This document shows, piece after piece, positions 1-64,000 of a stretch of DNA of 64,000 nt (position 1 is its first letter; the number at the start of each line of letters is the position of its first letter). A program made the position numbers and the translations under genes. A model generated the notes under the pieces. That model ran no database searches. It worked only from the letters and a program-made list of their open reading frames with translations, and was not told the DNA's origin. Origin of the DNA: Aigarchaeota archaeon (lineage in GTDB: Archaea; Thermoproteota; Nitrososphaeria_A; Caldarchaeales; Wolframiiraptoraceae); assembly GCA_025059205.1 (NCBI GenBank), contig JANXDS010000001.1:264014-328013 (forward strand), in the 5' to 3' direction.

Positions 1-602
1 AGACCAAAGATCGTTGAGAGAGCGCTCATGTTGAGCGTGCCCGCTATGCCGTACATGAGCGATAGCGCAAAGAGTATGGCGGCAGTGCCCGCCGAGCTTA
101 TTATAAGATACTTCAACGAAGCCTCCACGGCCTCCCAGCTTTTGTACCTAAACGCTACAAGAGCATAAGCCGATAAACTCATCACCTCCCAGAATATGAA
201 GAAAGTCACGAAGTCGCCGGAAGACGCGACACCTACCATTCCGGTTATCATCGCTAGGAGGAGTGGATAGTACTCTGCCTTTCGCTCTTCTATGTACCCG
301 ATCGAGAAGAGCGCGGACATTAGGCCGACGAGCACAAACACGAAGGTTATGTAAGCAGACAACTTATCGATGAAAATTACAGACGCCGTTTCTTTGGGTA
401 GAACGGTAAACGTTAAAGTGTCACCTTGAAACGTAGCATCCAACATTTGGATGATCGCAAAGTAAACTACGACTACAAGACCGGCAACGGAATAAACGTC
501 CATCGTGCGCTCTACACGGAGCTTCCTTGATACGTAGGCTAAAATAGGCGATATGGCCGTAAGAATTATAAGAATGTATAAGGGCGATGGTACAAAATCC
601 AC
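1..602 (-). CDS. Proton-conducting antiporter-like membrane subunit (NuoL/M/N or MrpD family), 3' end cut by window
   Basis: The reverse strand reads an open frame of 200 codons that runs off the left edge. It starts at a GTG (602-600) a few bases after an AGGAGGGG Shine-Dalgarno site. The protein is almost entirely hydrophobic helices. The segment FVTFFIFWEVMSLSAYALV, followed by a Lys-rich turn and a Ser/Gly-rich helix, matches the conserved core of the proton-translocating subunits of complex I and Mrp-type antiporters; the Glu in FWE is the family's charged membrane residue. It would carry protons or sodium ions as part of a larger membrane complex whose other genes lie outside the window. 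The exact subunit (N, M, L or MrpD) cannot be decided from this N-terminal third. Confidence 0.75.
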   Translation of the reverse strand, partial: MDFVPSPLYILIILTAISPILAYVSRKLRVERTMDVYSVAGLVVVVYFAIIQMLDATFQGDTLTFTVLPKETASVIFIDKLSAYITFVFVLVGLMSALFSIGYIEERKAEYYPLLLAMITGMVGVASSGDFVTFFIFWEVMSLSAYALVAFRYKSWEAVEASLKYLIISSAGTAAILFALSLMYGIAGTLNMSALSTIFG

Positions 603-656
603 CCTCAGCCCCTCCTGACAATGTTTTACATAAACGCCTTAGATATTAAAATTAAC

Positions 657-3308
657 TTACGCTATCGGGCAGCTGCTCCATCCACAGTCTATGCATTTCG
701 TACATGTCTCTTGGTACAAGATGTTAATGCTGCCACAAACCGGGCATTTCTCCATTTTTTCTTTTATGCTTGATATCTTTTCAGGGGCCGTTATGAGGTG
801 TGCTAGTTTTGGTTTTACTTTTAACTTTTCGTGTGCGGCGTTTGCCTTGATGTGCCTCATCAGAATCTGATCGACCCTGAACCCGAGTTCCTCCATCATC
901 TTCAAAGTTTTGTTGGGCATCATGACGACGTACTTTTCCATCCTTTGCGTTGGCGTAACCAAGACCTGCGCTGTTTTAGAAGAATCTCTATACACAGTTA
1001 TTCCCTTTAACCCGAGCTTATATGCGAAAAGGTATGCCATCATAACGTCGTCAGAGGTAACCCAGCTTGGCATGTTGATGGTCTTGCTTACTGATGCATC
1101 AACCCACTTGCTAATTTCAAATTGTGCCCTAACATGGTCCCACCAAGGTATGTCGTATGCAACAAGAAAGACTTTTCTCATCTCCTCCGGGACCTCGTCC
1201 AATCCTTGGACCGAGCCACCGTTTTCAGCGACCTTTTTTAATAAAGCATCGATGTACAGTCCCGCCTCCTTCAATTGCCTTTCAAACTCGACATCACAAT
1301 AATAGAACGTACCAACAGTAACTCTCTTTTCAAAGACAAGAGCAAACTGGGGCTCAAGGCCTGAGGATGTGTCTAATAACATCGATATGCTACCGGTCGG
1401 TGCAACTGTGGTAACATGCGAGTTCCTTATTCCGTGGTTCTTTACTGCACTCACTACCTCCTCCCAGTTTAAAGTCCACCAATCTCTATGGTAATATCCT
1501 TCTATTGGTAACTCGCCGTCCACATAACTCGAGTTTTGGAACTCTGGGAAAGTACCTCTCTCTTTTGCTAACTCAACTGACGCTAGCATCGCATGGAATG
1601 CTATGAACTCCATGATTTTACTCATCATGGTAAAACCCTCTTCGCTGTTGTACGGAATTCTTAACGCATAAAGCGTATCCGCCAATCCCATTATACCGAG
1701 ACCTATTCTCCTCGTCCTTTTGGTCATATTCTCTATGCTTTGCAAAGGATACTTGTTGACGTCTATCACGTTGTCCAGGAACCTAACAGCAAGTCTCACG
1801 GTATTAGAAAGTTCTTCCCAATCCAACGTGGGTCCATTAGCCGTGTGACGCACGAAAGCATACAAATTTATAGAGCCAAGGTTACACGATTCATAAGGAT
1901 ATAATGGTTGCTCGCCGCATGGGTTTGTTGCCCTAATATATCCTAGGGTCTTCTTCAACGGGTTTCTCTTGTTCAGATTGTCTAAGAAAATCACACCGGG
2001 ATCTGCTGTCTTCCATGCAGCCTCGGCTATCGACCTGAAAAGTCTGACAGGGTCTACGGTCTTCCAAACAGTCTTTGTCCTGGGGTTTATCAGTGGGTAT
2101 GGTTTCTTAAATTCGTAACTTTCCCAAAAGTCCGGCGTTATCAATACTGATATGTTAAAATTCTCAAGGTATCCTTCGTTCATCTTAGAGTTTATGAACT
2201 TCTCCACATCGGGATGCCATATTTCAAGTATGCCCATGTTGGCACCCCGCCTCTTACCTCCTTGTTTAACGACCTCCGTGACTGTGTCGATTATCTTCAT
2301 GAACGATACTGGACCCGACGCAACACCGGATGTTGAAAAAACAATATCGCCTTCAGGTCTTAATTTTGAGTAGTTTATACCGACCCCGCCACCGGACTTG
2401 AATATCAAGGCAGCTTCTTTGGCTGCATCCATTATCGACTCTATGTTGTCGTCTATGTCAAGGACAAAACACGCAGAAAGTTGCCCCAGTCTTGTACCGG
2501 CGTTGAACAACGTCGGACTGTTCGGCATGAATTTTTTGCTAACCATTAAGTTGTAATAATTTTCAAAATTTCTAATAACATGCTTAAAAGCACCGTTCTG
2601 GAAAAGTTTGAGAAACTCGCTCCAACTAACCTTCATCTTTCCCTGAGAGTTGAGTTCATCATAAAGATGCTTCATACGTTCAAGATGCCACTCGTTCCAA
2701 ACGACTTTGTGTCCACCCTCTCCGGTTTCTAATACGAGTTTACCAACCCATTCTGCAGGGTTAAAATCTTCTTTTTCATGGACCTTTTGGTCTCCTGCTT
2801 TTGAGAACACCAGCTCATCATAAAGTATATCGGGTATCGTGACGAGGGCAGCAACTCTTTGGAACATCTGTTTCGGTCCCTCGATTAACTTGCCGTTTTC
2901 ATCCCTCAGTAAGTACCTGGACGCCATCAACCTGAGAGCGTTTAACGAGAATGCCTTATCGACCTCATCGACATAGTCTTTTTCAAGTATCTTTTTCTTC
3001 TCTTCCCTTATTCTCTCCCTCTCTTTTCTATAAAGGATGTAGGCTTTCGCAACTTCGTACAGATCGAACTTTACGAGAGAAAGCTCGACTATGTCCTGTA
3101 TTTCCTCAACATGCGGTATACGTCCGTCGGCGAACTTTTCACCCAGAAGTTTCAAAACATAGTTCAAAACTTCTGAATGGATCTTTGGATCGTACTGGTT
3201 CGTCGAAACCATGGCCTTCCTGATTGCTTCCGATATCCTGTTAACATCGAAGTCGACGATTCTGCCATCTCTTTTAATTACCTTATTGATGCGAGTTTTG
3301 TTGTACAA
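657..3308 (-). CDS. nrdJ: Ribonucleoside-diphosphate reductase, adenosylcobalamin-dependent (class II)
   Basis: An 883-residue protein that reduces ribonucleotides to deoxyribonucleotides for DNA synthesis. Residues 1-100 form an ATP-cone (KVIKRDGRIVDFD). The catalytic barrel shows LSACFVLDIDD, FKSGGGVGINYSKLR, NPCGEQPLYPYESCNLGSIN (radical-site Cys in NPCGE) and APTGSISMLLDTSSG. The C-terminus carries a Cys-rich zinc-binding tail (CPVCG...CTKCIDCG) typical of the B12-dependent archaeal and bacterial enzymes. No separate small radical subunit is nearby, in line with class II. The start is TTG (3308-3306), supported by GGAGGT eight bases upstream; no ATG fits. A 9-bp hairpin lies between this gene and the gene upstream of it. 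Confidence 0.96.
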   Translation of the reverse strand: MYNKTRINKVIKRDGRIVDFDVNRISEAIRKAMVSTNQYDPKIHSEVLNYVLKLLGEKFADGRIPHVEEIQDIVELSLVKFDLYEVAKAYILYRKERERIREEKKKILEKDYVDEVDKAFSLNALRLMASRYLLRDENGKLIEGPKQMFQRVAALVTIPDILYDELVFSKAGDQKVHEKEDFNPAEWVGKLVLETGEGGHKVVWNEWHLERMKHLYDELNSQGKMKVSWSEFLKLFQNGAFKHVIRNFENYYNLMVSKKFMPNSPTLFNAGTRLGQLSACFVLDIDDNIESIMDAAKEAALIFKSGGGVGINYSKLRPEGDIVFSTSGVASGPVSFMKIIDTVTEVVKQGGKRRGANMGILEIWHPDVEKFINSKMNEGYLENFNISVLITPDFWESYEFKKPYPLINPRTKTVWKTVDPVRLFRSIAEAAWKTADPGVIFLDNLNKRNPLKKTLGYIRATNPCGEQPLYPYESCNLGSINLYAFVRHTANGPTLDWEELSNTVRLAVRFLDNVIDVNKYPLQSIENMTKRTRRIGLGIMGLADTLYALRIPYNSEEGFTMMSKIMEFIAFHAMLASVELAKERGTFPEFQNSSYVDGELPIEGYYHRDWWTLNWEEVVSAVKNHGIRNSHVTTVAPTGSISMLLDTSSGLEPQFALVFEKRVTVGTFYYCDVEFERQLKEAGLYIDALLKKVAENGGSVQGLDEVPEEMRKVFLVAYDIPWWDHVRAQFEISKWVDASVSKTINMPSWVTSDDVMMAYLFAYKLGLKGITVYRDSSKTAQVLVTPTQRMEKYVVMMPNKTLKMMEELGFRVDQILMRHIKANAAHEKLKVKPKLAHLITAPEKISSIKEKMEKCPVCGSINILYQETCTKCIDCGWSSCPIA

Positions 3309-3380
3309 TTTTCTCGACCTCCAACTACACTTTGTTAGACCTTGGATTGTTCGTTAAATTCAAATAAAAACTTTCCTTCC

Positions 3381-3401
3381 GTAAGACGACAATCGTCTTA
3401 C
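3381..3401 (-). terminator. 9-bp perfect hairpin followed by a T-rich run
   Basis: Two 9-bp arms (GTAAGACGA / TCGTCTTAC) are separated by only three bases. Read on the minus strand, the hairpin is followed by GGAAGGAAAG and then TTTTTATTT. It sits just after the stop of the phosphoesterase gene and about 70 bp before the reductase start. It could end the phosphoesterase transcript or act in the reductase leader; the sequence does not separate these. Confidence 0.5.
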
Positions 3402-3436
3402 TGAGCACGTATGAAGTTCTATATTGGAGGGTTCTC

Positions 3437-4201
3437 CTACGAAGAACTCGCTTTGAAATGCTTCAACAGTCTTTCCTCTTTAGTCTTTATATCGACTTCT
3501 AAGACATTTATAGTGCCGTCACTCAGTATGTCTATCACGTTAAAAGAATGGAGAAAACGTCCTCTTGTCCTTATACATGAAAACGTTCCTGCATTAACTA
3601 GGACTGTCTCGTCTATTTTGATGGTGTGTCTTACATGCCTGTGTCCCATCAACACCAAATGAACGTGATTTTGGAGAATTATGTCCAGGACGTCGCCAGC
3701 ATCCTCCAATACGTTCACTTCCCTTCCGGAGTACGGGACGGGTACTAGGTGATGATGGAAGACTACGATCTTCAATTTTTCTGCCCGTGTTGACTTTAGC
3801 ACCTCCTCCAAGTAGAGTTGTCTGCGCCTACCTAATCTTCCCTCGTCTCTATCAGGTTGTGGCGAGTTTAGAACCACGAACTTTGCCCACCCTTCGTCTA
3901 CTTCAAAGTCCAAAAACCCAAACATTTCTTTAAACAGAGAGTGGCCATAATTCCTTTCATCATGATTGCCAGGAGCTATGATGTACTTATACTTCATGGA
4001 CTTGAGCTTATCCACCGCCAACTCGTAATCTGGAAGTATGCCGTTATCCGTCAAATCTCCTGTGTGTACTAAAATGTCGGGTTTTGGGCTGAGCGTGTCG
4101 AGCGCCTCAAGACCCATGTTAAATATGTTTTCATCAAACTGGCCATGCCTTGTGATGTGAGTATCGGATATGTGTGCTATTCTGTAACTTTTACGTAACA
4201 T
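3437..4201 (-). CDS. Calcineurin-like metallophosphoesterase
   Basis: A 254-residue protein if started at the second Met (4201); a start three codons earlier is also open. The metal-binding motifs of the calcineurin-like fold appear in order: DTHI (N-terminus), GDLTDNG, GNHDERN, FHHH and GHRHVRH. Size and motif spacing fit single-domain archaeal phosphoesterases or cyclic-nucleotide phosphodiesterase-like enzymes; the substrate cannot be named. It stands alone between two hairpins and is not tightly linked to either neighbour. Confidence 0.88.
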   Translation of the reverse strand: MLRKSYRIAHISDTHITRHGQFDENIFNMGLEALDTLSPKPDILVHTGDLTDNGILPDYELAVDKLKSMKYKYIIAPGNHDERNYGHSLFKEMFGFLDFEVDEGWAKFVVLNSPQPDRDEGRLGRRRQLYLEEVLKSTRAEKLKIVVFHHHLVPVPYSGREVNVLEDAGDVLDIILQNHVHLVLMGHRHVRHTIKIDETVLVNAGTFSCIRTRGRFLHSFNVIDILSDGTINVLEVDIKTKEERLLKHFKASSS

Positions 4202-4325
4202 GCCCTTCACACTCTGGTTTTAATCCCTTAAATAAATGTGTTGCCCCTTTGACGTAAACGTCGTTCGAATTCTGAACGTATGACACCCAAGTCTGATCGG
4301 TAGATGGTACGACGCTCCACTTTCA

Positions 4326-4371
4326 ATTAGTTCAGCATAAAAGAAAAAAATTTCCAACGTGCTGAACTAAT
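4326..4371. repeat. 12-bp perfect inverted repeat with 22-nt A/T-rich loop
   Basis: ATTAGTTCAGCA (4326-4337) and its exact reverse complement (4360-4371) flank 22 bases. It lies in the 200-bp gap between the MoaD-like gene and the phosphoesterase, both on the minus strand, about 45 bp past the MoaD-like stop. It may be a transcript-end hairpin or a binding site. No U-tract follows directly. Confidence 0.6.
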
Positions 4372-4413
4372 GCGCCCCGTAGCCAGATTCTCTTTTCCTG
4401 CTTATCTTCGAAG

Positions 4414-4695
4414 TCATCCTCCGGCAGCAGGGCTTATTATCATCAAAACGTCGCCTGGATTTATCTTCGCCTCGTCGGGCGCGTAAACACCATTCAACAC
4501 GAGCCTAGAATGCCTCAATACCTTAATCAATAAATCCCTATCCATCAATGGTTCGAGCTTTTTTTGAACTTCCTGCAAAACATCCGATATCCTCGAATCA
4601 TCCTTAATAGTTACTGACATCTCTGGGCCTGCAGTGTCCCTTAAAACACCCATGAACTTAACAACAACTTCCTTTTTTTTAACAGCTACCTCCAA
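4414..4695 (-). CDS. MoaD/ThiS-family sulfur carrier protein
   Basis: 93 residues with a beta-grasp pattern, ending in PAAGG. The C-terminal Gly-Gly is the site adenylated and thiocarboxylated in MoaD-like sulfur carriers. The start is TTG (4695) with GGTGAG just upstream. It lies 34 bp downstream of the aldehyde ferredoxin oxidoreductase gene on the same strand, so the two are probably one transcript. This suggests it supplies dithiolene sulfur for the tungsten/molybdenum pterin cofactor of that enzyme. A role in other sulfur transfer or in protein modification (SAMP-like) cannot be excluded. Confidence 0.85.
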   Translation of the reverse strand: MEVAVKKKEVVVKFMGVLRDTAGPEMSVTIKDDSRISDVLQEVQKKLEPLMDRDLLIKVLRHSRLVLNGVYAPDEAKINPGDVLMIISPAAGG

Positions 4696-4729
4696 AACAT
4701 CTCACCAGAAATAATAAAAATAGAGGGTT

Positions 4730-6595
4730 TTAATATATCTTGTCAATAGCGAATTCTAAACCAAGCTCCTGCAACTTCGCCTTCGTTGGTTTGCCGTTCG
4801 CATCCCATCCTGCAGCCTTGTAGTAGTCGTTCAGCATCGGCTCCAATGGAACGGTGTTGCCCTTAGCCGGACCTGAGGGCAGCGGCTCGTGCAGACACCT
4901 CCACGGCAACGTATCGTAATCTCTTCCAAAGTCACCTGTTTCCCTGAACCAGAAGGCCCTTGTCAAGTTGCTTGCTCTCTCGCCGATCTTTATGTATTCT
5001 TCGTTCGTGTAGTTGAAGCCCGTAGCCGCATTTACCATCGGTACTATGTCCCCGACAGCATCTATACCGAACGTGATGAAAAGACAAACGCCCGTACAGT
5101 CTACGGCGGCGAAGACATCATTCAAAGTCTTGACCCATGCACCTTTTCCTTGCGTCTCGTACGGTAAGTATGGAGTCTCCCTTGGTGCGAGACCCAAGCA
5201 TTCCGCTCCGAACGTCCACGGTCTTAGATGACATGCGCCCCTGTCTGACCTTGCGTAGCAAAGACCCATACCGAACGCAGCCCTCGGATCGTAAGCTGGC
5301 ATCTCTAATCCTTTGACATGCATTGCGAACTTCTGCGATCCTTGGCCTATCACGTCCGATGCCCTTCTCACACCCATCGCCACGAGTTTACCAAGCTTGC
5401 CCGTGACAGTTCCTCCTCTGACAATTGCCTCTATTAACGCATCTTCGTTACCAAACCTAAGGTTTACACCATCGGTATCTTCCTTAGTTATCAGACCCTT
5501 CTCGAAACACTCCATCAAGAAGCCTATCGTGTTGCCTAAAGATATGCCGTCAAGACCGTAAAAGTCAGAAAGGAATTCTGCTGTTGCTATCGTGTTCTTG
5601 TCTGCAACGCCGCAGTTTGAGCCGAGCATGACGAGGTTCTCGTAGTCAGGACCTTCATCCACTATTCCTGCCCACCTCCCGCTCTCTATGACGGCGAGGT
5701 GCGTGCACTGGTTTATGCATCTTGGACATGGCCTCCTCCTGCTACCTCCCATCCATAGTGTGTCCCTGAAACTCTCGCCGCTTATGTCCTCAGCATATTC
5801 GAATACGCCTGTCTGGAAGTTCCTAGTTGGAAGGGCGCCCGCTGCGTTCACACCTAATACTATGTTCGAGGTACCCATCTGCTGGTGTCTTCCCCTCACA
5901 CCAGTTATCGGGTTCTTTATCAGTTTCTCCCTAGCTGCTTTGGCCATCTCCTCTAACTTCTCTGGGTTTGCAACCTTCACTTCTTTGTGACCCTTTACGA
6001 CTATGGCCTTTAGCTTTTTGAAGCCTAGAACGCTGGCGACACCACCACGACCTGCAGCCCTGTACTCAGCTATGATACTCGTTATGAGTGCTAACTTCTC
6101 AGCTGCAGGACCTATCGTCAAAACCGTAGGCTCTATGTCTGAACGATGCCTCTCCTTCAATAGTCTTATTGTCTCGTAGGTGCTGGCGCCCCAAAGGTCT
6201 GACGCATCCCTTAGCTCAACCTTGTCGTCTTCTATGTAAAGGTAAGTTGGCTTCTCAGCTATGCCTCCGATTATTATGCCATAGTAACCTGCAGCTCTTA
6301 ACATGTCAGCCCATGTTCCACTCGCGTAGCCGTCGGTCCAACCTCCCGTAAGTGGTGATTTCGTTGCTACACAGAACTTTACAGAACTGGGCGCAACTGT
6401 TCCCACCAAAGGACCGCACATTATAGCTACCTTGTTTTCCGCGCTGAATGCAGGAACTCTCGGCGGTATCTCGTTAAATAGATAGTAGGCAGCAAGTCCT
6501 TTGCTGCCCATAAATTTCTTAAGAATGTTTGGATCAACAGTCTCCTTAGCGATGCTCCCTTTTGTTAAATCTACTTTTAAAATTGTTTCTGACAT
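4730..6595 (-). CDS. aor: Aldehyde ferredoxin oxidoreductase (tungsten-pterin enzyme)
   Basis: About 621 residues, the usual length for the AOR family, which oxidises aldehydes to carboxylic acids with ferredoxin as acceptor. Features seen: N-terminal ILKVDLTKGS, KFCVATKSPLTGGWTDGYASG, the iron-sulfur ligands CPRCINQC with a later CTGVC, and the cofactor loop AAGRGGVASVLGFKKLKAIVVKG. The Met at 6595 (MSETILKVDL) is preferred over a GTG five codons earlier, because the family begins at this motif. The MoaD-like gene follows directly. The substrate class is unknown. Confidence 0.93.
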   Translation of the reverse strand: MSETILKVDLTKGSIAKETVDPNILKKFMGSKGLAAYYLFNEIPPRVPAFSAENKVAIMCGPLVGTVAPSSVKFCVATKSPLTGGWTDGYASGTWADMLRAAGYYGIIIGGIAEKPTYLYIEDDKVELRDASDLWGASTYETIRLLKERHRSDIEPTVLTIGPAAEKLALITSIIAEYRAAGRGGVASVLGFKKLKAIVVKGHKEVKVANPEKLEEMAKAAREKLIKNPITGVRGRHQQMGTSNIVLGVNAAGALPTRNFQTGVFEYAEDISGESFRDTLWMGGSRRRPCPRCINQCTHLAVIESGRWAGIVDEGPDYENLVMLGSNCGVADKNTIATAEFLSDFYGLDGISLGNTIGFLMECFEKGLITKEDTDGVNLRFGNEDALIEAIVRGGTVTGKLGKLVAMGVRRASDVIGQGSQKFAMHVKGLEMPAYDPRAAFGMGLCYARSDRGACHLRPWTFGAECLGLAPRETPYLPYETQGKGAWVKTLNDVFAAVDCTGVCLFITFGIDAVGDIVPMVNAATGFNYTNEEYIKIGERASNLTRAFWFRETGDFGRDYDTLPWRCLHEPLPSGPAKGNTVPLEPMLNDYYKAAGWDANGKPTKAKLQELGLEFAIDKIY

Positions 6596-7042
6596 CAGAA
6601 TAGTTTCCACTGAAATGCTTATTAAATGTTTTGTTAGGAACTTTCACAGATTTTGAAAAATAATCATCAGTCACTATTTTTTACTAAACTTTTTTATAAA
6701 TATGTAAGAGTATAGCAAGGTTTTATGAAATAGAGCCGAGTCATGCTAGTGGCTCATGTATACGTCGTATGTTGAGGATTTTAAACGATGATAAGAAAGT
6801 ACGGCCAGTTGTTTACCACTTCAGGCATCATTACGACGGATGGCGTTAAAGTAGTAACCTATGAACGCTCAACGGAGGACCGGGTGTGGTTGGACAACAG
6901 AATAAAAAAGAGTTAAGAGAAGCAAGGCTGCTGTAGCAAATTTGCCCGTCAAGGTTTTACATGTACTAACTGTTGTTTTAACGTTCGACTTTGTAACCGC
7001 TCAAAGGTTCATAATCACGCAGTACCAATTCCTAAATTGTAG
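6596..7042. other. Gene-poor interval with a possible small or decayed ORF
   Basis: No well-supported gene lies in these 447 bases. A TATA-like TTTTTATAAATATG lies at about 6690-6703. A 42-codon plus-strand frame (6788-6916, preceded by TTGAGGATT) ends at TAA. The same frame then continues open to 7040 with a Cys-rich stretch (CCSKF, CTNCC, LCN). It may be a small protein, a gene broken by one stop, or chance. Confidence 0.35.
6788..6916 (+). CDS. Possible 42-residue small protein
   Basis: ATG-started frame beginning MIRKYGQLFTTSG and ending IKKS. It has a plausible Shine-Dalgarno (TTGAGGATT) about ten bases upstream and a TATA-like element about 90 bases upstream. Amino-acid use looks protein-like, but no family is recognised. 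The frame stays open past its TAA for another 41 codons with a Cys pattern, so this could be the front part of a broken gene. Low confidence. Confidence 0.25.
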   Translation: MIRKYGQLFTTSGIITTDGVKVVTYERSTEDRVWLDNRIKKS

Positions 7043-7116
7043 TGCCGCCGGTGGGATTTGAACCCACGCCAAGGGATTATGAGCCCCCCACTCTGGCCAG
7101 GCTAAGTTACGGCGGC
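7043..7116 (-). tRNA. tRNA-Met (CAT), probably elongator
   Basis: Reverse strand folds as GCCGCCG acceptor paired with CGGCGGC, a 4-bp D stem, a GGGGG/TCCCT anticodon stem with loop CTCATAA, and a GTGGG TTCAAAT CCCAC T arm. Discriminator is A; CCA is not encoded and no intron is seen. Anticodon CAT could also be the modified-C tRNA-Ile that reads AUA. The features do not look like an initiator. Confidence 0.93.
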
Positions 7117-7180
7117 ACTAATTAGTTTGAGTTACTTGCTAACTAATAAGCAATATTTTTGACTAGATAAATTTTTATGC

Positions 7181-7888
7181 CTACTTCCATTCTATCCTCC
7201 TCACAGTACCGTCTTGCTGCCCTACGTAGGTCATATGGCAGACTTTTGCAAAGATTCCGCTCTCGACGACACCTGCTATTCGTTTAAGCTCTATTTCAAG
7301 CTTTAGAGGGTCTTTCAGCTCGCCAAAATCCGCATCGGCTATCATATTTCCATTATCAGAGAATATTGGTCCGAATTTTCCAGTACCATGTCTGAGCTTG
7401 AGCTCACCACCGAGCCTCTTAACGGCGTTCTTGACGTACGGTAAAGCAAAAGGGAGAACCTCGATCGGCACAGGCATGCTAAGTATCTTCTTCATCTTTG
7501 CGTAATCTGCGACATAAACCACACGTTTAGCAGCTTGTGCGATTATCTTTTCCCTAGTCAAAGCCGCACCTCCGCCCTTAATTACGTTGTTTTCCTCATC
7601 TGATTCGTCAAAGCTATCAATCGTTAAGTCTAAACTGCTATACTCATAGAGCGATGCCGTCTTTAACCCCTCGGCGATCGCTAACATGTGGGAACGGTAC
7701 GAGGAGGGAACGGTGATTATGTTTAAGCCTCTTTCGTTCACGAACTTTCCTAGCTCCTTAAGTAGCATCTCGATCGTTGACCCGCTCCCTATACCGATGA
7801 CCATGTCATTAGATACCTCTCTGGATATAACGTCGACTATTGCCACCATCCTAGCCTTTAATATTCTATCGTCACTGATGGTTTGCAC
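7181..7888 (-). CDS. rpiA: Ribose-5-phosphate isomerase A
   Basis: 235 residues; interconverts ribose 5-phosphate and ribulose 5-phosphate. Motifs: GIGSGST phosphate loop near the N-terminus, DLTIDSFDESDEENNVIKGG with the catalytic Asp and Glu, KGGGAALTREKI, and the C-terminal EIELKRIAGVVESGIF. The GTG at 7888 is taken as start: it has GGAGGAATTGGAGA directly upstream and leaves only a 17-bp overlap with the upstream gene. Longer readings extend into that gene. Ribose 5-phosphate feeds the PRPP synthetase found at 57265 in this window. Confidence 0.94.
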   Translation of the reverse strand: MQTISDDRILKARMVAIVDVISREVSNDMVIGIGSGSTIEMLLKELGKFVNERGLNIITVPSSYRSHMLAIAEGLKTASLYEYSSLDLTIDSFDESDEENNVIKGGGAALTREKIIAQAAKRVVYVADYAKMKKILSMPVPIEVLPFALPYVKNAVKRLGGELKLRHGTGKFGPIFSDNGNMIADADFGELKDPLKLEIELKRIAGVVESGIFAKVCHMTYVGQQDGTVRRIEWK

Positions 7889-8192
7889 TCTCCAATTCCT
7901 CCATAAGCTTCTTGATGGATTCTTTAGCTGTATTAAGTTTCTCAAAAAGTTCTTCTACTTCTGAGTTCTTTTTACCTTTAAACTCGAGTATGGCAGTACG
8001 CAACCCCTCGGCGTCCTTTAACTTCACTTCAGGAAACTCGATTTTAACGGTATCGGGATTGGGTGCGGGTGTCTCTTCAACCTTTCGCTTAGCCTTGTAA
8101 ACCTGCATGACATAAACAACAATGAGTGCAGAGGTCGTTACGATGAACGCAATAAGTATCGCTATAAGGTCGGAATGTAGCATGGCTTTCAA
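7872..8192 (-). CDS. Small membrane-anchored coiled-coil protein, unknown function
   Basis: 106 residues: one N-terminal membrane helix (about residues 8-29, LIAILIAFIVTTSALIVVY), then a charged linker rich in Pro and Glu, and a C-terminal helix with coiled-coil-like heptads (SEVEELFEKLNTAKESIK). A start at Met4 is also possible. It overlaps the start of rpiA by 17 bp, so the two are probably co-transcribed. No family recognised. Confidence 0.6.
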   Translation of the reverse strand: MKAMLHSDLIAILIAFIVTTSALIVVYVMQVYKAKRKVEETPAPNPDTVKIEFPEVKLKDAEGLRTAILEFKGKKNSEVEELFEKLNTAKESIKKLMEELESANHQ

Positions 8193-8233
8193 AAGATTAG
8201 ATAAACATGGATGGATTTATGCTTAGCCCATAT

Positions 8234-8866
8234 TCAACCCAATAAGACGTCTAGTAGCATAACCACTCCCAAGATTACCAGCGTAAGGCTCAAGAATATC
8301 ATCAGCAACTTCATCCACCTCTCAGTAATGAAATTTGACGCTTTTTTTGCAATATGTGCGACGAATGTAAGCCAAGCATAATCTATCCAGACGTGTGATA
8401 TGTACATGATGCAGACACCTACCAATGATGCGAGCAAAAGCGAGTCCAGTACAAGCTTCATGCCCACAGTAAGCCACCAAATTATAAAAAGGGGGTTCAA
8501 CCCCGTGAAGAGCAACCCTACTAAAAAGGCATTCGTGGGCATCTTGAGACCCATGTTGCTGTTAAGAGTTGCTTTCTGTCTAACCGCACCTCTCAACTGC
8601 AAGATCCCAAACACAATTATCGCGATCGAGCCTACGATCCCTATGAAGAGTTTGGCCTGCATTATGTTTATCACAGAGAGCATACCCAACGCTACAGCTA
8701 TGACTAGCGGGAACTCAAAGGTGGAATGTCCCAGAGCGACCATAAAGCCAGACTTCGCACCACTCTTAATCCCATAAGTGATCGTTACAAAAAACAAAGG
8801 GCCAGGTGCGAGCGCGCCTGTAACTGAAATGAGCACCACAGTAGGTATGAGCGACTCCCACACCAT
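8234..8866 (-). CDS. LysE-family amino-acid exporter
   Basis: 210 residues with about six membrane helices. The N-terminus TGALAPGPLFFVTITYGIKSG carries the APGP motif of LysE/RhtB exporters, and GLLFTGLNPLFIIWWLTVG matches the second conserved half (LNP...WW). Length is normal. The physiological substrate, an amino acid or another small molecule, is unknown. Confidence 0.88.
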   Translation of the reverse strand: MVWESLIPTVVLISVTGALAPGPLFFVTITYGIKSGAKSGFMVALGHSTFEFPLVIAVALGMLSVINIMQAKLFIGIVGSIAIIVFGILQLRGAVRQKATLNSNMGLKMPTNAFLVGLLFTGLNPLFIIWWLTVGMKLVLDSLLLASLVGVCIMYISHVWIDYAWLTFVAHIAKKASNFITERWMKLLMIFLSLTLVILGVVMLLDVLLG

Positions 8867-8931
8867 TGCTAACTAACTGTGCTAGGATGCGTATAATAAC
8901 CCTTATCCTCTATAGACTTTGAACGCACGTG

Positions 8932-8972
8932 TTGCGTAAAGATTAAAAATACATGAGTCAGATCTTACGCAA
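8932..8972. promoter_or_regulatory. Inverted repeat straddling a TATA-like element upstream of the small Cys-rich gene
   Basis: TTGCGTAAAGAT (8932-8943) and ATCTTACGCAA (8962-8972) are inverted copies (8 bp, then 3 bp after a one-base bulge). Between them lies an A/T-rich TATA-like stretch (8944-8952), correctly placed for transcription starting just before the TTG at 8984. The layout resembles an operator over a promoter; the regulator is unknown. Confidence 0.4.
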
Positions 8973-8983
8973 GGGGTAGGGTT

Positions 8984-9226
8984 TTGTACAGAAGCATATA
9001 CTACGTCTTTCGTGGTAGCTACTCTAGGGACCTAGACCTCGTTTCCTTAGTTGATGGATACAGCGGCATAGTTTTCACCATGTGCGAGTGCGGAGATCCG
9101 TTATGCAAGGAGGAAGGAATAATCTACATCAAATGTGGTTGCAAAACCAAACCAGGACACACAAAGCGTGCCATCAACAGCATATGTGAGGTTTGTACGT
9201 TAAAGTATATGGGAGAAAATAAGTAA
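8984..9226 (+). CDS. Small Cys-rich, probably metal-binding protein
   Basis: 80 residues with seven cysteines in three groups: CECGDPLC, KCGC and CEVC. This suggests one or two structural zinc sites. The start is TTG, preceded by AAGGGGTAGGG, and the upstream inverted repeat covers its probable promoter. It is flanked by LysE (divergent) and aRF1 (convergent) and is not part of an operon. No family is recognised. Confidence 0.6.
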   Translation: MYRSIYYVFRGSYSRDLDLVSLVDGYSGIVFTMCECGDPLCKEEGIIYIKCGCKTKPGHTKRAINSICEVCTLKYMGENK

Positions 9227-9245
9227 AAAGTATGGGACAGCCGCT

Positions 9246-10502
9246 CTATGTGCCCGCTCTACCTTTCAGGAAACCAGCCAACCCGCTGAATGCCTTTTTA
9301 AACATCTCCCCCTCCTCATGCCCTCCAGATATTAACTCGACGTCCGTTCCACTCTCTTCTGCTTCGTCGATCAATACATCTATCAAAGGAACGATCTTCT
9401 TTGCTTGAAGCGTCTGATTAGAGCACGAAGGGCATTTTTGTGACAATATGTTAGGTAACGTCACCTGAACTTCATCGTCGTTTAAGGTCTCGAGTTTTGT
9501 GTATCCGCAATTACTGCACTCAATCCTTACCTCAACCCTGTCCAAGTCTTCAGAGATGAGCAGCATCTCTAGCATGCCGCTCCTCAAAGCGTTCCTTACG
9601 GCCTGCTCACCGTAAATCGCCTTTCCGTTCTGAGATACGACCTCACCCATTAAACGTTGTATGAGCTGCTTTTCTTCTACAAGCCTAGATTCCTTCAATT
9701 GTTCTGAAGCTTTGGTTATTGCCTCCCTAATTCCGCTTTCTCCCGAATACGACGTATCAACGACGTGTATCTTATCCCTGAAAGTATAATGCAGGTAGCC
9801 GGTTTTTAAGAACGCCTCCTTGGTTGGACCAGGTCCCGCAAGAATTATAGCACGGATCTCGGGGTATGCCAGGAATATTTCGTTAGCATGATCTGCTATG
9901 CGTTTGTAGTACTCGTTTAGGTTCTGCTCCCTTAACCTCTCGAACCTCCTCGCAGACTGGCCGCCTGCTCTATGCTTTCCCGGAACACCTGATGTGAACG
10001 TCTTTGAAACCTCTAACCTCTTACCTTTGACAACTGCAATAGCCGCCTCTTCATTGTCTATGACGATTATCCCATAGACATCTTTCTCCTTTAGCTGCTC
10101 TAGGAGCGGTTCAAGCCGGAACCTGCTGTCACAACTGTACAAGAAGGTGTTGATGGGCTCTGGAGGTATGACATGGTATACCTCCACTTTTTCCGTTCCA
10201 GGCCCGTTCTGCGGGATCGCACCACTGAACACCGCTATGCCATTGGGCTTAGCATCGCTGAAAAGCTTGAGCCTCTGTATGGCCCTCTCGATGGCGTCCT
10301 GAACGTTCTTCCTTGTCGTCTTGGACTTGATGTTGGCGGCCGTAGCGTATTCCTGCCTGAGGTAGTTAATAACGTCCGATATCGATCTGTCAGGCGGTAC
10401 GTAGATCGATACGAGCTCCGTACCCTTACCCTCTTTACTCGCCAACTCGTTTAGCAACTTCTTGAACTTATAGAGTTCTATAGAGCTCCTTTTCTGAGCC
10501 AT
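9246..10502 (-). CDS. prf1: Peptide chain release factor aRF1
   Basis: 418 residues; recognises all three stop codons and releases the nascent chain. The N-terminal stop-codon domain has NIKS (AANIKSKTTRKNV), the middle domain has the catalytic GGQ (GKHRAGGQSARRF), and the C-terminal domain has a zinc-type insertion (CSNCGYTKLE ... CPSCSNQ). Length and order match archaeal aRF1. The gene is alone on its strand; its partner pelota is at 53594. Confidence 0.98.
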   Translation of the reverse strand: MAQKRSSIELYKFKKLLNELASKEGKGTELVSIYVPPDRSISDVINYLRQEYATAANIKSKTTRKNVQDAIERAIQRLKLFSDAKPNGIAVFSGAIPQNGPGTEKVEVYHVIPPEPINTFLYSCDSRFRLEPLLEQLKEKDVYGIIVIDNEEAAIAVVKGKRLEVSKTFTSGVPGKHRAGGQSARRFERLREQNLNEYYKRIADHANEIFLAYPEIRAIILAGPGPTKEAFLKTGYLHYTFRDKIHVVDTSYSGESGIREAITKASEQLKESRLVEEKQLIQRLMGEVVSQNGKAIYGEQAVRNALRSGMLEMLLISEDLDRVEVRIECSNCGYTKLETLNDDEVQVTLPNILSQKCPSCSNQTLQAKKIVPLIDVLIDEAEESGTDVELISGGHEEGEMFKKAFSGLAGFLKGRAGT

Positions 10503-10674
10503 AAAGCTTTACACCCTTGTTCGATTGCTAAAAGCTGATCTCACGTGTGAGAATCCTAACTAGCGCTATCCTGGACACCTCGAACCTTCGGGAGATCGAG
10601 GATTTCTCTTTTATCTGATGCATCTTCTGCCAGTGTATTCGACTACTTTCTTATTAAAAAATATTTTTTACCGG

Positions 10675-11868
10675 TCATCTCGGCGGAGACCTCTCCCCAA
10701 GCACCACGCTCACCTGTACCGTCTTTGAACCTCTTATGACGGAAAACGTCACGACGTCTCCCGGACTTGTCTTCTCCTCAAGATACGTCAGCATCTCCTC
10801 TATCGTCTTGATGGGTATGCCGTTCATTGCTATGATGATGTCGCCGCCTACTTTTATCGTCTGACCTCCTATCCTTGCAGTCCTGTCTCCACCCCTAAGG
10901 CCAGCCTTCTCGGCCGGACTTCCCGGCACGATGTCCGTTATCAAGACGCCCCTGGTTACGTTCACGTTCATAGCTTCAGCAATTTCCTCGTTCATGTTCA
11001 TCCCAACTATGCCTATCCAGCTATGGGCGTAACTCCCTTTCTCTATCAAGGCCGGCACAACCCTTGCAATTATCGTGGACGGTATCGCGTAACCTACTCC
11101 CACAAAGCCGCCGATAGGTGATTCTATTGCTGTAGTTATACCTACGACCTCACCCTTCATGTTGAGTAGTGGTCCGCCAGAGTTTCCTGGGTTCACAGCA
11201 GCATCGAATTGTATAACACCGGGTATAGAATATCCGTAAGCGGTTTCTAGGAGTCTGCCCTTTTGGCTTACGATGCCTGTTGTCACGCTTCCGGCCAAGC
11301 CGAACGGGTTTCCGACTACGACGATCTGCTCGCCTATCATCAGCTCCGATGAGTTCCCGAGCTTAAGTGGCTTCAAAGCTACGACGTCAGTCCTCACCTT
11401 TAGGACAGCTAAGTCGCTGTAAGGGTCTGTTCCAACGACCGAGGCGGTTAAGGACGTACCGTCAAGAAAAGTCACAGTGATACGATAACTATCTTCGATT
11501 ACGTGATTGTTGGTGATGATATGACCGAGTCTGTCATAAACAAAGCCAGAACCGATGGAGGTGCCATAGTAAGACGTTGCCCGGATTAAAACGACAGAAT
11601 CTTTAACCTGCTCGTAGATCTCAGTGACCGGGCTAACAGCGACGACAGTCTTCGTGACCGTAACGTACGTAATGCTTTCTTCTAGGTTTTCTAGCCTGTT
11701 GAGCAACTCGTTTTGAGCCTTGTATAGCCTAGATAGATTGTCGGAGAGTTCCGATACCTTGGCATCAAGACTCGCTAGCGTTGAGGCTGTATTAACAGCA
11801 AACCATGCTACTAACGAGGAAGCAATGATAACCAGCACAACAACGACGATCTTTCTTAGGTTATGCAT
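10675..11868 (-). CDS. HtrA/DegP-like membrane-anchored serine protease with PDZ domain
   Basis: 397 residues from the ATG at 11868, which follows AGGTTGAT; a longer frame would overlap the divergent UMP kinase. It has one membrane helix (about residues 5-25), a short coiled coil, then a trypsin-like domain. The triad appears as TNNHVI (His), YSDLAVLKV (Asp) and GNSGGPLL (Ser). A C-terminal PDZ domain follows (GVLITDIVPGSPAEKAGL). It probably acts outside the membrane in degrading damaged envelope or secreted proteins. Confidence 0.93.
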   Translation of the reverse strand: MHNLRKIVVVVLVIIASSLVAWFAVNTASTLASLDAKVSELSDNLSRLYKAQNELLNRLENLEESITYVTVTKTVVAVSPVTEIYEQVKDSVVLIRATSYYGTSIGSGFVYDRLGHIITNNHVIEDSYRITVTFLDGTSLTASVVGTDPYSDLAVLKVRTDVVALKPLKLGNSSELMIGEQIVVVGNPFGLAGSVTTGIVSQKGRLLETAYGYSIPGVIQFDAAVNPGNSGGPLLNMKGEVVGITTAIESPIGGFVGVGYAIPSTIIARVVPALIEKGSYAHSWIGIVGMNMNEEIAEAMNVNVTRGVLITDIVPGSPAEKAGLRGGDRTARIGGQTIKVGGDIIIAMNGIPIKTIEEMLTYLEEKTSPGDVVTFSVIRGSKTVQVSVVLGERSPPR

Positions 11869-11976
11869 GGTAATCAACCTACTTCCTAATACACTTTTAA
11901 GCTTTTTTCCAAATTTTACAAGGATCCTTAAGTGTTTAATAGCTGCTCGCTTTAACACTGTATGGGCGCTTAGGGT

Positions 11977-12660
11977 TTGAATTTGGTTCTTAAGCTTAGT
12001 GGACACTTAGTAGCGATCGGTGATAAGATAAACTACCAATTGATAGCAGACTATGCGAAGCTCTTGAGAGAGTTGTATGACGGTAAAGGTAAATGGGTAG
12101 TTGTCGTTGGGGGCGGCGAGATTGCGAGGAGGTACGTCGATGCCGCCAGGATGCTTGGTGCGGATGAAGTTATGTGCGACGAGGTGGCGATACTGGTAAC
12201 GAGGGCTAATGCAAAGTTGATGACGATATGCCTTGGTGATCTTGCACAGCAGCGTATACCTACCTCAACGGAAGAGTTAAGGGAGCTTGCCACCAACGGA
12301 AAGATAGTCGTAATGGGCGGACTTCAACCAGGCCAGTCGACGATAGCGGTTGCTGCACTGGCCGCCTCGGTCATAAAGGCTGAAAGACTTATAGTCACGA
12401 CCGACGTAGACGGTATCTACACGTCAGACCCGAAAATTGACCCGAACGCGAAGCCTTTATCACAAGTCTCGCTATCCGACCTATCAAAGATGGTAGCAGC
12501 GCTTCCGCAGAATGCGGGAAAATATCCGCTGATCGACAATTTGGCCATAGCTATCTTACGAAGGTCTAAGATAACCTGCGTATATCTAAACGGCAGAAAG
12601 TTAGAAGACGTTAAAAAAGCCATAATGGGCGAAAAAGTCGGAACATTGGTTATACCATAA
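11977..12660 (+). CDS. pyrH: Uridylate kinase (archaeal type)
   Basis: 227 residues; phosphorylates UMP to UDP. Amino-acid-kinase fold with LKLSGH at the N-terminus, the VVVVGGGEIARRYV loop, GGLQPGQSTIAVAA and VTTDVDGIYTSDPK. The start is probably TTG 11977, after TTAGGG; a second TTG two codons later is possible. Divergent from the HtrA-like protease. Confidence 0.94.
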   Translation: MNLVLKLSGHLVAIGDKINYQLIADYAKLLRELYDGKGKWVVVVGGGEIARRYVDAARMLGADEVMCDEVAILVTRANAKLMTICLGDLAQQRIPTSTEELRELATNGKIVVMGGLQPGQSTIAVAALAASVIKAERLIVTTDVDGIYTSDPKIDPNAKPLSQVSLSDLSKMVAALPQNAGKYPLIDNLAIAILRRSKITCVYLNGRKLEDVKKAIMGEKVGTLVIP

Positions 12661-12752
12661 CTCAACGGCGCTTTATATCGCGTATTACGGACTAATTCAT
12701 TACACAACTTCTTCTAAAAATGCTTATAAGTTAGGAAACTGTCGCCCACTTT

Positions 12753-14747
12753 TTGAGGGCTCAAAGGCCCAGACCTCAAATGGGCAAATTACTGAACTCT
12801 TTAAGCAACCTGCTACATCGATCCACGAGATATTCGAAGTCATTAGGTCCCGTAAGGGATCTTGAGAAATATGTACAAAAGGATTGGTGGAAACACATTT
12901 TCGACGAAGTCTATTTGATGACCGATGGGGATGTTGTTAACGATCCGAAGATAACTAAAGAAGAGGTTGACATTATAATTCAAGCTCTGGAGCTAAAACA
13001 GGATGATAGAGTACTCGATCTTTGCTGTGGACACGGACGTCATGCGTTAGAGCTTGCAAGAAGATCTTTCAAAAACGTTGAAGGTCTAGACATATCAAAA
13101 TATCTCATCTCATTAGCTAGGAAACGTGCGAGCGAGGAGGGGCTAAACGTAAAATTCACGGAAGGTGACGCTAGACACCTTCCTTATCCAAACGATTACT
13201 TTGATGCGGTCTTAATACTTGGAAACAGTTTTGGATACTTCGAGGATATAAAAGATGATGTAGTGGTCTTAAAGGAGGTTCACAGAGTTCTTAAACAACA
13301 AGGAAAAATACTAATAGATTTGACAAATGGTGACTATATTAGACAAAACTACGAGCCGAGATCTTGGGAATGGATAGACAACAAGCACTTCGTATGTAGA
13401 GAAAGAACTTTGTCGAAGGACGGTCGTAGATTGCTTGCAAGAGAAATCGTGGTAAATGTAGATAATGGTGTTCTCGCGGACCAATTTTATGGTGTACGTC
13501 TTTATTCCTTTGACGAGATAAAGTCTCTGCTGTTAAAGGTTGGTTTCACTGACGTCAAATTACACAAAACCTTGTCTACGGTGTCCGACAGGGGCCAAGA
13601 TATGGGGATGATGGGCAACAGGTTGATAGTGTCGGCAAGGAAGTGTGCACGGTCTCAGAGTTCTTACAGCCCGGTCGAAGAGTTAAAAACGATCGTCGTC
13701 CTTCTTGGTGACCCTAGAAAACCTGACCCGGTAAAACCAAATGGTGTATTCGATGACGACGACATGTTCGCCATAGACGAGCTTAAGAAGGCATTGTCGT
13801 GTATCGATGGTTATCGGTTTGTTTATCTTAACGACCACGAAAAGATGGTCGAAGAGCTTATGAAAATGCGTGATTCCATCCATCTTGTGCTAAATCTTTG
13901 CGATGAAGGGTACATGAACGATCCATTCAAGGAACTTCATGTTCCAGCCTTATTAGACATGTTGGGGATACCATACACGGGTGCAGGCCCAAGATGTCTC
14001 GCATACTGTTACGACAAATCGTTCGTTAAAAGCGTGGCAAAGGATCTTGGCATCCCGACACCAAAATCGATCTTAGTGAAAGAATTATCGGATATAGACA
14101 AAATGCAACTTGAATTTCCGGCCATAGTCAAGCCTAACTTCGGTGATAACAGTTATGGCATAACTTACAGAAACGTGGTGAAAAACGAGAACGAGTTAAT
14201 TAAAGTGCTATCTTGGATGAGGGAGTGTTTAGGTTACAAGGGACCTGTGCTTTTGGAAGAATACATAGAGGGCGACGACCTCTCAGTAGGAATCATAGGA
14301 AACTTGCCAGACGATTATTTGATACTTCCGATAATTAAGGAGGATTATTCTCAAGTACCGGTTGAGTTTCCGAGAATATGTAGCTACGAGGCTAAATGGC
14401 TTAAGGGTACACCATATGATAAAGTCACGTCAACTAAGATAGATTTACCAGAAAGTACGAGAACGCTACTGGAGAAATGGTGCCTGTTACTCTTTGAGAG
14501 GCTTGAATGTAGAGATTATGCAAGGTTCGATTGGAGATTGAGTAGCGAAAATGTGCCCAAGCTACTCGAAGTAAATCCAAACCCGGGTTGGGTATGGGAC
14601 GGTCATCTCAACAAGATGGCAAATCTGGCAGGTATTTCGTATTCTGAACTGCTCCATATGATAATCCTATCGGCTGAGAAACGGCTTAAACTTAAAAAAT
14701 ATTTAAAAGTAGTGGAAAAGCAAGAAAATACGCCGCCAGAACGTTAA
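12753..14747 (+). CDS. Fusion of a SAM-dependent methyltransferase and a D-Ala-D-Ala-ligase-like ATP-grasp enzyme
   Basis: 664 residues in two clear halves. Residues about 45-300 are a class I methyltransferase with VLDLCCGHGRHALEL (SAM motif I), EGLDIS and EGDARHLPYPNDYFDAV. Residues about 310-645 are ATP-grasp of the D-Ala-D-Ala ligase type: LGIPYTGAG, PAIVKPNFGDNSYGI, GPVLLEEYIEGDDLSVG, CRDYARFDWR and LLEVNPNPGW (metal-binding Glu/Asn). It probably ligates and methylates a small amino-acid- or peptide-like substrate; archaea of this group have no murein, so cell-wall synthesis is unlikely. A TATA-like CTTATAAG lies about 26 bp before the TTG start; an ATG at 12780 is an alternative start. 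It stands alone, convergent with the next gene. Confidence 0.88.
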   Translation: MRAQRPRPQMGKLLNSLSNLLHRSTRYSKSLGPVRDLEKYVQKDWWKHIFDEVYLMTDGDVVNDPKITKEEVDIIIQALELKQDDRVLDLCCGHGRHALELARRSFKNVEGLDISKYLISLARKRASEEGLNVKFTEGDARHLPYPNDYFDAVLILGNSFGYFEDIKDDVVVLKEVHRVLKQQGKILIDLTNGDYIRQNYEPRSWEWIDNKHFVCRERTLSKDGRRLLAREIVVNVDNGVLADQFYGVRLYSFDEIKSLLLKVGFTDVKLHKTLSTVSDRGQDMGMMGNRLIVSARKCARSQSSYSPVEELKTIVVLLGDPRKPDPVKPNGVFDDDDMFAIDELKKALSCIDGYRFVYLNDHEKMVEELMKMRDSIHLVLNLCDEGYMNDPFKELHVPALLDMLGIPYTGAGPRCLAYCYDKSFVKSVAKDLGIPTPKSILVKELSDIDKMQLEFPAIVKPNFGDNSYGITYRNVVKNENELIKVLSWMRECLGYKGPVLLEEYIEGDDLSVGIIGNLPDDYLILPIIKEDYSQVPVEFPRICSYEAKWLKGTPYDKVTSTKIDLPESTRTLLEKWCLLLFERLECRDYARFDWRLSSENVPKLLEVNPNPGWVWDGHLNKMANLAGISYSELLHMIILSAEKRLKLKKYLKVVEKQENTPPER

Positions 14748-14765
14748 GTTCATCGGATCCTAAGA

Positions 14766-15857
14766 TCATTGTAGCAGGTATCTTTTCGCCTTCTCGCTAA
14801 GCTGAACACCTAAACCAGGTCCTTTTGGTACGTATACGTAACCGTCCCGAACTTCCAGCGGCTCGGTTAGAACTTCGTCTATTATTCCTGTGCCCGTTGT
14901 GTCCAGCTCGAGGAGCTCAGTTCCGGGAGTGCTTGCCATTAAATGTAGAGTCGCCGCTAGCAAGATGCCTGTCGAGAACACATGCGGTGAGCATACGACG
15001 TTGAACGACTCCGCAAGAGCACAGACCTTTTTCCCTTCAAGTATGCCACCGACCCTCGCTAGGTCAGGCATAGCATAATCCACTGCGCCCTTAAGAAACA
15101 TGTCCCTAAACCCGTACTTTGTGAACTCGTTTTCACCAGCGGCTATCGGTAAGTCGGTGTAATCCTTCAACACTCTGTAACCTTCTAAGTCGAATGGTGG
15201 CAAAGGTTCTTCGTACCAGAACACCTCGTTCTCTTCGAATATTTCCGCAAATCTTATGGCTGTGGGTCTATCGTAGCCACAGTTTATGTCGACCATGAGC
15301 TCGGCATCTTTCCCGATCGCCTTTCTCATGGCTCTGACCCTTACATCGTCTTGCCCGAACCCTTTACCTATGTGGCACTTCACGTACCTGAAACCTTGGT
15401 TGATAAAAGAAGCCGCTTTCTTGGCCATCTCTTCAGTATCGTCCCAGAATATGTCGCTCGCATATGCCTCCAGCTTATCCCTGTACAATCCGCCAAGTAG
15501 TTTGTATACAGGAACGTCTAAGGCTTTACCGACTATATCCCAGAGCGCCATATCGACTGCGCTTATAGCGCAAATCCACGCTCCCTTTGGCTCCCAGTAC
15601 AATCTCTGGAACATCTTTTTCCATAACCTCTCGATATCGAACGGATCCTCGCCGACCAGCATGGGCGCAAAGTTCCTTTCGACTATCTCCTTTATTGCGT
15701 TAGGTACACCAACTCCCTCGCCCAACCCATCGATTCCGTCGGTAGTCCTGACCTGGACTATGGCGGTAGCTCTTTCCTTGATCTCGGCTTTAGAGGTTAC
15801 TAGGGGCTTCTCGAGTGGTTTTTTCATGATGAAAGCCCTAACGCTTTCTATTTTCAT
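14766..15857 (-). CDS. Enolase-superfamily enzyme (mandelate racemase / muconate lactonizing type)
   Basis: 363 residues. Expected catalytic residues appear: YVKCHIGKG (K-x-H type base at the end of the second barrel strand), metal ligands in VDINCGYD, YEEPL and AGENE, and SPHVFSTG with a conserved His near the end. The N-terminal cap domain is complete. Related archaeal enzymes include sugar-acid dehydratases and racemases; the substrate cannot be named from sequence. It stands alone, convergent with the fusion gene. Confidence 0.88.
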   Translation of the reverse strand: MKIESVRAFIMKKPLEKPLVTSKAEIKERATAIVQVRTTDGIDGLGEGVGVPNAIKEIVERNFAPMLVGEDPFDIERLWKKMFQRLYWEPKGAWICAISAVDMALWDIVGKALDVPVYKLLGGLYRDKLEAYASDIFWDDTEEMAKKAASFINQGFRYVKCHIGKGFGQDDVRVRAMRKAIGKDAELMVDINCGYDRPTAIRFAEIFEENEVFWYEEPLPPFDLEGYRVLKDYTDLPIAAGENEFTKYGFRDMFLKGAVDYAMPDLARVGGILEGKKVCALAESFNVVCSPHVFSTGILLAATLHLMASTPGTELLELDTTGTGIIDEVLTEPLEVRDGYVYVPKGPGLGVQLSEKAKRYLLQ

Positions 15858-15945
15858 AATCTATATGTTGCATTTTAGAGGGATAAATATCTAACGAGTC
15901 CCGATCTAATGGATAAATTTAGGTTTGGTGAACGGATTTGTGACA

Positions 15946-16029
15946 GCCGGGGTACCCGAGCCTGGTCAAGGGGGTGGGCTTAAGACCCACTGGCGTAGGC
16001 CATCCTGGGTTCGAATCCCAGCCCCGGCA
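15946..16029 (+). tRNA. tRNA-Leu (TAA)
   Basis: GCCGGGG/CCCCGGC acceptor, anticodon stem GTGGG/CCCAC with loop CTTAAGA (anticodon TAA), a class II variable arm TGGC-GTAG-GCCA, T arm CTGGG TTCGAAT CCCAG, discriminator A. No intron and no encoded CCA. The gene overlaps the 3' end of a pilin-like reading frame on the other strand. Confidence 0.96.
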
Positions 16030-16381
16030 TTTTCACGTTAAGAGACACTGTTCCTATACATGGGCTATTTCCCGTTATGGACGTCTGCTTGGTTACGTCA
16101 ATGGCCCACACCCTGACCGGCTTGATGTATGTTGGGCCGTCGTTCGATAGTATCAACGTTAAATCTTTCGTTATCTTATCCTGAGACACGTCGACTATCA
16201 ATGATTCTGACATCCTATCAACATCGAATATTCTACGTGAATTCGATTCTTGTAGGAATATTGCGTAGGAGTTTTGTATAAGGACTACTAAGGGTATTAC
16301 TACTGCGAAGAATATCGCCAGTACGATTATTCCGCCCACTATGGCTGATATGCCGCGCCTTTTAATCTGCCTCTTACACAT
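15980..16381 (-). CDS. Type IV pilin-like secreted protein whose 3' end lies inside tRNA-Leu
   Basis: 133 residues. The N-terminus KRRGISAIVGGIIVLAIFFAVVIPL is a class III signal peptide (charged, then G-I-S, then a hydrophobic helix), as in archaeal type IV pilins. Only about 60 residues of globular domain follow. The last 16 or so residues are the antisense reading of tRNA-Leu, and the TAA stop falls in the anticodon loop. The natural C-terminus therefore seems lost or replaced. It overlaps the upstream pilin gene by 8 bp. Confidence 0.65.
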   Translation of the reverse strand: MCKRQIKRRGISAIVGGIIVLAIFFAVVIPLVVLIQNSYAIFLQESNSRRIFDVDRMSESLIVDVSQDKITKDLTLILSNDGPTYIKPVRVWAIDVTKQTSITGNSPCIGTVSLNVKMPGLGFEPRMAYASGS

Positions 16382-16850
16382 CTTGCCTCACTACTATCGC
16401 CCACTGAACGTTCTCCACGGGGTTTTTCTCATTGTATAATGTTGATGCGATGGCAGTTATTTCAATAACATATGGACCAGAACCGACGAGCTGACATTCT
16501 GAACCTATCCTTAATGGGTAGTAATTATTCATTGATGCTCTTACCTCGGCTAGCTTTTGATATGTTTTTGGGGGTGGGCTAGACAATTTTGGATAGATTA
16601 CACACGATAACACGACCAGGTCCGTTTTTCCTGGGTTTGATACCCAAACGGTTCCACTTCCTTGATCAACAAGCTCTACTATAAGCAGGCTTCTTTGTTG
16701 CGCTACTCCTTTATTCGTTTCTCTTACCATGTTTATTGCTGAGGTTCCCGCCCAACCTCCAACGATTCCCCAGACGAATAGGCCCACAGTTATGGTTACG
16801 GCGGTCATGATTGCTACTGTAACAATATAACTAATGCCGTTTTTCTTCAA
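16374..16850 (-). CDS. Type IV pilin-like membrane/secreted protein
   Basis: 158 residues: short charged N-terminus MKKNGISYIVTVAIM leading into one hydrophobic helix, then a beta-rich domain with archaeal pilin character (TVWVSNPGKTDLVV, GPYVIEITAIAS). GISY resembles the prepilin peptidase site of class III signal peptides. Its stop region overlaps the next pilin-like gene by 8 bp, so the two are co-transcribed and may form minor pilins of one fibre. No pilus ATPase is adjacent. Confidence 0.7.
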   Translation of the reverse strand: MKKNGISYIVTVAIMTAVTITVGLFVWGIVGGWAGTSAINMVRETNKGVAQQRSLLIVELVDQGSGTVWVSNPGKTDLVVLSCVIYPKLSSPPPKTYQKLAEVRASMNNYYPLRIGSECQLVGSGPYVIEITAIASTLYNEKNPVENVQWAIVVRQDV

Positions 16851-16948
16851 TCCCGTTCAAACAAATTAATTATATTCCAAGTAATTAAGTCTTTAACGTA
16901 TTTAATCATAGTATGACGCGCTTTCTCACAATCATGTGCCCGTCCCGT

Positions 16949-17830
16949 CTAACGAATTGGACCTAGGAGGAGCGTCGCTCCAAACACAACCAATACTGAA
17001 CTAATTATGGACCTTTTCGTCAACTTCTCCTTCAAGAAGATCGCAGCCAATACCGCAGAGAATATGGGAGTGGAAGACCCAAGGGGTACGGCGGTGTTCG
17101 CTTGTGTTAAACTTAGCCCCACTAAATAGATCATGTCACCTAAACCTACGGACACTAGTCCGCCCAATATGGCCGCGACGACTTCTGATTTTTTTGGCGA
17201 AACGTCAGGGGATGAATCTCGACGACCCAAGATCTTAAGATATGCCGCGAGGAATGGTAAGACGACCAGGATCTTGAAAAACGCCGCGAATACCGGGTCG
17301 AAGCTCTCCACGATTAGCTTGAACAACGTCACACCCGAGGCCCAGCAGATAGCGGTCAAGATCCCGGCTATGAAGCCAAGTTTAGCCGACCCTTCAAACT
17401 GTAATTTTCTCTGACCACCGAGCAGCCACACCGCTAGCACTATTAAGATCGTGCCTGCGGCGATGTTCAGAGTAAATGGTTCCCGAAGTATGAATATGCT
17501 CATCGGGACCAAGAAGAGTGGATAGGAGTACGTTAATGGCACCGCGTGGGATACGCCTATGTGCTTCAGGCTAATGAGATACAGTGTATCGCCGAGTGCC
17601 CAGCCTATGAGGGAGGCTGCGAGAAGGTAAGCTGCCGATGGTGTACACAACAAAAGGAAGTATTTGCTTTTATCCAGAACGAGTACAAATATCAAAAGAA
17701 GTATTGCCGCAGCGCAACTCCTGACGAGATTCAGCTTGATCGGGCTCATGTTCCTTAAGCCAATCTTGTAAAGACTGGCACCAGCAGCCCAGCATAAGGC
17801 CGCGGCAAGTGTCAGAGTCTCTCCAAGCAT
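16949..17830 (-). CDS. EamA/DMT-family transporter
   Basis: 293 residues from the ATG at 17830, the normal length for a ten-helix drug/metabolite transporter built from two EamA repeats (first LTLAAALCWAAGASLYKIGL, second LGFIAGILTAICWASGVTLF). A longer frame exists but would overlap the divergent neighbour. The substrate is unknown. A second member lies at 60132. Confidence 0.88.
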   Translation of the reverse strand: MLGETLTLAAALCWAAGASLYKIGLRNMSPIKLNLVRSCAAAILLLIFVLVLDKSKYFLLLCTPSAAYLLAASLIGWALGDTLYLISLKHIGVSHAVPLTYSYPLFLVPMSIFILREPFTLNIAAGTILIVLAVWLLGGQRKLQFEGSAKLGFIAGILTAICWASGVTLFKLIVESFDPVFAAFFKILVVLPFLAAYLKILGRRDSSPDVSPKKSEVVAAILGGLVSVGLGDMIYLVGLSLTQANTAVPLGSSTPIFSAVLAAIFLKEKLTKRSIISSVLVVFGATLLLGPIR

Positions 17831-17912
17831 AGACTTTTTACGGAAAGGTCGAGTATTAAACCCATTCATAACGTCCAAAAACCTTAAGTATTTTCTGATA
17901 AGAAAAAACTTC

Positions 17913-18254
17913 ATGGATACAACATTAGGAGACGAAGAAAAAATTTGGGGTTTTATCGCCTGGCTAATCCCCCTAATCGGAGGCGTGCTAGTTTTGCTAC
18001 TCAAACCGGAGTACAAGTATGCAAAGCACTGGGCTTACCTTTCTATATCTTTCTTCGTAATCGTGGTAATCGCTAGTGTTGTAGCTTCTGTGATATCTAT
18101 CATACCGTTCGTAAACATTCTCGGATTAGTTGTTAGCGCGGTATTTGGGGCCCTCCTCCTGGTGGTTTGGATACTCGGCATACTGAAATCGCTCAACAGA
18201 GTTTACTGGAACCCACCAATAATCTACGATATAGCTAAGCGATTAGGGTTGTAG
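17913..18254 (+). CDS. Small membrane protein resembling DUF4870
   Basis: 113 residues with three to four membrane helices. The order matches the DUF4870-like small membrane proteins: an N-terminal WGFIAWLIPLIGGVLVLL segment, then KYAKHWAYLSI, then two more helices. Start ATG 17913. Divergent from the DMT transporter. Function unknown. Confidence 0.65.
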   Translation: MDTTLGDEEKIWGFIAWLIPLIGGVLVLLLKPEYKYAKHWAYLSISFFVIVVIASVVASVISIIPFVNILGLVVSAVFGALLLVVWILGILKSLNRVYWNPPIIYDIAKRLGL

Positions 18255-18274
18255 GTTACCGCTTTTGTTGAGGT

Positions 18275-18532
18275 TCACATTTCTTTGAGACACTTTACAT
18301 AAAGCTTTACTGACTTCCAGTTAAGAATCAAATGAACTGCTACCACAAGTAATGCTATCATCGAGGAGTATGTATGAAAGTCGGACCAGCCAGTCTTATT
18401 CAATCCCATAATTATCAGCTGACCTGACCTAGGAGCATGAGGCCAGAAATATAGGACCAGACCAGTAAAGAGGCTAACGAGCCCGAGAGCTATCGCGGAG
18501 AAGAATATCGCGATTCTCGCACCACTAATCAC
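18275..18532 (-). CDS. Small two-to-three-helix membrane protein resembling DUF4405
   Basis: 85 residues with membrane helices near residues 7-28 and 57-72. Conserved-looking histidines sit in SDFHTYSSMIALLVVAVHL, which resembles the cytochrome-b-like DUF4405 family, where two His could bind haem. GTG start (18532) after AAGGATC. It has no redox partner next to it, so a haem role is only suggested. Confidence 0.55.
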   Translation of the reverse strand: MISGARIAIFFSAIALGLVSLFTGLVLYFWPHAPRSGQLIIMGLNKTGWSDFHTYSSMIALLVVAVHLILNWKSVKLYVKCLKEM

Positions 18533-18602
18533 GATCCTTCACACTAAAATGAGGTATTGTCTTTAAATATTTAAGCTTGATGACGAAAAGTATAGAACTC
18601 TC

Positions 18603-19067
18603 TCAAGACTCCGCAACGTGAAAGTATGCCCACTTGCCGTCCTTTTCTATCCTCCTAAGGAAGCCCTTCTTCACAAGCCTAGCCAAGTATACCGAGACTT
18701 TCTCCGGAGTATCCGGTACAGCATTCGTTTCAAGAGCTTTAATAACTTCTGCTAAAGTGCGCGGCTGCCTCCCCCAAGGTGTTTGGAATATGTTTACTAT
18801 GTTTTCCGTGGTACTTTTTGATGGCTTTATTATCGGAACGTCGGATGTAGATACTGAGGATAGCTCTTGGGGCGATGGTGGTTTTTCCACTTCGACTTTT
18901 TCGGCCTCAAAGTGCAACTTTTCGTCGAGTAATTCTATGAAATCTGACAAGGCATCGAGCCGTTTAGTTATCGTAGGTATGTCGCCCTGAACCACTACCT
19001 CGAACCCTTTCCTCTTTATCTTAAGCGTGATTGGGATTTGTTCACCCTCATTTTTAGAGGACGTCAA
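18603..19067 (-). CDS. Protein with C-terminal winged-helix-like domain, unknown function
   Basis: 154 residues. The N-terminal part is beta-rich (PITLKIKRKGFEVVVQGD), followed by a helix and a low-complexity Ser/Pro linker. The last 70 residues (TLAEVIKALETN ... VSVYLARLVKKGFLRRIEKDGKWAYFHV) look like a winged helix, with wing residues at the end. It could bind DNA or another protein. TTG start assumed; no good Shine-Dalgarno is seen. Not recognised as a named family. Confidence 0.6.
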   Translation of the reverse strand: MTSSKNEGEQIPITLKIKRKGFEVVVQGDIPTITKRLDALSDFIELLDEKLHFEAEKVEVEKPPSPQELSSVSTSDVPIIKPSKSTTENIVNIFQTPWGRQPRTLAEVIKALETNAVPDTPEKVSVYLARLVKKGFLRRIEKDGKWAYFHVAES

Positions 19068-19189
19068 GATTTGTCAAATAAACTCCGTACAAGTTTTAGA
19101 TAAGAGTTTTCTGAAACACTGGGGAGAGGTATGCGAAAGTGTTGTAAATGATCCTAAATTTTAGAAAAATTTATATCTTCACTATCACG

Positions 19190-19200
19190 TATAAAAATTT
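19190..19200 (+). promoter_or_regulatory. TATA box for a probably leaderless transcript
   Basis: TATAAAAATTT is centred about 26 bp before the ATG at 19221, the standard archaeal TATA-to-start distance. This implies that transcription begins at or next to that ATG. It decides against the GTG twelve bases earlier. Confidence 0.55.
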
Positions 19201-19220
19201 AAGGTTTCGTGAATACTCGA

Positions 19221-19574
19221 ATGACGTCAAAGAATATTAACTATAATGTGGGCGCGCTTATAACGATTCTCATCTCCGTTGGTGTTGCGGCGATAATCTA
19301 CGGTGCTGGGTTCCTAGTTTTTGACCCCCTGTTGAGTTTAGCGACATGGATCCTCGTTCCTCTTGGTGCCTATACGATTGTTTATGCCCTCGTGAGACGT
19401 AAGGACGCCTTTTATTATACGTCATGGGGGCTGATTATGCTTGCCGTCGGTCTGGCACTAGCCTCCTACAATATAACGAATCCGCTCATCATGTTTGGTG
19501 CATTACTAATAGGTCTCGCGATTATGGGCCTGATCGCATATTGGAGGAGAGGAAAAGTTGGAGAAAGTTCGTAG
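19221..19574 (+). CDS. Four-helix membrane protein, unknown function
   Basis: 117 residues with four predicted membrane helices (VGALITILISVGVAAIIYG; LSLATWILVPLGAYTIVYA; YTSWGLIMLAVGLALASY; IMFGALLIGLAIMGLIAYW) and a short basic tail. Start ATG chosen from the TATA spacing. It overlaps the next gene by 17 bp if that gene begins at its TTG, so it heads a three-gene operon with the coiled-coil and SPFH proteins. No family recognised. Confidence 0.65.
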   Translation: MTSKNINYNVGALITILISVGVAAIIYGAGFLVFDPLLSLATWILVPLGAYTIVYALVRRKDAFYYTSWGLIMLAVGLALASYNITNPLIMFGALLIGLAIMGLIAYWRRGKVGESS

Positions 19575-20076
19575 AGAAATGGGTTTGTTTGAGAAAATAT
19601 TGAGTTATGTTCCAGGATATCGCGGGTATAAGGAGAAAGAATTACGAAGGGAAAGCGATAGACTCATCAGGATGGAGATTGTCAATAAGCTCAAGATGGC
19701 AAAAGATATCGTGAGGAAGAGCCTGACAAATCCTATCGCAGCGCAGAAAATTTCTAGCGAGGATGCTTGGAGATTTGATGCGTTAATCTCGAATCTTGAT
19801 AGGGTAATACAACGTATAGATAGAGCCGTCGCTGGGTATGCGGGAATATTCGACGCAGTTAAAGTTAAGGAAGATAAGCTTGACGCGGTCATCCAACACG
19901 ATTTAAGCCTGATAGAGAAAGCAGAGGCATTAAGGACAAATGCAGAGTCCATGGCCAGAATGGAGCCCGGAAAAGAAGAGTGGAGAAGGCTTGTAGAAGA
20001 CCTGCTATCAAAGGTTGGGGAGTTGGATATGCTGGTTGATAAGAGAGTTGAGATTCTCAGGGGGCTGGTGGACTAA
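19558..20076 (+). CDS. Helical coiled-coil protein, operon partner of the SPFH protein
   Basis: 172 residues, nearly all helix, with the N-terminal motif MGLFEKILSYVPGYRGYKEKELRRE and long charged helices after it. TTG 19558 has GGAGGAGAGG upstream; the ATG at 19579 is the alternative start. The stop is followed directly by the ATG of the SPFH gene (TAAATG). The arrangement recalls bacterial envelope-stress operons pairing a PspA-like helical protein with an SPFH protein. That parallel is inference; sequence identity to PspA is not evident by eye. Confidence 0.6.
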   Translation: MEKVRREMGLFEKILSYVPGYRGYKEKELRRESDRLIRMEIVNKLKMAKDIVRKSLTNPIAAQKISSEDAWRFDALISNLDRVIQRIDRAVAGYAGIFDAVKVKEDKLDAVIQHDLSLIEKAEALRTNAESMARMEPGKEEWRRLVEDLLSKVGELDMLVDKRVEILRGLVD

Positions 20077-21108
20077 ATGCCGAAAGTCATAGAATGGGTT
20101 GGTGCAAAGGAGGGCGATATGGTCTGGAGATATCCCAATGAAGAGATTGCGTGGGGAGACGTTCTTGTAGTTCATGAGTATGAAGCGGCCGTTTTCTTCA
20201 GAGATGGTAAGGCATACGACGTATTTAGGGCTGGGCGGCACGTCCTAACAACGGCAAATCTACCTTTACTCACAAAGGTGCTGTCCATTATATCGGGCTT
20301 TGACAAAGTTCCATTCAGAGCGACGATAGTATTTGTCTCGCTTAAACAGTTTCAAGGAAGGTTTGGCGCTCAAGGTCAAACAAAAGAGTTGGCCCCGCTA
20401 AAGTTTTATGGCAGCTTTTGGTTCAGAGTCGAGGATTCAAACCTGTTCGTAAACGAGGTTGTTGGCGGCCAGGGAGTCTATACGACCGAGCGGCTGCAAG
20501 AATTTCTGAGAGGGTACTTCAACGAGAGACTAATCGATACCTTGAGCCAATATTCGCTTATTGAGGTATATGGTAAGCTTGATGAAACAAGCTTCTTAGC
20601 CAAGAACGTCCTTTATGATGCGTTCAAGAGGATAGGGCTTGAACTCATCGATGTAAAATTTGAGGGAATAGATACAACGCCAGAGTGGAGGGATAGGCTC
20701 TTTTACCTGAGAACCGGCGTCCTAGCACCTGAAGTCCTGAGAATGGAAACTGTCCAAAAGACTGCCGAGAGTTTATCAAAAAGTCCAGGGGCTGCTGTTG
20801 GAGCTGGTATAGCCATAATCCCGCCATTATTCCAACAGCCGACTACCCAGACCCAACCCATGGTGCTCTGTCCCAAATGCGGCTTCCAGAACCCACAGAC
20901 AGCAAAATTCTGTGGTAATTGTGGAGTGCCGCTACAGGTTGCCGGGCCATCCTGCCCGAAGTGCGGTACGGCAAATCCTACAGGAGCAAAGTTCTGCATG
21001 AACTGCGGAAGTCCGCTTCAAACCTCCAACAAATGCAATAGGTGCGGAAGCGAAGTTCAACCTGGGATGAAGTTTTGCCCAAACTGTGGAGAAAAGTTGG
21101 TTCAATGA
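20077..21108 (+). CDS. SPFH-domain protein with three C-terminal zinc ribbons
   Basis: 343 residues. Residues about 1-215 are an SPFH (stomatin/prohibitin-like) domain of the YdjI or virion-core type, without a membrane helix (YPNEEIAWGDVLVVHEYEAAVFF, FKRIGLELIDVKFEGID). After a hydrophobic Ala/Gly linker come three zinc ribbons: CPKCGFQNPQTAKFCGNCG, CPKCGTANPTGAKFCMNCG and CNRCGSEVQPGMKFCPNCG. It probably forms membrane-associated oligomers whose ribbons recruit partners. It is the last gene of the three-gene operon. Confidence 0.85.
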   Translation: MPKVIEWVGAKEGDMVWRYPNEEIAWGDVLVVHEYEAAVFFRDGKAYDVFRAGRHVLTTANLPLLTKVLSIISGFDKVPFRATIVFVSLKQFQGRFGAQGQTKELAPLKFYGSFWFRVEDSNLFVNEVVGGQGVYTTERLQEFLRGYFNERLIDTLSQYSLIEVYGKLDETSFLAKNVLYDAFKRIGLELIDVKFEGIDTTPEWRDRLFYLRTGVLAPEVLRMETVQKTAESLSKSPGAAVGAGIAIIPPLFQQPTTQTQPMVLCPKCGFQNPQTAKFCGNCGVPLQVAGPSCPKCGTANPTGAKFCMNCGSPLQTSNKCNRCGSEVQPGMKFCPNCGEKLVQ

Positions 21109-21112
21109 ATCT

Positions 21113-21703
21113 TTACACTGTTCTCTTGGCACCGCAATTGGGACACACTGTCTCTGTCTGCGGGAAGAGTGTTCCGCAATATTTACATGGGACCATTACT
21201 ACTTCACGGATTACCTCTTTTATGACTGGTGTAGCTGGTGGTTGAGCAACTTGGATCTCCATTGTGGGACTAACAGCGTCCGGCCTACCCTTAACTGCCA
21301 CTACACCTTTAATCGTCCAAGTAACCCTTCTGTCCACACCTTTTGTGGTCGGCTTCATGGTTATTGGTATCGGAATGCTAAAGGGAAACTTGCCCGAAAA
21401 ACCTTTTGAAATATGTATGGGGCCGCTGAGGCTTGGTTTGGTAGAATAGAGTGTTGCGGATTCCCAAACTTCCGTGGTAACTTCCATCTTCATAGATGGA
21501 TTATAAACCCGTTTCGGAACTTTGGCAGATTCAACACACTGCACTTCGCATCTAACTTCTTCGGAGTCGAAGTCTTCATCAGAAGACACAAGCAACTCTC
21601 CCTTAATATCCCCGCCAAGAAAAAAGACAGAATCATTAAGATTCAGTTTCAAGTTAACTTTAGGCGGTGTAACCTTTTCAGCTAACTTCCTTAAAAATGA
21701 CAT
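21113..21703 (-). CDS. Arrestin-like (Spo0M-type) protein with C-terminal zinc ribbon
   Basis: 196 residues from the ATG at 21703. A beta-sandwich pattern (VNLKLNLNDSVFFLGGDIKGELLV, KGFSGKFPFSIPIP) resembles the N-terminal fold of arrestins and Spo0M. The C-terminus is one zinc ribbon, CKYCGTLFPQTETVCPNCG, of the same style as those of the SPFH protein. The two genes converge with stops only 4 bp apart. The shared ribbon type suggests that they work in the same membrane-related process, though this is inferred from context. Confidence 0.65.
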   Translation of the reverse strand: MSFLRKLAEKVTPPKVNLKLNLNDSVFFLGGDIKGELLVSSDEDFDSEEVRCEVQCVESAKVPKRVYNPSMKMEVTTEVWESATLYSTKPSLSGPIHISKGFSGKFPFSIPIPITMKPTTKGVDRRVTWTIKGVVAVKGRPDAVSPTMEIQVAQPPATPVIKEVIREVVMVPCKYCGTLFPQTETVCPNCGAKRTV

Positions 21704-21785
21704 GGCGTTCTTCGGAAGAAACATAAAAGTATAAAAGTCTATTAAATATTTCGTGATTCGCGAACTCTCTTAAGAACTTTAAAAA

Positions 21786-22655
21786 CTATTTGACTGTAAG
21801 GTCTACTGAGAGTTTAACAGGTTGGAGGACGCTGAGCCGATATTTCCCTGGGGTTGCTTTAATTAACAACATTGACGAGTACGTGGAGTTTTTCTTTTCT
21901 ACAGGTATCTCCAGGTGGTGCTCTACCTTTCCAGTTTCAAGGGATATTATATTGAATTTAAAGATTTTATTTTCTTCTTGAAGTGGCGCGAAGACCCATA
22001 TATATGTCGTGAATTCTCCGTAGCCCGAATCCCCGGCCGAAGTTTCTACCTTATCGACTAGCATAGCGTAAGACCTTGTAGACCCCTCCGCCGTAATCCA
22101 ATAACTCGTATCTTGAGGGCTTTCATATCCAAGGTGTATAATGGCTGCATTGTACGCTTTTGTAGAGATAGATAATCTTACCCTCCCTGAATCTTTAGCT
22201 TCAGTCCAGTAAGCTTCGAGTCTCAGAGAATATCTCCCAGGCTCTATCCTTAACAGTACGTCGTACCCAGGTATGATGACCGTGACTCTAGCACAAGAAG
22301 TATTAAAGTAAAGAACGCAGGGCATATAGATGCTGTAATTTGCATTCTTTGACACCAAGTCTCCCCTAATACTCAACGAGAGCGATTGCAAGCCTTCTAC
22401 GCTCCAGTCAACCAGTTTAAACTTTAACATATCCGGTTTCCCTACATCTATTATAGCAATCTCGCCAAAATCTTTCGTCCCTTTACCCTCATGTATGTTA
22501 AATTCAAAATTTAGCTTTGATGGGTTTATTGGTAGTGTGGTAGTTGTTGGAGGAAAAACTTTTCCAACATAAAGTAGCGTTAAAGAGAGTGAGATAATTA
22601 TTCCTACAATGAGGATTGCTGTCAAAACAAATTTAGATTTCGTGCGGGAAACCAA
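21786..22655 (-). CDS. Membrane-anchored extracellular beta-rich protein, unknown function
   Basis: 289 residues: basic N-terminus, one membrane helix (about residues 9-30), a Thr/Pro linker (PPTTTTLP), then about 240 residues of beta-type sequence with N-glycosylation-like Asn-x-Ser/Thr sites (NYS, NTS, NST). The TTG start has GGGTGA upstream. It may be co-transcribed with the arrestin-like gene (83 bp gap). No family recognised; an S-layer-associated or surface role is possible. Confidence 0.6.
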   Translation of the reverse strand: MVSRTKSKFVLTAILIVGIIISLSLTLLYVGKVFPPTTTTLPINPSKLNFEFNIHEGKGTKDFGEIAIIDVGKPDMLKFKLVDWSVEGLQSLSLSIRGDLVSKNANYSIYMPCVLYFNTSCARVTVIIPGYDVLLRIEPGRYSLRLEAYWTEAKDSGRVRLSISTKAYNAAIIHLGYESPQDTSYWITAEGSTRSYAMLVDKVETSAGDSGYGEFTTYIWVFAPLQEENKIFKFNIISLETGKVEHHLEIPVEKKNSTYSSMLLIKATPGKYRLSVLQPVKLSVDLTVK

Positions 22656-22736
22656 ACGTACAATTCACCCAACTTAACGTCTTCTTCTAGACCATATAAA
22701 TTAAGGTCCTTAAAATACTTCTTGATGATTGTTTTA

Positions 22737-22833
22737 CGGGCCCGGCGGGATTCGGACCCGCGACCCCCGGGTTAAAAGCCTCACCGAGACTTTCATCTCA
22801 CCGGTGCTCTGCTCCTGGCTGAGCTACGGGCCC
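22737..22833 (-). tRNA. tRNA-Lys (TTT) with a 21-nt intron in the anticodon stem
   Basis: 97 nt including the intron at 22780-22800; 76 nt when spliced. Acceptor GGGCCCG/CGGGCCC, D stem GCTC/GAGC, spliced anticodon stem CCGGG/CCCGG with loop CTTTTAA, T arm GCGGG TCCGAAT CCCGC, discriminator G. The splice sites form a perfect bulge-helix-bulge: bulge GGT, helix CACC:GGTG, bulge AGG, intron stem GAGA/TCTC. The intron sits between positions 30 and 31 instead of the usual 37/38. The 5' 22 bp, plus the preceding base, are the integration target of the element to the right. Confidence 0.96.
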
Positions 22834-22834
22834 A
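22812..22834. repeat. Left attachment site (attL), within the 5' part of tRNA-Lys
   Basis: Identical over 23 bases to 28502-28524; the flanking bases differ on both sides. It covers the acceptor 5' strand and most of the D arm of tRNA-Lys (minus strand), plus one upstream base. Confidence 0.9.
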
Positions 22835-22853
22835 ACTTCGGAGCTAAACCTAA

Positions 22854-22863
22854 TATTTAAATA
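22854..22863 (-). promoter_or_regulatory. TATA box for tRNA-Lys, supplied by the integrated element
   Basis: TATTTAAATA is centred about 25 bp upstream of the tRNA-Lys 5' end. It lies inside the element, between attL and the integrase gene, so the tRNA is now transcribed from element DNA. Confidence 0.55.
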
Positions 22864-22886
22864 CTTCTCTGCCCATATTTTACCCG

Positions 22887-23951
22887 ATGATCCCAAGGCG
22901 GAAGGGACTCGACCTCTCACAGCTCGAAGATTGTATCAGGGGATATTTAGATTTTAATCCCCGAATATTGGAGAAGAGGCAGCATTACAATCTGATCAAG
23001 GCTCTCGACTTCTTGAAGAATGAGCTGGGCGTTTCGACTATATCTGACCTCTTAAAGATGGATGTCAAGAACTTAACTCTGGCTTTGCAGAAATATGCGA
23101 ACTATTTAGTTAAAGAAGGTAAGGCCAGTAAATCGATACGCTTCGACCTATATCTGGTTAGAAGCTTTTTTTCTTTCCACGATCTGGAGATCAATCCAAA
23201 GAAGATTAAAATCCCGCGTAAATCTGGAAAGAGTAGACTCGATAGGATCCCATCCATGGCGGAGTTGCAGAAGTTAATTATGGGGTCGAGGTCGCCTAGG
23301 ATGCGGCTGGCAATCATGGCCATGGCCCTATGCGGCCTAAGGTTGAATGAATGCCTCGGCCTGAGGAGAGAGTGGATAGACCTCGAAAGGGGATTCATAA
23401 CCCTTCCACCGGAGGCCACGAAGACGGGTAAGGGCCGCGAGATACCGATACCATCGGAGCTTAAGCTCGAGCTCAAGAGATACCTGGAGAGTTATTCGTA
23501 TGGGCGTGGTTATCTGTTCTGCGTCAAGGAAAACCCCGAGAAACGTATTCCAACAAATCGGTTTTATGAAAGCTATATCGCGTTATTGAGGCGTCTCGGC
23601 CTCGATCAAAGGACACCCGATGGATCGGCCTATGCGTTGCACCCGCATGTTTTCAGGAAATGGTATCGGACACAACTCGAGGCCGCCGGAGTGAATAAGA
23701 GCCTGATCGACCTCTGGATCGGACACAACTCGGGAATAGATAAGACCTACTATCTCCCAACGCCCGAGATCATAAAACAGGAATTCGAGAAGGCCGATAA
23801 AGCCCTTAGGATCTTTGGAGGGGCGATTCCGATGAGCATGACGACGGAGAAGCTCGAGGCAATGGAAGAAGCCATAAAATTCTACGAAGCATTGATGGGC
23901 CACATATCGAAGACTAATCCGAGGTTGCTGAAGATCTTGGGTCTAGAATAA
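22887..23951 (+). CDS. Tyrosine recombinase / integrase
   Basis: 354 residues. An N-terminal helical core-binding region (about 1-115) is followed by the catalytic domain with R152 (CGLRLNECLGLR), a Lys at 179 or 182 (TKTGKGREIPIP), H254-x-x-R257 (HPHVFRKWYR), H280 (WIGHNSG) and the nucleophile, probably Y289 (KTYYLP). All catalytic residues are present. The ATG is 53 bp from attL and transcription runs into the element. It most likely catalyses integration and excision at tRNA-Lys. Confidence 0.93.
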   Translation: MIPRRKGLDLSQLEDCIRGYLDFNPRILEKRQHYNLIKALDFLKNELGVSTISDLLKMDVKNLTLALQKYANYLVKEGKASKSIRFDLYLVRSFFSFHDLEINPKKIKIPRKSGKSRLDRIPSMAELQKLIMGSRSPRMRLAIMAMALCGLRLNECLGLRREWIDLERGFITLPPEATKTGKGREIPIPSELKLELKRYLESYSYGRGYLFCVKENPEKRIPTNRFYESYIALLRRLGLDQRTPDGSAYALHPHVFRKWYRTQLEAAGVNKSLIDLWIGHNSGIDKTYYLPTPEIIKQEFEKADKALRIFGGAIPMSMTTEKLEAMEEAIKFYEALMGHISKTNPRLLKILGLE

Positions 23952-24111
23952 AAGTGAAAAATGCGAAATTTTACCCAAAACTCTCATCCTGACATCTTCG
24001 GGCAAGCCGTTCGAGTAAGCTCATGTCTAGCTTATAGACAGCCTGTAATACCCTCCATTTTGGCCTTTCGAGGGGCGATTTTGGTGAAGGGTATACGCTT
24101 TCTGGGGAGAG

Positions 24112-24244
24112 TACGGCAGTAGGAGGGCAGTATGGTAATACCAACTGCCGTAAAAAACATGCCTTATTTTGGCTTTCTAGGGCTTAGAAAGGCGCTTCGG
24201 CAGTACGGCAGTTCCGGCAGTAAGTAGCGAGAGGCTACTGCCGG
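24112..24244. repeat. Iteron-like GGCAGT cluster, candidate replication origin
   Basis: Five direct GGCAGT copies (24115, 24126, 24199, 24207, 24216) and two inverted ACTGCC copies (24144, 24237) occur in 133 bp. Three of the direct copies are spaced 8-9 bp apart. Two 9-bp perfect inverted repeats are built from the same motif: TACGGCAGT/ACTGCCGTA (24112-24120 and 24144-24152) and CCGGCAGTA/TACTGCCGG (24214-24222 and 24236-24244). The region is otherwise non-coding and abuts the 3' end of the replication gene. Direct plus inverted short repeats next to a replication gene are typical of plasmid origins. Confidence 0.6.
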
Positions 24245-26298
24245 TAGGTTGTTAGGGGTATTGCGACTTTATACCTTCGGGCAAGCCTCTCTATGAGGGC
24301 TAAGTCGATTTTATAGCCGCGGCGGCCATTAGGTAGCTTTATCCTTTTGAACCCGAGGGCTGACATATATCTTCCAACCTTTTCAGAAGCCCAAAGGGGC
24401 TTTGATGAGTTTCCATTCAAACGTTCCAATAGCTGCTGAACCGTAACGACCTCTGGAGCGTCCTGCTCGCTCTCACCGATAATAGTCATCAGGCATTCGA
24501 CGAGTTCTGCTTCCTCCACGCATCCCTCGAGACCTGCAATCTCCTCCTCTACCTTTCGCCCATACCGCTCGATGGCTTCCTTTGCCTTTGGTCCTCCGAA
24601 TGTTTCGGCCATGACAAGCAGAGGGCTGATGAGTTCCTGAACACGCCCATCGTCGCTTTGAAATTCCTCGAAAGAAACTTGAATTTTGCTCCACACACGT
24701 AATTTTTGAGCAAGCCATCGAGTCCTAAGTTCCTCGGCCTTTTGTTCATTGATTTTTTTCACCGTAGGTCTGAGTTGCTTCTCGCAATGGATGACGATTG
24801 AGCGGCTGAGCGTGTCAGCGGGCGGCTCCTCTCGCGACGCATATATGATAAATGAAAAAACGTCAAACCACTTTACACCCTCGAGCCCGTCTGCTTCTGG
24901 ATCAATCACCCTCGGCACCTTTTGCCCGCGACGATACGCGGCCGCGAAGATAGCGCGAACATTTTGGTCGATAACATGCGCTTCGTCAACGAGTAATGTC
25001 GGTTTCAAGGATTCGATCAGTCTAAAAAATGAAGCTTCGGAGGGGTCAACCAGCAGCATGGCCCTGTCGCAAATTGCGGCCATTACCTCAAGCGCACGAG
25101 TTTTTCCGCTCCGCCAAGGGCCTAGGAAGAGGATGAACGGCGTCGATACATTGATAGATCGATAGAGGTACGACCATGCGACCGCTGCCGTCAGGACATC
25201 GTAAACATCCTCATCACGAGGGTTGTCGTAGTGTTTTTGTATGAAAACTTTTGTATCTTCCCAAAGAGTCGGGTCCTCAGCAATCCGTTCGGGTATACGA
25301 GGTAATGTAAAAGGAATGTTTGGATAGGGTTCAACTATATGACCGTCGACTTCCATCCTCGCATAAACCGAGAAAGTTTGACCATCCCACACTAACAAAC
25401 TCGGCATTCCGTTTTCATCCTTCACAACTTCAATAAGTTTTCCATCGATTACCTCATTGCCGACCGTGTAGCGTTTAATCTTCTTTTCGCCCTCTTCCTG
25501 CGTTTTTTCTCTTTGTGGTAAGAGGGCGAGAATTTCATCCACCCTGTCGCGGCCCACGATGGCCTGTAATTCTTCAACCAGACCAGTAAAACCTTTTATC
25601 CCATCCAACGGTTTTCTATATGTATCCTCTAACGCTCGTAAACGATCTTTCAGTTCTGGATCCTCTGCGAGAAGAGATATTGCTTTAATGATTACTATAG
25701 CCTCGTTTAATGGTATCCCAGTTTTTCGGAGATAGCCGTTAAGCCATAGCGAAAGGTTATGCCGATGGCCCTCCGTCCAAACCTCGGAGATTTTCTTGAT
25801 AAGCTGTTCATACTTTGCGATAGTGTTGACTATCGCCTCTATCTTCCTCATCTTCTCATCGTCAACTTCTGCTATCGGGTTCTTCTCGGGATCGCATTGA
25901 AAAACGTATTCGTGGCCCTCGACGATTGAAGGCGGCGCGACCACTTGGCATCCTTTCCCTAAAATTTGTACAAATTTAGACTTTTTATTAGTTTCAGGAT
26001 AACGCCTCTCGGCCTTAAGGTAAACATGTAAACCTCGGCGAGTCCTGACGACCCATGTCAAGGGAATTTCATCCAATATCAATGGCCCGAGCCTGTGGTC
26101 ATCGATGTCTATTACAAAAATTGGCGCCTCGAGCCTAAGGCCAACATTATCCCCTGATTCAAAAAACTCTAACAGCCTCTCGATTGGTAAAGAGGGCCAA
26201 TCTTCTACCTTCGGTATTTTAGTGTTGGGTCGTAATGGAATCGGTACAAGACCAACCCCTCGATATTCTTTTAGAACGTCGGCCACACTTACGGCCAT
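24235..26298 (-). CDS. Replication protein: PrimPol domain plus superfamily 3-like helicase/ATPase
   Basis: 687 residues. The N-terminal bifunctional primase-polymerase domain has the metal-binding D64-x-D66 (FVIDIDDHRLG) and H91 (RRGLHVYLK). After a linker domain, an ATPase region has Walker A GPWRSGKT (393-400) and Walker B LLVDEAH (about 435-441). The C-terminus looks like a winged helix (KPLWASEKVGRYMSALGFKRIK). Such PrimPol-helicase fusions start replication of many archaeal plasmids, where one protein both primes and unwinds. It is the last gene of a minus-strand operon, and the candidate origin lies just past its stop. Confidence 0.9.
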   Translation of the reverse strand: MAVSVADVLKEYRGVGLVPIPLRPNTKIPKVEDWPSLPIERLLEFFESGDNVGLRLEAPIFVIDIDDHRLGPLILDEIPLTWVVRTRRGLHVYLKAERRYPETNKKSKFVQILGKGCQVVAPPSIVEGHEYVFQCDPEKNPIAEVDDEKMRKIEAIVNTIAKYEQLIKKISEVWTEGHRHNLSLWLNGYLRKTGIPLNEAIVIIKAISLLAEDPELKDRLRALEDTYRKPLDGIKGFTGLVEELQAIVGRDRVDEILALLPQREKTQEEGEKKIKRYTVGNEVIDGKLIEVVKDENGMPSLLVWDGQTFSVYARMEVDGHIVEPYPNIPFTLPRIPERIAEDPTLWEDTKVFIQKHYDNPRDEDVYDVLTAAVAWSYLYRSINVSTPFILFLGPWRSGKTRALEVMAAICDRAMLLVDPSEASFFRLIESLKPTLLVDEAHVIDQNVRAIFAAAYRRGQKVPRVIDPEADGLEGVKWFDVFSFIIYASREEPPADTLSRSIVIHCEKQLRPTVKKINEQKAEELRTRWLAQKLRVWSKIQVSFEEFQSDDGRVQELISPLLVMAETFGGPKAKEAIERYGRKVEEEIAGLEGCVEEAELVECLMTIIGESEQDAPEVVTVQQLLERLNGNSSKPLWASEKVGRYMSALGFKRIKLPNGRRGYKIDLALIERLARRYKVAIPLTTYRQ

Positions 26299-26480
26299 GC
26301 CCTTATTTCCTCCTTACCCGCGGGCTTGAGGACGACGACGTGGAGCCTATAATTTGTAGGCATGTATTTTTGATAACATAAATGAGCCGACGATCGTACC
26401 ACTTCAATGAGTTTTTTTACTGTCTCCTCGTCAGCGCGGAATACGAGCGCGCAGACTAAATTTTTATCAACGTTACGCAT
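26289..26480 (-). CDS. Small element protein, unknown
   Basis: 63 residues (MRNVDKNLVCALVFRADEE...) with a mixed alpha/beta pattern and a possible ferredoxin-like or copy-control size. Start ATG 26480; it overlaps the replication gene by 10 bp and so is translated with it. No family recognised. Confidence 0.5.
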   Translation of the reverse strand: MRNVDKNLVCALVFRADEETVKKLIEVVRSSAHLCYQKYMPTNYRLHVVVLKPAGKEEIRAWP

Positions 26481-26506
26481 TTTTCACATCCCCTTAATGA
26501 CAAACA

Positions 26507-26695
26507 TCAACGATGATTCGATTGCCTCTCTCTAACACTTTCCACTTCCCTCCTCAAACATTTTGGGCAAAGATCGACTTTCTGGCCGCTTCCTCCAAAG
26601 TAGATTGAAACAAATTTTTCATGATGATCGGTATAGCCACACCGATCACAACTTCTCAAACCCTCACCGATGGCGGCCTTTAGTATCTTACCCAT
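26507..26695 (-). CDS. Small zinc-finger protein of the element
   Basis: 62 residues with two Cys pairs, CDRCGY and CPKCLRRE, 27 residues apart. Basic residues flank the second pair. Probably a single treble-clef or ribbon zinc site that binds DNA or a partner protein. Its ATG overlaps the 3' end of the coiled-coil gene by 8 bp, within the replication operon. Confidence 0.55.
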   Translation of the reverse strand: MGKILKAAIGEGLRSCDRCGYTDHHEKFVSIYFGGSGQKVDLCPKCLRREVESVRERQSNHR

Positions 26696-27206
26696 TTCCT
26701 CCTACCTCGCGAATCCACTCATGAACCCGAGTTTTGAAAAGCTGAAGTCGTGAGAGCGTAACCCCATTCAAAAACATTTCATATGGATGTTTGCGGACTG
26801 GATTTAGCTCCAGCTCACTCTCTATATGAAAGAGTTCGCGATACGTTTCCTCGGTCTTATCAAGTTGTTTTCTTACCTCCTCGAAGGCGGACAAAAAATC
26901 ATCGAGTGATCTGCTCAGCTTCTGAAGCTTCTCGCTTAAAACTAAAAGCTCCCCTTCGTACTTTTTACGAGCAGCGGGGAGGAGTTTTTCGAGCTCATTT
27001 CTTCTGGCCTCCATCTCTTTCATGATCTCGCTCTGAATTTCTGAAAGCAGCTTCAGCTCCTCATCGATTTTCTTCCTCTCTAGAATTAACTCAATTCCTA
27101 GGGGGTTTTCTGCTATCATCCTATCGAGGTTGGCGGCCATCTTCTCTAATCCTGTCCGCTTATGGTTAATCTCAAGCAGTTGTCGTCTTCTCTGCGACAG
27201 GCTCAT
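26688..27206 (-). CDS. Coiled-coil protein of the element, unknown
   Basis: About 172 residues, almost wholly helical and rich in Glu/Lys/Leu heptads (RRNELEKLLPAARKKYEGEL). It is shaped like structural or accessory proteins of archaeal plasmids. The ATG at 27206 follows GGAAGGAGAA; a GTG five codons earlier is also open. It overlaps the preceding small gene by 35-50 bp. Function unknown. Confidence 0.55.
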   Translation of the reverse strand: MSLSQRRRQLLEINHKRTGLEKMAANLDRMIAENPLGIELILERKKIDEELKLLSEIQSEIMKEMEARRNELEKLLPAARKKYEGELLVLSEKLQKLSRSLDDFLSAFEEVRKQLDKTEETYRELFHIESELELNPVRKHPYEMFLNGVTLSRLQLFKTRVHEWIREVGGNG

Positions 27207-27363
27207 TTCTCCTTCCCTCACGCTTCAAAACAAAATTAAAAAATTCCTGACTATCGAGTAGTAACGGACGCAAAGACTCGGCATGAACGTCTCGGACCTT
27301 GTAATCACCTATTTTAACAGATATCGGACGCAGCCATGCTCTAATCTTCTCTTCTAGGCTCAT
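27172..27363 (-). CDS. Small element protein, unknown
   Basis: 63 residues beginning MSLEEKIRAWLRPISVKIGD. Its ATG directly follows the TAG of the AbrB-like gene and its tail overlaps the coiled-coil gene by up to 50 bp, so it sits inside the replication operon. No recognisable motif. Confidence 0.45.
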   Translation of the reverse strand: MSLEEKIRAWLRPISVKIGDYKVRDVHAESLRPLLLDSQEFFNFVLKREGRRNEPVAEKTTTA

Positions 27364-27507
27364 CTATTCCACCCTTGCTTCTCGTATTCTTAGAGAGCCG
27401 TCGGGTTCAACCTCGACCCATACAAATTCTGATAAAATCGTCGACGGAGGAATCACGACAGCTGATGATTTCCCAATACGTAATACCTTTCTTAATGTTT
27501 TGTTCAT
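27364..27507 (-). CDS. AbrB/MazE-like swapped-hairpin DNA-binding protein
   Basis: 47 residues: MNKTLRKVLRIGKSSAVVIP then PSTILSEFVWVEVEPDGSLRI. The pattern (basic strand, G-x-S-x-x-V-x-I-P, then V-x-V-E-x-x-x-D-G-x-L-x-I) is the signature of AbrB/SpoVT-type DNA-binding hairpins. A TATA box centred about 25 bp before its ATG suggests a leaderless transcript. It is the first gene of the replication operon and probably represses its own promoter. Confidence 0.7.
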   Translation of the reverse strand: MNKTLRKVLRIGKSSAVVIPPSTILSEFVWVEVEPDGSLRIREARVE

Positions 27508-27518
27508 GTTATAAACGT

Positions 27519-27542
27519 CTTAACCGTTAAATATTTATATAT
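27519..27542. promoter_or_regulatory. Shared divergent promoter with palindromic site
   Basis: A single A/T stretch (AAATATTTATATAT) can act as TATA box for the AbrB-like operon on the minus strand (25 bp to its ATG) and for the winged-helix gene on the plus strand. Next to it is the odd palindrome TTAACCGTTAA (27520-27530). The short 39-bp gap means that one bound regulator would affect both directions. Confidence 0.45.
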
Positions 27543-27546
27543 CGGT

Positions 27547-28452
27547 TTGAAAAGTAAAGAAGTAAGTTTGGAAATCTCAAAAATCGAGAAATTAAGTGAT
27601 CGGGCTCGGAGAATCTTCACTAACCTGCTATATACCGTCGGATGGGGTAATATCTACTATGATAAGCACGATCTTGAATCTTATGACCTTGATCCTAGTA
27701 CCATCGTACTCCACCTCCTTACTAAAGATGAAGCGACAAGAGTATACAATATTGGTAGGACCTTCTCAGGGCTGAGAGATGTTTTACAAGTTAGTAGTAA
27801 GACGTTAGCGAAATACCTTAAACTATGTGAGAAATATGGCCTGCTCATAGGTTATAGATTTGGGAAAAGCGTAAGATATTTCTTAACGGAGGCTGGAGAA
27901 AAATTCCTCTATAAACTAATAAATTACAGAGGTGGAGAAGGTCATACATTTCTTCTTGAGCCTCTAGTGATTTTAAGCATATTTTATCCCGGGACCAGAT
28001 TCATAAAAAGCATACCTCCAAGGCTCATTATAGGTAAAAGAGAGGTTTTACTAGATATTTTACCAAAAATAGACGTTGAACGCCTCCCCGAAGGGAAAAT
28101 CTATAATATCTTCCTAAGACTATTACATGGCCTCGGCTATGAGATCTTCTCCTTAAACGAGTTGGAGGGCTTAGGGGTAGAAATTAGTTGGAGGCTATCA
28201 AGACCGATAATTAACCTCAGTAATTTTTTAAAGTTACTCGAGGTGAAAAGAAGGAGAGGTATCGCCGAGAAGTCCATCCATCGAATAATGGGTTTGATCA
28301 TATGGGCCGTTTTAATGAGTAACAATATCGGTAAATTTTATCGATGGATTAGGGATAAGGAAGACCTCATTACGAGCGGGATCAATCCGCTATATCCAGA
28401 CAAGATTTATATGATTATTAGAGATAGAACCACGACTTACATGATTGTATGA
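27547..28452 (+). CDS. Winged-helix protein of the element, unknown function
   Basis: 301 residues. Residues about 60-125 contain a winged-helix pattern (GLRDVLQVSSKTLAKYLKLCEKYGLLIGYRFGKSVRYFLTEAGEKF); the rest is helical with no recognised motif. TTG at 27547 is the first start; an in-frame TTG at 27568 fits the TATA spacing better. It is markedly A+T-rich compared with chromosomal neighbours. Divergent from the replication operon and ending just before attR; it may be a regulator or a partition/copy-control factor. Confidence 0.6.
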   Translation: MKSKEVSLEISKIEKLSDRARRIFTNLLYTVGWGNIYYDKHDLESYDLDPSTIVLHLLTKDEATRVYNIGRTFSGLRDVLQVSSKTLAKYLKLCEKYGLLIGYRFGKSVRYFLTEAGEKFLYKLINYRGGEGHTFLLEPLVILSIFYPGTRFIKSIPPRLIIGKREVLLDILPKIDVERLPEGKIYNIFLRLLHGLGYEIFSLNELEGLGVEISWRLSRPIINLSNFLKLLEVKRRRGIAEKSIHRIMGLIIWAVLMSNNIGKFYRWIRDKEDLITSGINPLYPDKIYMIIRDRTTTYMIV

Positions 28453-28501
28453 GAAAGCTTTAAAAACCCTACAGAGCCCCGATTTTCCGCTCGTTAAATG
28501 C

Positions 28502-28524
28502 CTCCTGGCTGAGCTACGGGCCCA
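28502..28524. repeat. Right attachment site (attR), tRNA-Lys 5' fragment
   Basis: Exact 23-base copy of attL. The sequence to its left does not continue into tRNA-Lys, so only the attachment core was duplicated. Confidence 0.9.
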
Positions 28525-28540
28525 GTAGATGCTCTAACCG

Positions 28541-28550
28541 CATTTTTATG
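28541..28550 (-). promoter_or_regulatory. Probable original tRNA-Lys TATA box, now orphaned
   Basis: CATAAAAATG on the minus strand is centred about 23 bp upstream of where tRNA-Lys would begin at attR. This is the spacing expected for the promoter used before integration. Confidence 0.4.
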
Positions 28551-28569
28551 CCTCTGCCCCTCTATTTCT

Positions 28570-28850
28570 ATGCGTGGAGTCGGGGGCATCCTCGAGGATA
28601 GGTTGATGTCGCAGTATTTAGAGATTCAGCCCCTGGCCTCGAAGCCTCCCTGGATGCGACTGTTGATACGATTATCGTGTCAGACCGGCCTGAAGATCTC
28701 CGAGGCCCTAACCTTGAGGGGTGGACTACGTAGGCCTCGAGAAGAATGTTATAAGGGTTCCCGGAGAGATAATGAAGACGGGTGTCGGTAAAGAGGTCCC
28801 GATGGTCACCGAGCTGAGGGAGGCGTTAGTAAAACTACTTGAGGTAACAG
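28570..28850 (+). pseudogene. Frameshifted remnant of a second tyrosine integrase
   Basis: One frame gives PPWMRLLIRLSCQTGLKISEALTLR and the next gives VDYVGLEKNVIRVPGEIMKTGVGKEVPM. Together they match the region around R152 and the catalytic Lys of the intact integrase (LCGLRLNECLGLR, then a Lys-rich hairpin). The frame breaks near 28720 and the C-terminal half, with HxxR and Tyr, is missing. Its position just right of attR mirrors the intact gene's position just right of attL. It is probably left from an older element at the same site. Confidence 0.75.
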
Positions 28851-29128
28851 ACATTTTACCAAGTTTTGTTTTTTCTTCAAAATTCTTTAATGAAAAAGGT
28901 ATTCCATTGATTCGCACAAGAGACTTAGAAAAAATAGTATAGAAGCATTCTACGAAGGGCCTTGATGATCCATTATATCTTTTTTTACATCTTAAGGAAG
29001 CTGTTGAAAAACTTGAATCACAGGTAAGCCGGATAACAGTTAAGCATTTACTTAGAGACCATTTCAAGTTGATAAAAGTTCCATTACCTTATATTATAGA
29101 ACAAAAAATTGCCGAAATCCTTTTGTGA
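28851..29128 (+). pseudogene. Remnant of a type I restriction specificity subunit (HsdS-like)
   Basis: The frame carries FFNEKGIPLIRTRDLEKIV, a TAG stop, then LKEAVEKLESQVSRITVKHL and FKLIKVPLPYIIEQKIAEIL before TGA. 'KGIPLIRTRDL' and 'VPLPYIIEQKIAEIL' are the usual start and end motifs of an HsdS target-recognition half. The middle (most of the recognition domain) is deleted and one stop is internal. It is joined in frame to the integrase remnant, so this is a recombination junction. Confidence 0.65.
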
Positions 29129-29261
29129 TCAATAAAAAACCCGAAATTGAGAAGAATATGAGGGTAAGGTTATAGAGTATTAAACGTGGCTTGATGGATT
29201 TGCCTCTTTCTGGTAGGGTTAAGGTGGGCAGGCAATGAGTTTATGAATCTTCTCTTCAAAT

Positions 29262-29690
29262 ACCTTTGAAAACATCAAAGTGACCAAAGATAGATTATTG
29301 TGGGGATTCTGGGATAGAGAGGCAGGATAAAAACAAAAGAAAAATTGGAGAACATTCATAAGACTCTACAACAGGATAAATCCCTTTGACATTGTGGTAT
29401 TCCAAATAACTCGAACGGGGGCGATACATGCAATAAGTATAGTCAAGAGGACGTTTTACAATGATCAGACCCCAATATGGCCCCTCGAGATAAAGCAGAG
29501 ACGCATCCTCTTTCCATGGAAGGTGTCCTTCTGTAACATGATCTTCGCTGGCGAGCCATTCACAACACAATACATTACAATAGAAAATTATATTGATGGA
29601 TATGGTATAGGAGAATTATCAGATCACGAATTTAGGAGAATACTCGAAGAAATACAGCATAAAATCAACGCAGAACTCAATCTAGGATGA
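29262..29690 (+). pseudogene. Decayed EVE-like (PUA-related) domain protein
   Basis: The reading LLWGFWDREAG, an in-frame TAA, then NWRTFIRLYNRINPFDIVVFQITRTGAIHAI and PIWPLEIKQRRILFPWKVSF resembles EVE-like modified-base-reader domains (W-G-F, then D-x-V-V-F-x-I-x-x-x-G, then I-W-P-x-E ... P-W/Y-x-V). The part from 29394 is open for 98 codons, but the start of the domain is cut off by the stop, so expression as a functional protein is doubtful. Confidence 0.5.
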
Positions 29691-29695
29691 GAGAG

Positions 29696-29839
29696 ATGGG
29701 CTTAACAGAAAAACTCCTAGTCGAAGATTACATCAATCAAAAACTCATAGAAAAGTGGGAACTCGTATCTCATGAGAAGCTTGAGAGGGAGAGCCTCAAA
29801 GAATCCCCACTCACTCCATCCTCAAGGCCTTCTACGTAG
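29696..29839 (+). pseudogene. N-terminal scrap of a type I restriction HsdR-like protein
   Basis: 47 codons beginning MGLTEKLLVEDYINQKL and containing VSHEKLERESLKE, the usual opening of HsdR/type I restriction helicase proteins (TEKxLVEDYIxxKLxEKGW ... ELERES). It then runs out of frame and stops at TAG. The nuclease and helicase parts are absent. Confidence 0.55.
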
Positions 29840-30182
29840 CTGATGACTCGAAGATACACTATCTGGAGGGCGTCACAAATAACACCACCTCCAACGGGCT
29901 GGAAATAATGATCATGGCAAGGGTGGAGCCAACAACCAATGCTTCCCGGACGTAATCATGCCGATAGACCCTGCGGTAGCCGTCTTCACCTATGAGAAAG
30001 ACGGTGAAGATTACGACGAGTACCCTGGAGCGTTAAGTTATGCTTCAGGTTCCTCGAAAGTGGTTTACTTCGCGTTCGGATTCGAGGCCATCACCCACCC
30101 CGAGAATCCCGACAACATAGAACTGGGCAGTGCTATGCGGATGATAGTGATGCATAGAATCCTACAGTACCTGATGAATTGA
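29820..30182 (+). pseudogene. C-terminal remnant of a large secreted protein
   Basis: Two frames are needed: KAFYVADDSKIHYLEGVTNN (about 29825-29955), then MPIDPAVAVFTYEKDGEDY (29958-30182), ending SKVVYFAFGFEAIT ... MRMIVMHRILQYLMN. The last motif (VVYFxFxFEAI ... RILxYL) is common at the end of domains in archaeal extracellular proteases and similar surface proteins. Upstream parts are missing. Family call is tentative. Confidence 0.4.
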
Positions 30183-30265
30183 CCGGAGCTCGGAGAATCA
30201 ACTCTCCCTATTTTTTAAGATTGACGCTGGTATTCGACGCGAGGGGCATTCCTTTCAAAGGTCTG

Positions 30266-30283
30266 TCTAAAATTAATTTTAGA
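30266..30283. promoter_or_regulatory. 18-bp perfect palindrome upstream of the nuclease-like gene
   Basis: TCTAAAATTAATTTTAGA reads the same on both strands and is flanked by CCTTTC/GAAAGG. A TATA-like TTTATTATAG lies immediately after it, and the gene's ATG is 46 bp downstream. The position, touching the TATA/BRE region, is that expected of a repressor or activator site. Confidence 0.55.
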
Positions 30284-30328
30284 AAGGATTTATTATAGTG
30301 TCTTCAGTATTTACTTCAAGAGTTACAC

Positions 30329-31375
30329 ATGAGTTTGCCCAAGAATTTCATAGAAAACGTGTTAAGGTTTAAGGAAGGCTATCTCCATTATAGAGTTTCA
30401 GATGAGGGAGTTAGACTTAAGAGAGAAAGGAAGGAGCGGGAGAGTGGTATCCGTAAAATACTGAGTAAAGAGGAGCTGATGGCCCTTGACGAAGACCGCT
30501 TGTCATTTCTTGCCGATAATCTATACGCCTTCGGGTGGTGGGCTAAGAAAGAATACATAGTAGACTACTGGATAAAGGGAGCCGGAGGGATAAGCCGGCT
30601 GAGGCAGAGCTTTATAGATCTGCTGTATTCCGGCCAAGGCCTAGCCGATAGGTTGGACAAGTTTCGTAAAGACGTCAAAGGTATTGGAACTGCCACAATT
30701 ACCGAGGTTCTTACGTATTTCGATCCAAGAGAATATGGTATCTGGAACAGGATGGTGAGGGAAGCACTAGTTAAGCTTGGATTGTCGCGGATGGGAAAAG
30801 TAAGTGTAAGCAGGATGACGGGTAAACACAGGATTCTTAAGGATGTTGCCCAACTTCTAAGAGACGAGGAAAGGCTACCGAATCCAGACCTATTAGACGT
30901 GCATTACTTCCTATATTATGTTTTGATGCATGTTGAGACGGTAAATGAATCTGAGAAGCTGGAAGAGTCACCGGACCACGGAGAGATCATCAACATGTTA
31001 TTAAACATCGGAAGAGGTTTAGGATTTGATGCTTTAGCAGAAGTTCCACTGGTACCCGGGACGAGAGTGGACGTCGTGTGGTCTGCAAAGATTGGAAATC
31101 TAGGCGAATTGAGATACGTTTTCGAGGTTCAAGTTAGCGGTAACGTGGACGCCTTACTCCTTAATTTAATGAGAGCCTCTCAAGATCCGACGGTTCAGAA
31201 AGTTGTAGCTGTTGCTACAGATGAAGAGCTGGAAAAAATTAAGAGAGAAGCATCATCTTTGAGAATGATCTCCGATAAACTCGTCTACTGGAGCGTTAAG
31301 GAGGTTTATAAAGTGAACGAGTTGATCGAGAAGCTCATGGAAATAATGCAGAGGCTTAGATTGACTAAAATGTGA
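30329..31375 (+). CDS. Putative nuclease: helix-hairpin-helix plus PD-(D/E)XK-like domain
   Basis: 348 residues. Residues about 105-150 contain KDVKGIGTATITEVLTYFDPREYGIWNRM, a helix-hairpin-helix DNA-binding motif followed by a YGIWN segment. The C-terminal third has GLGFDALAEVPLVPGTRVDVVW and YVFEVQVSGN, which fit a PD-(D/E)XK core with Asp in RVDVVW and E-x-Q in place of E-x-K. Predicted to bind and possibly cut DNA. It sits beside restriction-modification remnants, so a defence role is plausible but unproven. It appears intact and has its own promoter. Confidence 0.6.
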   Translation: MSLPKNFIENVLRFKEGYLHYRVSDEGVRLKRERKERESGIRKILSKEELMALDEDRLSFLADNLYAFGWWAKKEYIVDYWIKGAGGISRLRQSFIDLLYSGQGLADRLDKFRKDVKGIGTATITEVLTYFDPREYGIWNRMVREALVKLGLSRMGKVSVSRMTGKHRILKDVAQLLRDEERLPNPDLLDVHYFLYYVLMHVETVNESEKLEESPDHGEIINMLLNIGRGLGFDALAEVPLVPGTRVDVVWSAKIGNLGELRYVFEVQVSGNVDALLLNLMRASQDPTVQKVVAVATDEELEKIKREASSLRMISDKLVYWSVKEVYKVNELIEKLMEIMQRLRLTKM

Positions 31376-31784
31376 AAACAGACAGAAGGATCACTTCTTC
31401 TCGTTTAGAATCTGAGTTAAAGCGATCTATCACTCCAGTGATTTCCCGAATGGTGACACGTACTACGAGTTCATTTCTAAGACCGTTCTGAACTTCTACT
31501 TTAATGTGGTCTTTTTCAATACTTCCTAAGAGACTTTATGGTCTCATAGATTCACTACTACAAAAACCCATGAGGTTCATGTAAAAGTGAATTTCTCCAC
31601 CTCTAAATCAGGGATATTGGAAACCACCAATATCCTATGTAGATCGCGCCATTACTAAATCCGTGTTTGAGTATCTAACCTCATGTAGGTAGTGTCATTT
31701 TTATCTTTTATTAGTTTTATCAGTAATGATACCTGACAGAAGAAGGTCGGAAAAAGAATATGCCGCTTTTATCCGATAGATGGT
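31376..31784. other. Intergenic stretch without a supported gene
   Basis: About 400 A/T-rich bases. Short coding-like pieces (FPNGDTYYEFISKTVLNFYF in one plus frame) are interrupted by stops, so old gene debris is possible. A 9-bp perfect inverted repeat with a 6-nt loop (31612-31635, GGATATTGG/CCAATATCC) is the only clear structure. Confidence 0.5.
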
Positions 31785-32093
31785 TCATGACCTCACGGAC
31801 TGCGCCTCTTTGATTATCCTCGAAATTTTCAAGACAAGCTCGTCCAACAACTTGACGAACTCCGTTTCATCGCGAATAACACTAAACTTCCTTTCCTTTA
31901 TGATTCTCATTATATCTCTCAGTTTCTCATCAGCCTTTCCTATCTTATCCATCAAACCTATTAATCTTTCCGCAGCATCAATTAATCTGAGCGGCCCGTA
32001 GAGTGGCGGCTCGTCAACACACCCTCTTGCGCTAACGATTAAGAATGTTAAGAGCTTGAAGTGCTCATCCTCTATAATGCTTTCCGTAGCCAT
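31785..32093 (-). CDS. Conserved helical archaeal protein (DUF6092-like)
   Basis: 102 residues, all helical: HFKLLTFLIVSARGCVDEPPLYGPLRLIDAAERLIGLM. The 'ARGxVDEPxxYGPxRL' pattern recalls the DUF6092 family of small proteins; the assignment is from memory. It overlaps the nitroreductase gene by 29 bp and is translated after it, suggesting a functional link. Confidence 0.6.
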   Translation of the reverse strand: MATESIIEDEHFKLLTFLIVSARGCVDEPPLYGPLRLIDAAERLIGLMDKIGKADEKLRDIMRIIKERKFSVIRDETEFVKLLDELVLKISRIIKEAQSVRS

Positions 32094-32601
32094 CTACGTA
32101 AACCACCTCGCTGAGAGGCCTCCTTTCCGGAGGCTGAGGCCACTCCTCAGGATAGCCTAGGCTGACCATCAGTATAGGCTCAAGGTTATTCGGAAGCTCT
32201 AGGATTTCCCTCACGGCTAGCTTGTTGAAGGAAGCTATCGGACAAGAACCTATGCCAAGATCGTATGCCATGAGCATCATGTTCTGAGCCGCCATAGATA
32301 CGTCCATGATTGATAGCGTATAGCCTATCTTCCCAGCCTTCTCGTACCTACTCTTATCCACACAAATTACAACCAGAGCATCAGGGTTACCGAATAGACC
32401 CGGAGATACGAGCTTTATCTTCTTTATCAACGTAGGATCCCTTACGAGGACAAACTGCCAAGGTTGTATGTTACTTCCGCTCGGAGCCCATATGCCCGCT
32501 TCCATTATGAGCTTCAAGTGTTCATCCGGAATCTTCTTATCCAAGAACCTTCTAACGGACCTCCTTCCCTTTATTATACTTAAAAGCTCCTTCGGTTCCA
32601 T
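32065..32601 (-). CDS. Nitroreductase-family FMN oxidoreductase
   Basis: 178 residues with nitroreductase signatures: KGRRSVRRFLDKKIP at the N-terminus (FMN phosphate binding), AGIWAPSGSNIQPWQFVLV, AAQNMMLMAYDLGIGSCPIASF and SLGYPEEWPQPPERRPLSEVVY. It reduces an unknown acceptor with NAD(P)H and FMN. It forms a two-gene unit with the helical protein after it. Confidence 0.92.
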   Translation of the reverse strand: MEPKELLSIIKGRRSVRRFLDKKIPDEHLKLIMEAGIWAPSGSNIQPWQFVLVRDPTLIKKIKLVSPGLFGNPDALVVICVDKSRYEKAGKIGYTLSIMDVSMAAQNMMLMAYDLGIGSCPIASFNKLAVREILELPNNLEPILMVSLGYPEEWPQPPERRPLSEVVYVDGYGKHYRG

Positions 32602-32705
32602 GTAGCTAGAGCTTTTTTACTCGGATAAAATCGTTGCTACGTCAACTCCTAGAAAAACTTTAAGAATTACTTTTTAGAGACTCTTTTTTGCCGTACTCAG
32701 ATAGA

Positions 32706-32810
32706 GCCCTGGTAGTATAGTCCGGTCTAGTATCGGCGGCTGTCGCCCGCCGGACCCGGGTTCAAATCCCGGCCATGGGAAGGGTTGAAACCCCTGCCCG
32801 CCGAAGGGCG
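32706..32810 (+). tRNA. tRNA-Asp (GTC) with a 30-nt intron in the 3' acceptor stem
   Basis: Spliced form: GCCCTGG acceptor paired with CCA|GGGC, weak D stem GTAT/GTAT, anticodon stem GGCGG/CCGCC with loop CTGTCGC, T arm CCGGG TTCAAAT CCCGG, discriminator G. The intron (32776-32805) lies between positions 68 and 69. It makes a bulge-helix-bulge with bulge CAT, helix CGGC:GCCG, bulge AAG, and an intron stem GGG-A-AGGG/CCCT-G-CCC. CCA (32811-32813) is encoded after the discriminator. Without removing the intron the acceptor stem cannot form. Confidence 0.93.
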
Positions 32811-32814
32811 CCAA

Positions 32815-32828
32815 GGTTCTTTTGAACC
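32815..32828 (+). repeat. 5-bp hairpin just after tRNA-Asp
   Basis: GGTTC TTTT GAACC follows the tRNA CCA by one base. It could shape the pre-tRNA trailer or help end transcription. Confidence 0.35.
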
Positions 32829-32914
32829 CGGGGAATATACATTCTTCTGTTTGTTTTTTGTTCATTAATAAGTTAATAAGTACGTTATTAAAACTTAAAA
32901 ATGAAGGAACGAAT

Positions 32915-34204
32915 ATGCCGCCTTTTAATGCACCTAAGTTCGATGTAGCAATAGTTGGCGCTGGTCCTGCAGGCGCATCGGCCGCATACACGTTGGCGAA
33001 GAATGGTTTTAAAGTTGTCGTAATCGAAAGGGGCAGAACGCCCGGTTCCAAGAACCTTTTTGGTGGTAGGGTCTACTCCCGACCGCTCGAGTTAATATTT
33101 GAAGGTTTTAGGAATGAGTCACCCGTCGAACGATGGGTAAACCGCGAAGTGTTGAGCTTTGTGACGGAGAAGGGTATGGTATCTTTTGAATATGCATCAG
33201 GTAGTTCCACGAGCTTCACTGCATACCTCTCTAAACTGAGCGCATGGATGACATCAAAAGCAGAGTCCGTCGGTGCAATAGTTGTTACAGATGTCAGAGT
33301 AGACGGTGTCTTGATGGAAAATGGTAGGGCAGTAGGTGTCGTTTCCGGCGGAGATAGGCTTTATGCAGACGTGGTGGTGATAGCAGAGGGAATAAATAGA
33401 CTTCTGTGCGAGAGTATGAACATCGTTCCACAACTTTCTCCTGAAGAAGTGGCTCTCGGTGTAAAGTATGTGATAAGGCTAGGGACGGATAAGATTAACG
33501 AGAGGTTTGGTTTGGATTCGAACGAAGGCCTCGCATGGTTTCTTGTAGGTAAGGTAACCGACTACCTACCCGGTGGCGCGTTCCTATACACCAACTCGGC
33601 AACGGTCAGCCTCGGTGTCGTCCTCTTTCTATCACATGCTATGAAAAAACTTAAGAGACATGTGCACGAAGTTCTTGAAGATCTAAGGACCTTCCCACCC
33701 TTCGCACGACTTTTAGAAGGCGGAAGCCTTGTTGAATACGGTGCCCACCTAACACCCGAAGTTGGCCCAAAGGTTATTCCCAAGAAGCTTTATGGTGACG
33801 GCTTTCTCATAGTAGGTGATGCGGCCGGCCTCTTAATAAATCTCGGTTATACGGTAAGAGGAGTAGACCTGGCAGCATTCAGCGGCTATTTAGCTGCTGA
33901 GGCTATAAAAGAGGCACACTCTTTAGGAAGTTACACTTCAAACAACTTGTCGTGTTATGAACGTAAATTGAACGAGAGTTTCGTAATGAGAGAGATAAGA
34001 AAACATAAATCGATACAGAAGCTCATGAACAAAAATTATGCTTTTGAACTTTATCCACAGGTGCTTGTAGATACAACAAGAAGACTCTTCGAGATAGAGG
34101 AAACCTCGCCTAAACTATTAGAGGCGATCAATGAATCGTTAAAGGATAAGGGGTCTAAGTTTAGGATGTTTTTGGATATTATTGCCCTAATGAGGGGGCC
34201 CTGA
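32915..34204 (+). CDS. fixC: FixC-like electron-transfer-flavoprotein quinone oxidoreductase
   Basis: 429 residues from the ATG at 32915, after GAAGGA. The FAD-binding N-terminus DVAIVGAGPAGASAAYTLA and the second glycine motif GFLIVGDAAGLLINLGYTVRGVD mark the GG-reductase/FixC family. It takes electrons from the flavoprotein pair encoded downstream and passes them to a quinone or similar carrier. First of four genes in the order fixC-X-A-B, packed within a few bases of one another. Confidence 0.92.
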   Translation: MPPFNAPKFDVAIVGAGPAGASAAYTLAKNGFKVVVIERGRTPGSKNLFGGRVYSRPLELIFEGFRNESPVERWVNREVLSFVTEKGMVSFEYASGSSTSFTAYLSKLSAWMTSKAESVGAIVVTDVRVDGVLMENGRAVGVVSGGDRLYADVVVIAEGINRLLCESMNIVPQLSPEEVALGVKYVIRLGTDKINERFGLDSNEGLAWFLVGKVTDYLPGGAFLYTNSATVSLGVVLFLSHAMKKLKRHVHEVLEDLRTFPPFARLLEGGSLVEYGAHLTPEVGPKVIPKKLYGDGFLIVGDAAGLLINLGYTVRGVDLAAFSGYLAAEAIKEAHSLGSYTSNNLSCYERKLNESFVMREIRKHKSIQKLMNKNYAFELYPQVLVDTTRRLFEIEETSPKLLEAINESLKDKGSKFRMFLDIIALMRGP

Positions 34205-34205
34205 T

Positions 34206-34514
34206 ATGAGTCAGCAGATGGTTGCAAAACAGGAAATCAGGAGAATAAGACTTGAGGATGCTTTGAACACTAACGTTTGGGATGTGGACGACAGGCCGCA
34301 CATAATCGTAGATAGCGAAAAGTGTGTGGGTTGTGATATCAAAGCATGCATTTACTTATGTCCGGGAGGGTGCTTTTCGCTCCTGGCTGGTAAGCTACTA
34401 TACAGCTACGAAGGTTGCCTCGAATGCGGCACGTGTAGGGTCATATGCCCAAAGGATGCTATCACATGGAATTATCCGTTAAGTGGAAGAGGTGTTCAAT
34501 ATAGATTCGGGTGA
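34206..34514 (+). CDS. fixX: FixX-like ferredoxin
   Basis: 102 residues with CVGCDIKACIYLCPGGCF and CLECGTCRVICPKDAI. The second group is a complete C-x2-C-x2-C-x3-C cluster site; the first is altered, as in FixX proteins. Normally bound to FixC. The ATG is one base after the fixC stop. Confidence 0.92.
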   Translation: MSQQMVAKQEIRRIRLEDALNTNVWDVDDRPHIIVDSEKCVGCDIKACIYLCPGGCFSLLAGKLLYSYEGCLECGTCRVICPKDAITWNYPLSGRGVQYRFG

Positions 34515-34521
34515 GCCTACT

Positions 34522-35331
34522 ATGTCGTTAGATATTGTGGTTTGTATTAAGTGGGTGCCTAACACCCAAATGGTCAACATAGACTCCAATACCGGCACCT
34601 TAATTCGTGAAGGTGTACCAAGCATCATTAACCCTCATGACCTTAACGCTGTAGAACTAGGTCTTATGCTAAGAGACTCGTACGGTGGTAGGCTCACCGC
34701 TATAACGATGTCTCCGCCAGGTGCTAAGGTTGGGCTTGAATTTCTTATAGGTATGGGCGTCGACAAAGCCATACTGATAACCGATAAGGTTTTTGCCGGC
34801 GCGGATACTCTAGCTACATCCTATGTGTTGGCCAAAGCGATTGAAAAGTTGATGCCAAAGGACTTGGTGATCTTTGGTCAAGAGACTATTGACAGTTCTA
34901 CGGCCCATATTTGTGCCCAAACGGCCTCTTGGCTTAAGCTTCCATACGTATATTACGTTGTTGATGTGAAGCTTGAAGACGGGAAAAGGAGCATAGTAGT
35001 CAAGAGAGTTCTTGAAAGGGAGATAGAGGTTTTCGAGCTTCCGCTACCATGTTTAATAGCGGTTGCTATGAAAAGCAATGTGCCAAGACCCGTAACTTTG
35101 AGCAATAAGTTAAGGGCAAAAATGGAAAGCGTGGTAGAGGTATGGAACAACGAATTACTGAAGCTTAACGTGAATTGTGTAGGATTAAAAGGTTCTCCAA
35201 CGGTAGTCTCAAAAGTTGTGCCAACACCGATTGTTCCAAGAAAGAAGTTAAAGTTTGATAGGCCCGACCCTGTCGAGGCTGCAAGGTGGCTTTTAGATAG
35301 GTTAGCAGAAGAGGGTGTGAAGGTGATATAG
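34522..35331 (+). CDS. fixA: Electron transfer flavoprotein beta subunit (FixA-like)
   Basis: 269 residues from ATG 34522 after GGTGA. N-terminus MSLDIVVCIKWVPNT, then GVPSIINPHDLNAVELGL and DLVIFGQETIDSSTAHICAQTASWL are typical of EtfB/FixA. Pairs with the next gene. The reading upstream of this ATG overlaps fixX and is not needed. Confidence 0.94.
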   Translation: MSLDIVVCIKWVPNTQMVNIDSNTGTLIREGVPSIINPHDLNAVELGLMLRDSYGGRLTAITMSPPGAKVGLEFLIGMGVDKAILITDKVFAGADTLATSYVLAKAIEKLMPKDLVIFGQETIDSSTAHICAQTASWLKLPYVYYVVDVKLEDGKRSIVVKRVLEREIEVFELPLPCLIAVAMKSNVPRPVTLSNKLRAKMESVVEVWNNELLKLNVNCVGLKGSPTVVSKVVPTPIVPRKKLKFDRPDPVEAARWLLDRLAEEGVKVI

Positions 35332-35332
35332 T

Positions 35333-36376
35333 ATGTCAGCGGTTCAACAAATTTGCCCAGAATGGGCACAAGGCGCTAAGGATGAGTTTAAAGGTATATG
35401 GGTTTTCATCGAATGTTTTGGTAACTCGCTGAATGAAGCCTCACTACAGCTACTAACGCCTGCAAAGAAGATCTCCGAGAAGCTTAACACTACGATTACC
35501 GCTGTTATGCTAGGATATAGGATAGAAGAGATGGTCATGGAACCGGTTTACTATGGTGCGGACAGCGTAATCTACGTAGATGAGGAAAGTCTAGCAACTT
35601 ATTATCCAAACGTTTACGGTGACGTACTAGTTAACCTCGTAAAAAAATACAAGCCTGAACTCCTCCTCATGGCTGGAACGCTTAGGGGCAGGGAGATGGC
35701 GCCCTACGTTGCCAACTGTCTAAGGACAGGTATCACGGCCGATTGCACGGATTTCGATGTAGATGAAGTGACAAGAGACGTACTTCAAATAAGACCACCA
35801 TTCGGTGCGACTTTGCTTGCGCACATAAGGACGCCGCGCACTAGGCCACAAATTGCAACGGTTAGACCGAACGTCTTCAGCATGCCATGCAAAGATGTTT
35901 CTAGAGCGCCCAGCTCAATAATTAGAGAGTACATCGTGGTTCCGGAATCAAATATGCGCCTACTCAAATCGGAAAAAGTCGAGAAAGAAGACGTCATAAT
36001 AGAGAAGGCTGACATCATAGTATCCGGAGGAAAGGGCCTAGGCTCTCTGGAAGGGTTTAAGTTGTTGGAAGAGCTTGCACGTGAACTTGGCGGCGTCGTG
36101 ACGGGATCCAGAAAAGCCGTTGATGCGGGCTGGATACCACACGAGAGACAGATAGGTCAAACGGGTAAGAGCGTAAAAGCATGCTTATACATCGCCGTCG
36201 GTATATCTGGTGCTGCCCAGCATTTGTTCGGCATAAGGGAGGTAAAAACCGTCGTAGCGATAAACACAGACCCAGAAGCTCCTATATTTAATAATGCAGA
36301 TTACGGGATAGTCGGTGATTACAGGCAAGTTATACCCGCAATAATAGAGGAGATAAGGAAGCGAAGGTATGGTTAG
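35333..36376 (+). CDS. fixB: Electron transfer flavoprotein alpha subunit (FixB-like)
   Basis: 347 residues. The C-terminal FAD domain shows VSGGKGLGS, VTGSRKAVDAGWIPHERQIGQTGKSVKACLYIAVGISGAAQH and INTDPEAPIFNNADYGIVGD, the alpha-subunit signature. With fixA, C and X it makes a flavin-based, possibly electron-bifurcating complex linking NADH or another donor to ferredoxin and quinone. Its end overlaps the convergent FrhB-like gene by 4 bp. Confidence 0.95.
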   Translation: MSAVQQICPEWAQGAKDEFKGIWVFIECFGNSLNEASLQLLTPAKKISEKLNTTITAVMLGYRIEEMVMEPVYYGADSVIYVDEESLATYYPNVYGDVLVNLVKKYKPELLLMAGTLRGREMAPYVANCLRTGITADCTDFDVDEVTRDVLQIRPPFGATLLAHIRTPRTRPQIATVRPNVFSMPCKDVSRAPSSIIREYIVVPESNMRLLKSEKVEKEDVIIEKADIIVSGGKGLGSLEGFKLLEELARELGGVVTGSRKAVDAGWIPHERQIGQTGKSVKACLYIAVGISGAAQHLFGIREVKTVVAINTDPEAPIFNNADYGIVGDYRQVIPAIIEEIRKRRYG

Positions 36377-37749
36377 CCGAACTTCCTTGCGTATATGCCC
36401 TCTAACTCGGACTCCTTCTCCAAAATTTTCTTAATTAAGTTATGAAGCTTCATTGCCTCCGTACGTAGGACAATTGACGGTCTGATAGGTACGTAGTAGC
36501 CTTCATGCTTGATCAACCACCCTTTCTCGTAAAGTCTCGCGAGTATGGTGTCCAACTCTGCTCCGCTAATATTGAGCGCCTTTGAGAGTTCTGCAGCGCT
36601 AGCACCACCCAACGTCAGTAAAGTAAAGTATGCGCGCACATCCTCTAAAGGCACACCAAGTTCAGAGAAGTACTGATATAACAATTCGCTAACTTTCTCT
36701 CGCCTCTCGGCCTTCTTTTGTGCCTCTTTTGCTATATTGTTTATGCCCTCCCCGCTTTCGGCTATTCTCAACTTTCCAGCCTTCAACGCGCTATCTAAAA
36801 ATTCCATACCCTTCTTAGACCTGACTATTGCTACGCTCCAGTTGGTGTCCATGGTGCCAGCATTGCCGACGGATATGTCTGCTAGCCTTCCCGTGAAGTC
36901 CGTACAAGAGGAGCAAGATGGCCAAGAATATTTGCTAAGTTCCTTTACCGGTAACTCTACTCGTTTACCCTCCTTGGTAAAGACCATGAACTTACCCCTC
37001 GATATGTCAAACTTCTTTATCTCAGGTATGTCGATGTTTAGAGTCCTTTTAACAGTCTCTAAGATGAGCTCGTCATAGGAGAAGTTTCTATGACAGAATA
37101 ACCCGATTATAAACTCGATTTTTCCATTTTCAACGGGAATTACGGGCTCTACTTGTAACTTCCTTGCGGCTTTGACCTGACATGGAAGGCCCACGACGGC
37201 AACCCTTCTAATCGTCGGGTCATTAATTACCTCACGGTAAACGAACAGGTTCGGACACATAACATACTTTGAACCAGCTGCCTTCCTTATTTCCTCAGGG
37301 GTTCTGGCAAGTATGGGCCTAGGCATCCAATTCCCGTCAGCTATCGTTAAAATGGCCCCATCTATCAGCCCGGTCTCTAAGGCATGGGTCAATAGCGTAG
37401 TAACTAAACCTCCGTTTTGTGCTATAGAAAGTATGTTTTGGTCAGTACTCTGTGCCAATATGCACTTTTCATAATGACCTATAAATTCGTCCTTATTCGT
37501 GCCAGGGAATATTTTTTTCTCAATTTCCTTTACGGGCGTATAGGTCTGAGGACAGTGAATGTAGCAATTTCCACACTCAGAACAATAATCTATAAGCCTT
37601 GGAATTTTTCCGTCCAGCGTTATCCTAGGACATACGCCTGCACAGGTGCCACAATAGCAGCAAAGTTGCTTTTCAATTACCCATCTATTCAAGAGCTCAA
37701 AATTTGGGTTATAACTCAAGGCGGTACCTGAAGCCATTACTGTAACCAT
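36373..37749 (-). CDS. FrhB-like (coenzyme F420 hydrogenase/dehydrogenase beta) iron-sulfur flavoprotein with C-terminal winged helix
   Basis: 458 residues. An N-terminal 2x[4Fe-4S] part has CCYCGTCAGVCPR and YCSECGNCYIHCPQTY. The FrhB domain follows (AQNGGLVTTLLTHALETGLIDGAI, AGSKYVMCPNLFVYREV, VGLPCQVKAARKL, GLFCHRNFSYDELILETV). Residues about 375-440 look like a winged helix (GGASAAELSKALNISGAELDTILARLYEKGWL), which is unusual for this family. It probably moves electrons between ferredoxin and a flavin or F420 partner. A second start (Met5) is possible. Convergent with fixB. Confidence 0.85.
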   Translation of the reverse strand: MVTVMASGTALSYNPNFELLNRWVIEKQLCCYCGTCAGVCPRITLDGKIPRLIDYCSECGNCYIHCPQTYTPVKEIEKKIFPGTNKDEFIGHYEKCILAQSTDQNILSIAQNGGLVTTLLTHALETGLIDGAILTIADGNWMPRPILARTPEEIRKAAGSKYVMCPNLFVYREVINDPTIRRVAVVGLPCQVKAARKLQVEPVIPVENGKIEFIIGLFCHRNFSYDELILETVKRTLNIDIPEIKKFDISRGKFMVFTKEGKRVELPVKELSKYSWPSCSSCTDFTGRLADISVGNAGTMDTNWSVAIVRSKKGMEFLDSALKAGKLRIAESGEGINNIAKEAQKKAERREKVSELLYQYFSELGVPLEDVRAYFTLLTLGGASAAELSKALNISGAELDTILARLYEKGWLIKHEGYYVPIRPSIVLRTEAMKLHNLIKKILEKESELEGIYARKFG

Positions 37750-37791
37750 ATCATTAAAATTAAATTATACTCTTCTATTTAAATTATGTGC

Positions 37792-38370
37792 TTAGGATCG
37801 TGAGGTCGCGTATATGCGCCTCCTGAGCTCGTTGATCGCATCCTTTAGGTCTTTTAGGTTCTTAACAAAATCTTCGGAGAAGGTTTGATAATACGATCTG
37901 CTACGGTCATCTGAGGTTTCGATATAATCCGAGCCCGAGACATCCGCCACCTCATCTTGTGCTTCCTCAGCTCCCTTACTCATCCGTACGCTCTTTACAG
38001 AATCTTCTATTAGTTCCACGATTTTTTCAACTTCTTCTGTACTTTCTTTAGGGGCAACGTTCCCCTCCTCTGTTAGTTTGAGCTGTCGCGACTGTGAAGG
38101 AGGCTCGAGTTTTGAATCGGTTTTTGCCGAATGCGGCGCCTGTACGACTTGTATTACGGTCCTGTCCTCATCTTTAAGTGTGCCGTAATGATTCTCATGG
38201 GTGGTATGCGCTGCCTGGTTAGATGTGTGACCTATCGGGACATATCTTGAAGTATTATATGTCACTTTAGGTGCTTTGATCTTCGCGTAGAACAAGACCA
38301 CGCAGAGATAAAATGCCGCCAGGAAGACAAAAAGTGCGAGCATCAATACGATGTCAGGCGAATCCTGCAT
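37792..38370 (-). CDS. Archaellum-cluster membrane protein with long polar tail (FlaX-like position)
   Basis: 192 residues: one membrane helix at residues 8-30 (VLMLALFVFLAAFYLCVVLFY), a low-complexity polar middle, and a C-terminal helix (FVKNLKDLKDAINELRRRIY). It starts one base after the arlJ stop, with GGAGGTGA upstream, and is therefore the last gene of the archaellum operon. A single-pass membrane protein with coiled coil recalls the crenarchaeal ArlX ring protein, but ArlX normally lies before arlG; homology is unproven. Confidence 0.55.
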   Translation of the reverse strand: MQDSPDIVLMLALFVFLAAFYLCVVLFYAKIKAPKVTYNTSRYVPIGHTSNQAAHTTHENHYGTLKDEDRTVIQVVQAPHSAKTDSKLEPPSQSRQLKLTEEGNVAPKESTEEVEKIVELIEDSVKSVRMSKGAEEAQDEVADVSGSDYIETSDDRSRSYYQTFSEDFVKNLKDLKDAINELRRRIYATSRS

Positions 38371-39909
38371 CTAACTCACCTCCACAAGATTGCCTAACTC
38401 TTCTATCCTGAACATCATGCGGAATAGTGACTCAACAGAGAGCGATACTGCCAAGAATGAAGCGGCCGAGATCATCATAAGAAGTCCAAGATACATAAGG
38501 AAAGTAAAGCGTGACTCACCTTCAACGAAGTATACGGTAAGACTGCTACCAATAGTAACGGCAAGCACTACCGAGAAGAAGTACATGTTGACCATAGGTT
38601 CGGGTGGGACTTGTATTATGGAAATGTATGGCGATACCATTTGCATTAGTTTCCTGAAAATTCCAGTAAGGGCCTTGATGAGCGCTAGCACGCTACTCAA
38701 CGTTGCCTGCAGAGGTATGATGATGCCCTTCAGGTTGCCAGCTACCTGGGCACGTTTGTTCCTCCTTATTAGGACAGAGTTCGTATAATCGCCCAATACC
38801 TTACCATATACGCTCGCTTTAGCACCGGACCTTATACATTCACCTAATACAGAAGAACACGAAGCGATAGTCTTACTACCGCTCTCAACACCAAAAAGGT
38901 ATAGACATATGCTTGCATCGAACCCGGACCTAAGTCTGTTCATCAGTCTTTTTATAAGCTCCGTGAGCTTACCGTAATCATTCAACAATACTGGCTTTAG
39001 CGCCAGCTTGAGGGAGCTAGTTACCGACAAGGAATCGGAAAGGGCTTTAACGAAGGATAGGAAAGCCGTATCTAGCTCTTTTACTCGGGATACAAGCTTC
39101 CTACCCAGAAACCCAATTACAATAGGGGCCAAGGAGCCAAGGAAGAAGGGTAGAGGGATAGGGTATAGTAAAGATATCGGATCCGATAAAGTAAAATAAA
39201 TAGGAATCATACCAACTATGACCGTTATTGAAATACTCCCAATAATAGTGGGTAGTATCAACTTCTCGATCCTCGCTATGTTACTCGGCCTTTCCTTTAG
39301 AGAGTGAAGAACCGGAAATTTTATCGAGCTCTTATAGATTAAGAAAACGATGCAGGCTAACGTTGCTATCATCATGACGGCAGAAGTTATTAGCATTTGT
39401 TCAGGCCTCACACCACCATATATCATCGATGTCAGTAGCATTGAAACAGATAAGAACGCGAAAGATGTCAGGAGCGCGGAATAAGCCTCGGAAAACCTTT
39501 TGAGTCTATCCATACATCTGTCAAACTCCGCCTCGGAATTCGCCATGAACCTTTCAAACTCTACCTTGGCAAAGTCTGAAATGTTGGCTCCTACCTTGAT
39601 CGTTTGTCCCATCCTAAGCAAAGTGCCCTTGACTTTTTTGTCCTGCACATCTTCCAGCACTGTGGAGTAAGCATCATGAAGCCCGTAAGACCATTTTTCG
39701 GTCAACGACTTTATCTTTTGGAATATAGTGGAGAGAGGACCAACTACGTTTATCGCTGACGCCATTCTGCTGATGATCACCTTAACGTTTATGTTTGACA
39801 TGGAAAGGCATGTCAGTAAGAGTAACATCATAGTGTAAAATTCACTTACGTTGTCGATCTTACGAGATCTGCTTTTGATTGACCTACGGACATTCGTTAA
39901 GATTTCCAA
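38371..39909 (-). CDS. arlJ: Archaellum membrane platform protein ArlJ (FlaJ)
   Basis: 512 residues with two type II secretion F-type domains: a cytoplasmic helix bundle, then membrane helices (FAFLSVSMLLTSMIYG, LACIVFLIYKSSIKFP, GSISITVIVGMIPIYF), a second bundle with SLKLALKPVLL and SGAKASVYGKVLGDY, and three C-terminal helices. Forms the membrane base on which ArlI works. TTG start overlapping the arlI stop by 13 bp, with AGAGGGGAT upstream. Confidence 0.9.
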   Translation of the reverse strand: MEILTNVRRSIKSRSRKIDNVSEFYTMMLLLLTCLSMSNINVKVIISRMASAINVVGPLSTIFQKIKSLTEKWSYGLHDAYSTVLEDVQDKKVKGTLLRMGQTIKVGANISDFAKVEFERFMANSEAEFDRCMDRLKRFSEAYSALLTSFAFLSVSMLLTSMIYGGVRPEQMLITSAVMMIATLACIVFLIYKSSIKFPVLHSLKERPSNIARIEKLILPTIIGSISITVIVGMIPIYFTLSDPISLLYPIPLPFFLGSLAPIVIGFLGRKLVSRVKELDTAFLSFVKALSDSLSVTSSLKLALKPVLLNDYGKLTELIKRLMNRLRSGFDASICLYLFGVESGSKTIASCSSVLGECIRSGAKASVYGKVLGDYTNSVLIRRNKRAQVAGNLKGIIIPLQATLSSVLALIKALTGIFRKLMQMVSPYISIIQVPPEPMVNMYFFSVVLAVTIGSSLTVYFVEGESRFTFLMYLGLLMMISAASFLAVSLSVESLFRMMFRIEELGNLVEVS

Positions 39910-41612
39910 ATTTTATCCCCTCTTAGAATCATATTAAGTGCTTCTTCTACCCCAACTTTCCACGCAACCTTTATTGCTCTCCAAACGTCAAAGTAATCCA
40001 AAACCCCTTTTTCTATCAACTTCTCAAGAAAGGCCGCCCTGTTCTCAAGCTCTCTGTAGACCTCTCTAATCCTTCTTCTAGGTATGCCGCGCATTACGGC
40101 AATCCTATTCTCTAAGAGGTGACTGCTACCTTCGCCTCTGAATATGAAAGTATCGCTTATCGGGTCCCAACTAAACAGCTCTATGAAGTCGAATCGATCT
40201 TCGACGGAATCGTAACCAACTATCTCGTTGATACCCAAAACTCTTCTTTCGAGCGTACCGGTAGATGGGAGCCTAACAGCACTCTGGATTACCGCACAGT
40301 TCAATATGTCTATATAACTCTTCGGTATCTCTATCGGTGTACCGGTTAGACGTTGTATCAACTTTTGTACAGAACCAGCATGGAACGTCGTTATAACCGG
40401 CGCTCCTACTTGCATTGCTTGAAAAGCTACGTACGCCTCTTTGCCCCTTATCTCTCCGACAATTATGTAGTTTGGCCTCTGCCTCAAAGATGCTTTCAAC
40501 AAATCAAATAGCTCTATGCTACTTTCCACGTCTTCTCCTTGCTTCGTTACTTCACGAACCCAGTTATCGTGCGGAACGATAATTTCTGGTGTATCCTCTA
40601 TTGATATTATCTTGGCCTCAGGTCTTATGAACACGCAGGTGGCCCTTAGAAGTGTGGTTTTACCAGAGGCTGTCTCGCCACAGAACCAAACACTCAATCC
40701 GCTTTCTAACATAAGCCATAAGTAGGCCGACGCCATTGCGTCTATCGTGCGCCATTTTATGAGTTGAGTGATGCTTATCGGCACGTCAGCGAACTTCCTT
40801 ATGGTGAAGTTTGATCCCCGCATGCTGATATCGCTACCGAAAACTATGTTTATTCTGGAACCATCAGGTAATGCACCATCAACTATCGGCCTTCTGTAGG
40901 TGACTGGTCTCATGGCCCTTTCTGACAGAGAGATGACGAACTCGTCCAGTTGGTCTTCGCTCTCGAAAACTACGCTCGTCTCACAACTACCGAATATTTT
41001 ATGCTCTACAAATATAGGTCCTACGCCGTCGCAAGATATGTCCTCGAGATACGGATCTCTTATAAATGGTTCGATCAAGCCCAGCTTTACCTTATGGAGG
41101 ATCAGTTGATATCTGAGTGCCGAGAAGGTTTCTTCGTTTATCCTTATTTTGACCGTAATTCCAGATTTTCTCAATAGCTTATAGCTCCAAGTTGGAAGAT
41201 TTTGGTCTATAATTACTAGGGAGTTAAGCTTTGACAACAGAATTCTTTCTTTTTCAGACTCGTTGTCCCCAACTTCTTCGTCACCTATCAATGCTGCAAG
41301 GGCTTTATCGACTTCTTTTAACAGCCCACTGAATTCCTTTGGCACAGTCGGTTCAACTACTTGATAGTAAAGCCTCTCACCTTTATTTCGCTCATAAATG
41401 TGGATGAATATGGGGTCCCCTACAGGATAAAGCACGTTTACATTCTTCATGTATCTCATATCTCTTGAAAGTTGCACATGGTACGCAGGTTGAGCAATTC
41501 CTTTACTGCGCAGACTTGCTAAGTACTTTGCTAGATGAGGATTCTTTTTAACAGCATCTGCAAGATTATTGCTTGTTTGGTTCTCCTTCTGCTCGTAAGC
41601 CATCATTTTCAT
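39897..41612 (-). CDS. arlI: Archaellum assembly and rotation ATPase ArlI (FlaI)
   Basis: 571 residues of the type II/IV secretion ATPase family. It has an N-terminal polar domain, IRDPYLEDISCDGVGPIFVEH, Walker A GETASGKTT, the Asp box SIEDTPEIIVPHDNWVREV, Walker B IIVGEIRGKEAY and the His box ITTFHAGS. Powers both export of archaellin and rotation. ATG overlaps the arlH stop (ATGA). Confidence 0.95.
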   Translation of the reverse strand: MKMMAYEQKENQTSNNLADAVKKNPHLAKYLASLRSKGIAQPAYHVQLSRDMRYMKNVNVLYPVGDPIFIHIYERNKGERLYYQVVEPTVPKEFSGLLKEVDKALAALIGDEEVGDNESEKERILLSKLNSLVIIDQNLPTWSYKLLRKSGITVKIRINEETFSALRYQLILHKVKLGLIEPFIRDPYLEDISCDGVGPIFVEHKIFGSCETSVVFESEDQLDEFVISLSERAMRPVTYRRPIVDGALPDGSRINIVFGSDISMRGSNFTIRKFADVPISITQLIKWRTIDAMASAYLWLMLESGLSVWFCGETASGKTTLLRATCVFIRPEAKIISIEDTPEIIVPHDNWVREVTKQGEDVESSIELFDLLKASLRQRPNYIIVGEIRGKEAYVAFQAMQVGAPVITTFHAGSVQKLIQRLTGTPIEIPKSYIDILNCAVIQSAVRLPSTGTLERRVLGINEIVGYDSVEDRFDFIELFSWDPISDTFIFRGEGSSHLLENRIAVMRGIPRRRIREVYRELENRAAFLEKLIEKGVLDYFDVWRAIKVAWKVGVEEALNMILRGDKIWKS

Positions 41613-42343
41613 GCCCTCGTCTGAGAGAATGGTAAAACCTTAATGCCGAAGGCTGGGTCCACCTCAAAGCTCAGGATGACCGACGTGGATTTTATTGCGC
41701 CTTTAATTTTCGGAGCTTGTAGTATTCTGACCATCCGATCGCCTATCTCCTTTATAGAAAGGAGAAAATGCACGTCACAAATCGAGCGTATCCTTAGCAT
41801 CATTTCTTGGTTAAATGCATGCGTGTGAACCGTTATGATGATCGTCTTGAATTCTTCTTCGACTATGTTTCTCGCATCCGTAAAAAAGCTTAGTATGTCC
41901 TCCTCTGATGCATAGGTGGCTATGTAGGTAAGCGAGTCTATAACAAAGACATTAAACGTAGGGTTATTTTTTATAAGATTTATGATAAGGTCTAAAAATT
42001 TTTTTGCCAGGTCCCTTTTCCACTCTAGCTCCTTTACGTGAAGTTCAGCTATCTTCAAGTCACCGTTTAGGAAGTAATACTTTACATCGAATGAAATATC
42101 CTCCATGCTCTTGATTAATTGTCTATAACCGCTCTCCGTCGTAACATAGTATACTCTGAGGCCGTTTTGTAGAGCTCCATAAACGTACTGTTGGGATAGT
42201 ACGCTTTTACCGGAATCGTTAGGTCCTTCTACGAGAACGATTGATGGTATCTTTATCGAGCCTATTCTTCTATCAAGCTCCGTGTTGGACGACGTAAATT
42301 CTTTTTTGGATGCACTCTCCATAAACTTACCGCTCAATTCCAA
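41609..42343 (-). CDS. arlH: Archaellum regulatory ATPase-like protein ArlH (FlaH)
   Basis: 244 residues, RecA/KaiC-like, with Walker A VEGPNDSGKSVLSQ and Walker B VFVIDSLTYIATYA. Binds ATP and sits under ArlI. A strong GGAGGTGA lies 3 bp before TTG 42343 and 9 bp before the in-frame TTG 42337, so the start is one of these. It overlaps the arlF end. Confidence 0.93.
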   Translation of the reverse strand: MELSGKFMESASKKEFTSSNTELDRRIGSIKIPSIVLVEGPNDSGKSVLSQQYVYGALQNGLRVYYVTTESGYRQLIKSMEDISFDVKYYFLNGDLKIAELHVKELEWKRDLAKKFLDLIINLIKNNPTFNVFVIDSLTYIATYASEEDILSFFTDARNIVEEEFKTIIITVHTHAFNQEMMLRIRSICDVHFLLSIKEIGDRMVRILQAPKIKGAIKSTSVILSFEVDPAFGIKVLPFSQTRA

Positions 42344-42902
42344 AATTCACCTCCGCTGTAGATGCACCGTTTGGTGCCACGAAGACCACGTTTACCGGAT
42401 ACGTCAAGTTGAGTGCATGTCTACCACTCATATAGGTCATTATGAGCAATTCTTCTGATGGGTCCCATCTACCGCTCGAGGCAGATGACAGATCTATGGG
42501 GTTCAGCACTTCACCCACAACGCCGTTAGTGGAGATCGATAATACCCGCCACCCTTCCTCTTTAGTTGATAGTTGGTCAAAAGGTATTCTTATGACGGTC
42601 GGGTATGTATGGTTCACCAGCGTACCGATGACAAAAATTTCTGCCATATCAAATTGGGCAACCGGTATAGAATACGAGCCTACGTTCTTAATTTTAACGT
42701 AAATTGTCGTATTGTTTTGGGGCACTACCTCAAGTATCCTTATGGCCGTTCTTTCCAATGAGATGCTATGCTTAATGGCTTCTAACCCTTCGTTGTACAT
42801 TTCGATCCCTACTCGCATCATGTACGACCATTGGCCGAGAATCAGCACGGCGGTTATCAGCAGGACACTTGCAGTAATTAGCGTACCAAAGCTACTCAAC
42901 AT
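42327..42902 (-). CDS. arlF: Archaellum stator-type protein ArlF (FlaF)
   Basis: 191 residues from ATG 42902, which follows GAGGTGATT. N-terminal membrane helix (FGTLITASVLLITAVLILG), then a beta-sandwich domain (TTIYVKIKNVGSYSIPVAQFD). Position directly before arlH and the fold match ArlF, which with ArlG anchors the motor to the S-layer. The F/G names rest on gene order. Confidence 0.8.
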   Translation of the reverse strand: MLSSFGTLITASVLLITAVLILGQWSYMMRVGIEMYNEGLEAIKHSISLERTAIRILEVVPQNNTTIYVKIKNVGSYSIPVAQFDMAEIFVIGTLVNHTYPTVIRIPFDQLSTKEEGWRVLSISTNGVVGEVLNPIDLSSASSGRWDPSEELLIMTYMSGRHALNLTYPVNVVFVAPNGASTAEVNFGIER

Positions 42903-42904
42903 AA

Positions 42905-43399
42905 TCACCTCATTATGGAGAACGTGAAGTCCGTGCACCGACCTGTGTAGATAGCAAATCTGATGAAGTAATCCCCGTCCTGTAAAGTGGACTGCCACTC
43001 TATCGTTATCTCAATAGTTTCTGCAGGGTCCCATCTACCATCTCTGTCTACATCTTTTACAAATTCGTAGTACCATCTAGGCAGACCCGTCCCTCCATAA
43101 GGCACGTACTGGAAGGACTCTTTTGGACCGAAAAATAGGTCTGATAATTCTATCAGATCTGAGGATACCTCAGCTTGGCCGATGTTCTTTAACCAAACTT
43201 TAACTACCGTATCGCTGATTGGAGCAGCAAAGATAATTTTTACTTCGGTATTTAACTCACGCTCTAACTGATTTATCGCAAATCTGTTCACATCAGATAC
43301 GGTATACAGTCCGGACATGAAGGTAGTCGCAAACACAGAAGTGGCGACTATCGCGGCAATCATTATTATCGCTTCACTGATGAATGACGTCGAGACCAT
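42905..43399 (-). CDS. arlG: Archaellum stator-type protein ArlG (FlaG)
   Basis: 164 residues: FISEAIIMIAAIVATSVFATTF helix at the N-terminus, typical of ArlG, then a beta domain (VVKVWLKNIGQAEVSSDLIELSDLFFG). ATG 43399 follows AGGAGTGAT. It lies between the ArlD/E-like gene and arlF. Confidence 0.8.
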   Translation of the reverse strand: MVSTSFISEAIIMIAAIVATSVFATTFMSGLYTVSDVNRFAINQLERELNTEVKIIFAAPISDTVVKVWLKNIGQAEVSSDLIELSDLFFGPKESFQYVPYGGTGLPRWYYEFVKDVDRDGRWDPAETIEITIEWQSTLQDGDYFIRFAIYTGRCTDFTFSIMR

Positions 43400-43405
43400 G
43401 CAACA

Positions 43406-43996
43406 TCACTCCTTTTTACGTAATGTGTTATCATGTTGGATTCTGTTAATGACGAGTAGTAATAGTATGAAGAGTGGATCGTCATCTCCTTCCACTAACT
43501 TATTCAGAAGGTAAGCAGATATCAAACCATCTTCGATCATTAGCGTTTTTTGAGAATTTGTACTGTGTGTCTCACCTTCAAACTTCTTGAGTATCTCCAA
43601 AGATTCTATTATCTGAACGATTATATCAGGTGGTATTAGCGACCTCCACGACGTGGAGCTAAGCATGCTCAGTAGTCGCTCATGTCCTATAAGTTTTACC
43701 ATTAGGCTTGTAAGCGCTAAAACATTAAGAAATTTTGTCACACCAAAACTGCAACGTCCGGTTGATGTGTACGGTTGCGCTACTCTCTCCACGCTACGTT
43801 CCGTCTGAAGTTGTTGGTGCAAGTTTTGCTCATTCTTAATAGCCTCATTGATAGGCTTCAACTCCTTCACGGGAAATGTGCCGATGAGTTTTGTAATGTA
43901 CTCGAACGGATTTTCCAACTCATTTATCAAACCCCTAACGTCCATCAAAGTCCTTTCTAATGGTTCCTTCATTTTCTGAACTTCTTCTTCTAACAT
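43406..43996 (-). CDS. ArlD/E-like archaellum accessory protein
   Basis: 196 residues from ATG 43996. Coiled-coil start followed by ENPFEYITKLIG, then FLNVLALTSLMVKLIGHERLLSMLSSTSWRSLIPPDIIVQIIESLEIL. This resembles the ArlC/D/E cores, in which a helix pair near a 'vG...L...L.yY...gWI' block contacts ArlH and the chemotaxis adaptor. A strong GAGGTGAT (44046-44053) lies some 50 bases upstream of the ATG, where the frame is open but only a CTG is correctly placed, so translation may begin earlier. Family assignment is moderate. Confidence 0.55.
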   Translation of the reverse strand: MLEEEVQKMKEPLERTLMDVRGLINELENPFEYITKLIGTFPVKELKPINEAIKNEQNLHQQLQTERSVERVAQPYTSTGRCSFGVTKFLNVLALTSLMVKLIGHERLLSMLSSTSWRSLIPPDIIVQIIESLEILKKFEGETHSTNSQKTLMIEDGLISAYLLNKLVEGDDDPLFILLLLVINRIQHDNTLRKKE

Positions 43997-44055
43997 TTTG
44001 ATTCTCTTTTCGATGTCGTCATGCTTTTTATCCGCCGACAGCTTACATCACCTCT

Positions 44056-44580
44056 TTATGCCTTTCTGATCACATATTCACAGAATTGTTTGTTCTTCAG
44101 TTGACATTCACTTTCAATGATTTGCACATAATGCCCCAGAAACTTTGTGAATATTGATTTTAGAATGCCGCGCATAAAATTACAGAAAAGCGAGTTTTCA
44201 CGTTCGTCTACATTATGGTCTTGCTCTAGGAGCATAGATAGTATGGCGTTATTGCTAACGCGGACGTGATATTCCTTAACGTTATCATTCGGAATTTTAG
44301 ACTCAAAAAACCAAAACCTTTCGACGTAATTGCTTTCTACTAAGATTTTTGTGAGCTCTTTGAGGACTCCGTTAATGTCTAATCCGTTTTCGGTGGTAGA
44401 GAGGTTAAGCTTTTGTAAGAGTAAGTTGGATATCTTATAACCTTCGGCAACTCCAAGCATGAAGAATATTGTGTTACATGTTGCTTTGCCAAATAATCTC
44501 GCGAGTATGCTGCTCATATAAAGTAGGGCGCGCCAGTCCAGAACCTCTTCAAATCCAGAATCGTCACTTTTTTGAATCAT
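44056..44580 (-). CDS. V4R-like small-molecule-sensing domain protein at the head of the archaellum operon
   Basis: 174 residues from ATG 44580 after AAAGGTGA. A helical N-terminus (WRALLYMSSILARLFGKATCNTIFFMLGVAEGYKIS) is followed by an alpha/beta part ending IIESECQLKNKQFCEYVIRKA. The ending resembles the V4R/haem-NO-binding-like fold (E-x-x-C ... G-x-x-x-C-x-F/Y-x-I). It could sense a signal that controls archaellum expression or switching. First gene of the minus-strand operon, divergent from the archaellin gene. Tentative. Confidence 0.5.
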   Translation of the reverse strand: MIQKSDDSGFEEVLDWRALLYMSSILARLFGKATCNTIFFMLGVAEGYKISNLLLQKLNLSTTENGLDINGVLKELTKILVESNYVERFWFFESKIPNDNVKEYHVRVSNNAILSMLLEQDHNVDERENSLFCNFMRGILKSIFTKFLGHYVQIIESECQLKNKQFCEYVIRKA

Positions 44581-44623
44581 TATTTTATTCACCTTTAGTC
44601 TGATTTTTGTATTATTAGGATAA

Positions 44624-44632
44624 TATTTAAAT
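44624..44632 (-). promoter_or_regulatory. TATA box of the archaellum machinery operon
   Basis: ATTTAAATA (minus strand) is centred about 48 bp before the ATG at 44580, leaving room for a leader of about 22 nt that contains the AAAGGTGA Shine-Dalgarno. Confidence 0.45.
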
Positions 44633-44650
44633 TTTTCCAAATTTACAAAA

Positions 44651-44663
44651 AACTTAAATATAT
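44651..44663 (+). promoter_or_regulatory. TATA box of the archaellin gene
   Basis: CTTAAATATATG lies about 45 bp before the archaellin ATG at 44704, divergent from the machinery operon's TATA box about 25 bp away. The two promoters could share regulators. Confidence 0.5.
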
Positions 44664-44703
44664 GTACTACTTTGATAATACTGAAGTAAAAGTGGTGATG
44701 GAT

Positions 44704-45303
44704 ATGAAGAATACTTCGAAGCAAAAGAAACGGATGCGAAATAGGGGTCTGACAGGATTGGAAACTGCCATCATACTGATAGCCTTCGTGGTGGTTGCTG
44801 CTGCCTTTGCGTTCGCTGTACTGAACCTTGGCTTCACGACAACACAAAAGAGTTCTGAGGTCATAAGGGCAGGTCTTAGTGAGGCCACCTCTGCTATAGA
44901 ACTGAGCGGTGGAGTTATAGCAAGATCCCAGGAGTTAAATAATAAGCGCTACCTGTCCAATATAACGGTCTACATCAAAACTGGCCCTGGAAAAGAGCCT
45001 ATAGACATGAGCGACAAAACACTCACAGTAAGTTATATGGATCCGCATATCCATATTGCGAGGCTGATCAACGGTACTAACCTGTTAGTCAGCGAAGTAA
45101 GGGGCGATCACGACACATTGCTAGAGTATGGTGAGACATGGCAAGTAACCGTTAAGTTGGACAGTATTTACGGCGGGCTGTCGAATGTTGCGATTGGGGC
45201 AAACGATGAGTTCGTTGTAGAGATAAAGCCTGCAGTCGGTGCAATGCTGACCGTCGAGCGCATCTTACCGCCCTCAATAGATCCGCTGATGAACTTAGGA
45301 TAA
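44704..45303 (+). CDS. arlB: Archaellin (archaellum filament protein ArlB/FlaB)
   Basis: 199 residues from ATG 44704, with GGTGATGG just upstream; an ATG two codons earlier is possible. Class III signal peptide: KQKKRMRNRG then LTGLETAIILIAFVVVAAAFAFAVLNLGF, cleaved after the Gly by the archaellin peptidase. The rest is a beta-rich filament domain. Only one archaellin gene is seen, on the opposite strand to the rest of the cluster. A run of eight T follows it. Confidence 0.95.
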   Translation: MKNTSKQKKRMRNRGLTGLETAIILIAFVVVAAAFAFAVLNLGFTTTQKSSEVIRAGLSEATSAIELSGGVIARSQELNNKRYLSNITVYIKTGPGKEPIDMSDKTLTVSYMDPHIHIARLINGTNLLVSEVRGDHDTLLEYGETWQVTVKLDSIYGGLSNVAIGANDEFVVEIKPAVGAMLTVERILPPSIDPLMNLG

Positions 45304-45330
45304 TCAGACGAGATCGCCTTAAATACCCCC

Positions 45331-45350
45331 TTTCTTTTTTTTATCCTTTC
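45331..45350 (+). terminator. Poly-T transcription end of the archaellin gene
   Basis: TTTCTTTTTTTTATCC begins about 28 bp after the archaellin stop. Archaeal RNA polymerase terminates at such T-runs. Confidence 0.5.
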
Positions 45351-45397
45351 AAATTTCAAAAAACTAAAAATAGAACGACCATAACACGCTTTCTGCT

Positions 45398-45658
45398 ATG
45401 GATCCGCAAAAGATAATAAAAAGGGTCGTCATAACCCAGGATACCGTCTCGCTCGTCGAGAAAGAAAACAAAATAACGTTCATAGTTGACATCAAAGCTA
45501 CGAAGAAGCAGATAAAGGATGCCATAGAGAAGCTCTATGAAGTTAAGGTGGAGAAGGTTAACACACTGATAACACCACTAGGCGAGAAGAAGGCGTTCGT
45601 GAAGTTGAAGCCAGAGTACAGCGCATCCGAGCTTGCAGTTAAGCTCGGAATATTCTAA
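45398..45658 (+). CDS. rpl23: Ribosomal protein L23 (uL23)
   Basis: 86 residues: TEKxx region replaced by [56 protein letters not shown], the standard uL23 core without the bacterial loop. Large-subunit protein at the exit tunnel. First of three ribosomal genes here. Confidence 0.96.
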
Positions 45659-45728
45659 GACATCAAAAGCTCTTAAGGTGGTTCTTAACAATCTTCGGCA
45701 GTCGCAGAGGGATTAGGGTGGTATTGGT

Positions 45729-46454
45729 ATGGGAAGAAACATAAGGGCTCAAAGACTCGGAAGAGGCTCGCCAAGTTTTGCAGCCTCGCTTAAAAGAAAG
45801 TTTCTACTAAGCCTACCGACGAATATCGTAGAGGCAGGAAAGACACTCGTTGGTATAGTGAGAAGGCTCCATCATGATCCGGGCCGTGGAGCTCCAGTAG
45901 CAGAGGTTGAGCTCCAAAACGGTGAAAGCTTCGTTATGGCTGCGGTAGAGGGCATGAGCGAAGGGCAAAAGGTTTACATAGGCTCGGAAGCGCCTATCCA
46001 GCCTGGAAATATCCTTCCGCTTGGTAAGCTACCAGAAGGAACGGTAGTGTCTTCAGTCGAGCTTAGACCTGGAGACGGAGGCAAACTAGCTCGCTCTTCA
46101 GGTGCCTATGCGACTGTTATGGCACAAGTAGGCGATAAAACGTTGGTGAGACTTCCCTCAAAGAAGATCGTAGAGCTAAGTTCTAAGGCTCTTGCGGTAA
46201 TCGGCGTGGTAGCAGGAGGCGGAAGAACGGATAAGCCTTTCTTGAAAGCCGGCAAGAAGTTCTACTGGATGAAAGCCAAAAGAAGACCCTACCCGAGAGT
46301 CAGGGGCGTCGCGATGGCGCCAGCTTTCCACCCGTTTGGTGGTGGCAGCCATAAACGCATAGGCAGGCCTGAGACCGTTTCCAGGAATGCGCCTCCCGGA
46401 AGAAAGGTTGGCCTTATAGGTGCTAGAAGGACTGGAAGGAAAAAGAAGACCTAA
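45729..46454 (+). CDS. rpl2: Ribosomal protein L2 (uL2)
   Basis: 241 residues, archaeal type: MGRNIRAQRLGRGSPSF, HHDPGRGAPVAEVE and RGVAMAPAFHPFGGGSHKR with the conserved His needed for peptidyl transfer. Shine-Dalgarno GGTGG upstream. Confidence 0.98.
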   Translation: MGRNIRAQRLGRGSPSFAASLKRKFLLSLPTNIVEAGKTLVGIVRRLHHDPGRGAPVAEVELQNGESFVMAAVEGMSEGQKVYIGSEAPIQPGNILPLGKLPEGTVVSSVELRPGDGGKLARSSGAYATVMAQVGDKTLVRLPSKKIVELSSKALAVIGVVAGGGRTDKPFLKAGKKFYWMKAKRRPYPRVRGVAMAPAFHPFGGGSHKRIGRPETVSRNAPPGRKVGLIGARRTGRKKKT

Positions 46455-46496
46455 ACCCTTAATAAAAACTGCTATAGCATAATCTTTTTGACCTTA

Positions 46497-46895
46497 ATGG
46501 TAAGGGAATTCCTATACAGAGGTTACACTTTAGAACAGCTCAAGTCTATGAGCATGGACCAATTCATCAAATTACTTCCGAGTAGGCAGAGAAGGAGCCT
46601 AGGAAAGAGAGGGTTAACGCAAGCTCAGCTGAAGCTCCTCGCCAAGATCAGGAAGTACAAGAAACTTGGAATTCAAAAGCCGATAAAAACACATGCAAGG
46701 GACATGATAATATTGCCCGAGATGGTCGGCCTAACGATACACGTACACAATGGAAAGGAGTTCGTACCCGTAGAGATAGTCCCGGAGATGATTGGCCATA
46801 GGTTGGGTGAGTTTGCGATAACGAATAAGCGCGTCGTGCATGGAAGGGCAGGCGTCGGTGCTACAAGGTCCAGCATGTACGTTCCTCTGAAGTAA
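46497..46895 (+). CDS. rps19: Ribosomal protein S19 (uS19)
   Basis: 132 residues from ATG 46497 (a TTG three codons earlier is open). C-terminal half [26 protein letters not shown] and [16 protein letters not shown] is diagnostic. It ends the short L23-L2-S19 run; the usual next genes (L22, S3) are not here. Confidence 0.97.
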
Positions 46896-46913
46896 ATTTT
46901 TATTTACATAATA

Positions 46914-47750
46914 TTAGACAATCCTAAGGGTGCCGGAGTATACAAGTATGTACGCAATTGCGGCACCTATGATTGTCGCGATCAAGTTTACTACGTTGTT
47001 ATCGACGTATTTAATCCCTCTCAAGAGTTGTGCTTCTGCACCACAGTGAACTTTCTTCTCGGTTATCTTACCACATAATTTACATCTGTACACCGCCTGC
47101 GCGGTCGCTCCTATAATGCTGTCAAAAGTAGAACCCAAGAAGCTGGATATTAGTACAATTGCTAATAAGTTAAAAATCGCCGTCAACTTGTCTCCAATAG
47201 GTAAAAACAACACGGTTGCCGGAACGATCGTAAAGGCGCTGAGGAGCTGTGCGGCAGTTCCGTAAGGTGAGACCGCTCCAGGCATTCCAGCAGGCACAGT
47301 TTTCATGTTTGTTATCAACCTCGGTTCCCGTGGATACAACAAGCCTATCTCCGTAGCAAGTGTATCGGCATAGGCAGTTGAGATGGCGCCTAAATATGCC
47401 GCCAATAGCTCTGGTCTTAACATGTTATTGTTGTATGCAGCTATACAAACGATCACCGTTGCCACACCGCCGTTTGCAAGTACGTTCTTCCACCCTCTAG
47501 CGCCGAGCTTCTCTTCTGCAGCACCTTTGAGCCTTTTCTCTTCATAACGCAATTTCGTCATCAAACCTGCTATAACATAGAATATAAGCAGTGGGACGAA
47601 GAAGAGCTTATCGCCGAATATGTATATTGTGTAACCGACTACAAACGATGAAATCAGACCGCCTGGATCAACAAAGCCTGCCTTAACAGAGATCAACATG
47701 AGGACTACCATAACAAGCGTTGCCTCTATGATCAACCCTAACGAGGGCAA
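46914..47750 (-). CDS. DUF92-family membrane protein
   Basis: 278 residues with six to seven membrane helices. Conserved features of DUF92: LGARGWKNVLANGGVATVI, AYADTLATEIGLLYPREPRLITNMKTVPAGMPGAVSP and FLGSTFDSIIGATAQ, with an inserted CKLCG/HCG metal-like pair. Related proteins include VTE6-type phytyl-phosphate kinases, so a lipid kinase role is possible. TTG start. Follows hisS by 11 bp in the same operon. Confidence 0.88.
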   Translation of the reverse strand: MPSLGLIIEATLVMVVLMLISVKAGFVDPGGLISSFVVGYTIYIFGDKLFFVPLLIFYVIAGLMTKLRYEEKRLKGAAEEKLGARGWKNVLANGGVATVIVCIAAYNNNMLRPELLAAYLGAISTAYADTLATEIGLLYPREPRLITNMKTVPAGMPGAVSPYGTAAQLLSAFTIVPATVLFLPIGDKLTAIFNLLAIVLISSFLGSTFDSIIGATAQAVYRCKLCGKITEKKVHCGAEAQLLRGIKYVDNNVVNLIATIIGAAIAYILVYSGTLRIV

Positions 47751-47761
47751 GGTAGATGCCC

Positions 47762-49060
47762 CTATCGGTTCCCGAAAATGTTCAATAGCGCGCTTCGGTC
47801 ATCAAGCTTAACCTCCGTTTGCGTCCTCGTCTGCAAGTCTTTGATGCTAACGGTATTCTTCTGAACTTCTCGTTCGCCGACTATTACCAACCATCTTATG
47901 CCCTTCTTTTCGCAATACTCTATAGCTGCTGGTATCTTTTTTTCGGTAACATCTAACTCTAGCGCAATACCCATGGCCCGTATCGTCGCAGCCACCTTTA
48001 CTGCGTAGCGCAAGCTGTTCTCACCAATGCTCACAAGGAGAGCGTTAACCTTCGATGTGTTGAAACCTTGGGTTCCTATTTTTTCTACAATATATTGTTG
48101 TATTCTAGTGATACCTATAGCACAACCTACGGCAGGCAAAGATTTCCCACCGAATATTTCCGTAAGTCGGTCGTACCTCCCACCGCCGTTAAAGGCTATG
48201 TCTACGCCTGGTAAATACTGCTCAAATATGAAGCCCGTATAGTAGGCCAACCCCCTCGCAAAGCCAAGGTCTACGATAATCTTTGAATCGACGCCCGCAC
48301 TACGCGCAATGTCTATTATTTCAGATAAATTATCTAATGCTTTGACAGCTTTATCCCATGAGGACATTAGATCATAACCTTCTTTCAAAACTTCTTCGGA
48401 ATTGCCGGAGATGTTTACCAGTTTTTCGATAACCTTTTTCTCTTCGCATTCTTCCATGAGCGAAAGCGCTTCGTCAATCCTCTTTCTATCAAGCAAAGAA
48501 AGTACTATATCTTGTTCAGCTTCGGTCATATTCGAAGCTTCCATTAAAGACCTAAGCGTTCCAACATGACCGACTTTAAAAAAGTACTCTTTTAGACCGA
48601 TCGCATTAAACACGTCACTACTGACCTGAATTATCTCAGCGTCTGCTGCAGGACTGGAACTGCCGAACAATTCAAAACCACCATGGTAAAATCTCCTTTT
48701 TCTCCCCCATTGAGGTTCATCATAGCGGTAGCAGTCTGCTATGTATCCTAACCTAATGGGCAACGGTGCGCTCTTAAGTTTCGTGGCTACGAGTCTGGCT
48801 ACAGGTGCCGTCATCTCTGGCCTAAGGACGAGCTTCCTACCAGACTTATCAACAAAAGTAAACATTCTTTCCCTTATCTCCTCGCCTGACTTTACTTCGA
48901 AGATTTCATAATGTTCGACAGTCGGTGTCTCTATCTCCTGGTAGCCGTAAACTTTGAAAATTTTCCTTATAACATCTTCAATCGCCCTCTTAACCGCCAT
49001 TTCTTCTGGTAAAATATCGTCCATACCTCTGACGGTCGAAAGTCTTATTTCCCTTGACAT
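47762..49060 (-). CDS. hisS: Histidyl-tRNA synthetase
   Basis: 432 residues, class II synthetase: motif 2 FRYDEPQWGRKRRFYHGGFELFG-type segment (CYRYDEPQWGRKRRFY), the histidine-A motif GLAYYTGFIFE, motif 3 VGCAIGITRI, and a C-terminal anticodon-binding domain (AIEYCEKKGIRWLVIVGERE). ATG preceded by GTGATCC. Confidence 0.97.
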   Translation of the reverse strand: MSREIRLSTVRGMDDILPEEMAVKRAIEDVIRKIFKVYGYQEIETPTVEHYEIFEVKSGEEIRERMFTFVDKSGRKLVLRPEMTAPVARLVATKLKSAPLPIRLGYIADCYRYDEPQWGRKRRFYHGGFELFGSSSPAADAEIIQVSSDVFNAIGLKEYFFKVGHVGTLRSLMEASNMTEAEQDIVLSLLDRKRIDEALSLMEECEEKKVIEKLVNISGNSEEVLKEGYDLMSSWDKAVKALDNLSEIIDIARSAGVDSKIIVDLGFARGLAYYTGFIFEQYLPGVDIAFNGGGRYDRLTEIFGGKSLPAVGCAIGITRIQQYIVEKIGTQGFNTSKVNALLVSIGENSLRYAVKVAATIRAMGIALELDVTEKKIPAAIEYCEKKGIRWLVIVGEREVQKNTVSIKDLQTRTQTEVKLDDRSALLNIFGNR

Positions 49061-49235
49061 GGATCACTAGGACCCCTGCAAAAATACAATATAAAGGTTA
49101 GGTTAACTCCTCGCAGAGTTTCAAAATGAAGTTATGAGCGATGGTGGTTAGCCACATACCACAAAAGGTTAAATGTTGCGTAGGAAAATTTTTGTAATTA
49201 GGCCTTGATATAAACGGTGTAGAGCCCTGAGAGGA

Positions 49236-50171
49236 TTGCAAGAAAGTTTATGCAATATATGCAACAGAGGCAAGGTCGTATACTTTAGGGCGTATTCCGG
49301 TGAGAGGTTGTGCTCAAGGTGCTTTACGAAGACTTTCGAAAAAAGGGTTGCAAAGACTATAGCTAAGTATAACATGCTAAGGTATAACGACAGAATAGCA
49401 GTAGCGGTCTCCGGAGGAAAGGATAGTCTGACATTATTGAAAGTCTTAGCGAAAATTGAGACAAAATTCCCAGAATCGAGTATGGTCGCAATAACGGTTG
49501 ACGAAGGCATAAACGTTTACAGAGATGAAGCGATAAAAAATGCAGAAGATTTTATATCGAAGATGGGCGGCATCGAGCACGTAAAGATAAGCTTCAAAGA
49601 GCTTTACGGTGTTACGTTAGAAGATATTGTAAAGGATGGTGTCGTAGATAAGGCGGGTATTAAACCCTGCACGGTTTGTGGTATACTTAGGCGGAGAGCT
49701 CTAGATATTGCGGCCAGACGTGTTGGTGCGAGTGTGATAGCAACAGCCCACACTCTAGATGACGTCGTCCAGACGTACCTCATGAACGTATTCAGAGGCG
49801 ATATAGATAAGCAGCCTTTTGGTACAAGAACCGAAGTTGAGGGTTTTATCCCGAGAGTTGCACCGTTTAAGCTGACACCAGAACACGAGGTCGTGATGTA
49901 TGCATACTTACATAATATACCTTTCCAATCTCATGTTTGCCCATACGCAAGAACCTCGATGCGTGATATGATTAGAAACTTTTTAATCGATTACGAAGAA
50001 AATTATCCCGGAACACTTTATACGGCTTTGACATCGTTTGAAAGGTTGATAAGACCTTCGGACGTTTTGCTCCAAAAGTGCGAGGTGTGCGGTGTCCTCA
50101 CTAGCAGAAGGGTTTGCAGAACATGCGAAGTACTCAAACAGCTTGGTCTAAAGGAAGTCCCAGTACAATAA
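49236..50171 (+). CDS. tRNA 2-thiolation protein (TtuA/Ncs6 family)
   Basis: 311 residues. N-terminal and C-terminal zinc fingers (CNICNRG/CSRC and CEVCGV/CRTC), PP-loop VSGGKDSLTLL, active-site cysteines in PCTVCGILRRR, and AHTLDDVVQTYLMNVFRGD. Installs 2-thiouridine in tRNA using a sulfur-carrier donor. TTG start with GAGAGG upstream. Confidence 0.93.
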   Translation: MQESLCNICNRGKVVYFRAYSGERLCSRCFTKTFEKRVAKTIAKYNMLRYNDRIAVAVSGGKDSLTLLKVLAKIETKFPESSMVAITVDEGINVYRDEAIKNAEDFISKMGGIEHVKISFKELYGVTLEDIVKDGVVDKAGIKPCTVCGILRRRALDIAARRVGASVIATAHTLDDVVQTYLMNVFRGDIDKQPFGTRTEVEGFIPRVAPFKLTPEHEVVMYAYLHNIPFQSHVCPYARTSMRDMIRNFLIDYEENYPGTLYTALTSFERLIRPSDVLLQKCEVCGVLTSRRVCRTCEVLKQLGLKEVPVQ

Positions 50172-50200
50172 ATAAAAATTAAAAAAATTTGTTTTGATTA

Positions 50201-50821
50201 TTATTTCATTTGGTTAATTATCTCAAGCCCTTTAGAGAAACCAGCTTCAAACGCTCGAATGTTGATCTTTGCAAATCTTTCCGTAAACATTTCCTCGATA
50301 GCTGCATGAAAATTGCTCTTAGGTATAGGAACATCTGAGACGGCTTTCATAAATCCGAGCAGCACAGTGCCTGCAGCTAGCCTTGAGCCGGCCGAGCTGG
50401 CCAGTTCAGACGCATCTATTACGAATACCTTTTTCGCAAGAGTCATAAGTGCTGACTTTATGTCTGCTAACGGAGGATATTTTTGCTGTTTAAGTTGGAC
50501 GGTTAAAGGATAGACTGGCCTCTCGTTAAATATTGCCGTACCGTCTTGCCTAATGTATTGAATAGACGTTCTTAAGGCTTCCATTGGCTCTACACCTATC
50601 ACTATATCCGCAAGCCCATCCGGAACTATCGACGAATGCACGTAATTACCAAACCTTACGTGACTAAGTATGGCACCGCCCCTTTGCGCACCGCCTACGA
50701 TGTCCGTGGTTTTGACCCTATAACCTGAAGCTAACGCTGACTCTGCTAAAATCCTGGCAACGGTTACTATGCCCTGACCGCCTACGCCCGCGATTATAAA
50801 GTTCCAAACTTTATCCATCAT
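50201..50821 (-). CDS. iorB: Indolepyruvate ferredoxin oxidoreductase, beta subunit
   Basis: 206 residues: NFIIAGVGGQGIVTVARILAESAL, VGGAQRGGAILSHVRFG and VIDASELASSAGSRLAAGTVLLG. Gamma-domain type subunit that pairs with IorA. Its ATG overlaps the iorA stop by one base (TAATG). Confidence 0.95.
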   Translation of the reverse strand: MMDKVWNFIIAGVGGQGIVTVARILAESALASGYRVKTTDIVGGAQRGGAILSHVRFGNYVHSSIVPDGLADIVIGVEPMEALRTSIQYIRQDGTAIFNERPVYPLTVQLKQQKYPPLADIKSALMTLAKKVFVIDASELASSAGSRLAAGTVLLGFMKAVSDVPIPKSNFHAAIEEMFTERFAKINIRAFEAGFSKGLEIINQMK

Positions 50822-52722
50822 TACACCTCCCTAACGATCGCACGATATGGACAGATCTGGGCACAAACTCCGCAACCAGTACAGTCGTCGCTATCTATTC
50901 TGGCCTTATTGTTTTCACCTATTACAAGGGCAGGGCATCCGAAATGCTGCGTACATATACCGCAACCGGTACATTTATCCTCCAAGATTTTGTATCGAGG
51001 TAGACGTTCGCCTTTTATCCTAGCCTCCCTGGTTACGTGTACCGCACATGGAGAACGTGATACAAGCACGGCGGGCCCAGGCCCTTGATAGTTGATCGCC
51101 TCCTCGATAACCTTTTCAGCCTCCTTTACGTCTAATGGATCGAAAGTTTTCACGAACTTTACACCAAAGGCGCGCGCGATTTCCTCTGGCAGTATGCGCG
51201 TGGTGCTAGTCCCGTTCGCGTTTAGTCCCATGCTAGGAGACGGTTGCTGACCAGTCATACCGACCACGAGATTGTCAAGAATGACTAAGATAAATCTTGC
51301 ATCGTTGTAAACCGCGTTTAGTAGGCCGGGCATACCTGCGTGGAAGAATGTCGAATCACCGATTATTGCAAAAACTTTACTGTTAACATTGGACTTCGCG
51401 AAACCGCATGCCAAACCTATGCTTGCACCCATCGAGAACTTTAAGTCTATCAGTTGGAATGGAGGTTGTGATGCAAAGCTATAGCAGCCTATGTCACCGC
51501 AGAAGAGTGCTTTATCTTTAAGCATTTTGTTCACAACTTTCTTCATAGCGTAGAAAGTAGCTCTATGAGGACAACCACTACACATAGTAAGTGGTCTGGA
51601 AATCAGCATTTGCTTAAGCCTAGTGGTATGAGTTCTTTCTGATGCTGAAGAGAATAATTTCTCTCCACTTACCATTTCAATCAGGCTTATTATCTCATTA
51701 AACGTTATTTCACCTACAAGCTTTGGATTAAAGCTAGCGCGTCCGTACACTTTGCAATTTATCCCTTCTTCAGCTAAGACGGCCCTTATGTTATGTTGTA
51801 AGTAAGGTTCCACATCCTCTACTACGATAACGGCCTCAAGGTCGTTACAGAAATCCTTGAGGAGTTTCTTTGGTAATGGATGAGGTGCTGCTAGTTTAAA
51901 TCTCGCATATTTATTTTCTAAGTTGTAAAGTTCTAAAACTTCCATAGCCATACCGTAGCCCATCCCAGCTGAGATTATGCCCCATTTTTCGTTGCCCCGC
52001 TTTACTATCTTATTAAACGGTGACTGTTCGATTATTGATTCTATCAACCCTTGTTTTTTATGCAAAGCTTCATGAAGCCTTACCGACCTCCCACCAGCAC
52101 CAGCAACTATGTACCTTTCATCTTTCTTAAATTCGGCCTTAACGTTAGGTTGAATTATTTCTCCCAAAACAACATCTTCGAGACCATGTGAAATTCTCTG
52201 TGCAGAACGTAAAAGCACTGGAAGCTTAATGCGCTCTGAAACCTCAATACCCCAAACGACCATGTCTTTTGCTTCTGCAGGACCTGAAGGTTCTAACATA
52301 GGAAGCTCGCTCATAGATGCTAAGAACCTTATATCCTCTTCGTTTTGCGAAGCTCTGCTTTGGGGGTCGTCACCAACCACGACGAGCATGCCAGCCTCGA
52401 CACCGCTGAGGTTTACGCACATCAGAGGGTCAAGGGCCCAGTTCAGACCAACGTGCTTCATTACTGCAATGGACCTAAGACCGGCAATTGCTGCGGCAGA
52501 GGCTGCCTCCACAGCCACCATTTCATTAATAGACCACTCAGCATATATGCCGAGCTCCTTGGACACTAGTAGCAAAGTGTCGAGTATTTCTGTACACGGA
52601 TTTCCAGGATAAGAGGTCGCAAATCTAACACCAGCCTCTATGGCGCCCCTAACAATGGCTTCGTTACCAGAAAGTATGACGCGTTTACCTTTTTCATTAC
52701 TGAGCAAGGAATCCTTTAACAT
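50821..52722 (-). CDS. iorA: Indolepyruvate ferredoxin oxidoreductase, alpha subunit
   Basis: 633 residues: N-terminal pyrimidine domain (LSGNEAIVRGAIEAGVRFATSYPGNPCTEI), TPP-binding part (GDIGCYSFASQPPFQ, GDSTFFHAGMPGLLNAVYN), and two C-terminal 4Fe-4S sites (CTGCGICTQHFGCP, CTGCGVCAQICPYR). Converts aryl 2-oxoacids from aromatic amino acids to aryl-CoA plus reduced ferredoxin. Confidence 0.97.
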   Translation of the reverse strand: MLKDSLLSNEKGKRVILSGNEAIVRGAIEAGVRFATSYPGNPCTEILDTLLLVSKELGIYAEWSINEMVAVEAASAAAIAGLRSIAVMKHVGLNWALDPLMCVNLSGVEAGMLVVVGDDPQSRASQNEEDIRFLASMSELPMLEPSGPAEAKDMVVWGIEVSERIKLPVLLRSAQRISHGLEDVVLGEIIQPNVKAEFKKDERYIVAGAGGRSVRLHEALHKKQGLIESIIEQSPFNKIVKRGNEKWGIISAGMGYGMAMEVLELYNLENKYARFKLAAPHPLPKKLLKDFCNDLEAVIVVEDVEPYLQHNIRAVLAEEGINCKVYGRASFNPKLVGEITFNEIISLIEMVSGEKLFSSASERTHTTRLKQMLISRPLTMCSGCPHRATFYAMKKVVNKMLKDKALFCGDIGCYSFASQPPFQLIDLKFSMGASIGLACGFAKSNVNSKVFAIIGDSTFFHAGMPGLLNAVYNDARFILVILDNLVVGMTGQQPSPSMGLNANGTSTTRILPEEIARAFGVKFVKTFDPLDVKEAEKVIEEAINYQGPGPAVLVSRSPCAVHVTREARIKGERLPRYKILEDKCTGCGICTQHFGCPALVIGENNKARIDSDDCTGCGVCAQICPYRAIVREV

Positions 52723-52839
52723 TCTCTCTACCCGTTTAGAGCTGCTAATTAAAAAATGTTGCTTTTTTGTGAAAGGTTCGCAGATCTGCTAAGATTCTTC
52801 ATAAACGTTAATTAGAATCACCGAGCCCATTCATGACAG

Positions 52840-53547
52840 GTGAAGTTGACACACCGCTTCCCCGTAAGGTATGTTACTTATAACGATGAACATTGGAATC
52901 TACTAAAAAATCTCCGGAGAAAAGCCATCAAGCTCATGGAAGCCCTCGAGAGACGTAATCTGTTCTCCTTAACCTACGGTAGCATCGTAAGAGGTGACGT
53001 TAAGCTGACCAGCGATGTTGACGTTTTCATACCATACGTCATACCATCACACGACGTCGAGCTGGCGCTAATGAATGCCGGTTACAACATAATTTCAAGA
53101 GAAATCGTGCAAGCTACACCGTCGTACGTCGTAAAGGGATACATCTATATTGATGAATTAACATCCGTTTCTTTCCCCCTAATTTCGATGAAAAGTGAGG
53201 AAGAGATGTTTTATTTGCTTGCGGGAAAAGCAAGTCTTGACGAGTTAACGAATGATATAAGAAAACCGGGAATAAACAAAGAGTTGATGCTTATTGTACC
53301 GACCGAAGAAGGTCACTATGAATTTGCAATCGAACGTAGTATAGAAGAGGCGGCGAAGGTACTTTCTTTAGATCCTAATGTGCTTAGAAAAAGAGTATAC
53401 GTTCTTAAGAGGCGAAAAGAAATAGGCAGAACTGGTGTTTATAAGTCGATTTTACTACAACCTGAAGAATCTTTCGAAAGCGTTCTGAAAAAGTTAATAG
53501 ATACGTCTCCAGCACTTAAAAGAAGGCTCAAAGAGTGTGGACGATAA
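52840..53547 (+). CDS. Nucleotidyltransferase-domain protein (polymerase beta-like)
   Basis: 235 residues. SLTYGSIVRGDVKLTSDVDVFI has the G-S and D-x-D signature of the polymerase-beta nucleotidyltransferase fold. Related conserved archaeal proteins have no settled substrate. GTG start assumed; a TTG two codons later follows AGGTGA better. Precedes pelota by about 46 bp. Confidence 0.8.
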   Translation: MKLTHRFPVRYVTYNDEHWNLLKNLRRKAIKLMEALERRNLFSLTYGSIVRGDVKLTSDVDVFIPYVIPSHDVELALMNAGYNIISREIVQATPSYVVKGYIYIDELTSVSFPLISMKSEEEMFYLLAGKASLDELTNDIRKPGINKELMLIVPTEEGHYEFAIERSIEEAAKVLSLDPNVLRKRVYVLKRRKEIGRTGVYKSILLQPEESFESVLKKLIDTSPALKRRLKECGR

Positions 53548-53593
53548 GTTCACAAATATGCTTGCATTGTACGGCTAAGGGGAGGCATTAGAT

Positions 53594-54676
53594 TTGGAAA
53601 TAATTTCAATCAATTCTAGCAAGAGGTTTGTAAGATTGATGCCCGAAACGACGCTTGACTTGCTTAACCTTTACAGAATGTTATCCGAGGGTGATGTTAT
53701 CTACTCGGATACGAGCAGAGAGATTAAGAAGCAAAGAGCTGACGGAAAAATTGACAGTGAAAGAGTTAGGGTTACCATAGGTGTAAAACTCGAAAAGAAG
53801 TCTTTAGATCCGCTTATGAGAAGGCTTCGCCTCTTAGGTAGGATAACTTATACCAATATTGAACTCGATTTGATCGGAAAACATCACTCGTTGAATGTGA
53901 GCGTAGGTTCTGAGTTAGGCATAATGACTGATAAAGACTTTTCTAGGTTAGAAAGTTTTGCAGAATATTATCGGAAATTAGGCAAAACTAAAAAATTACT
54001 TTGCATATTACTGGATGATGAACAATTCACGATAGCGTCTCTAAGTAATTCTGGTATAGAGGTTGTGCATAAGGGTAGGTTCGTCTCACAAAATAAGGAC
54101 AGGCCGGATGAACATGTAAAAAGCATAGAAAATATTTACACGGATATCGCCGAAACGATCGAAAGAAAGCTTAGGATGGAAGACCCAATAGTTGTTGTTT
54201 TGGGAAGTGAGATAGCCGTAGAAAATTTTCTTAAATTCTTGAAGAAGGAAAAGGAGAGAATCTTCAAAACAATCAAAAAGGTTGGACACGTTTCTGACGG
54301 CTCTTTGGCAGGAATACAAGAAGCACTAAGAAACAAACTCCTCGAAGATATTGCCAAGTCTATTAAACCAGTAAGGGATGCGGAGGTCGTTGAAAACTTC
54401 ATAGATTTTATGTCAAAGAATTGGGCAAACGTCGCTATAGGATTTGAAGAAGTTTACAAGGCAGTAGAGCTGGGGGCCGTTAAAGATATAATAGTTGTTG
54501 AAGATTTTATCTGGACGAACATACACGACAAAAAGTTTGAGAAAATTATGGATTTGGTTGATGAGCGACAAATCGAGATGCATATAGTACTTCCCGACAC
54601 AGAAGCAGGTGACAAAATAAAGTCGCTCGGAGGTATCGTAAGTATTTTGAAGTATCCGGTGAAGCTCAATTATTGA
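53594..54676 (+). CDS. pelA: Pelota (Dom34) ribosome-rescue factor
   Basis: 360 residues. N-terminal Sm-like domain (GDVIYSDTSREIKKQRADGKIDSERVRVTIGVKLE), central domain without the GGQ of aRF1 (HVSDGSLAGIQEAL), and C-terminal eL30-like domain (AVELGAVKDIIVVEDF). Releases stalled ribosomes with aEF1A-GTP and ABCE1. TTG start with GGGGAGG upstream. Ends overlapping dnaG by 11 bp, convergent. Confidence 0.96.
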   Translation: MEIISINSSKRFVRLMPETTLDLLNLYRMLSEGDVIYSDTSREIKKQRADGKIDSERVRVTIGVKLEKKSLDPLMRRLRLLGRITYTNIELDLIGKHHSLNVSVGSELGIMTDKDFSRLESFAEYYRKLGKTKKLLCILLDDEQFTIASLSNSGIEVVHKGRFVSQNKDRPDEHVKSIENIYTDIAETIERKLRMEDPIVVVLGSEIAVENFLKFLKKEKERIFKTIKKVGHVSDGSLAGIQEALRNKLLEDIAKSIKPVRDAEVVENFIDFMSKNWANVAIGFEEVYKAVELGAVKDIIVVEDFIWTNIHDKKFEKIMDLVDERQIEMHIVLPDTEAGDKIKSLGGIVSILKYPVKLNY

Positions 54677-55820
54677 TAAGCTGGTCAGCCGATATTATAT
54701 GGACATTGGGTGACTTTTTTGAAATTTCACCTATCCGCATTCCTATTAGATACACATCGTGATCAAGCGTTGCTGCTATGTCCACAAGCCTTTGGGTAAT
54801 CACACCATCAAATACGACGTACTTCATATTTTTATATTCAGGCATCTTCTGGGCAAGCTCGCTCACAGGCATCTTTGTCAACACCTGAAATGACTCGTCT
54901 AATATTACCGCCATTAGGTTTCCATCAACCTCCTTTACGAAATGTGCAAGTTCTTCGGGCATTTGAGAGGGTTTTTCTACGGTCCCATGTCTGATGTTTT
55001 TAATGACCTCCTCTACCGTTAATGCCCGTTGTAACGCTTCCGATATCTCCTTTCCTGTTAATTCTTCAACTTCCTTACCATAAGGCGCCCTTGCAATCAA
55101 ATCTATCTTGGAGTTCTGCAACAATTCCCTGAGTATTAAGTCGCCGCCCCTATCACCGTCTAGGAATGCTATAACCGTCTTTTTCTTCCTTGTTAACTCG
55201 GAGACGGATTTCGGCACTTTTACCCCCTCAACGGCTATCACGTTTCTATAACCATGGCGTAAGAGGTTTATGACATCGGCTCTACCTTCAACTATTATCA
55301 ACTCATTACTTGATTCGACTTCAGGTCCGGCAGGAAGTTTATCCGGTCCAAATTCTACGACTTTACTTCTGATAACCGCCTCCTCAAGTTCTTTAAGTAC
55401 CTCATCGTCTTCTGGGATCTTCCGCCTTTCCCATTCGTAAAGTATGGCCCTAGCCCTTTCGACTATCTTCCTCTTCTTCTCAGCCCTAGTGTCTTCGATG
55501 TTTTCTATGATAACTTTTGCATGGTAGGGACCAACCCTATCGACGCTTTCCACCATTGCGGCTATGAGAGCTGTTGTGAACCTGTCGAGGTTTGTAGGGA
55601 TAAGGATTTTTCCCGTAGTTTTGTTGCCCTGAGAGGTTGAGGTTATTTCTATCCTACCTATCCTACCCGTCTTTTGGAGTTCTCTGAAATCCAGCTCCGA
55701 GCTGAATATTCCCTCCGTCTGTCCAAATATGGCGCCGATTATATCGTTTCTGTCGACGACTCCGTCAACCTCTATTTTAGCCTCTATTACGTATTTAACG
55801 GATGTTACCCCTGTACTCAA
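54666..55820 (-). CDS. dnaG: Archaeal DnaG-like primase/exosome subunit
   Basis: 384 residues. N-terminal archaeal extension VKYVIEAKIEVDGVVDRNDIIGAIFGQTEGIF, Toprim domain ELIIVEGRADVINLLRHGYRNVIAVEG with AFLDGDRGGDLILREL, and a C-terminal helical part. In archaea DnaG mainly joins the RNA exosome. TTG start with GAGAGGCGAT upstream. Confidence 0.96.
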   Translation of the reverse strand: MSTGVTSVKYVIEAKIEVDGVVDRNDIIGAIFGQTEGIFSSELDFRELQKTGRIGRIEITSTSQGNKTTGKILIPTNLDRFTTALIAAMVESVDRVGPYHAKVIIENIEDTRAEKKRKIVERARAILYEWERRKIPEDDEVLKELEEAVIRSKVVEFGPDKLPAGPEVESSNELIIVEGRADVINLLRHGYRNVIAVEGVKVPKSVSELTRKKKTVIAFLDGDRGGDLILRELLQNSKIDLIARAPYGKEVEELTGKEISEALQRALTVEEVIKNIRHGTVEKPSQMPEELAHFVKEVDGNLMAVILDESFQVLTKMPVSELAQKMPEYKNMKYVVFDGVITQRLVDIAATLDHDVYLIGMRIGEISKKSPNVHIISADQLINN

Positions 55821-55939
55821 AAATTATCGCCTCTCGCTTTCATTTTTAAAGTTAATTAACCATCACCAAACTCTTATGGATATAACCCGAGAGACCTAAT
55901 ATAAGCTTTAACTTTTTTGATACCACAAAAGCCACCATA

Positions 55940-57151
55940 TTAAAAGCTCCCCTTCGTTGTCTTCGAAAAACTCTCAAAATATTCTTTGGCGGCTTTGTGC
56001 ACCCTTTCTCTGTACTCACTTTCCGTGTAAACCCTAATTATGTTGTATACTTCGCTCACGGATTTGAGTAAGAAGGATTCTATACTTACCTCTTTTACAC
56101 CCTCGGCACCCTCCTCATAAAACGTAATTTCTTGAGAGTCTGAAAGTGGTAACGGTGGGACATACGGTGTGTCTACCCATACATGCTCAGCACTTATTTC
56201 AGCCATCGATGCTATCTGTTCTTCGATACTCTTTTTTATATGCGGCTTGCTCAAAATGGCTAACGAAACTTTCTCTCGAGACACCCTGTCCTCAAAAGCC
56301 CGCTTCGGCAAATTTCGGCTCTCTATTCTTTTTATTATCTCTCTAGACTTTTCATTAGCCTTCATCATGCACCATACTGTGTAATCGTCTTGTGAGATGT
56401 ATTCTTCAACGGACATGGATGAGAAATCTAAGAGATGTTCGATTAACCTAACACCTCTCAAGAATAAAGATTGCGCAGCTCTAGCTGCATGATGGAAGTA
56501 AATGTTCATGAAGGATTGAAAGCGAGCTAGTGCTAATTCCTCCAATACGCCCAGCCCACGGATGCTTATCATAGTCTTACCATCAACAATTTTTGTCATC
56601 ATGATTATCCTTTTGGCATCTACTATTCCGTATGTAGCACCAGTAAAGTACGAGTCTCTTACGAGAAAATCGAGCTTATCGACGTCTGTCGGTCCGGATA
56701 TTATGGCGGACTCTGGCCTACGTTTTTCAAGTATGTCTACGACGTCCTTGACCCTAACACCCGAACTCTCTATTGCAGAAGCAAGCTCAGAATTATCGTT
56801 CAAGATCTTTATGCCCATCGCCTCATGATTCATGCCCTTTTCGATCAATAAAGCCTCTAGAAGATGAGAGTATGGTGTGTGACCTATGTCATGAAGTAAC
56901 GCGGCATACTTCAAGACCCTTGACCAATATTCGTCTAATTCTAAGTGTTTAGCGTATTCTCCTGCCAGGTGAAAACAACCTAAAGAGTGGTCGAATCGTG
57001 TGTGCCTCGCGCAGGGATATACTAGATAAACCAGAGGGAGTTGCATTATTCTTCTCAATCTTTGGAAGGGCGCGGTGTCTATAACTCGCCTATCGTATTC
57101 ATCAAGCTCTATATACCCCCACACAGGGTCTTTTATCAGCTTAGCCTTCAT
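55940..57151 (-). CDS. HD-domain phosphohydrolase
   Basis: About 403 residues from the ATG at 57151 (GTG three codons earlier). HD motifs: RHTRFDHSLGCFHLAGEYA, LLHDIGHTPYSHLLE, DVDKLDFLVRDS. Similar to archaeal dNTP triphosphohydrolase-like SAMHD1 relatives; the substrate is probably a nucleotide. Stands alone. Confidence 0.88.
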   Translation of the reverse strand: MKAKLIKDPVWGYIELDEYDRRVIDTAPFQRLRRIMQLPLVYLVYPCARHTRFDHSLGCFHLAGEYAKHLELDEYWSRVLKYAALLHDIGHTPYSHLLEALLIEKGMNHEAMGIKILNDNSELASAIESSGVRVKDVVDILEKRRPESAIISGPTDVDKLDFLVRDSYFTGATYGIVDAKRIIMMTKIVDGKTMISIRGLGVLEELALARFQSFMNIYFHHAARAAQSLFLRGVRLIEHLLDFSSMSVEEYISQDDYTVWCMMKANEKSREIIKRIESRNLPKRAFEDRVSREKVSLAILSKPHIKKSIEEQIASMAEISAEHVWVDTPYVPPLPLSDSQEITFYEEGAEGVKEVSIESFLLKSVSEVYNIIRVYTESEYRERVHKAAKEYFESFSKTTKGSF

Positions 57152-57264
57152 CACATTCACACGAGGAATCCTACCTTTTTAGACTTTTTGTAACCATGCC
57201 AGCTTATTGCCCAATTTCATCATGAGGTTTATAGTTTACCGCGATTAGTTAAACTTGGTTAAAA

Positions 57265-58140
57265 ATGAAGCTAGTCTCGGGTCCTGCATCTATTGAGCTT
57301 GCGGATAAGGTGTCTAGCATACTGGGTCTAGGATTGACGAAGCTAGAACATAAGACGTTTCCAGACGGTGAATCTTACTTTCGGTATATTGACAACTTAG
57401 AAAACGACGATGTTATAATATTCCAAGGCACCCATCCGCCCCAAGATAAACACATCCTTCAACTCTGTCTTCTATCGAGCGGGGCAAAGGATTTAGGTGC
57501 TAGGAGCGTGGTGGCGGTTATACCATATTTAGCATATGCTAAGCAAGATAGGCGATTCAAGGAAGGCGAGGTGATAAGTATAGACGTCGTGTTAAATATT
57601 CTTAAGAAATCTGGCGTGGACAAAATATTAACAGTAAATATACATGCGCCGTGGATTATTAATAGAGCACCGATTCCTATCGAGAACTTAGATGCTGTAG
57701 CTACGCTCGCCTCGTATATCTTACAAGCAAACATGAAAAATCCCTTAATTTTGGCACCCGGAAAGAAAGGAGAAGAGATGAGCGCCGCTGCCGCGAAGAT
57801 CTTAAACGCTGATTATGGTGCAATTAAGACGAAGAGGGACATCAACACGGGTGCTGTGGAGGTTAGCTTAGAAGGCATAAACGTCAAAGATAGAGACATC
57901 ATAGTGATAGATGACATGATAAGCACGGGCGGTACGATGGTTAAGGCAGTCAGCGCTCTCAAGTCGGCTGGAGCTAGAAGGATAATCGTGGGTTGTGTTC
58001 ATGCGATAATGATAGACGATGCTGATAGAAAGATCTTGACCTCAGGCGCAGACACCATCGTAGCTACGGATACAGTCCCCAATAAGTATGCTTACGCGTC
58101 TGTAGCAGGTCTTTTGGCTGAACGCTTGCGAGAATTATGA
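57265..58140 (+). CDS. prs: Ribose-phosphate pyrophosphokinase (PRPP synthetase)
   Basis: 291 residues: FPDGESYFRY, LPYLAYAKQDRRFKEGE-type segment (VIPYLAYAKQDRRFKEGE), and the PRPP loop IVIDDMISTGGTM. Makes PRPP from ribose 5-phosphate for nucleotide and histidine synthesis. Its TGA overlaps the ATG of the next gene. Confidence 0.97.
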   Translation: MKLVSGPASIELADKVSSILGLGLTKLEHKTFPDGESYFRYIDNLENDDVIIFQGTHPPQDKHILQLCLLSSGAKDLGARSVVAVIPYLAYAKQDRRFKEGEVISIDVVLNILKKSGVDKILTVNIHAPWIINRAPIPIENLDAVATLASYILQANMKNPLILAPGKKGEEMSAAAAKILNADYGAIKTKRDINTGAVEVSLEGINVKDRDIIVIDDMISTGGTMVKAVSALKSAGARRIIVGCVHAIMIDDADRKILTSGADTIVATDTVPNKYAYASVAGLLAERLREL

Positions 58141-59177
58141 AAGAACGAGCGCGATATTTCTTTCAACTATCAGGCGAGCATCCTGAGTTATCTTTTGGTG
58201 AACTAAGGGCTATACTCTTCACGTTTGACAGCTCACCAAATGTTACCTTAGATTGTAAAAATGTTGGATTAGCAGAAACTACTAAAGATTGCGCAGTTAT
58301 GGCTGTCGAACGGTCCGCTTACGTAAAGGAAGCGGCTCTGCTTATAGTAAAGTCCACAGATATGCGTGAGTTAATCGAATATGTGAGATCTGCGCCCCTG
58401 CATGATTTACTGAACGATGGAGAAACATTCGAAGTTAGATGCGTAAAGTGTTGGGGCGCGGAACACGATGCAAAAAAAGCTGAAGCGGAGTTAGGAGAAA
58501 TCGTCCTAAATTGTGGGAAACACGTCTCAGTAAACTTAAGTAATCCTGATAAAAGGTTCGTACTTTTGGCGACACCTTATGGGCTTTTCTTCGGATTGTC
58601 GATCGCAAGGAAGAGAAAGAAGGAATTTTACGATAGGAAAGCAGGTAGGAGACCTTTCACGTTACCTTCTGCACTTCAGCCTAATGTCGCTAGGTGCATG
58701 GTTAACCTAGCCAGGGTTAAACCCGGAGGCAGAATACTTGACCCGTTTGCTGGCTCAGCCTCGATACTTATTGAGGCATGGTTATTAGGATACGAGTCAG
58801 TAGGATTGGAGATAAAGCATTGGATATGCAGAGGCGCAAGACTAAACTTAGAGCGTTATGCGCCTGAAGGTCCTGACATAGTAAACGGCGACGCAATGGT
58901 CATACCGTTTAGGAAAGGCTTTGACGCAATAGTGACGGACCCTCCGTATGGTAGGTCTACGACAATATCGACCCGCTCTTTAAATAGCTTGTTAGAGGGT
59001 TTTCTGTCAAACGCAACTTACCTTCTCGCAGAGGGGGGAAGAATATGCATGGCCTCACCTTCAGACACCGATTTAATCTCCTTGGGAAAGACGTATGGTC
59101 TGGAAGTCCTAGAGACGTACGCGATAAGGGTGCACGGGACTTTGACGAGAAACATAACAGTTTTTAGGATGCATTAG
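58137..59177 (+). CDS. tRNA (guanine10-N2)-methyltransferase
   Basis: 346 residues. N-terminal THUMP-like domain (LLNDGETFEVRCVKCWG), linker FYDRKAGRRPFTLPSALQPNVARCMVNLA, Rossmann MTase motif ILDPFAGSASILIEAWLLG and catalytic TDPPYGRST. This layout is the archaeal Trm-G10/Trm11 type. Overlaps prs by 4 bp. Confidence 0.93.
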   Translation: MKERARYFFQLSGEHPELSFGELRAILFTFDSSPNVTLDCKNVGLAETTKDCAVMAVERSAYVKEAALLIVKSTDMRELIEYVRSAPLHDLLNDGETFEVRCVKCWGAEHDAKKAEAELGEIVLNCGKHVSVNLSNPDKRFVLLATPYGLFFGLSIARKRKKEFYDRKAGRRPFTLPSALQPNVARCMVNLARVKPGGRILDPFAGSASILIEAWLLGYESVGLEIKHWICRGARLNLERYAPEGPDIVNGDAMVIPFRKGFDAIVTDPPYGRSTTISTRSLNSLLEGFLSNATYLLAEGGRICMASPSDTDLISLGKTYGLEVLETYAIRVHGTLTRNITVFRMH

Positions 59178-59225
59178 AACAAAGACATCAAAAATAGTCT
59201 TCGGTAGGAATGCCGATTGACCGTT

Positions 59226-60146
59226 ATGAGGATAATTTTCTTGGGAACTGGAGGCGGTATGCCGAGCAGGAGACGTGGACTACCGGCCATTGCTATAAAA
59301 TACGCAGGTAGTACGCTTCTATTCGATTGCGGCGAGTCAACACAAAGACAAGCAATGCTGGCTGGCTTAGGTTTCAAAAGGGACTTCAAGATCTTCTTAA
59401 CTCACCTTCACGGAGATCATGTTTTAGGTTTGCCTGGTTTGTTGTATACGCTGTCTATGTTAAGCAGAAATGACCCTGTTGAGATTTACGGACCCTCCGG
59501 CACCGAAGAAGTCGTCAAGGCCTTACTCATTACCACTTCTGGTACTACTAGTTTCCCCATCAAGATAGTTGAGGTGGACGAAGGTGTTGTTTATACATCA
59601 AGAGAATATAAGGTCGAGGCTATAAGAACAGAACATACCACAAAGTCATTAGCATACAAACTCCAAGAAAAGGAAAGGCCGGGTAGGATGCGCGTAGAGT
59701 ATTTGGAAAGTATAGGTTTACCGAGAGGCCCTCTATGGGGCAAACTACAAAGAGGGTACGCTGTGGTTTACAGAGGCAGAAAGATAACGCCAGAAGAGGC
59801 GGTCGGCCCTCCGAGGAAGGGAAGAGTAGTTGTCTATACAGGAGACACGAGACCGACGGAAAGGATTGTAGAGTTCAGCAGGAATGCTGACGTCCTGATA
59901 CATGAGGCAACGTTTTCTCATAACCTTTCCGAAAGGGCCAAGGCGGAAGGTCATTCCACTGCAAGGGAAGCGGCAGAGATCGCCGCCGCGGCTGCCGTAA
60001 AAAGGTTGTATTTGTTTCACATAAGTCCACGATATGACAACAATCCAGAGCAGCTTTTATCAGAAGCAAAGAGTGTATTTCCACAAACGTACCTGTCTGA
60101 AGATTTTATGCAATTTGACGTGCCATACCCTCTAGAGGAAGGCTAG
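59226..60146 (+). CDS. rnz: Ribonuclease Z (tRNA 3' processing)
   Basis: 306 residues from ATG 59226. IIFLGTGGGMPSRRRGLP, the metal motif LTHLHGDHVLGLPGLL, VVYTGDTRPTE, HEATFSHNLSERAKAEGHST and YLFHISPRYD. Cleaves pre-tRNA 3' trailers, needed here as most tRNAs lack encoded CCA. Its end overlaps the convergent DMT transporter by 15 bp. Confidence 0.96.
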   Translation: MRIIFLGTGGGMPSRRRGLPAIAIKYAGSTLLFDCGESTQRQAMLAGLGFKRDFKIFLTHLHGDHVLGLPGLLYTLSMLSRNDPVEIYGPSGTEEVVKALLITTSGTTSFPIKIVEVDEGVVYTSREYKVEAIRTEHTTKSLAYKLQEKERPGRMRVEYLESIGLPRGPLWGKLQRGYAVVYRGRKITPEEAVGPPRKGRVVVYTGDTRPTERIVEFSRNADVLIHEATFSHNLSERAKAEGHSTAREAAEIAAAAAVKRLYLFHISPRYDNNPEQLLSEAKSVFPQTYLSEDFMQFDVPYPLEEG

Positions 60147-61019
60147 GATTAAGGCTATTACCACTAAAGGTGTTCCTACGAGAACTTTCCAATCGAAAAC
60201 TTCGAGCTTTCTATTAAAGATGTAAGATAGTATTAAGGTGAACAAAGGATGGGTGTTGATGACTGGTGATGCAAGACTGACCGGCGCATTGGCAAGTGCA
60301 ACGTAACGTGTTAACTGTCCAGTCGTTACCAAGAACGCGCCTATGAGAAAATAGTTTTTAGCTTTTACGTCAACGCTAAGAACTTCTTCTTTATATTTTG
60401 GAAGAGCCAATAAAACAGAACCTGTTGTCAGAGCAAAAAAATTTGATATCAGTAGACCCAAAGATGGTGTGTTTGTCTCGAGCGTACCTAACCTTATGGT
60501 GATCGATGATATGCTGAGGCTTAACATTGCGAGAATTGCATAGAGTATGCCTCGCTTAAAATTTATTATGGATCCGCGCCCACCTTCGACGTGAGCGTTC
60601 CTGCTTGTAACTAGCACTATACCGATCACAACAAGTATCGTTGCAACTATTAATTTAAACGAAAACCCCTCTCCGAGCACTATTATTCCAAGAAAAACAG
60701 TTATCAGTGTGTCACAGGAAACTATCGGAAGAGTTACCGTAGCACCAGCCAACTTTATGGCCATGTATATCAAATATCTTACAACGAGAAAGTTTGATAT
60801 GCCCGCGATAGCAAAATAGATTATTGCTGTAAAGCTCAAATTGGTTAAAGCCCATATCTCACCGGTAAGAGAGGAGATGACGAGCGTATAAGGTATTGCG
60901 AATATTAAGCTAATCCATACACTAGGGTAGACGTCGCCGGTTATGAGACCCCTCCTCACTACAACTGAATTCAGCCCAAAGATCACGGCCGACAGTAATG
61001 AAAGGGTCAACCCAAGCAT
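60132..61019 (-). CDS. EamA/DMT-family transporter
   Basis: 295 residues, ten predicted membrane helices in two EamA halves (LTLSLLSAVIFGLNSVVVRRG and GILYAILAMLSLSISSITIRLG). ATG 61019 chosen over one three codons upstream. The substrate is unknown. Confidence 0.85.
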   Translation of the reverse strand: MLGLTLSLLSAVIFGLNSVVVRRGLITGDVYPSVWISLIFAIPYTLVISSLTGEIWALTNLSFTAIIYFAIAGISNFLVVRYLIYMAIKLAGATVTLPIVSCDTLITVFLGIIVLGEGFSFKLIVATILVVIGIVLVTSRNAHVEGGRGSIINFKRGILYAILAMLSLSISSITIRLGTLETNTPSLGLLISNFFALTTGSVLLALPKYKEEVLSVDVKAKNYFLIGAFLVTTGQLTRYVALANAPVSLASPVINTHPLFTLILSYIFNRKLEVFDWKVLVGTPLVVIALILAFL

Positions 61020-61078
61020 GGTGATCATTAAACGTTAAACTCCGCTATAAAAACTGGAGTTTTAAAACACTTCAACAC

Positions 61079-61822
61079 TTAAAGGATGTTAAATCCAGCT
61101 AAAACCTCGTCCAACTTGTTCAAGCTCTCTTCGATGCCACGTTTGCACTCTAGTGTCACAAACCCTTCGTATCCTTTTCTAGCCAGCGTTTCTAAAATCC
61201 TTCGCCATGGAACTCTCCCAGCATCTAAAGGCATATGTAAGTCACGTATACCGTCGTTGTCATGCAAATGAACGTTCCTGAGCTTTTCATAGAGCCTACT
61301 TAAAAAATCGTCTATTTCTCCTTCGATGTATGCATGACCTACATCCAAGCATAGACCCAAGTTTTTTGCACACGTTGTATCAAAAAGTGTGACGAAATCT
61401 TCAACGGTGTTCAGATATGAACTCTCGTTTGACGTACAGTTCTCAACAAGCAGGTTTATTCCAAACGTTGAAGCAGTGGATGATAGCCTTTCTAGACTTT
61501 TAAGCGTAACTTCAAAATCTTCAAACTTTGGAGCATGTACAACGACGTAGCTGGAGCGTAATAGCCCAGCCAAAGATATTGTAACTTCAAGCCTTTTAAA
61601 CCAAACGTGCCCTAATGCTAGCGGATTATAAGGCCCATGAACGTTTATCAACGTTAAATTACTAGGTGCGGCATTCTTATAACTCTCAACCTTTTTTACA
61701 TCTAACTCATTGGGCTTTTCGTCTATTATTTCCCATACTTCTGCTCCTAAGCGTTTCAACCATTCTAAAATCCTACCGAATGGAGATTCATGAACCGAGA
61801 GAGTTGACACACAGGGTATCAT
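61079..61822 (-). CDS. Sugar phosphate isomerase/epimerase (xylose isomerase-like TIM barrel)
   Basis: 247 residues: VVVHAPKFEDFEVTLKSLERL, INLLVENCTSNESSYL (metal Glu), NLGLCLDVGHAYIEGE (Asp, His), NVHLHDNDGIRDLHMPLDAG and FVTLECKRG. All metal ligands of AP-endonuclease-2-like barrels are present; sugar isomerase and endonuclease IV relatives share them. It precedes nothing on its strand for 50 bp. Confidence 0.85.
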   Translation of the reverse strand: MIPCVSTLSVHESPFGRILEWLKRLGAEVWEIIDEKPNELDVKKVESYKNAAPSNLTLINVHGPYNPLALGHVWFKRLEVTISLAGLLRSSYVVVHAPKFEDFEVTLKSLERLSSTASTFGINLLVENCTSNESSYLNTVEDFVTLFDTTCAKNLGLCLDVGHAYIEGEIDDFLSRLYEKLRNVHLHDNDGIRDLHMPLDAGRVPWRRILETLARKGYEGFVTLECKRGIEESLNKLDEVLAGFNIL

Positions 61823-61840
61823 GCTCTTTACATCCTTTCC

Positions 61841-62239
61841 TCATTCTGTCAGCCACTCTACCAGCTTGTTCGGATCATCTGTTTTTATTGTAACTTTAAT
61901 CGGGCCAAGCGGCGATTCGCCCTCAGCGTTCGAAAACGATACTTTACCAGCATATGCTGCTTGTTTATGTAGATAGAATTCCACGACGTTGCCCCTTATT
62001 CCGCTCTTCATAACGGCCCTAGCAGCGGACCTTATTCTCCTTTGTCTTATCATGCGCTTTAACTTTCTAAGTGCGTTTATGTCTCTCGAACAACCTATCG
62101 CTTCATCTTGCACTACGTTCACCTTAACTTTAAATATGCTAAGTATGCTCTTCACAACCTTTTCCTCATCCTCCGTCGGATTCAGATGTGCCCTGACTTC
62201 TAGGTCGGCATCCAACTTCGCACGCCTAATAAACAACAA
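61841..62239 (-). CDS. UPF0201-family conserved archaeal protein
   Basis: Up to 132 residues: ADLEVRAHLNPTEDEEKVVKSILSIFKV followed by an RNA-binding-like basic helix (LRKLKRMIRQRRIRSAARAVM) and a C-terminal strand pair. NPTEDxxKV is the UPF0201 signature. The first TTG may not be real; a TTG at 62218 is nearer the family start. Function unknown. Confidence 0.8.
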   Translation of the reverse strand: MLFIRRAKLDADLEVRAHLNPTEDEEKVVKSILSIFKVKVNVVQDEAIGCSRDINALRKLKRMIRQRRIRSAARAVMKSGIRGNVVEFYLHKQAAYAGKVSFSNAEGESPLGPIKVTIKTDDPNKLVEWLTE

Positions 62240-62376
62240 AAAACATTCCTCTAAGATAAATCTTAGCTTTCCTACAACACATGATCAGACATGTGTGGGC
62301 TAGTATGACCTCGTATATATGAGTTAGCGTTCTAGCTATAAATAAAGGAATAAGGAAGCAAAGAGATAAGTTGGTG

Positions 62377-63498
62377 ATGAGTGTGGAGGACGGACAGGAC
62401 AAAAAACGTACAACGCATGCGTATAAAATCGATAAGATAAAGGAAGATGTATTGCAATCCTTAATGAAGCTTGGCGAGAAGATTGTGAATAATATCGAGG
62501 AAGGTGTTTTTCCGGAAATTCAGCTTCCATTAAGGGCGACGAGCAACATAATATACGATCCTAACTTGAGACAGTATGTGCTAGGAAATAAACATGTTTT
62601 AAGGACAACGAAAAATGTTAAGCACCTCAGACCATTCGCCCAGTTGATCTGGATTAGTAGCTTCGCTAAGAAACTAATAAAGGCTGGCAAAACTTCTACC
62701 CTTAGGGATACGTACTACGTCGCTATAGGCGAAGGCATAGATTTTGAAGACCAGAATGAAAGTGACAATGCAATAGTCGAGTTAGAAAGCCTGCTGGGAC
62801 ATCCTAGGGAGGACCTTAACATATTCCCAGAAGAAAGAGCATCAATATACGGCGACTTGGTAATAGAATACACGGTACCAGGTTTTAGGGGTAAGAGGGT
62901 TGATCTTTCATCGCACCCGGATGGTTTCGCCATAGGTCCAGCTCTAACAACGGCCGAATTCGTTAAGTGTGGTGCTGAAGTTCTCTTTGTCATAGAGAAA
63001 GGTGCGGTTTTTGCAAGGTTTGTGGAAGAAGGTGCCGATAAGAAATATAAAGCCCTTCTCATCCATACGGCCGGTCAATCTCCAAGAAATGCAAGAAAAC
63101 TGATTAGGAGGTTAAATGAGGAGCTTAACCTTCCCGTTTACATATTTGCGGATGCAGATCCTTTTGGTGTCCACATAGCATCAGTCTTAATCCATGGTTC
63201 GGCCATATCGGCACATCTACGTGAGCTGAACATCCCCGATGCCGTATGGGCCGGCCTATACGCATCAGACATCATCAAGTATAAGCTTCCATCCATGAAA
63301 TTTACCGAGCAGGACGCGAAAAGGTTGGAAGAGCTAAAAAGAGACCCGAGATACCAAACCGACCCATGGAAGAGGGAGTTGGGCGTGTTCTCAAAAATCG
63401 AGAGAAAAGCAGAGCTCGAGGCCTTCTCTAAGTATGGTCTAGAATTTATCGTAAAGGAATTCTTGCCTGAAAGGTTGGCAGAATTAACCAAGCGGTAA
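62377..63498 (+). CDS. top6A: DNA topoisomerase VI subunit A
   Basis: 373 residues from ATG 62377 (TTG/GTG just before). Catalytic Tyr in TLRDTYYVAIGEG, Toprim Glu in VIEKGAVFARF and D-x-D in IFADADPFGVHIASV. Spo11-like type IIB topoisomerase A subunit that cuts both strands. Subunit B, often adjacent, is not next to it in this window. Confidence 0.96.
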   Translation: MSVEDGQDKKRTTHAYKIDKIKEDVLQSLMKLGEKIVNNIEEGVFPEIQLPLRATSNIIYDPNLRQYVLGNKHVLRTTKNVKHLRPFAQLIWISSFAKKLIKAGKTSTLRDTYYVAIGEGIDFEDQNESDNAIVELESLLGHPREDLNIFPEERASIYGDLVIEYTVPGFRGKRVDLSSHPDGFAIGPALTTAEFVKCGAEVLFVIEKGAVFARFVEEGADKKYKALLIHTAGQSPRNARKLIRRLNEELNLPVYIFADADPFGVHIASVLIHGSAISAHLRELNIPDAVWAGLYASDIIKYKLPSMKFTEQDAKRLEELKRDPRYQTDPWKRELGVFSKIERKAELEAFSKYGLEFIVKEFLPERLAELTKR

Positions 63499-63582
63499 AC
63501 GGACTCGACTACCGATTTTTTGTTATGGAAAAATGGGTTTAATACTTAACGTTAAAAACTGATATTATGAGTGGAGCCAATC

Positions 63583-64000
63583 TTGTTTAAGATACCAGAA
63601 GTACCCGCCCTGCTGGTTGAACGACCTATTAAAAGCCTCATAATATCGGACGTCCACATAGGCTTCGAAGAAGAGCTCCATAATATCGGTTTTAGGGTTC
63701 CTTCCCAAAGCTGGAAGCTCGTTGAAGAGATCAAACACTTGATAGAAAAAACTGGAGTTAAAAGGTTAATAATTTTAGGTGACCTTAAACATAAGGTTCC
63801 AGGGACCTCTAAGATTGAATGGAGATATTTGTCCAGTATGGTCGAAGACGTTCGGAGAATAGTTGATGAGGTAATACTGGTTCCAGGAAATCACGATGCT
63901 GGCATAGTCAAGGTACTTGGAAATTCTGTCGTTTATGCCCCGTCAAGAGGTCTTGTCATAGAAGATGGAGAACACAAAGTTGGTTTATTTCATGGTCATA
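63583..64000 (+). CDS. Metallophosphoesterase (MJ0037-like), 3' end cut by window
   Basis: 139 codons seen from TTG 63583, with GTGGAG upstream. Motifs SLIISDVHIGFEEEL, RLIILGDLKHK, LVPGNHDAG and FHGH match the archaeal MJ0037-type phosphoesterases, often found near helicase and repair genes. The last residues lie outside the window. Confidence 0.85.
   Translation, partial: MFKIPEVPALLVERPIKSLIISDVHIGFEEELHNIGFRVPSQSWKLVEEIKHLIEKTGVKRLIILGDLKHKVPGTSKIEWRYLSSMVEDVRRIVDEVILVPGNHDAGIVKVLGNSVVYAPSRGLVIEDGEHKVGLFHGH

Follow-up and report, generated by a model that had tools for sequence, protein, structure and literature searches.

Within a 64,000-nt window of the genome of a hot-spring Aigarchaeota archaeon (assembly GCA_025059205.1, contig JANXDS010000001.1, positions 264,014-328,013), we found a 5.7-kb element that, judged from its borders and gene content, is an integrative plasmid of the order Caldarchaeales, 5690 bp as a predicted circle. 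It occupies the 5′ end of a tRNA-Lys gene, and, as with its relatives in other species, the captured gene appears to take its promoter from the plasmid and not from the host. For the most part, elements that use tRNA genes insert at the 3′ end, with the tRNA promoter left untouched. The clade to which this element belongs, found at tRNA genes beginning with GGGCCC, takes the 5′ end instead, and a conserved, movable promoter appears to solve the promoter problem. Here the takeover of a tRNA gene's transcription by a mobile element can be put to the test.

The element is bounded by an exact 23-bp direct repeat, CTCCTGGCTGAGCTACGGGCCCA, whose copies lie 5690 bp apart at window positions 22812-22834 (attL) and 28502-28524 (attR); the expected chance count of exact 22-mer repeats in 9 kb is about 2e-6. 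A tRNA-Lys(UUU) gene, interrupted by a 21-nt intron, lies on the minus strand at 22737-22833, where the Rfam tRNA model RF00005 matches with 45 bits, and ARAGORN with introns allowed places it at complement 22736-22834. The repeat therefore corresponds to the tRNA 5′ end, as originally predicted. ARAGORN missed this intron-carrying gene in its default bacterial mode. Part of the tRNA is therefore repeated at both ends of the element and the full gene stands at one, the pattern of tRNA-type att sites, and a third copy is absent from the window even when up to 6 mismatches are allowed. The tRNA gene would have been the integration target, reconstituted after integration, with its displaced upstream region now beyond attR. 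The distal arm adjoining attR (28451-28501; TTTAAAAACCCT..AGAGC) is partly conserved with a related element in Ca. Terraquivivens tengchongensis (G005), at 78% over 74 bp by blastn, core included. The predicted junction of the excised circle is ...TTAAATGC + CTCCTGGCTGAGCTACGGGCCCA + ACTTCGGAGC..., and the region upstream of the tRNA after predicted excision would read core + GTAGATGCTC.... The base composition of the element is not distinct.

Next to attL is the intact integrase of the original prediction, a 354-aa tyrosine recombinase (22887-23951, plus strand) that matches the Pfam family Phage_integrase (PF00589) at 7e-17 and whose catalytic residues, R-K-HxxR-H-Y, align with those of the XerA-like structure 4A8E. 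The att site lies about 52 nt outside its open reading frame and does not split it as in suicidal integrases of the SSV, pTN3, and pT26-2 type. At every integrase locus where a tRNA was found, the integrase is divergent from the tRNA 5′ end. The motif GGGCCCGT is a candidate recognition element of the enzyme. The closest counterpart of the integrase belongs to another family, in a Calditenuaceae MAG (G030; 71% identity), ahead of those of congeners (67% and 60%), which suggests that the elements have spread horizontally. Integrase relatives were absent from viral contigs, searched by alignment of short conserved peptides.

The predicted replication protein is a PrimPol-helicase of 687 aa (24235-26298, minus strand), which matches Pfam Prim-Pol at 1e-12 and has relatives at 54-60% identity. 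The nearest solved structure is ORF904 of pRN1, a weak profile match (E 0.017-0.085), and the AlphaFold model is poor (pLDDT 56), with the helicase unresolved. Single-sequence scans of genome contigs and viral contigs gave no PrimPol match, nor did a phage collection, and named plasmids gave weak matches only, the best being a Sulfolobus neozealandicus plasmid at 28%. Directly 3′ of the gene lies a candidate replication origin (24072-24243), composed of seven iterons CGGCAGTA (about 24114-24243) and a block CCCAGAAAGCGTATACCCTTCACC/AAAATCGCC that is shared with a replicon on contig C12. Shuffled sequences reached at most 4 iteron copies (0 of 60 reached seven), and a comparable cluster occurred in none of 24 control windows. 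In a stem-loop test of the origins, the signal was strong only in CalSub-E1, a previously described element discussed below, borderline in the present element (E1) and in that of G030, and absent from E2; the present element has a 10-bp stem with a 51-nt loop that 4 of 200 shuffles equaled, a borderline result.

The remaining genes encode small proteins. Upstream of the replication gene, on the minus strand, follow a 63-aa protein overlapping the PrimPol start (26289-26480; positional counterparts in relatives, 14-20% identity), a 62-aa Zn-ribbon protein (26507-26695; 62% identical in the G005 element, 34% in CalSub-E1), a 172-aa coiled-coil protein (26688-27206; positional counterparts in relatives), a second 63-aa protein without detected relatives (27172-27363), and a 47-aa AbrB/MazE-like DNA-binding protein (27364-27507; 44-53% to counterparts in the G001, G030, CalSub-E1, and AUK193 elements). 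Divergent from the last is a 301-aa winged-helix protein (27547-28452, plus strand). The original prediction had listed the 172-, 63-, 62-, and 301-aa frames, to which the 47-aa and second 63-aa frames should be added, and had taken the small genes to match no recognized family; Zn-ribbon, AbrB-like, coiled-coil, and winged-helix counterparts nevertheless recur in other elements. The divergent AbrB-like/winged-helix pair is found in four of these, three with a PF25213-type N-terminus. A search of the order gave no confident chromosomal homolog for either the AbrB-like protein or the 301-aa protein, and the element's genes are absent from most relatives.

Related elements sit at the same or other GGGCCC-starting tRNA genes. 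The G005 element, 7.4 kb with repeats 7403 bp apart, occupies the same tRNA-Lys gene and shares 67% identity in the integrase, 54% in PrimPol, and 62% in the Zn-ribbon protein, and this occurrence at the same tRNA in a congener bears out the proposed integrated PrimPol replicon bounded by att sites. The relative in G030 lies in tRNA-Arg(UCU), with exact 22-bp att copies on two contigs (L109:11108-11129 and L027:3505-3526). The more distant CalSub-E1 (here L029), which does not belong to the GGGCCC clade, is flanked by 20-bp copies of a tRNA-Ser 5′ end. No relative was found with the same genes at this locus lacking the repeat. The original prediction had called for a search for empty tRNA-Lys sites in related genomes. 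In two other congeners tRNA-Lys has no integrase or repeat alongside, but an empty site with both flanks preserved did not turn up, as the sequence past attR varies too, over 3.3 kb (28525-31806). No free copy was found in the data searched, which included viral contigs, and 22 family genomes held no convincing CRISPR-spacer-like match to the element at a permissive E value.

An element that integrates at the 5′ end parts the tRNA from its own promoter, a consequence that the original prediction passed over. The DNA that replaces the upstream region, the integrase-proximal arm (22835-22886), carries a palindromic TATA, ATATTTAAATAT (about 22854-22863), some 26 nt upstream of the tRNA and some 28 nt ahead of the start codon of the integrase. 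The arm is conserved at the same distances, with a spacing of 50-53 nt, in 8 elements: the palindromic TATA stands at each of the seven GGGCCC-tRNA sites whose integrase start is undisrupted, AUK193 fits as an eighth, and the 23 integrase-free GGGCCC tRNAs all lack it. Across 44 genomes of the order, the arm pattern matches only integrase loci. In G001 and G003, congeners that lack the element, other sequences precede tRNA-Lys, with TATA-like boxes in about the same place, and several integrase-free tRNAs likewise have such boxes about 26 nt away. CalSub-E1 lacks the arm motif, which limits the promoter feature to the GGGCCC clade. The palindromic TATA is probably a shared bidirectional promoter, serving tRNA-Lys on the minus strand and the integrase on the plus strand.

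The arm could also be conserved for arm-type integrase binding sites or an integrase promoter alone. In that case the tRNA would use another signal and the fixed distance would reflect only the geometry of the recombination complex, a reading that draws on the arm's location within attP, the expected place of integrase binding sites, and on the partial conservation of the distal arm. We consider it unlikely, given that the arm is the sole upstream DNA of the tRNA, that its TATA is palindromic, and that the TATA center stands 26 nt from the tRNA, as do the boxes of several integrase-free tRNAs. The shared-promoter model would run as follows. Recombination by the integrase between attP and the tRNA gene's 5′ end would leave the tRNA body on one side and move the tRNA's own promoter to the element's far end. 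The arm would supply a replacement, one symmetrical TATA that drives the tRNA in one direction and a leaderless integrase mRNA in the opposite direction. After excision, PrimPol would replicate the circle in the manner of pRN1 plasmids, starting at the iterons behind the PrimPol gene, and the AbrB-like and winged-helix proteins would act as regulators. An integrative plasmid with 5′-end integration, an arm TATA for both tRNA and integrase, and an iteron origin is, with good confidence, the best explanation of the whole.

How active this plasmid still is bears on a further reading, that it integrated once and has since lost the ability to excise or replicate. No circular copy was seen, and decayed same-family integrases beside attR, here and in G036, indicate that decay is common at these sites. 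Against this, the att copies are identical, the integrase keeps its catalytic residues, the PrimPol frame is open, and the iterons are intact. A dead remnant strikes us as a rather doubtful description, and continued mobility, which the original prediction considered possible, is plausible. A provirus is very improbable. PrimPol proteins do occur in viruses and the small proteins have no assigned function, yet in PHROGs and Pfam none of the eight proteins convincingly matches a capsid, portal, terminase, or packaging family (the coiled coil gave weak, non-specific matches only), short conserved peptides revealed no relatives of the integrase or PrimPol in the viral contigs searched, and the element is 5.7 kb long with mostly regulatory genes. 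Least credible is a coincidental repeat around ordinary chromosomal genes. The indistinct base composition would fit it, but the negligible chance expectation, the absence of the genes from most relatives, and the same arrangement in three further elements (G005, CalSub-E1, and G030) leave it virtually no room, and the comparative data refute it.

The site has apparently been occupied before. An older same-family integrase survives beside attR as a frameshifted remnant (28573-28940, plus strand), which tblastn (1e-8 to 1e-10) picks up as collinear pieces in two frames. The attR flank of the G030 element is recognizable as an old promoter arm (0 of 500 shuffles as good); that of the present element is not (412 of 500). 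Traces of earlier elements beside attR at these two occupied sites suggest that control of the tRNA changes hands. More tentatively, we propose a portable promoter, in which one symmetrical TATA must drive both host tRNA and integrase and successive insertions hand on control of the tRNA. If so, host viability and the control of excision would be tied to one DNA element, and the tRNA's original promoter would decay until the host came to depend on the resident element. Genetic tools for Caldarchaeales might be built from the replicon, its candidate origin, and the integrase; for one member of the order, Wolframiiraptor gerlachensis, culture has been reported (PMC9246946).

The family, originally predicted to be undescribed, is not wholly so, because CalSub-E1, a cryptic element of Ca. 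Caldarchaeum subterraneum described in 2019 as the only thaumarchaeal element at a tRNA 5′ end (Krupovic et al. 2019, PMC6563490), is a distant relative. We took locus L029 to be CalSub-E1 from its tRNA-Ser and split PrimPol genes. Both elements have a tRNA 5′-end att, an integrase divergent from the tRNA, and AbrB-like (53% identity), Zn-ribbon (34%), divergent winged-helix (weak), PrimPol (about 36% over the primase and linker parts), and helicase genes. They differ in the integrase (29% identical), the tRNA class (Ser), the conserved palindromic arm, which CalSub-E1 lacks, and its primase, linker, and helicase parts, which are separate genes. At a Caldiarchaeum tRNA-Thr, in the same order, an insertion places a recombinase-like gene and a fragment of a tRNA 5′ part beside a tRNA, which the authors of that study linked to intron gain (Sugahara 2012, PMC3293823). 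The assignment of the 813-bp "b" gene came from SVMProt, and the sections consulted report no PrimPol.

By analogy, the element would work like pRN1-type replicons. The pRN1 family of Sulfolobales plasmids likewise comprises small PrimPol-helicase replicons with an origin region directly 3′ of the gene and small DNA-binding regulators, here AbrB-like and in the G005 element of CopG (RHH) type. The pRN1 origin is a 100-bp stem-loop (PMC4234260), whereas iterons are the clear feature here, and the match to ORF904 is weak (E 0.017). For the promoter, the precedent is the pTN3-like elements of Thermococcales, which target the 5′ half of a tRNA and have the recombinant tRNA expressed from the integrase promoter (Cossu 2017, PMC5495485; Badel 2021, PMC8371274). 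There too the tRNA is parted from its own promoter and an element promoter replaces it, but their integrase is suicidal, its gene split by att, whereas ours is whole and divergent from the tRNA; a dedicated symmetrical arm is present here, and the replication genes differ. Replacement of a tRNA promoter was thus already known from pTN3; what would be new is a conserved element-borne promoter at the captured tRNA, extending promoter takeover, documented among archaea for pTN3-type elements, which disrupt their own integrase, to a whole clade in which the integrase is intact.

The element sits at a tRNA-Lys(UUU) gene on the minus strand (22736-22834), called by ARAGORN with introns allowed as carrying a 21-nt intron and supported by Rfam. 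The original observation of exact direct repeats at both ends was correct, with CTCCTGGCTGAGCTACGGGCCCA found identically at 22812-22834 and 28502-28524, and both the intact integrase and the PrimPol gene noted between them are present. Further genes inside the element encode Zn-ribbon, coiled-coil, and AbrB/MazE-like proteins, along with a winged-helix protein transcribed divergently. Since the repeat corresponds to bases 1-23 of the tRNA-Lys gene, the insertion point is the tRNA 5' end. The host contig belongs to a 1.19-Mb genome that, like G001, G005, and G030, falls within Caldarchaeales. In its D-loop, at the edge of the att core (22808-22815), this tRNA-Lys has 1 base more than its counterparts in the congeners G001, G003, and G005. 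CTCCTGG is the reading in the attR copies of both this element and a related one in G005; recombination may therefore have changed the tRNA-Lys sequence.

With att at the tRNA 5' end, the reconstituted tRNA is preceded by DNA that belongs to the element. This arm is conserved across tRNA-Lys and tRNA-Arg elements, reading (G)AAATATTTAAATAT..TGTTTAGC..CG....(T)GGGCCC on the tRNA strand. Counted over the distinct GGGCCC-starting tRNAs examined, the arm motif is centered 26 nt upstream in 7/7 with an undisrupted integrase start and in 0/23 that are integrase-free, counts that should not be treated as independent trials since the sites are related by descent. The G036 site, where the integrase is broken, retains a degenerate form of the motif. 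A pattern search of 44 genomes returned matches in five, one each, every one at an integrase locus. The tRNA and the integrase start codon are 50-53 nt apart, which places the symmetrical TATA about equidistant from both, as expected if a tRNA and a leaderless mRNA share one TATA. We infer from this sequence arrangement that the tRNA and the integrase would both be transcribed from the symmetrical TATA.

The clade's GGGCCC-starting targets are tRNA Lys-UUU, Arg-UCU, Arg-GCG, and Arg-CCU. In G005, a related element occupies the orthologous tRNA-Lys, with repeats 7403 bp apart (L025:5899 and 13302), 67% identity in the integrase, 54% in PrimPol, and 62% in the Zn-ribbon protein; it carries a PIN-domain gene, and relative to the integrase its PrimPol is on the opposite strand. 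In G030, from another family, an element with the same arrangement sits at tRNA-Arg(UCU); it is divided between two contigs, and its 22-bp att copies are exact (L109:11108-11129 and L027:3505-3526); some of the relatives compared are contig fragments. At L107:310-331 and 969-990 and at L104:15257-16351, a solo integrase or integrase remnants still point away from the 5' end of a tRNA; the promoter arm is intact there and PrimPol is missing, which suggests that the arm persists longer than the other parts of the element. The integrase family was found in 10/398 genomes of the phylum, all 10 within Caldarchaeales. The window integrase is 71% identical to that of G030 versus 67% and 60% to those of congeners, which fits horizontal movement. 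A 69% identical integrase at tRNA-Lys(UUU) is also present on an AUK193 contig labeled Bathyarchaeota (JAGGZB010000017.1, 9578 bp). This contig also encodes a helicase and the AbrB/winged-helix pair, and its cargo is a type II restriction-modification pair; it may be mis-binned or may reflect cross-lineage transfer.

Beyond attR, 28525-31806 is not conserved. At its start lies an integrase that belongs to this family and is frameshifted, so the window site was previously occupied. In G030, the sequence immediately past attR still looks like an older promoter arm (scoring 15 against a shuffle maximum of 11; 0/500). A 348-aa protein encoded between attR and the conserved chromosome (30329-31375), with no match in Pfam, NCBIfam, or PADLOC, is possibly cargo of an older element. 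The right arm is collinear in G003 from 31807 onward, and the left chromosomal arm is collinear in G001 as far as tRNA-Lys, where the G001 assembly breaks with the tRNA present at both contig ends. The two contigs concerned (the start of C1 and the end of C3) overlap over the tRNA-Lys region only. No integrase or second repeat was found directly beside tRNA-Lys in G001 or G003, and the break in G001 would be consistent with strains that differ in whether the site is occupied.

Directly 3' of PrimPol, at approximately 24114-24243, lie seven CGGCAGTA-like repeats (shuffle maximum 4; 0/60), and 24 control stretches of the window contained no clusters of identical 7-mers. Contig C12 of the window genome (L026:1-3375) is a second related replicon with a different, 439-aa integrase; the C-terminal half of its PrimPol is 60% identical to the window PrimPol and 73% to that of G005. 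CCTTCACC repeats occupy the same position in the G005 element (six) and C12 (seven). The window element and C12 have the 24-nt block CCCAGAAAGCGTATnCCCTTCACC in common; their iterons are unlike each other, as those of compatible plasmids would be. Among solved structures, pRN1 ORF904 comes nearest to the PrimPol profile, as a weak match, and the essential origin region of pRN1 likewise lies just 3' of its PrimPol gene (PMC4234260).

In the open-access papers searched, we found no description of the clade, the GGGCCC-tRNA preference, the fixed symmetrical promoter, or the re-occupation traces, which does not prove priority. According to its authors, CalSub-E1 of Ca. Caldarchaeum subterraneum is the sole thaumarchaeal element located at the 5' end of a tRNA, and its primase, linker, and helicase are each encoded by a gene of their own (PMC6563490). 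We identify it with L029 from matching features (a tRNA-Ser element with split primase/helicase genes) rather than by accession; there, the tRNA-Ser 5' end occurs in 20-bp copies at L029:4189 and 11360. Directly 3' of its helicase gene is a stem with 26-nt arms and an 87-nt loop (L029:7871-8009), a geometry strongly like that of the pRN1 origin. Among 5'-targeting elements, the pTN3-like ones are already known to replace a tRNA promoter (PMC5495485, PMC8371274); their integrase gene is split by integration, whereas that of the window element remains whole.
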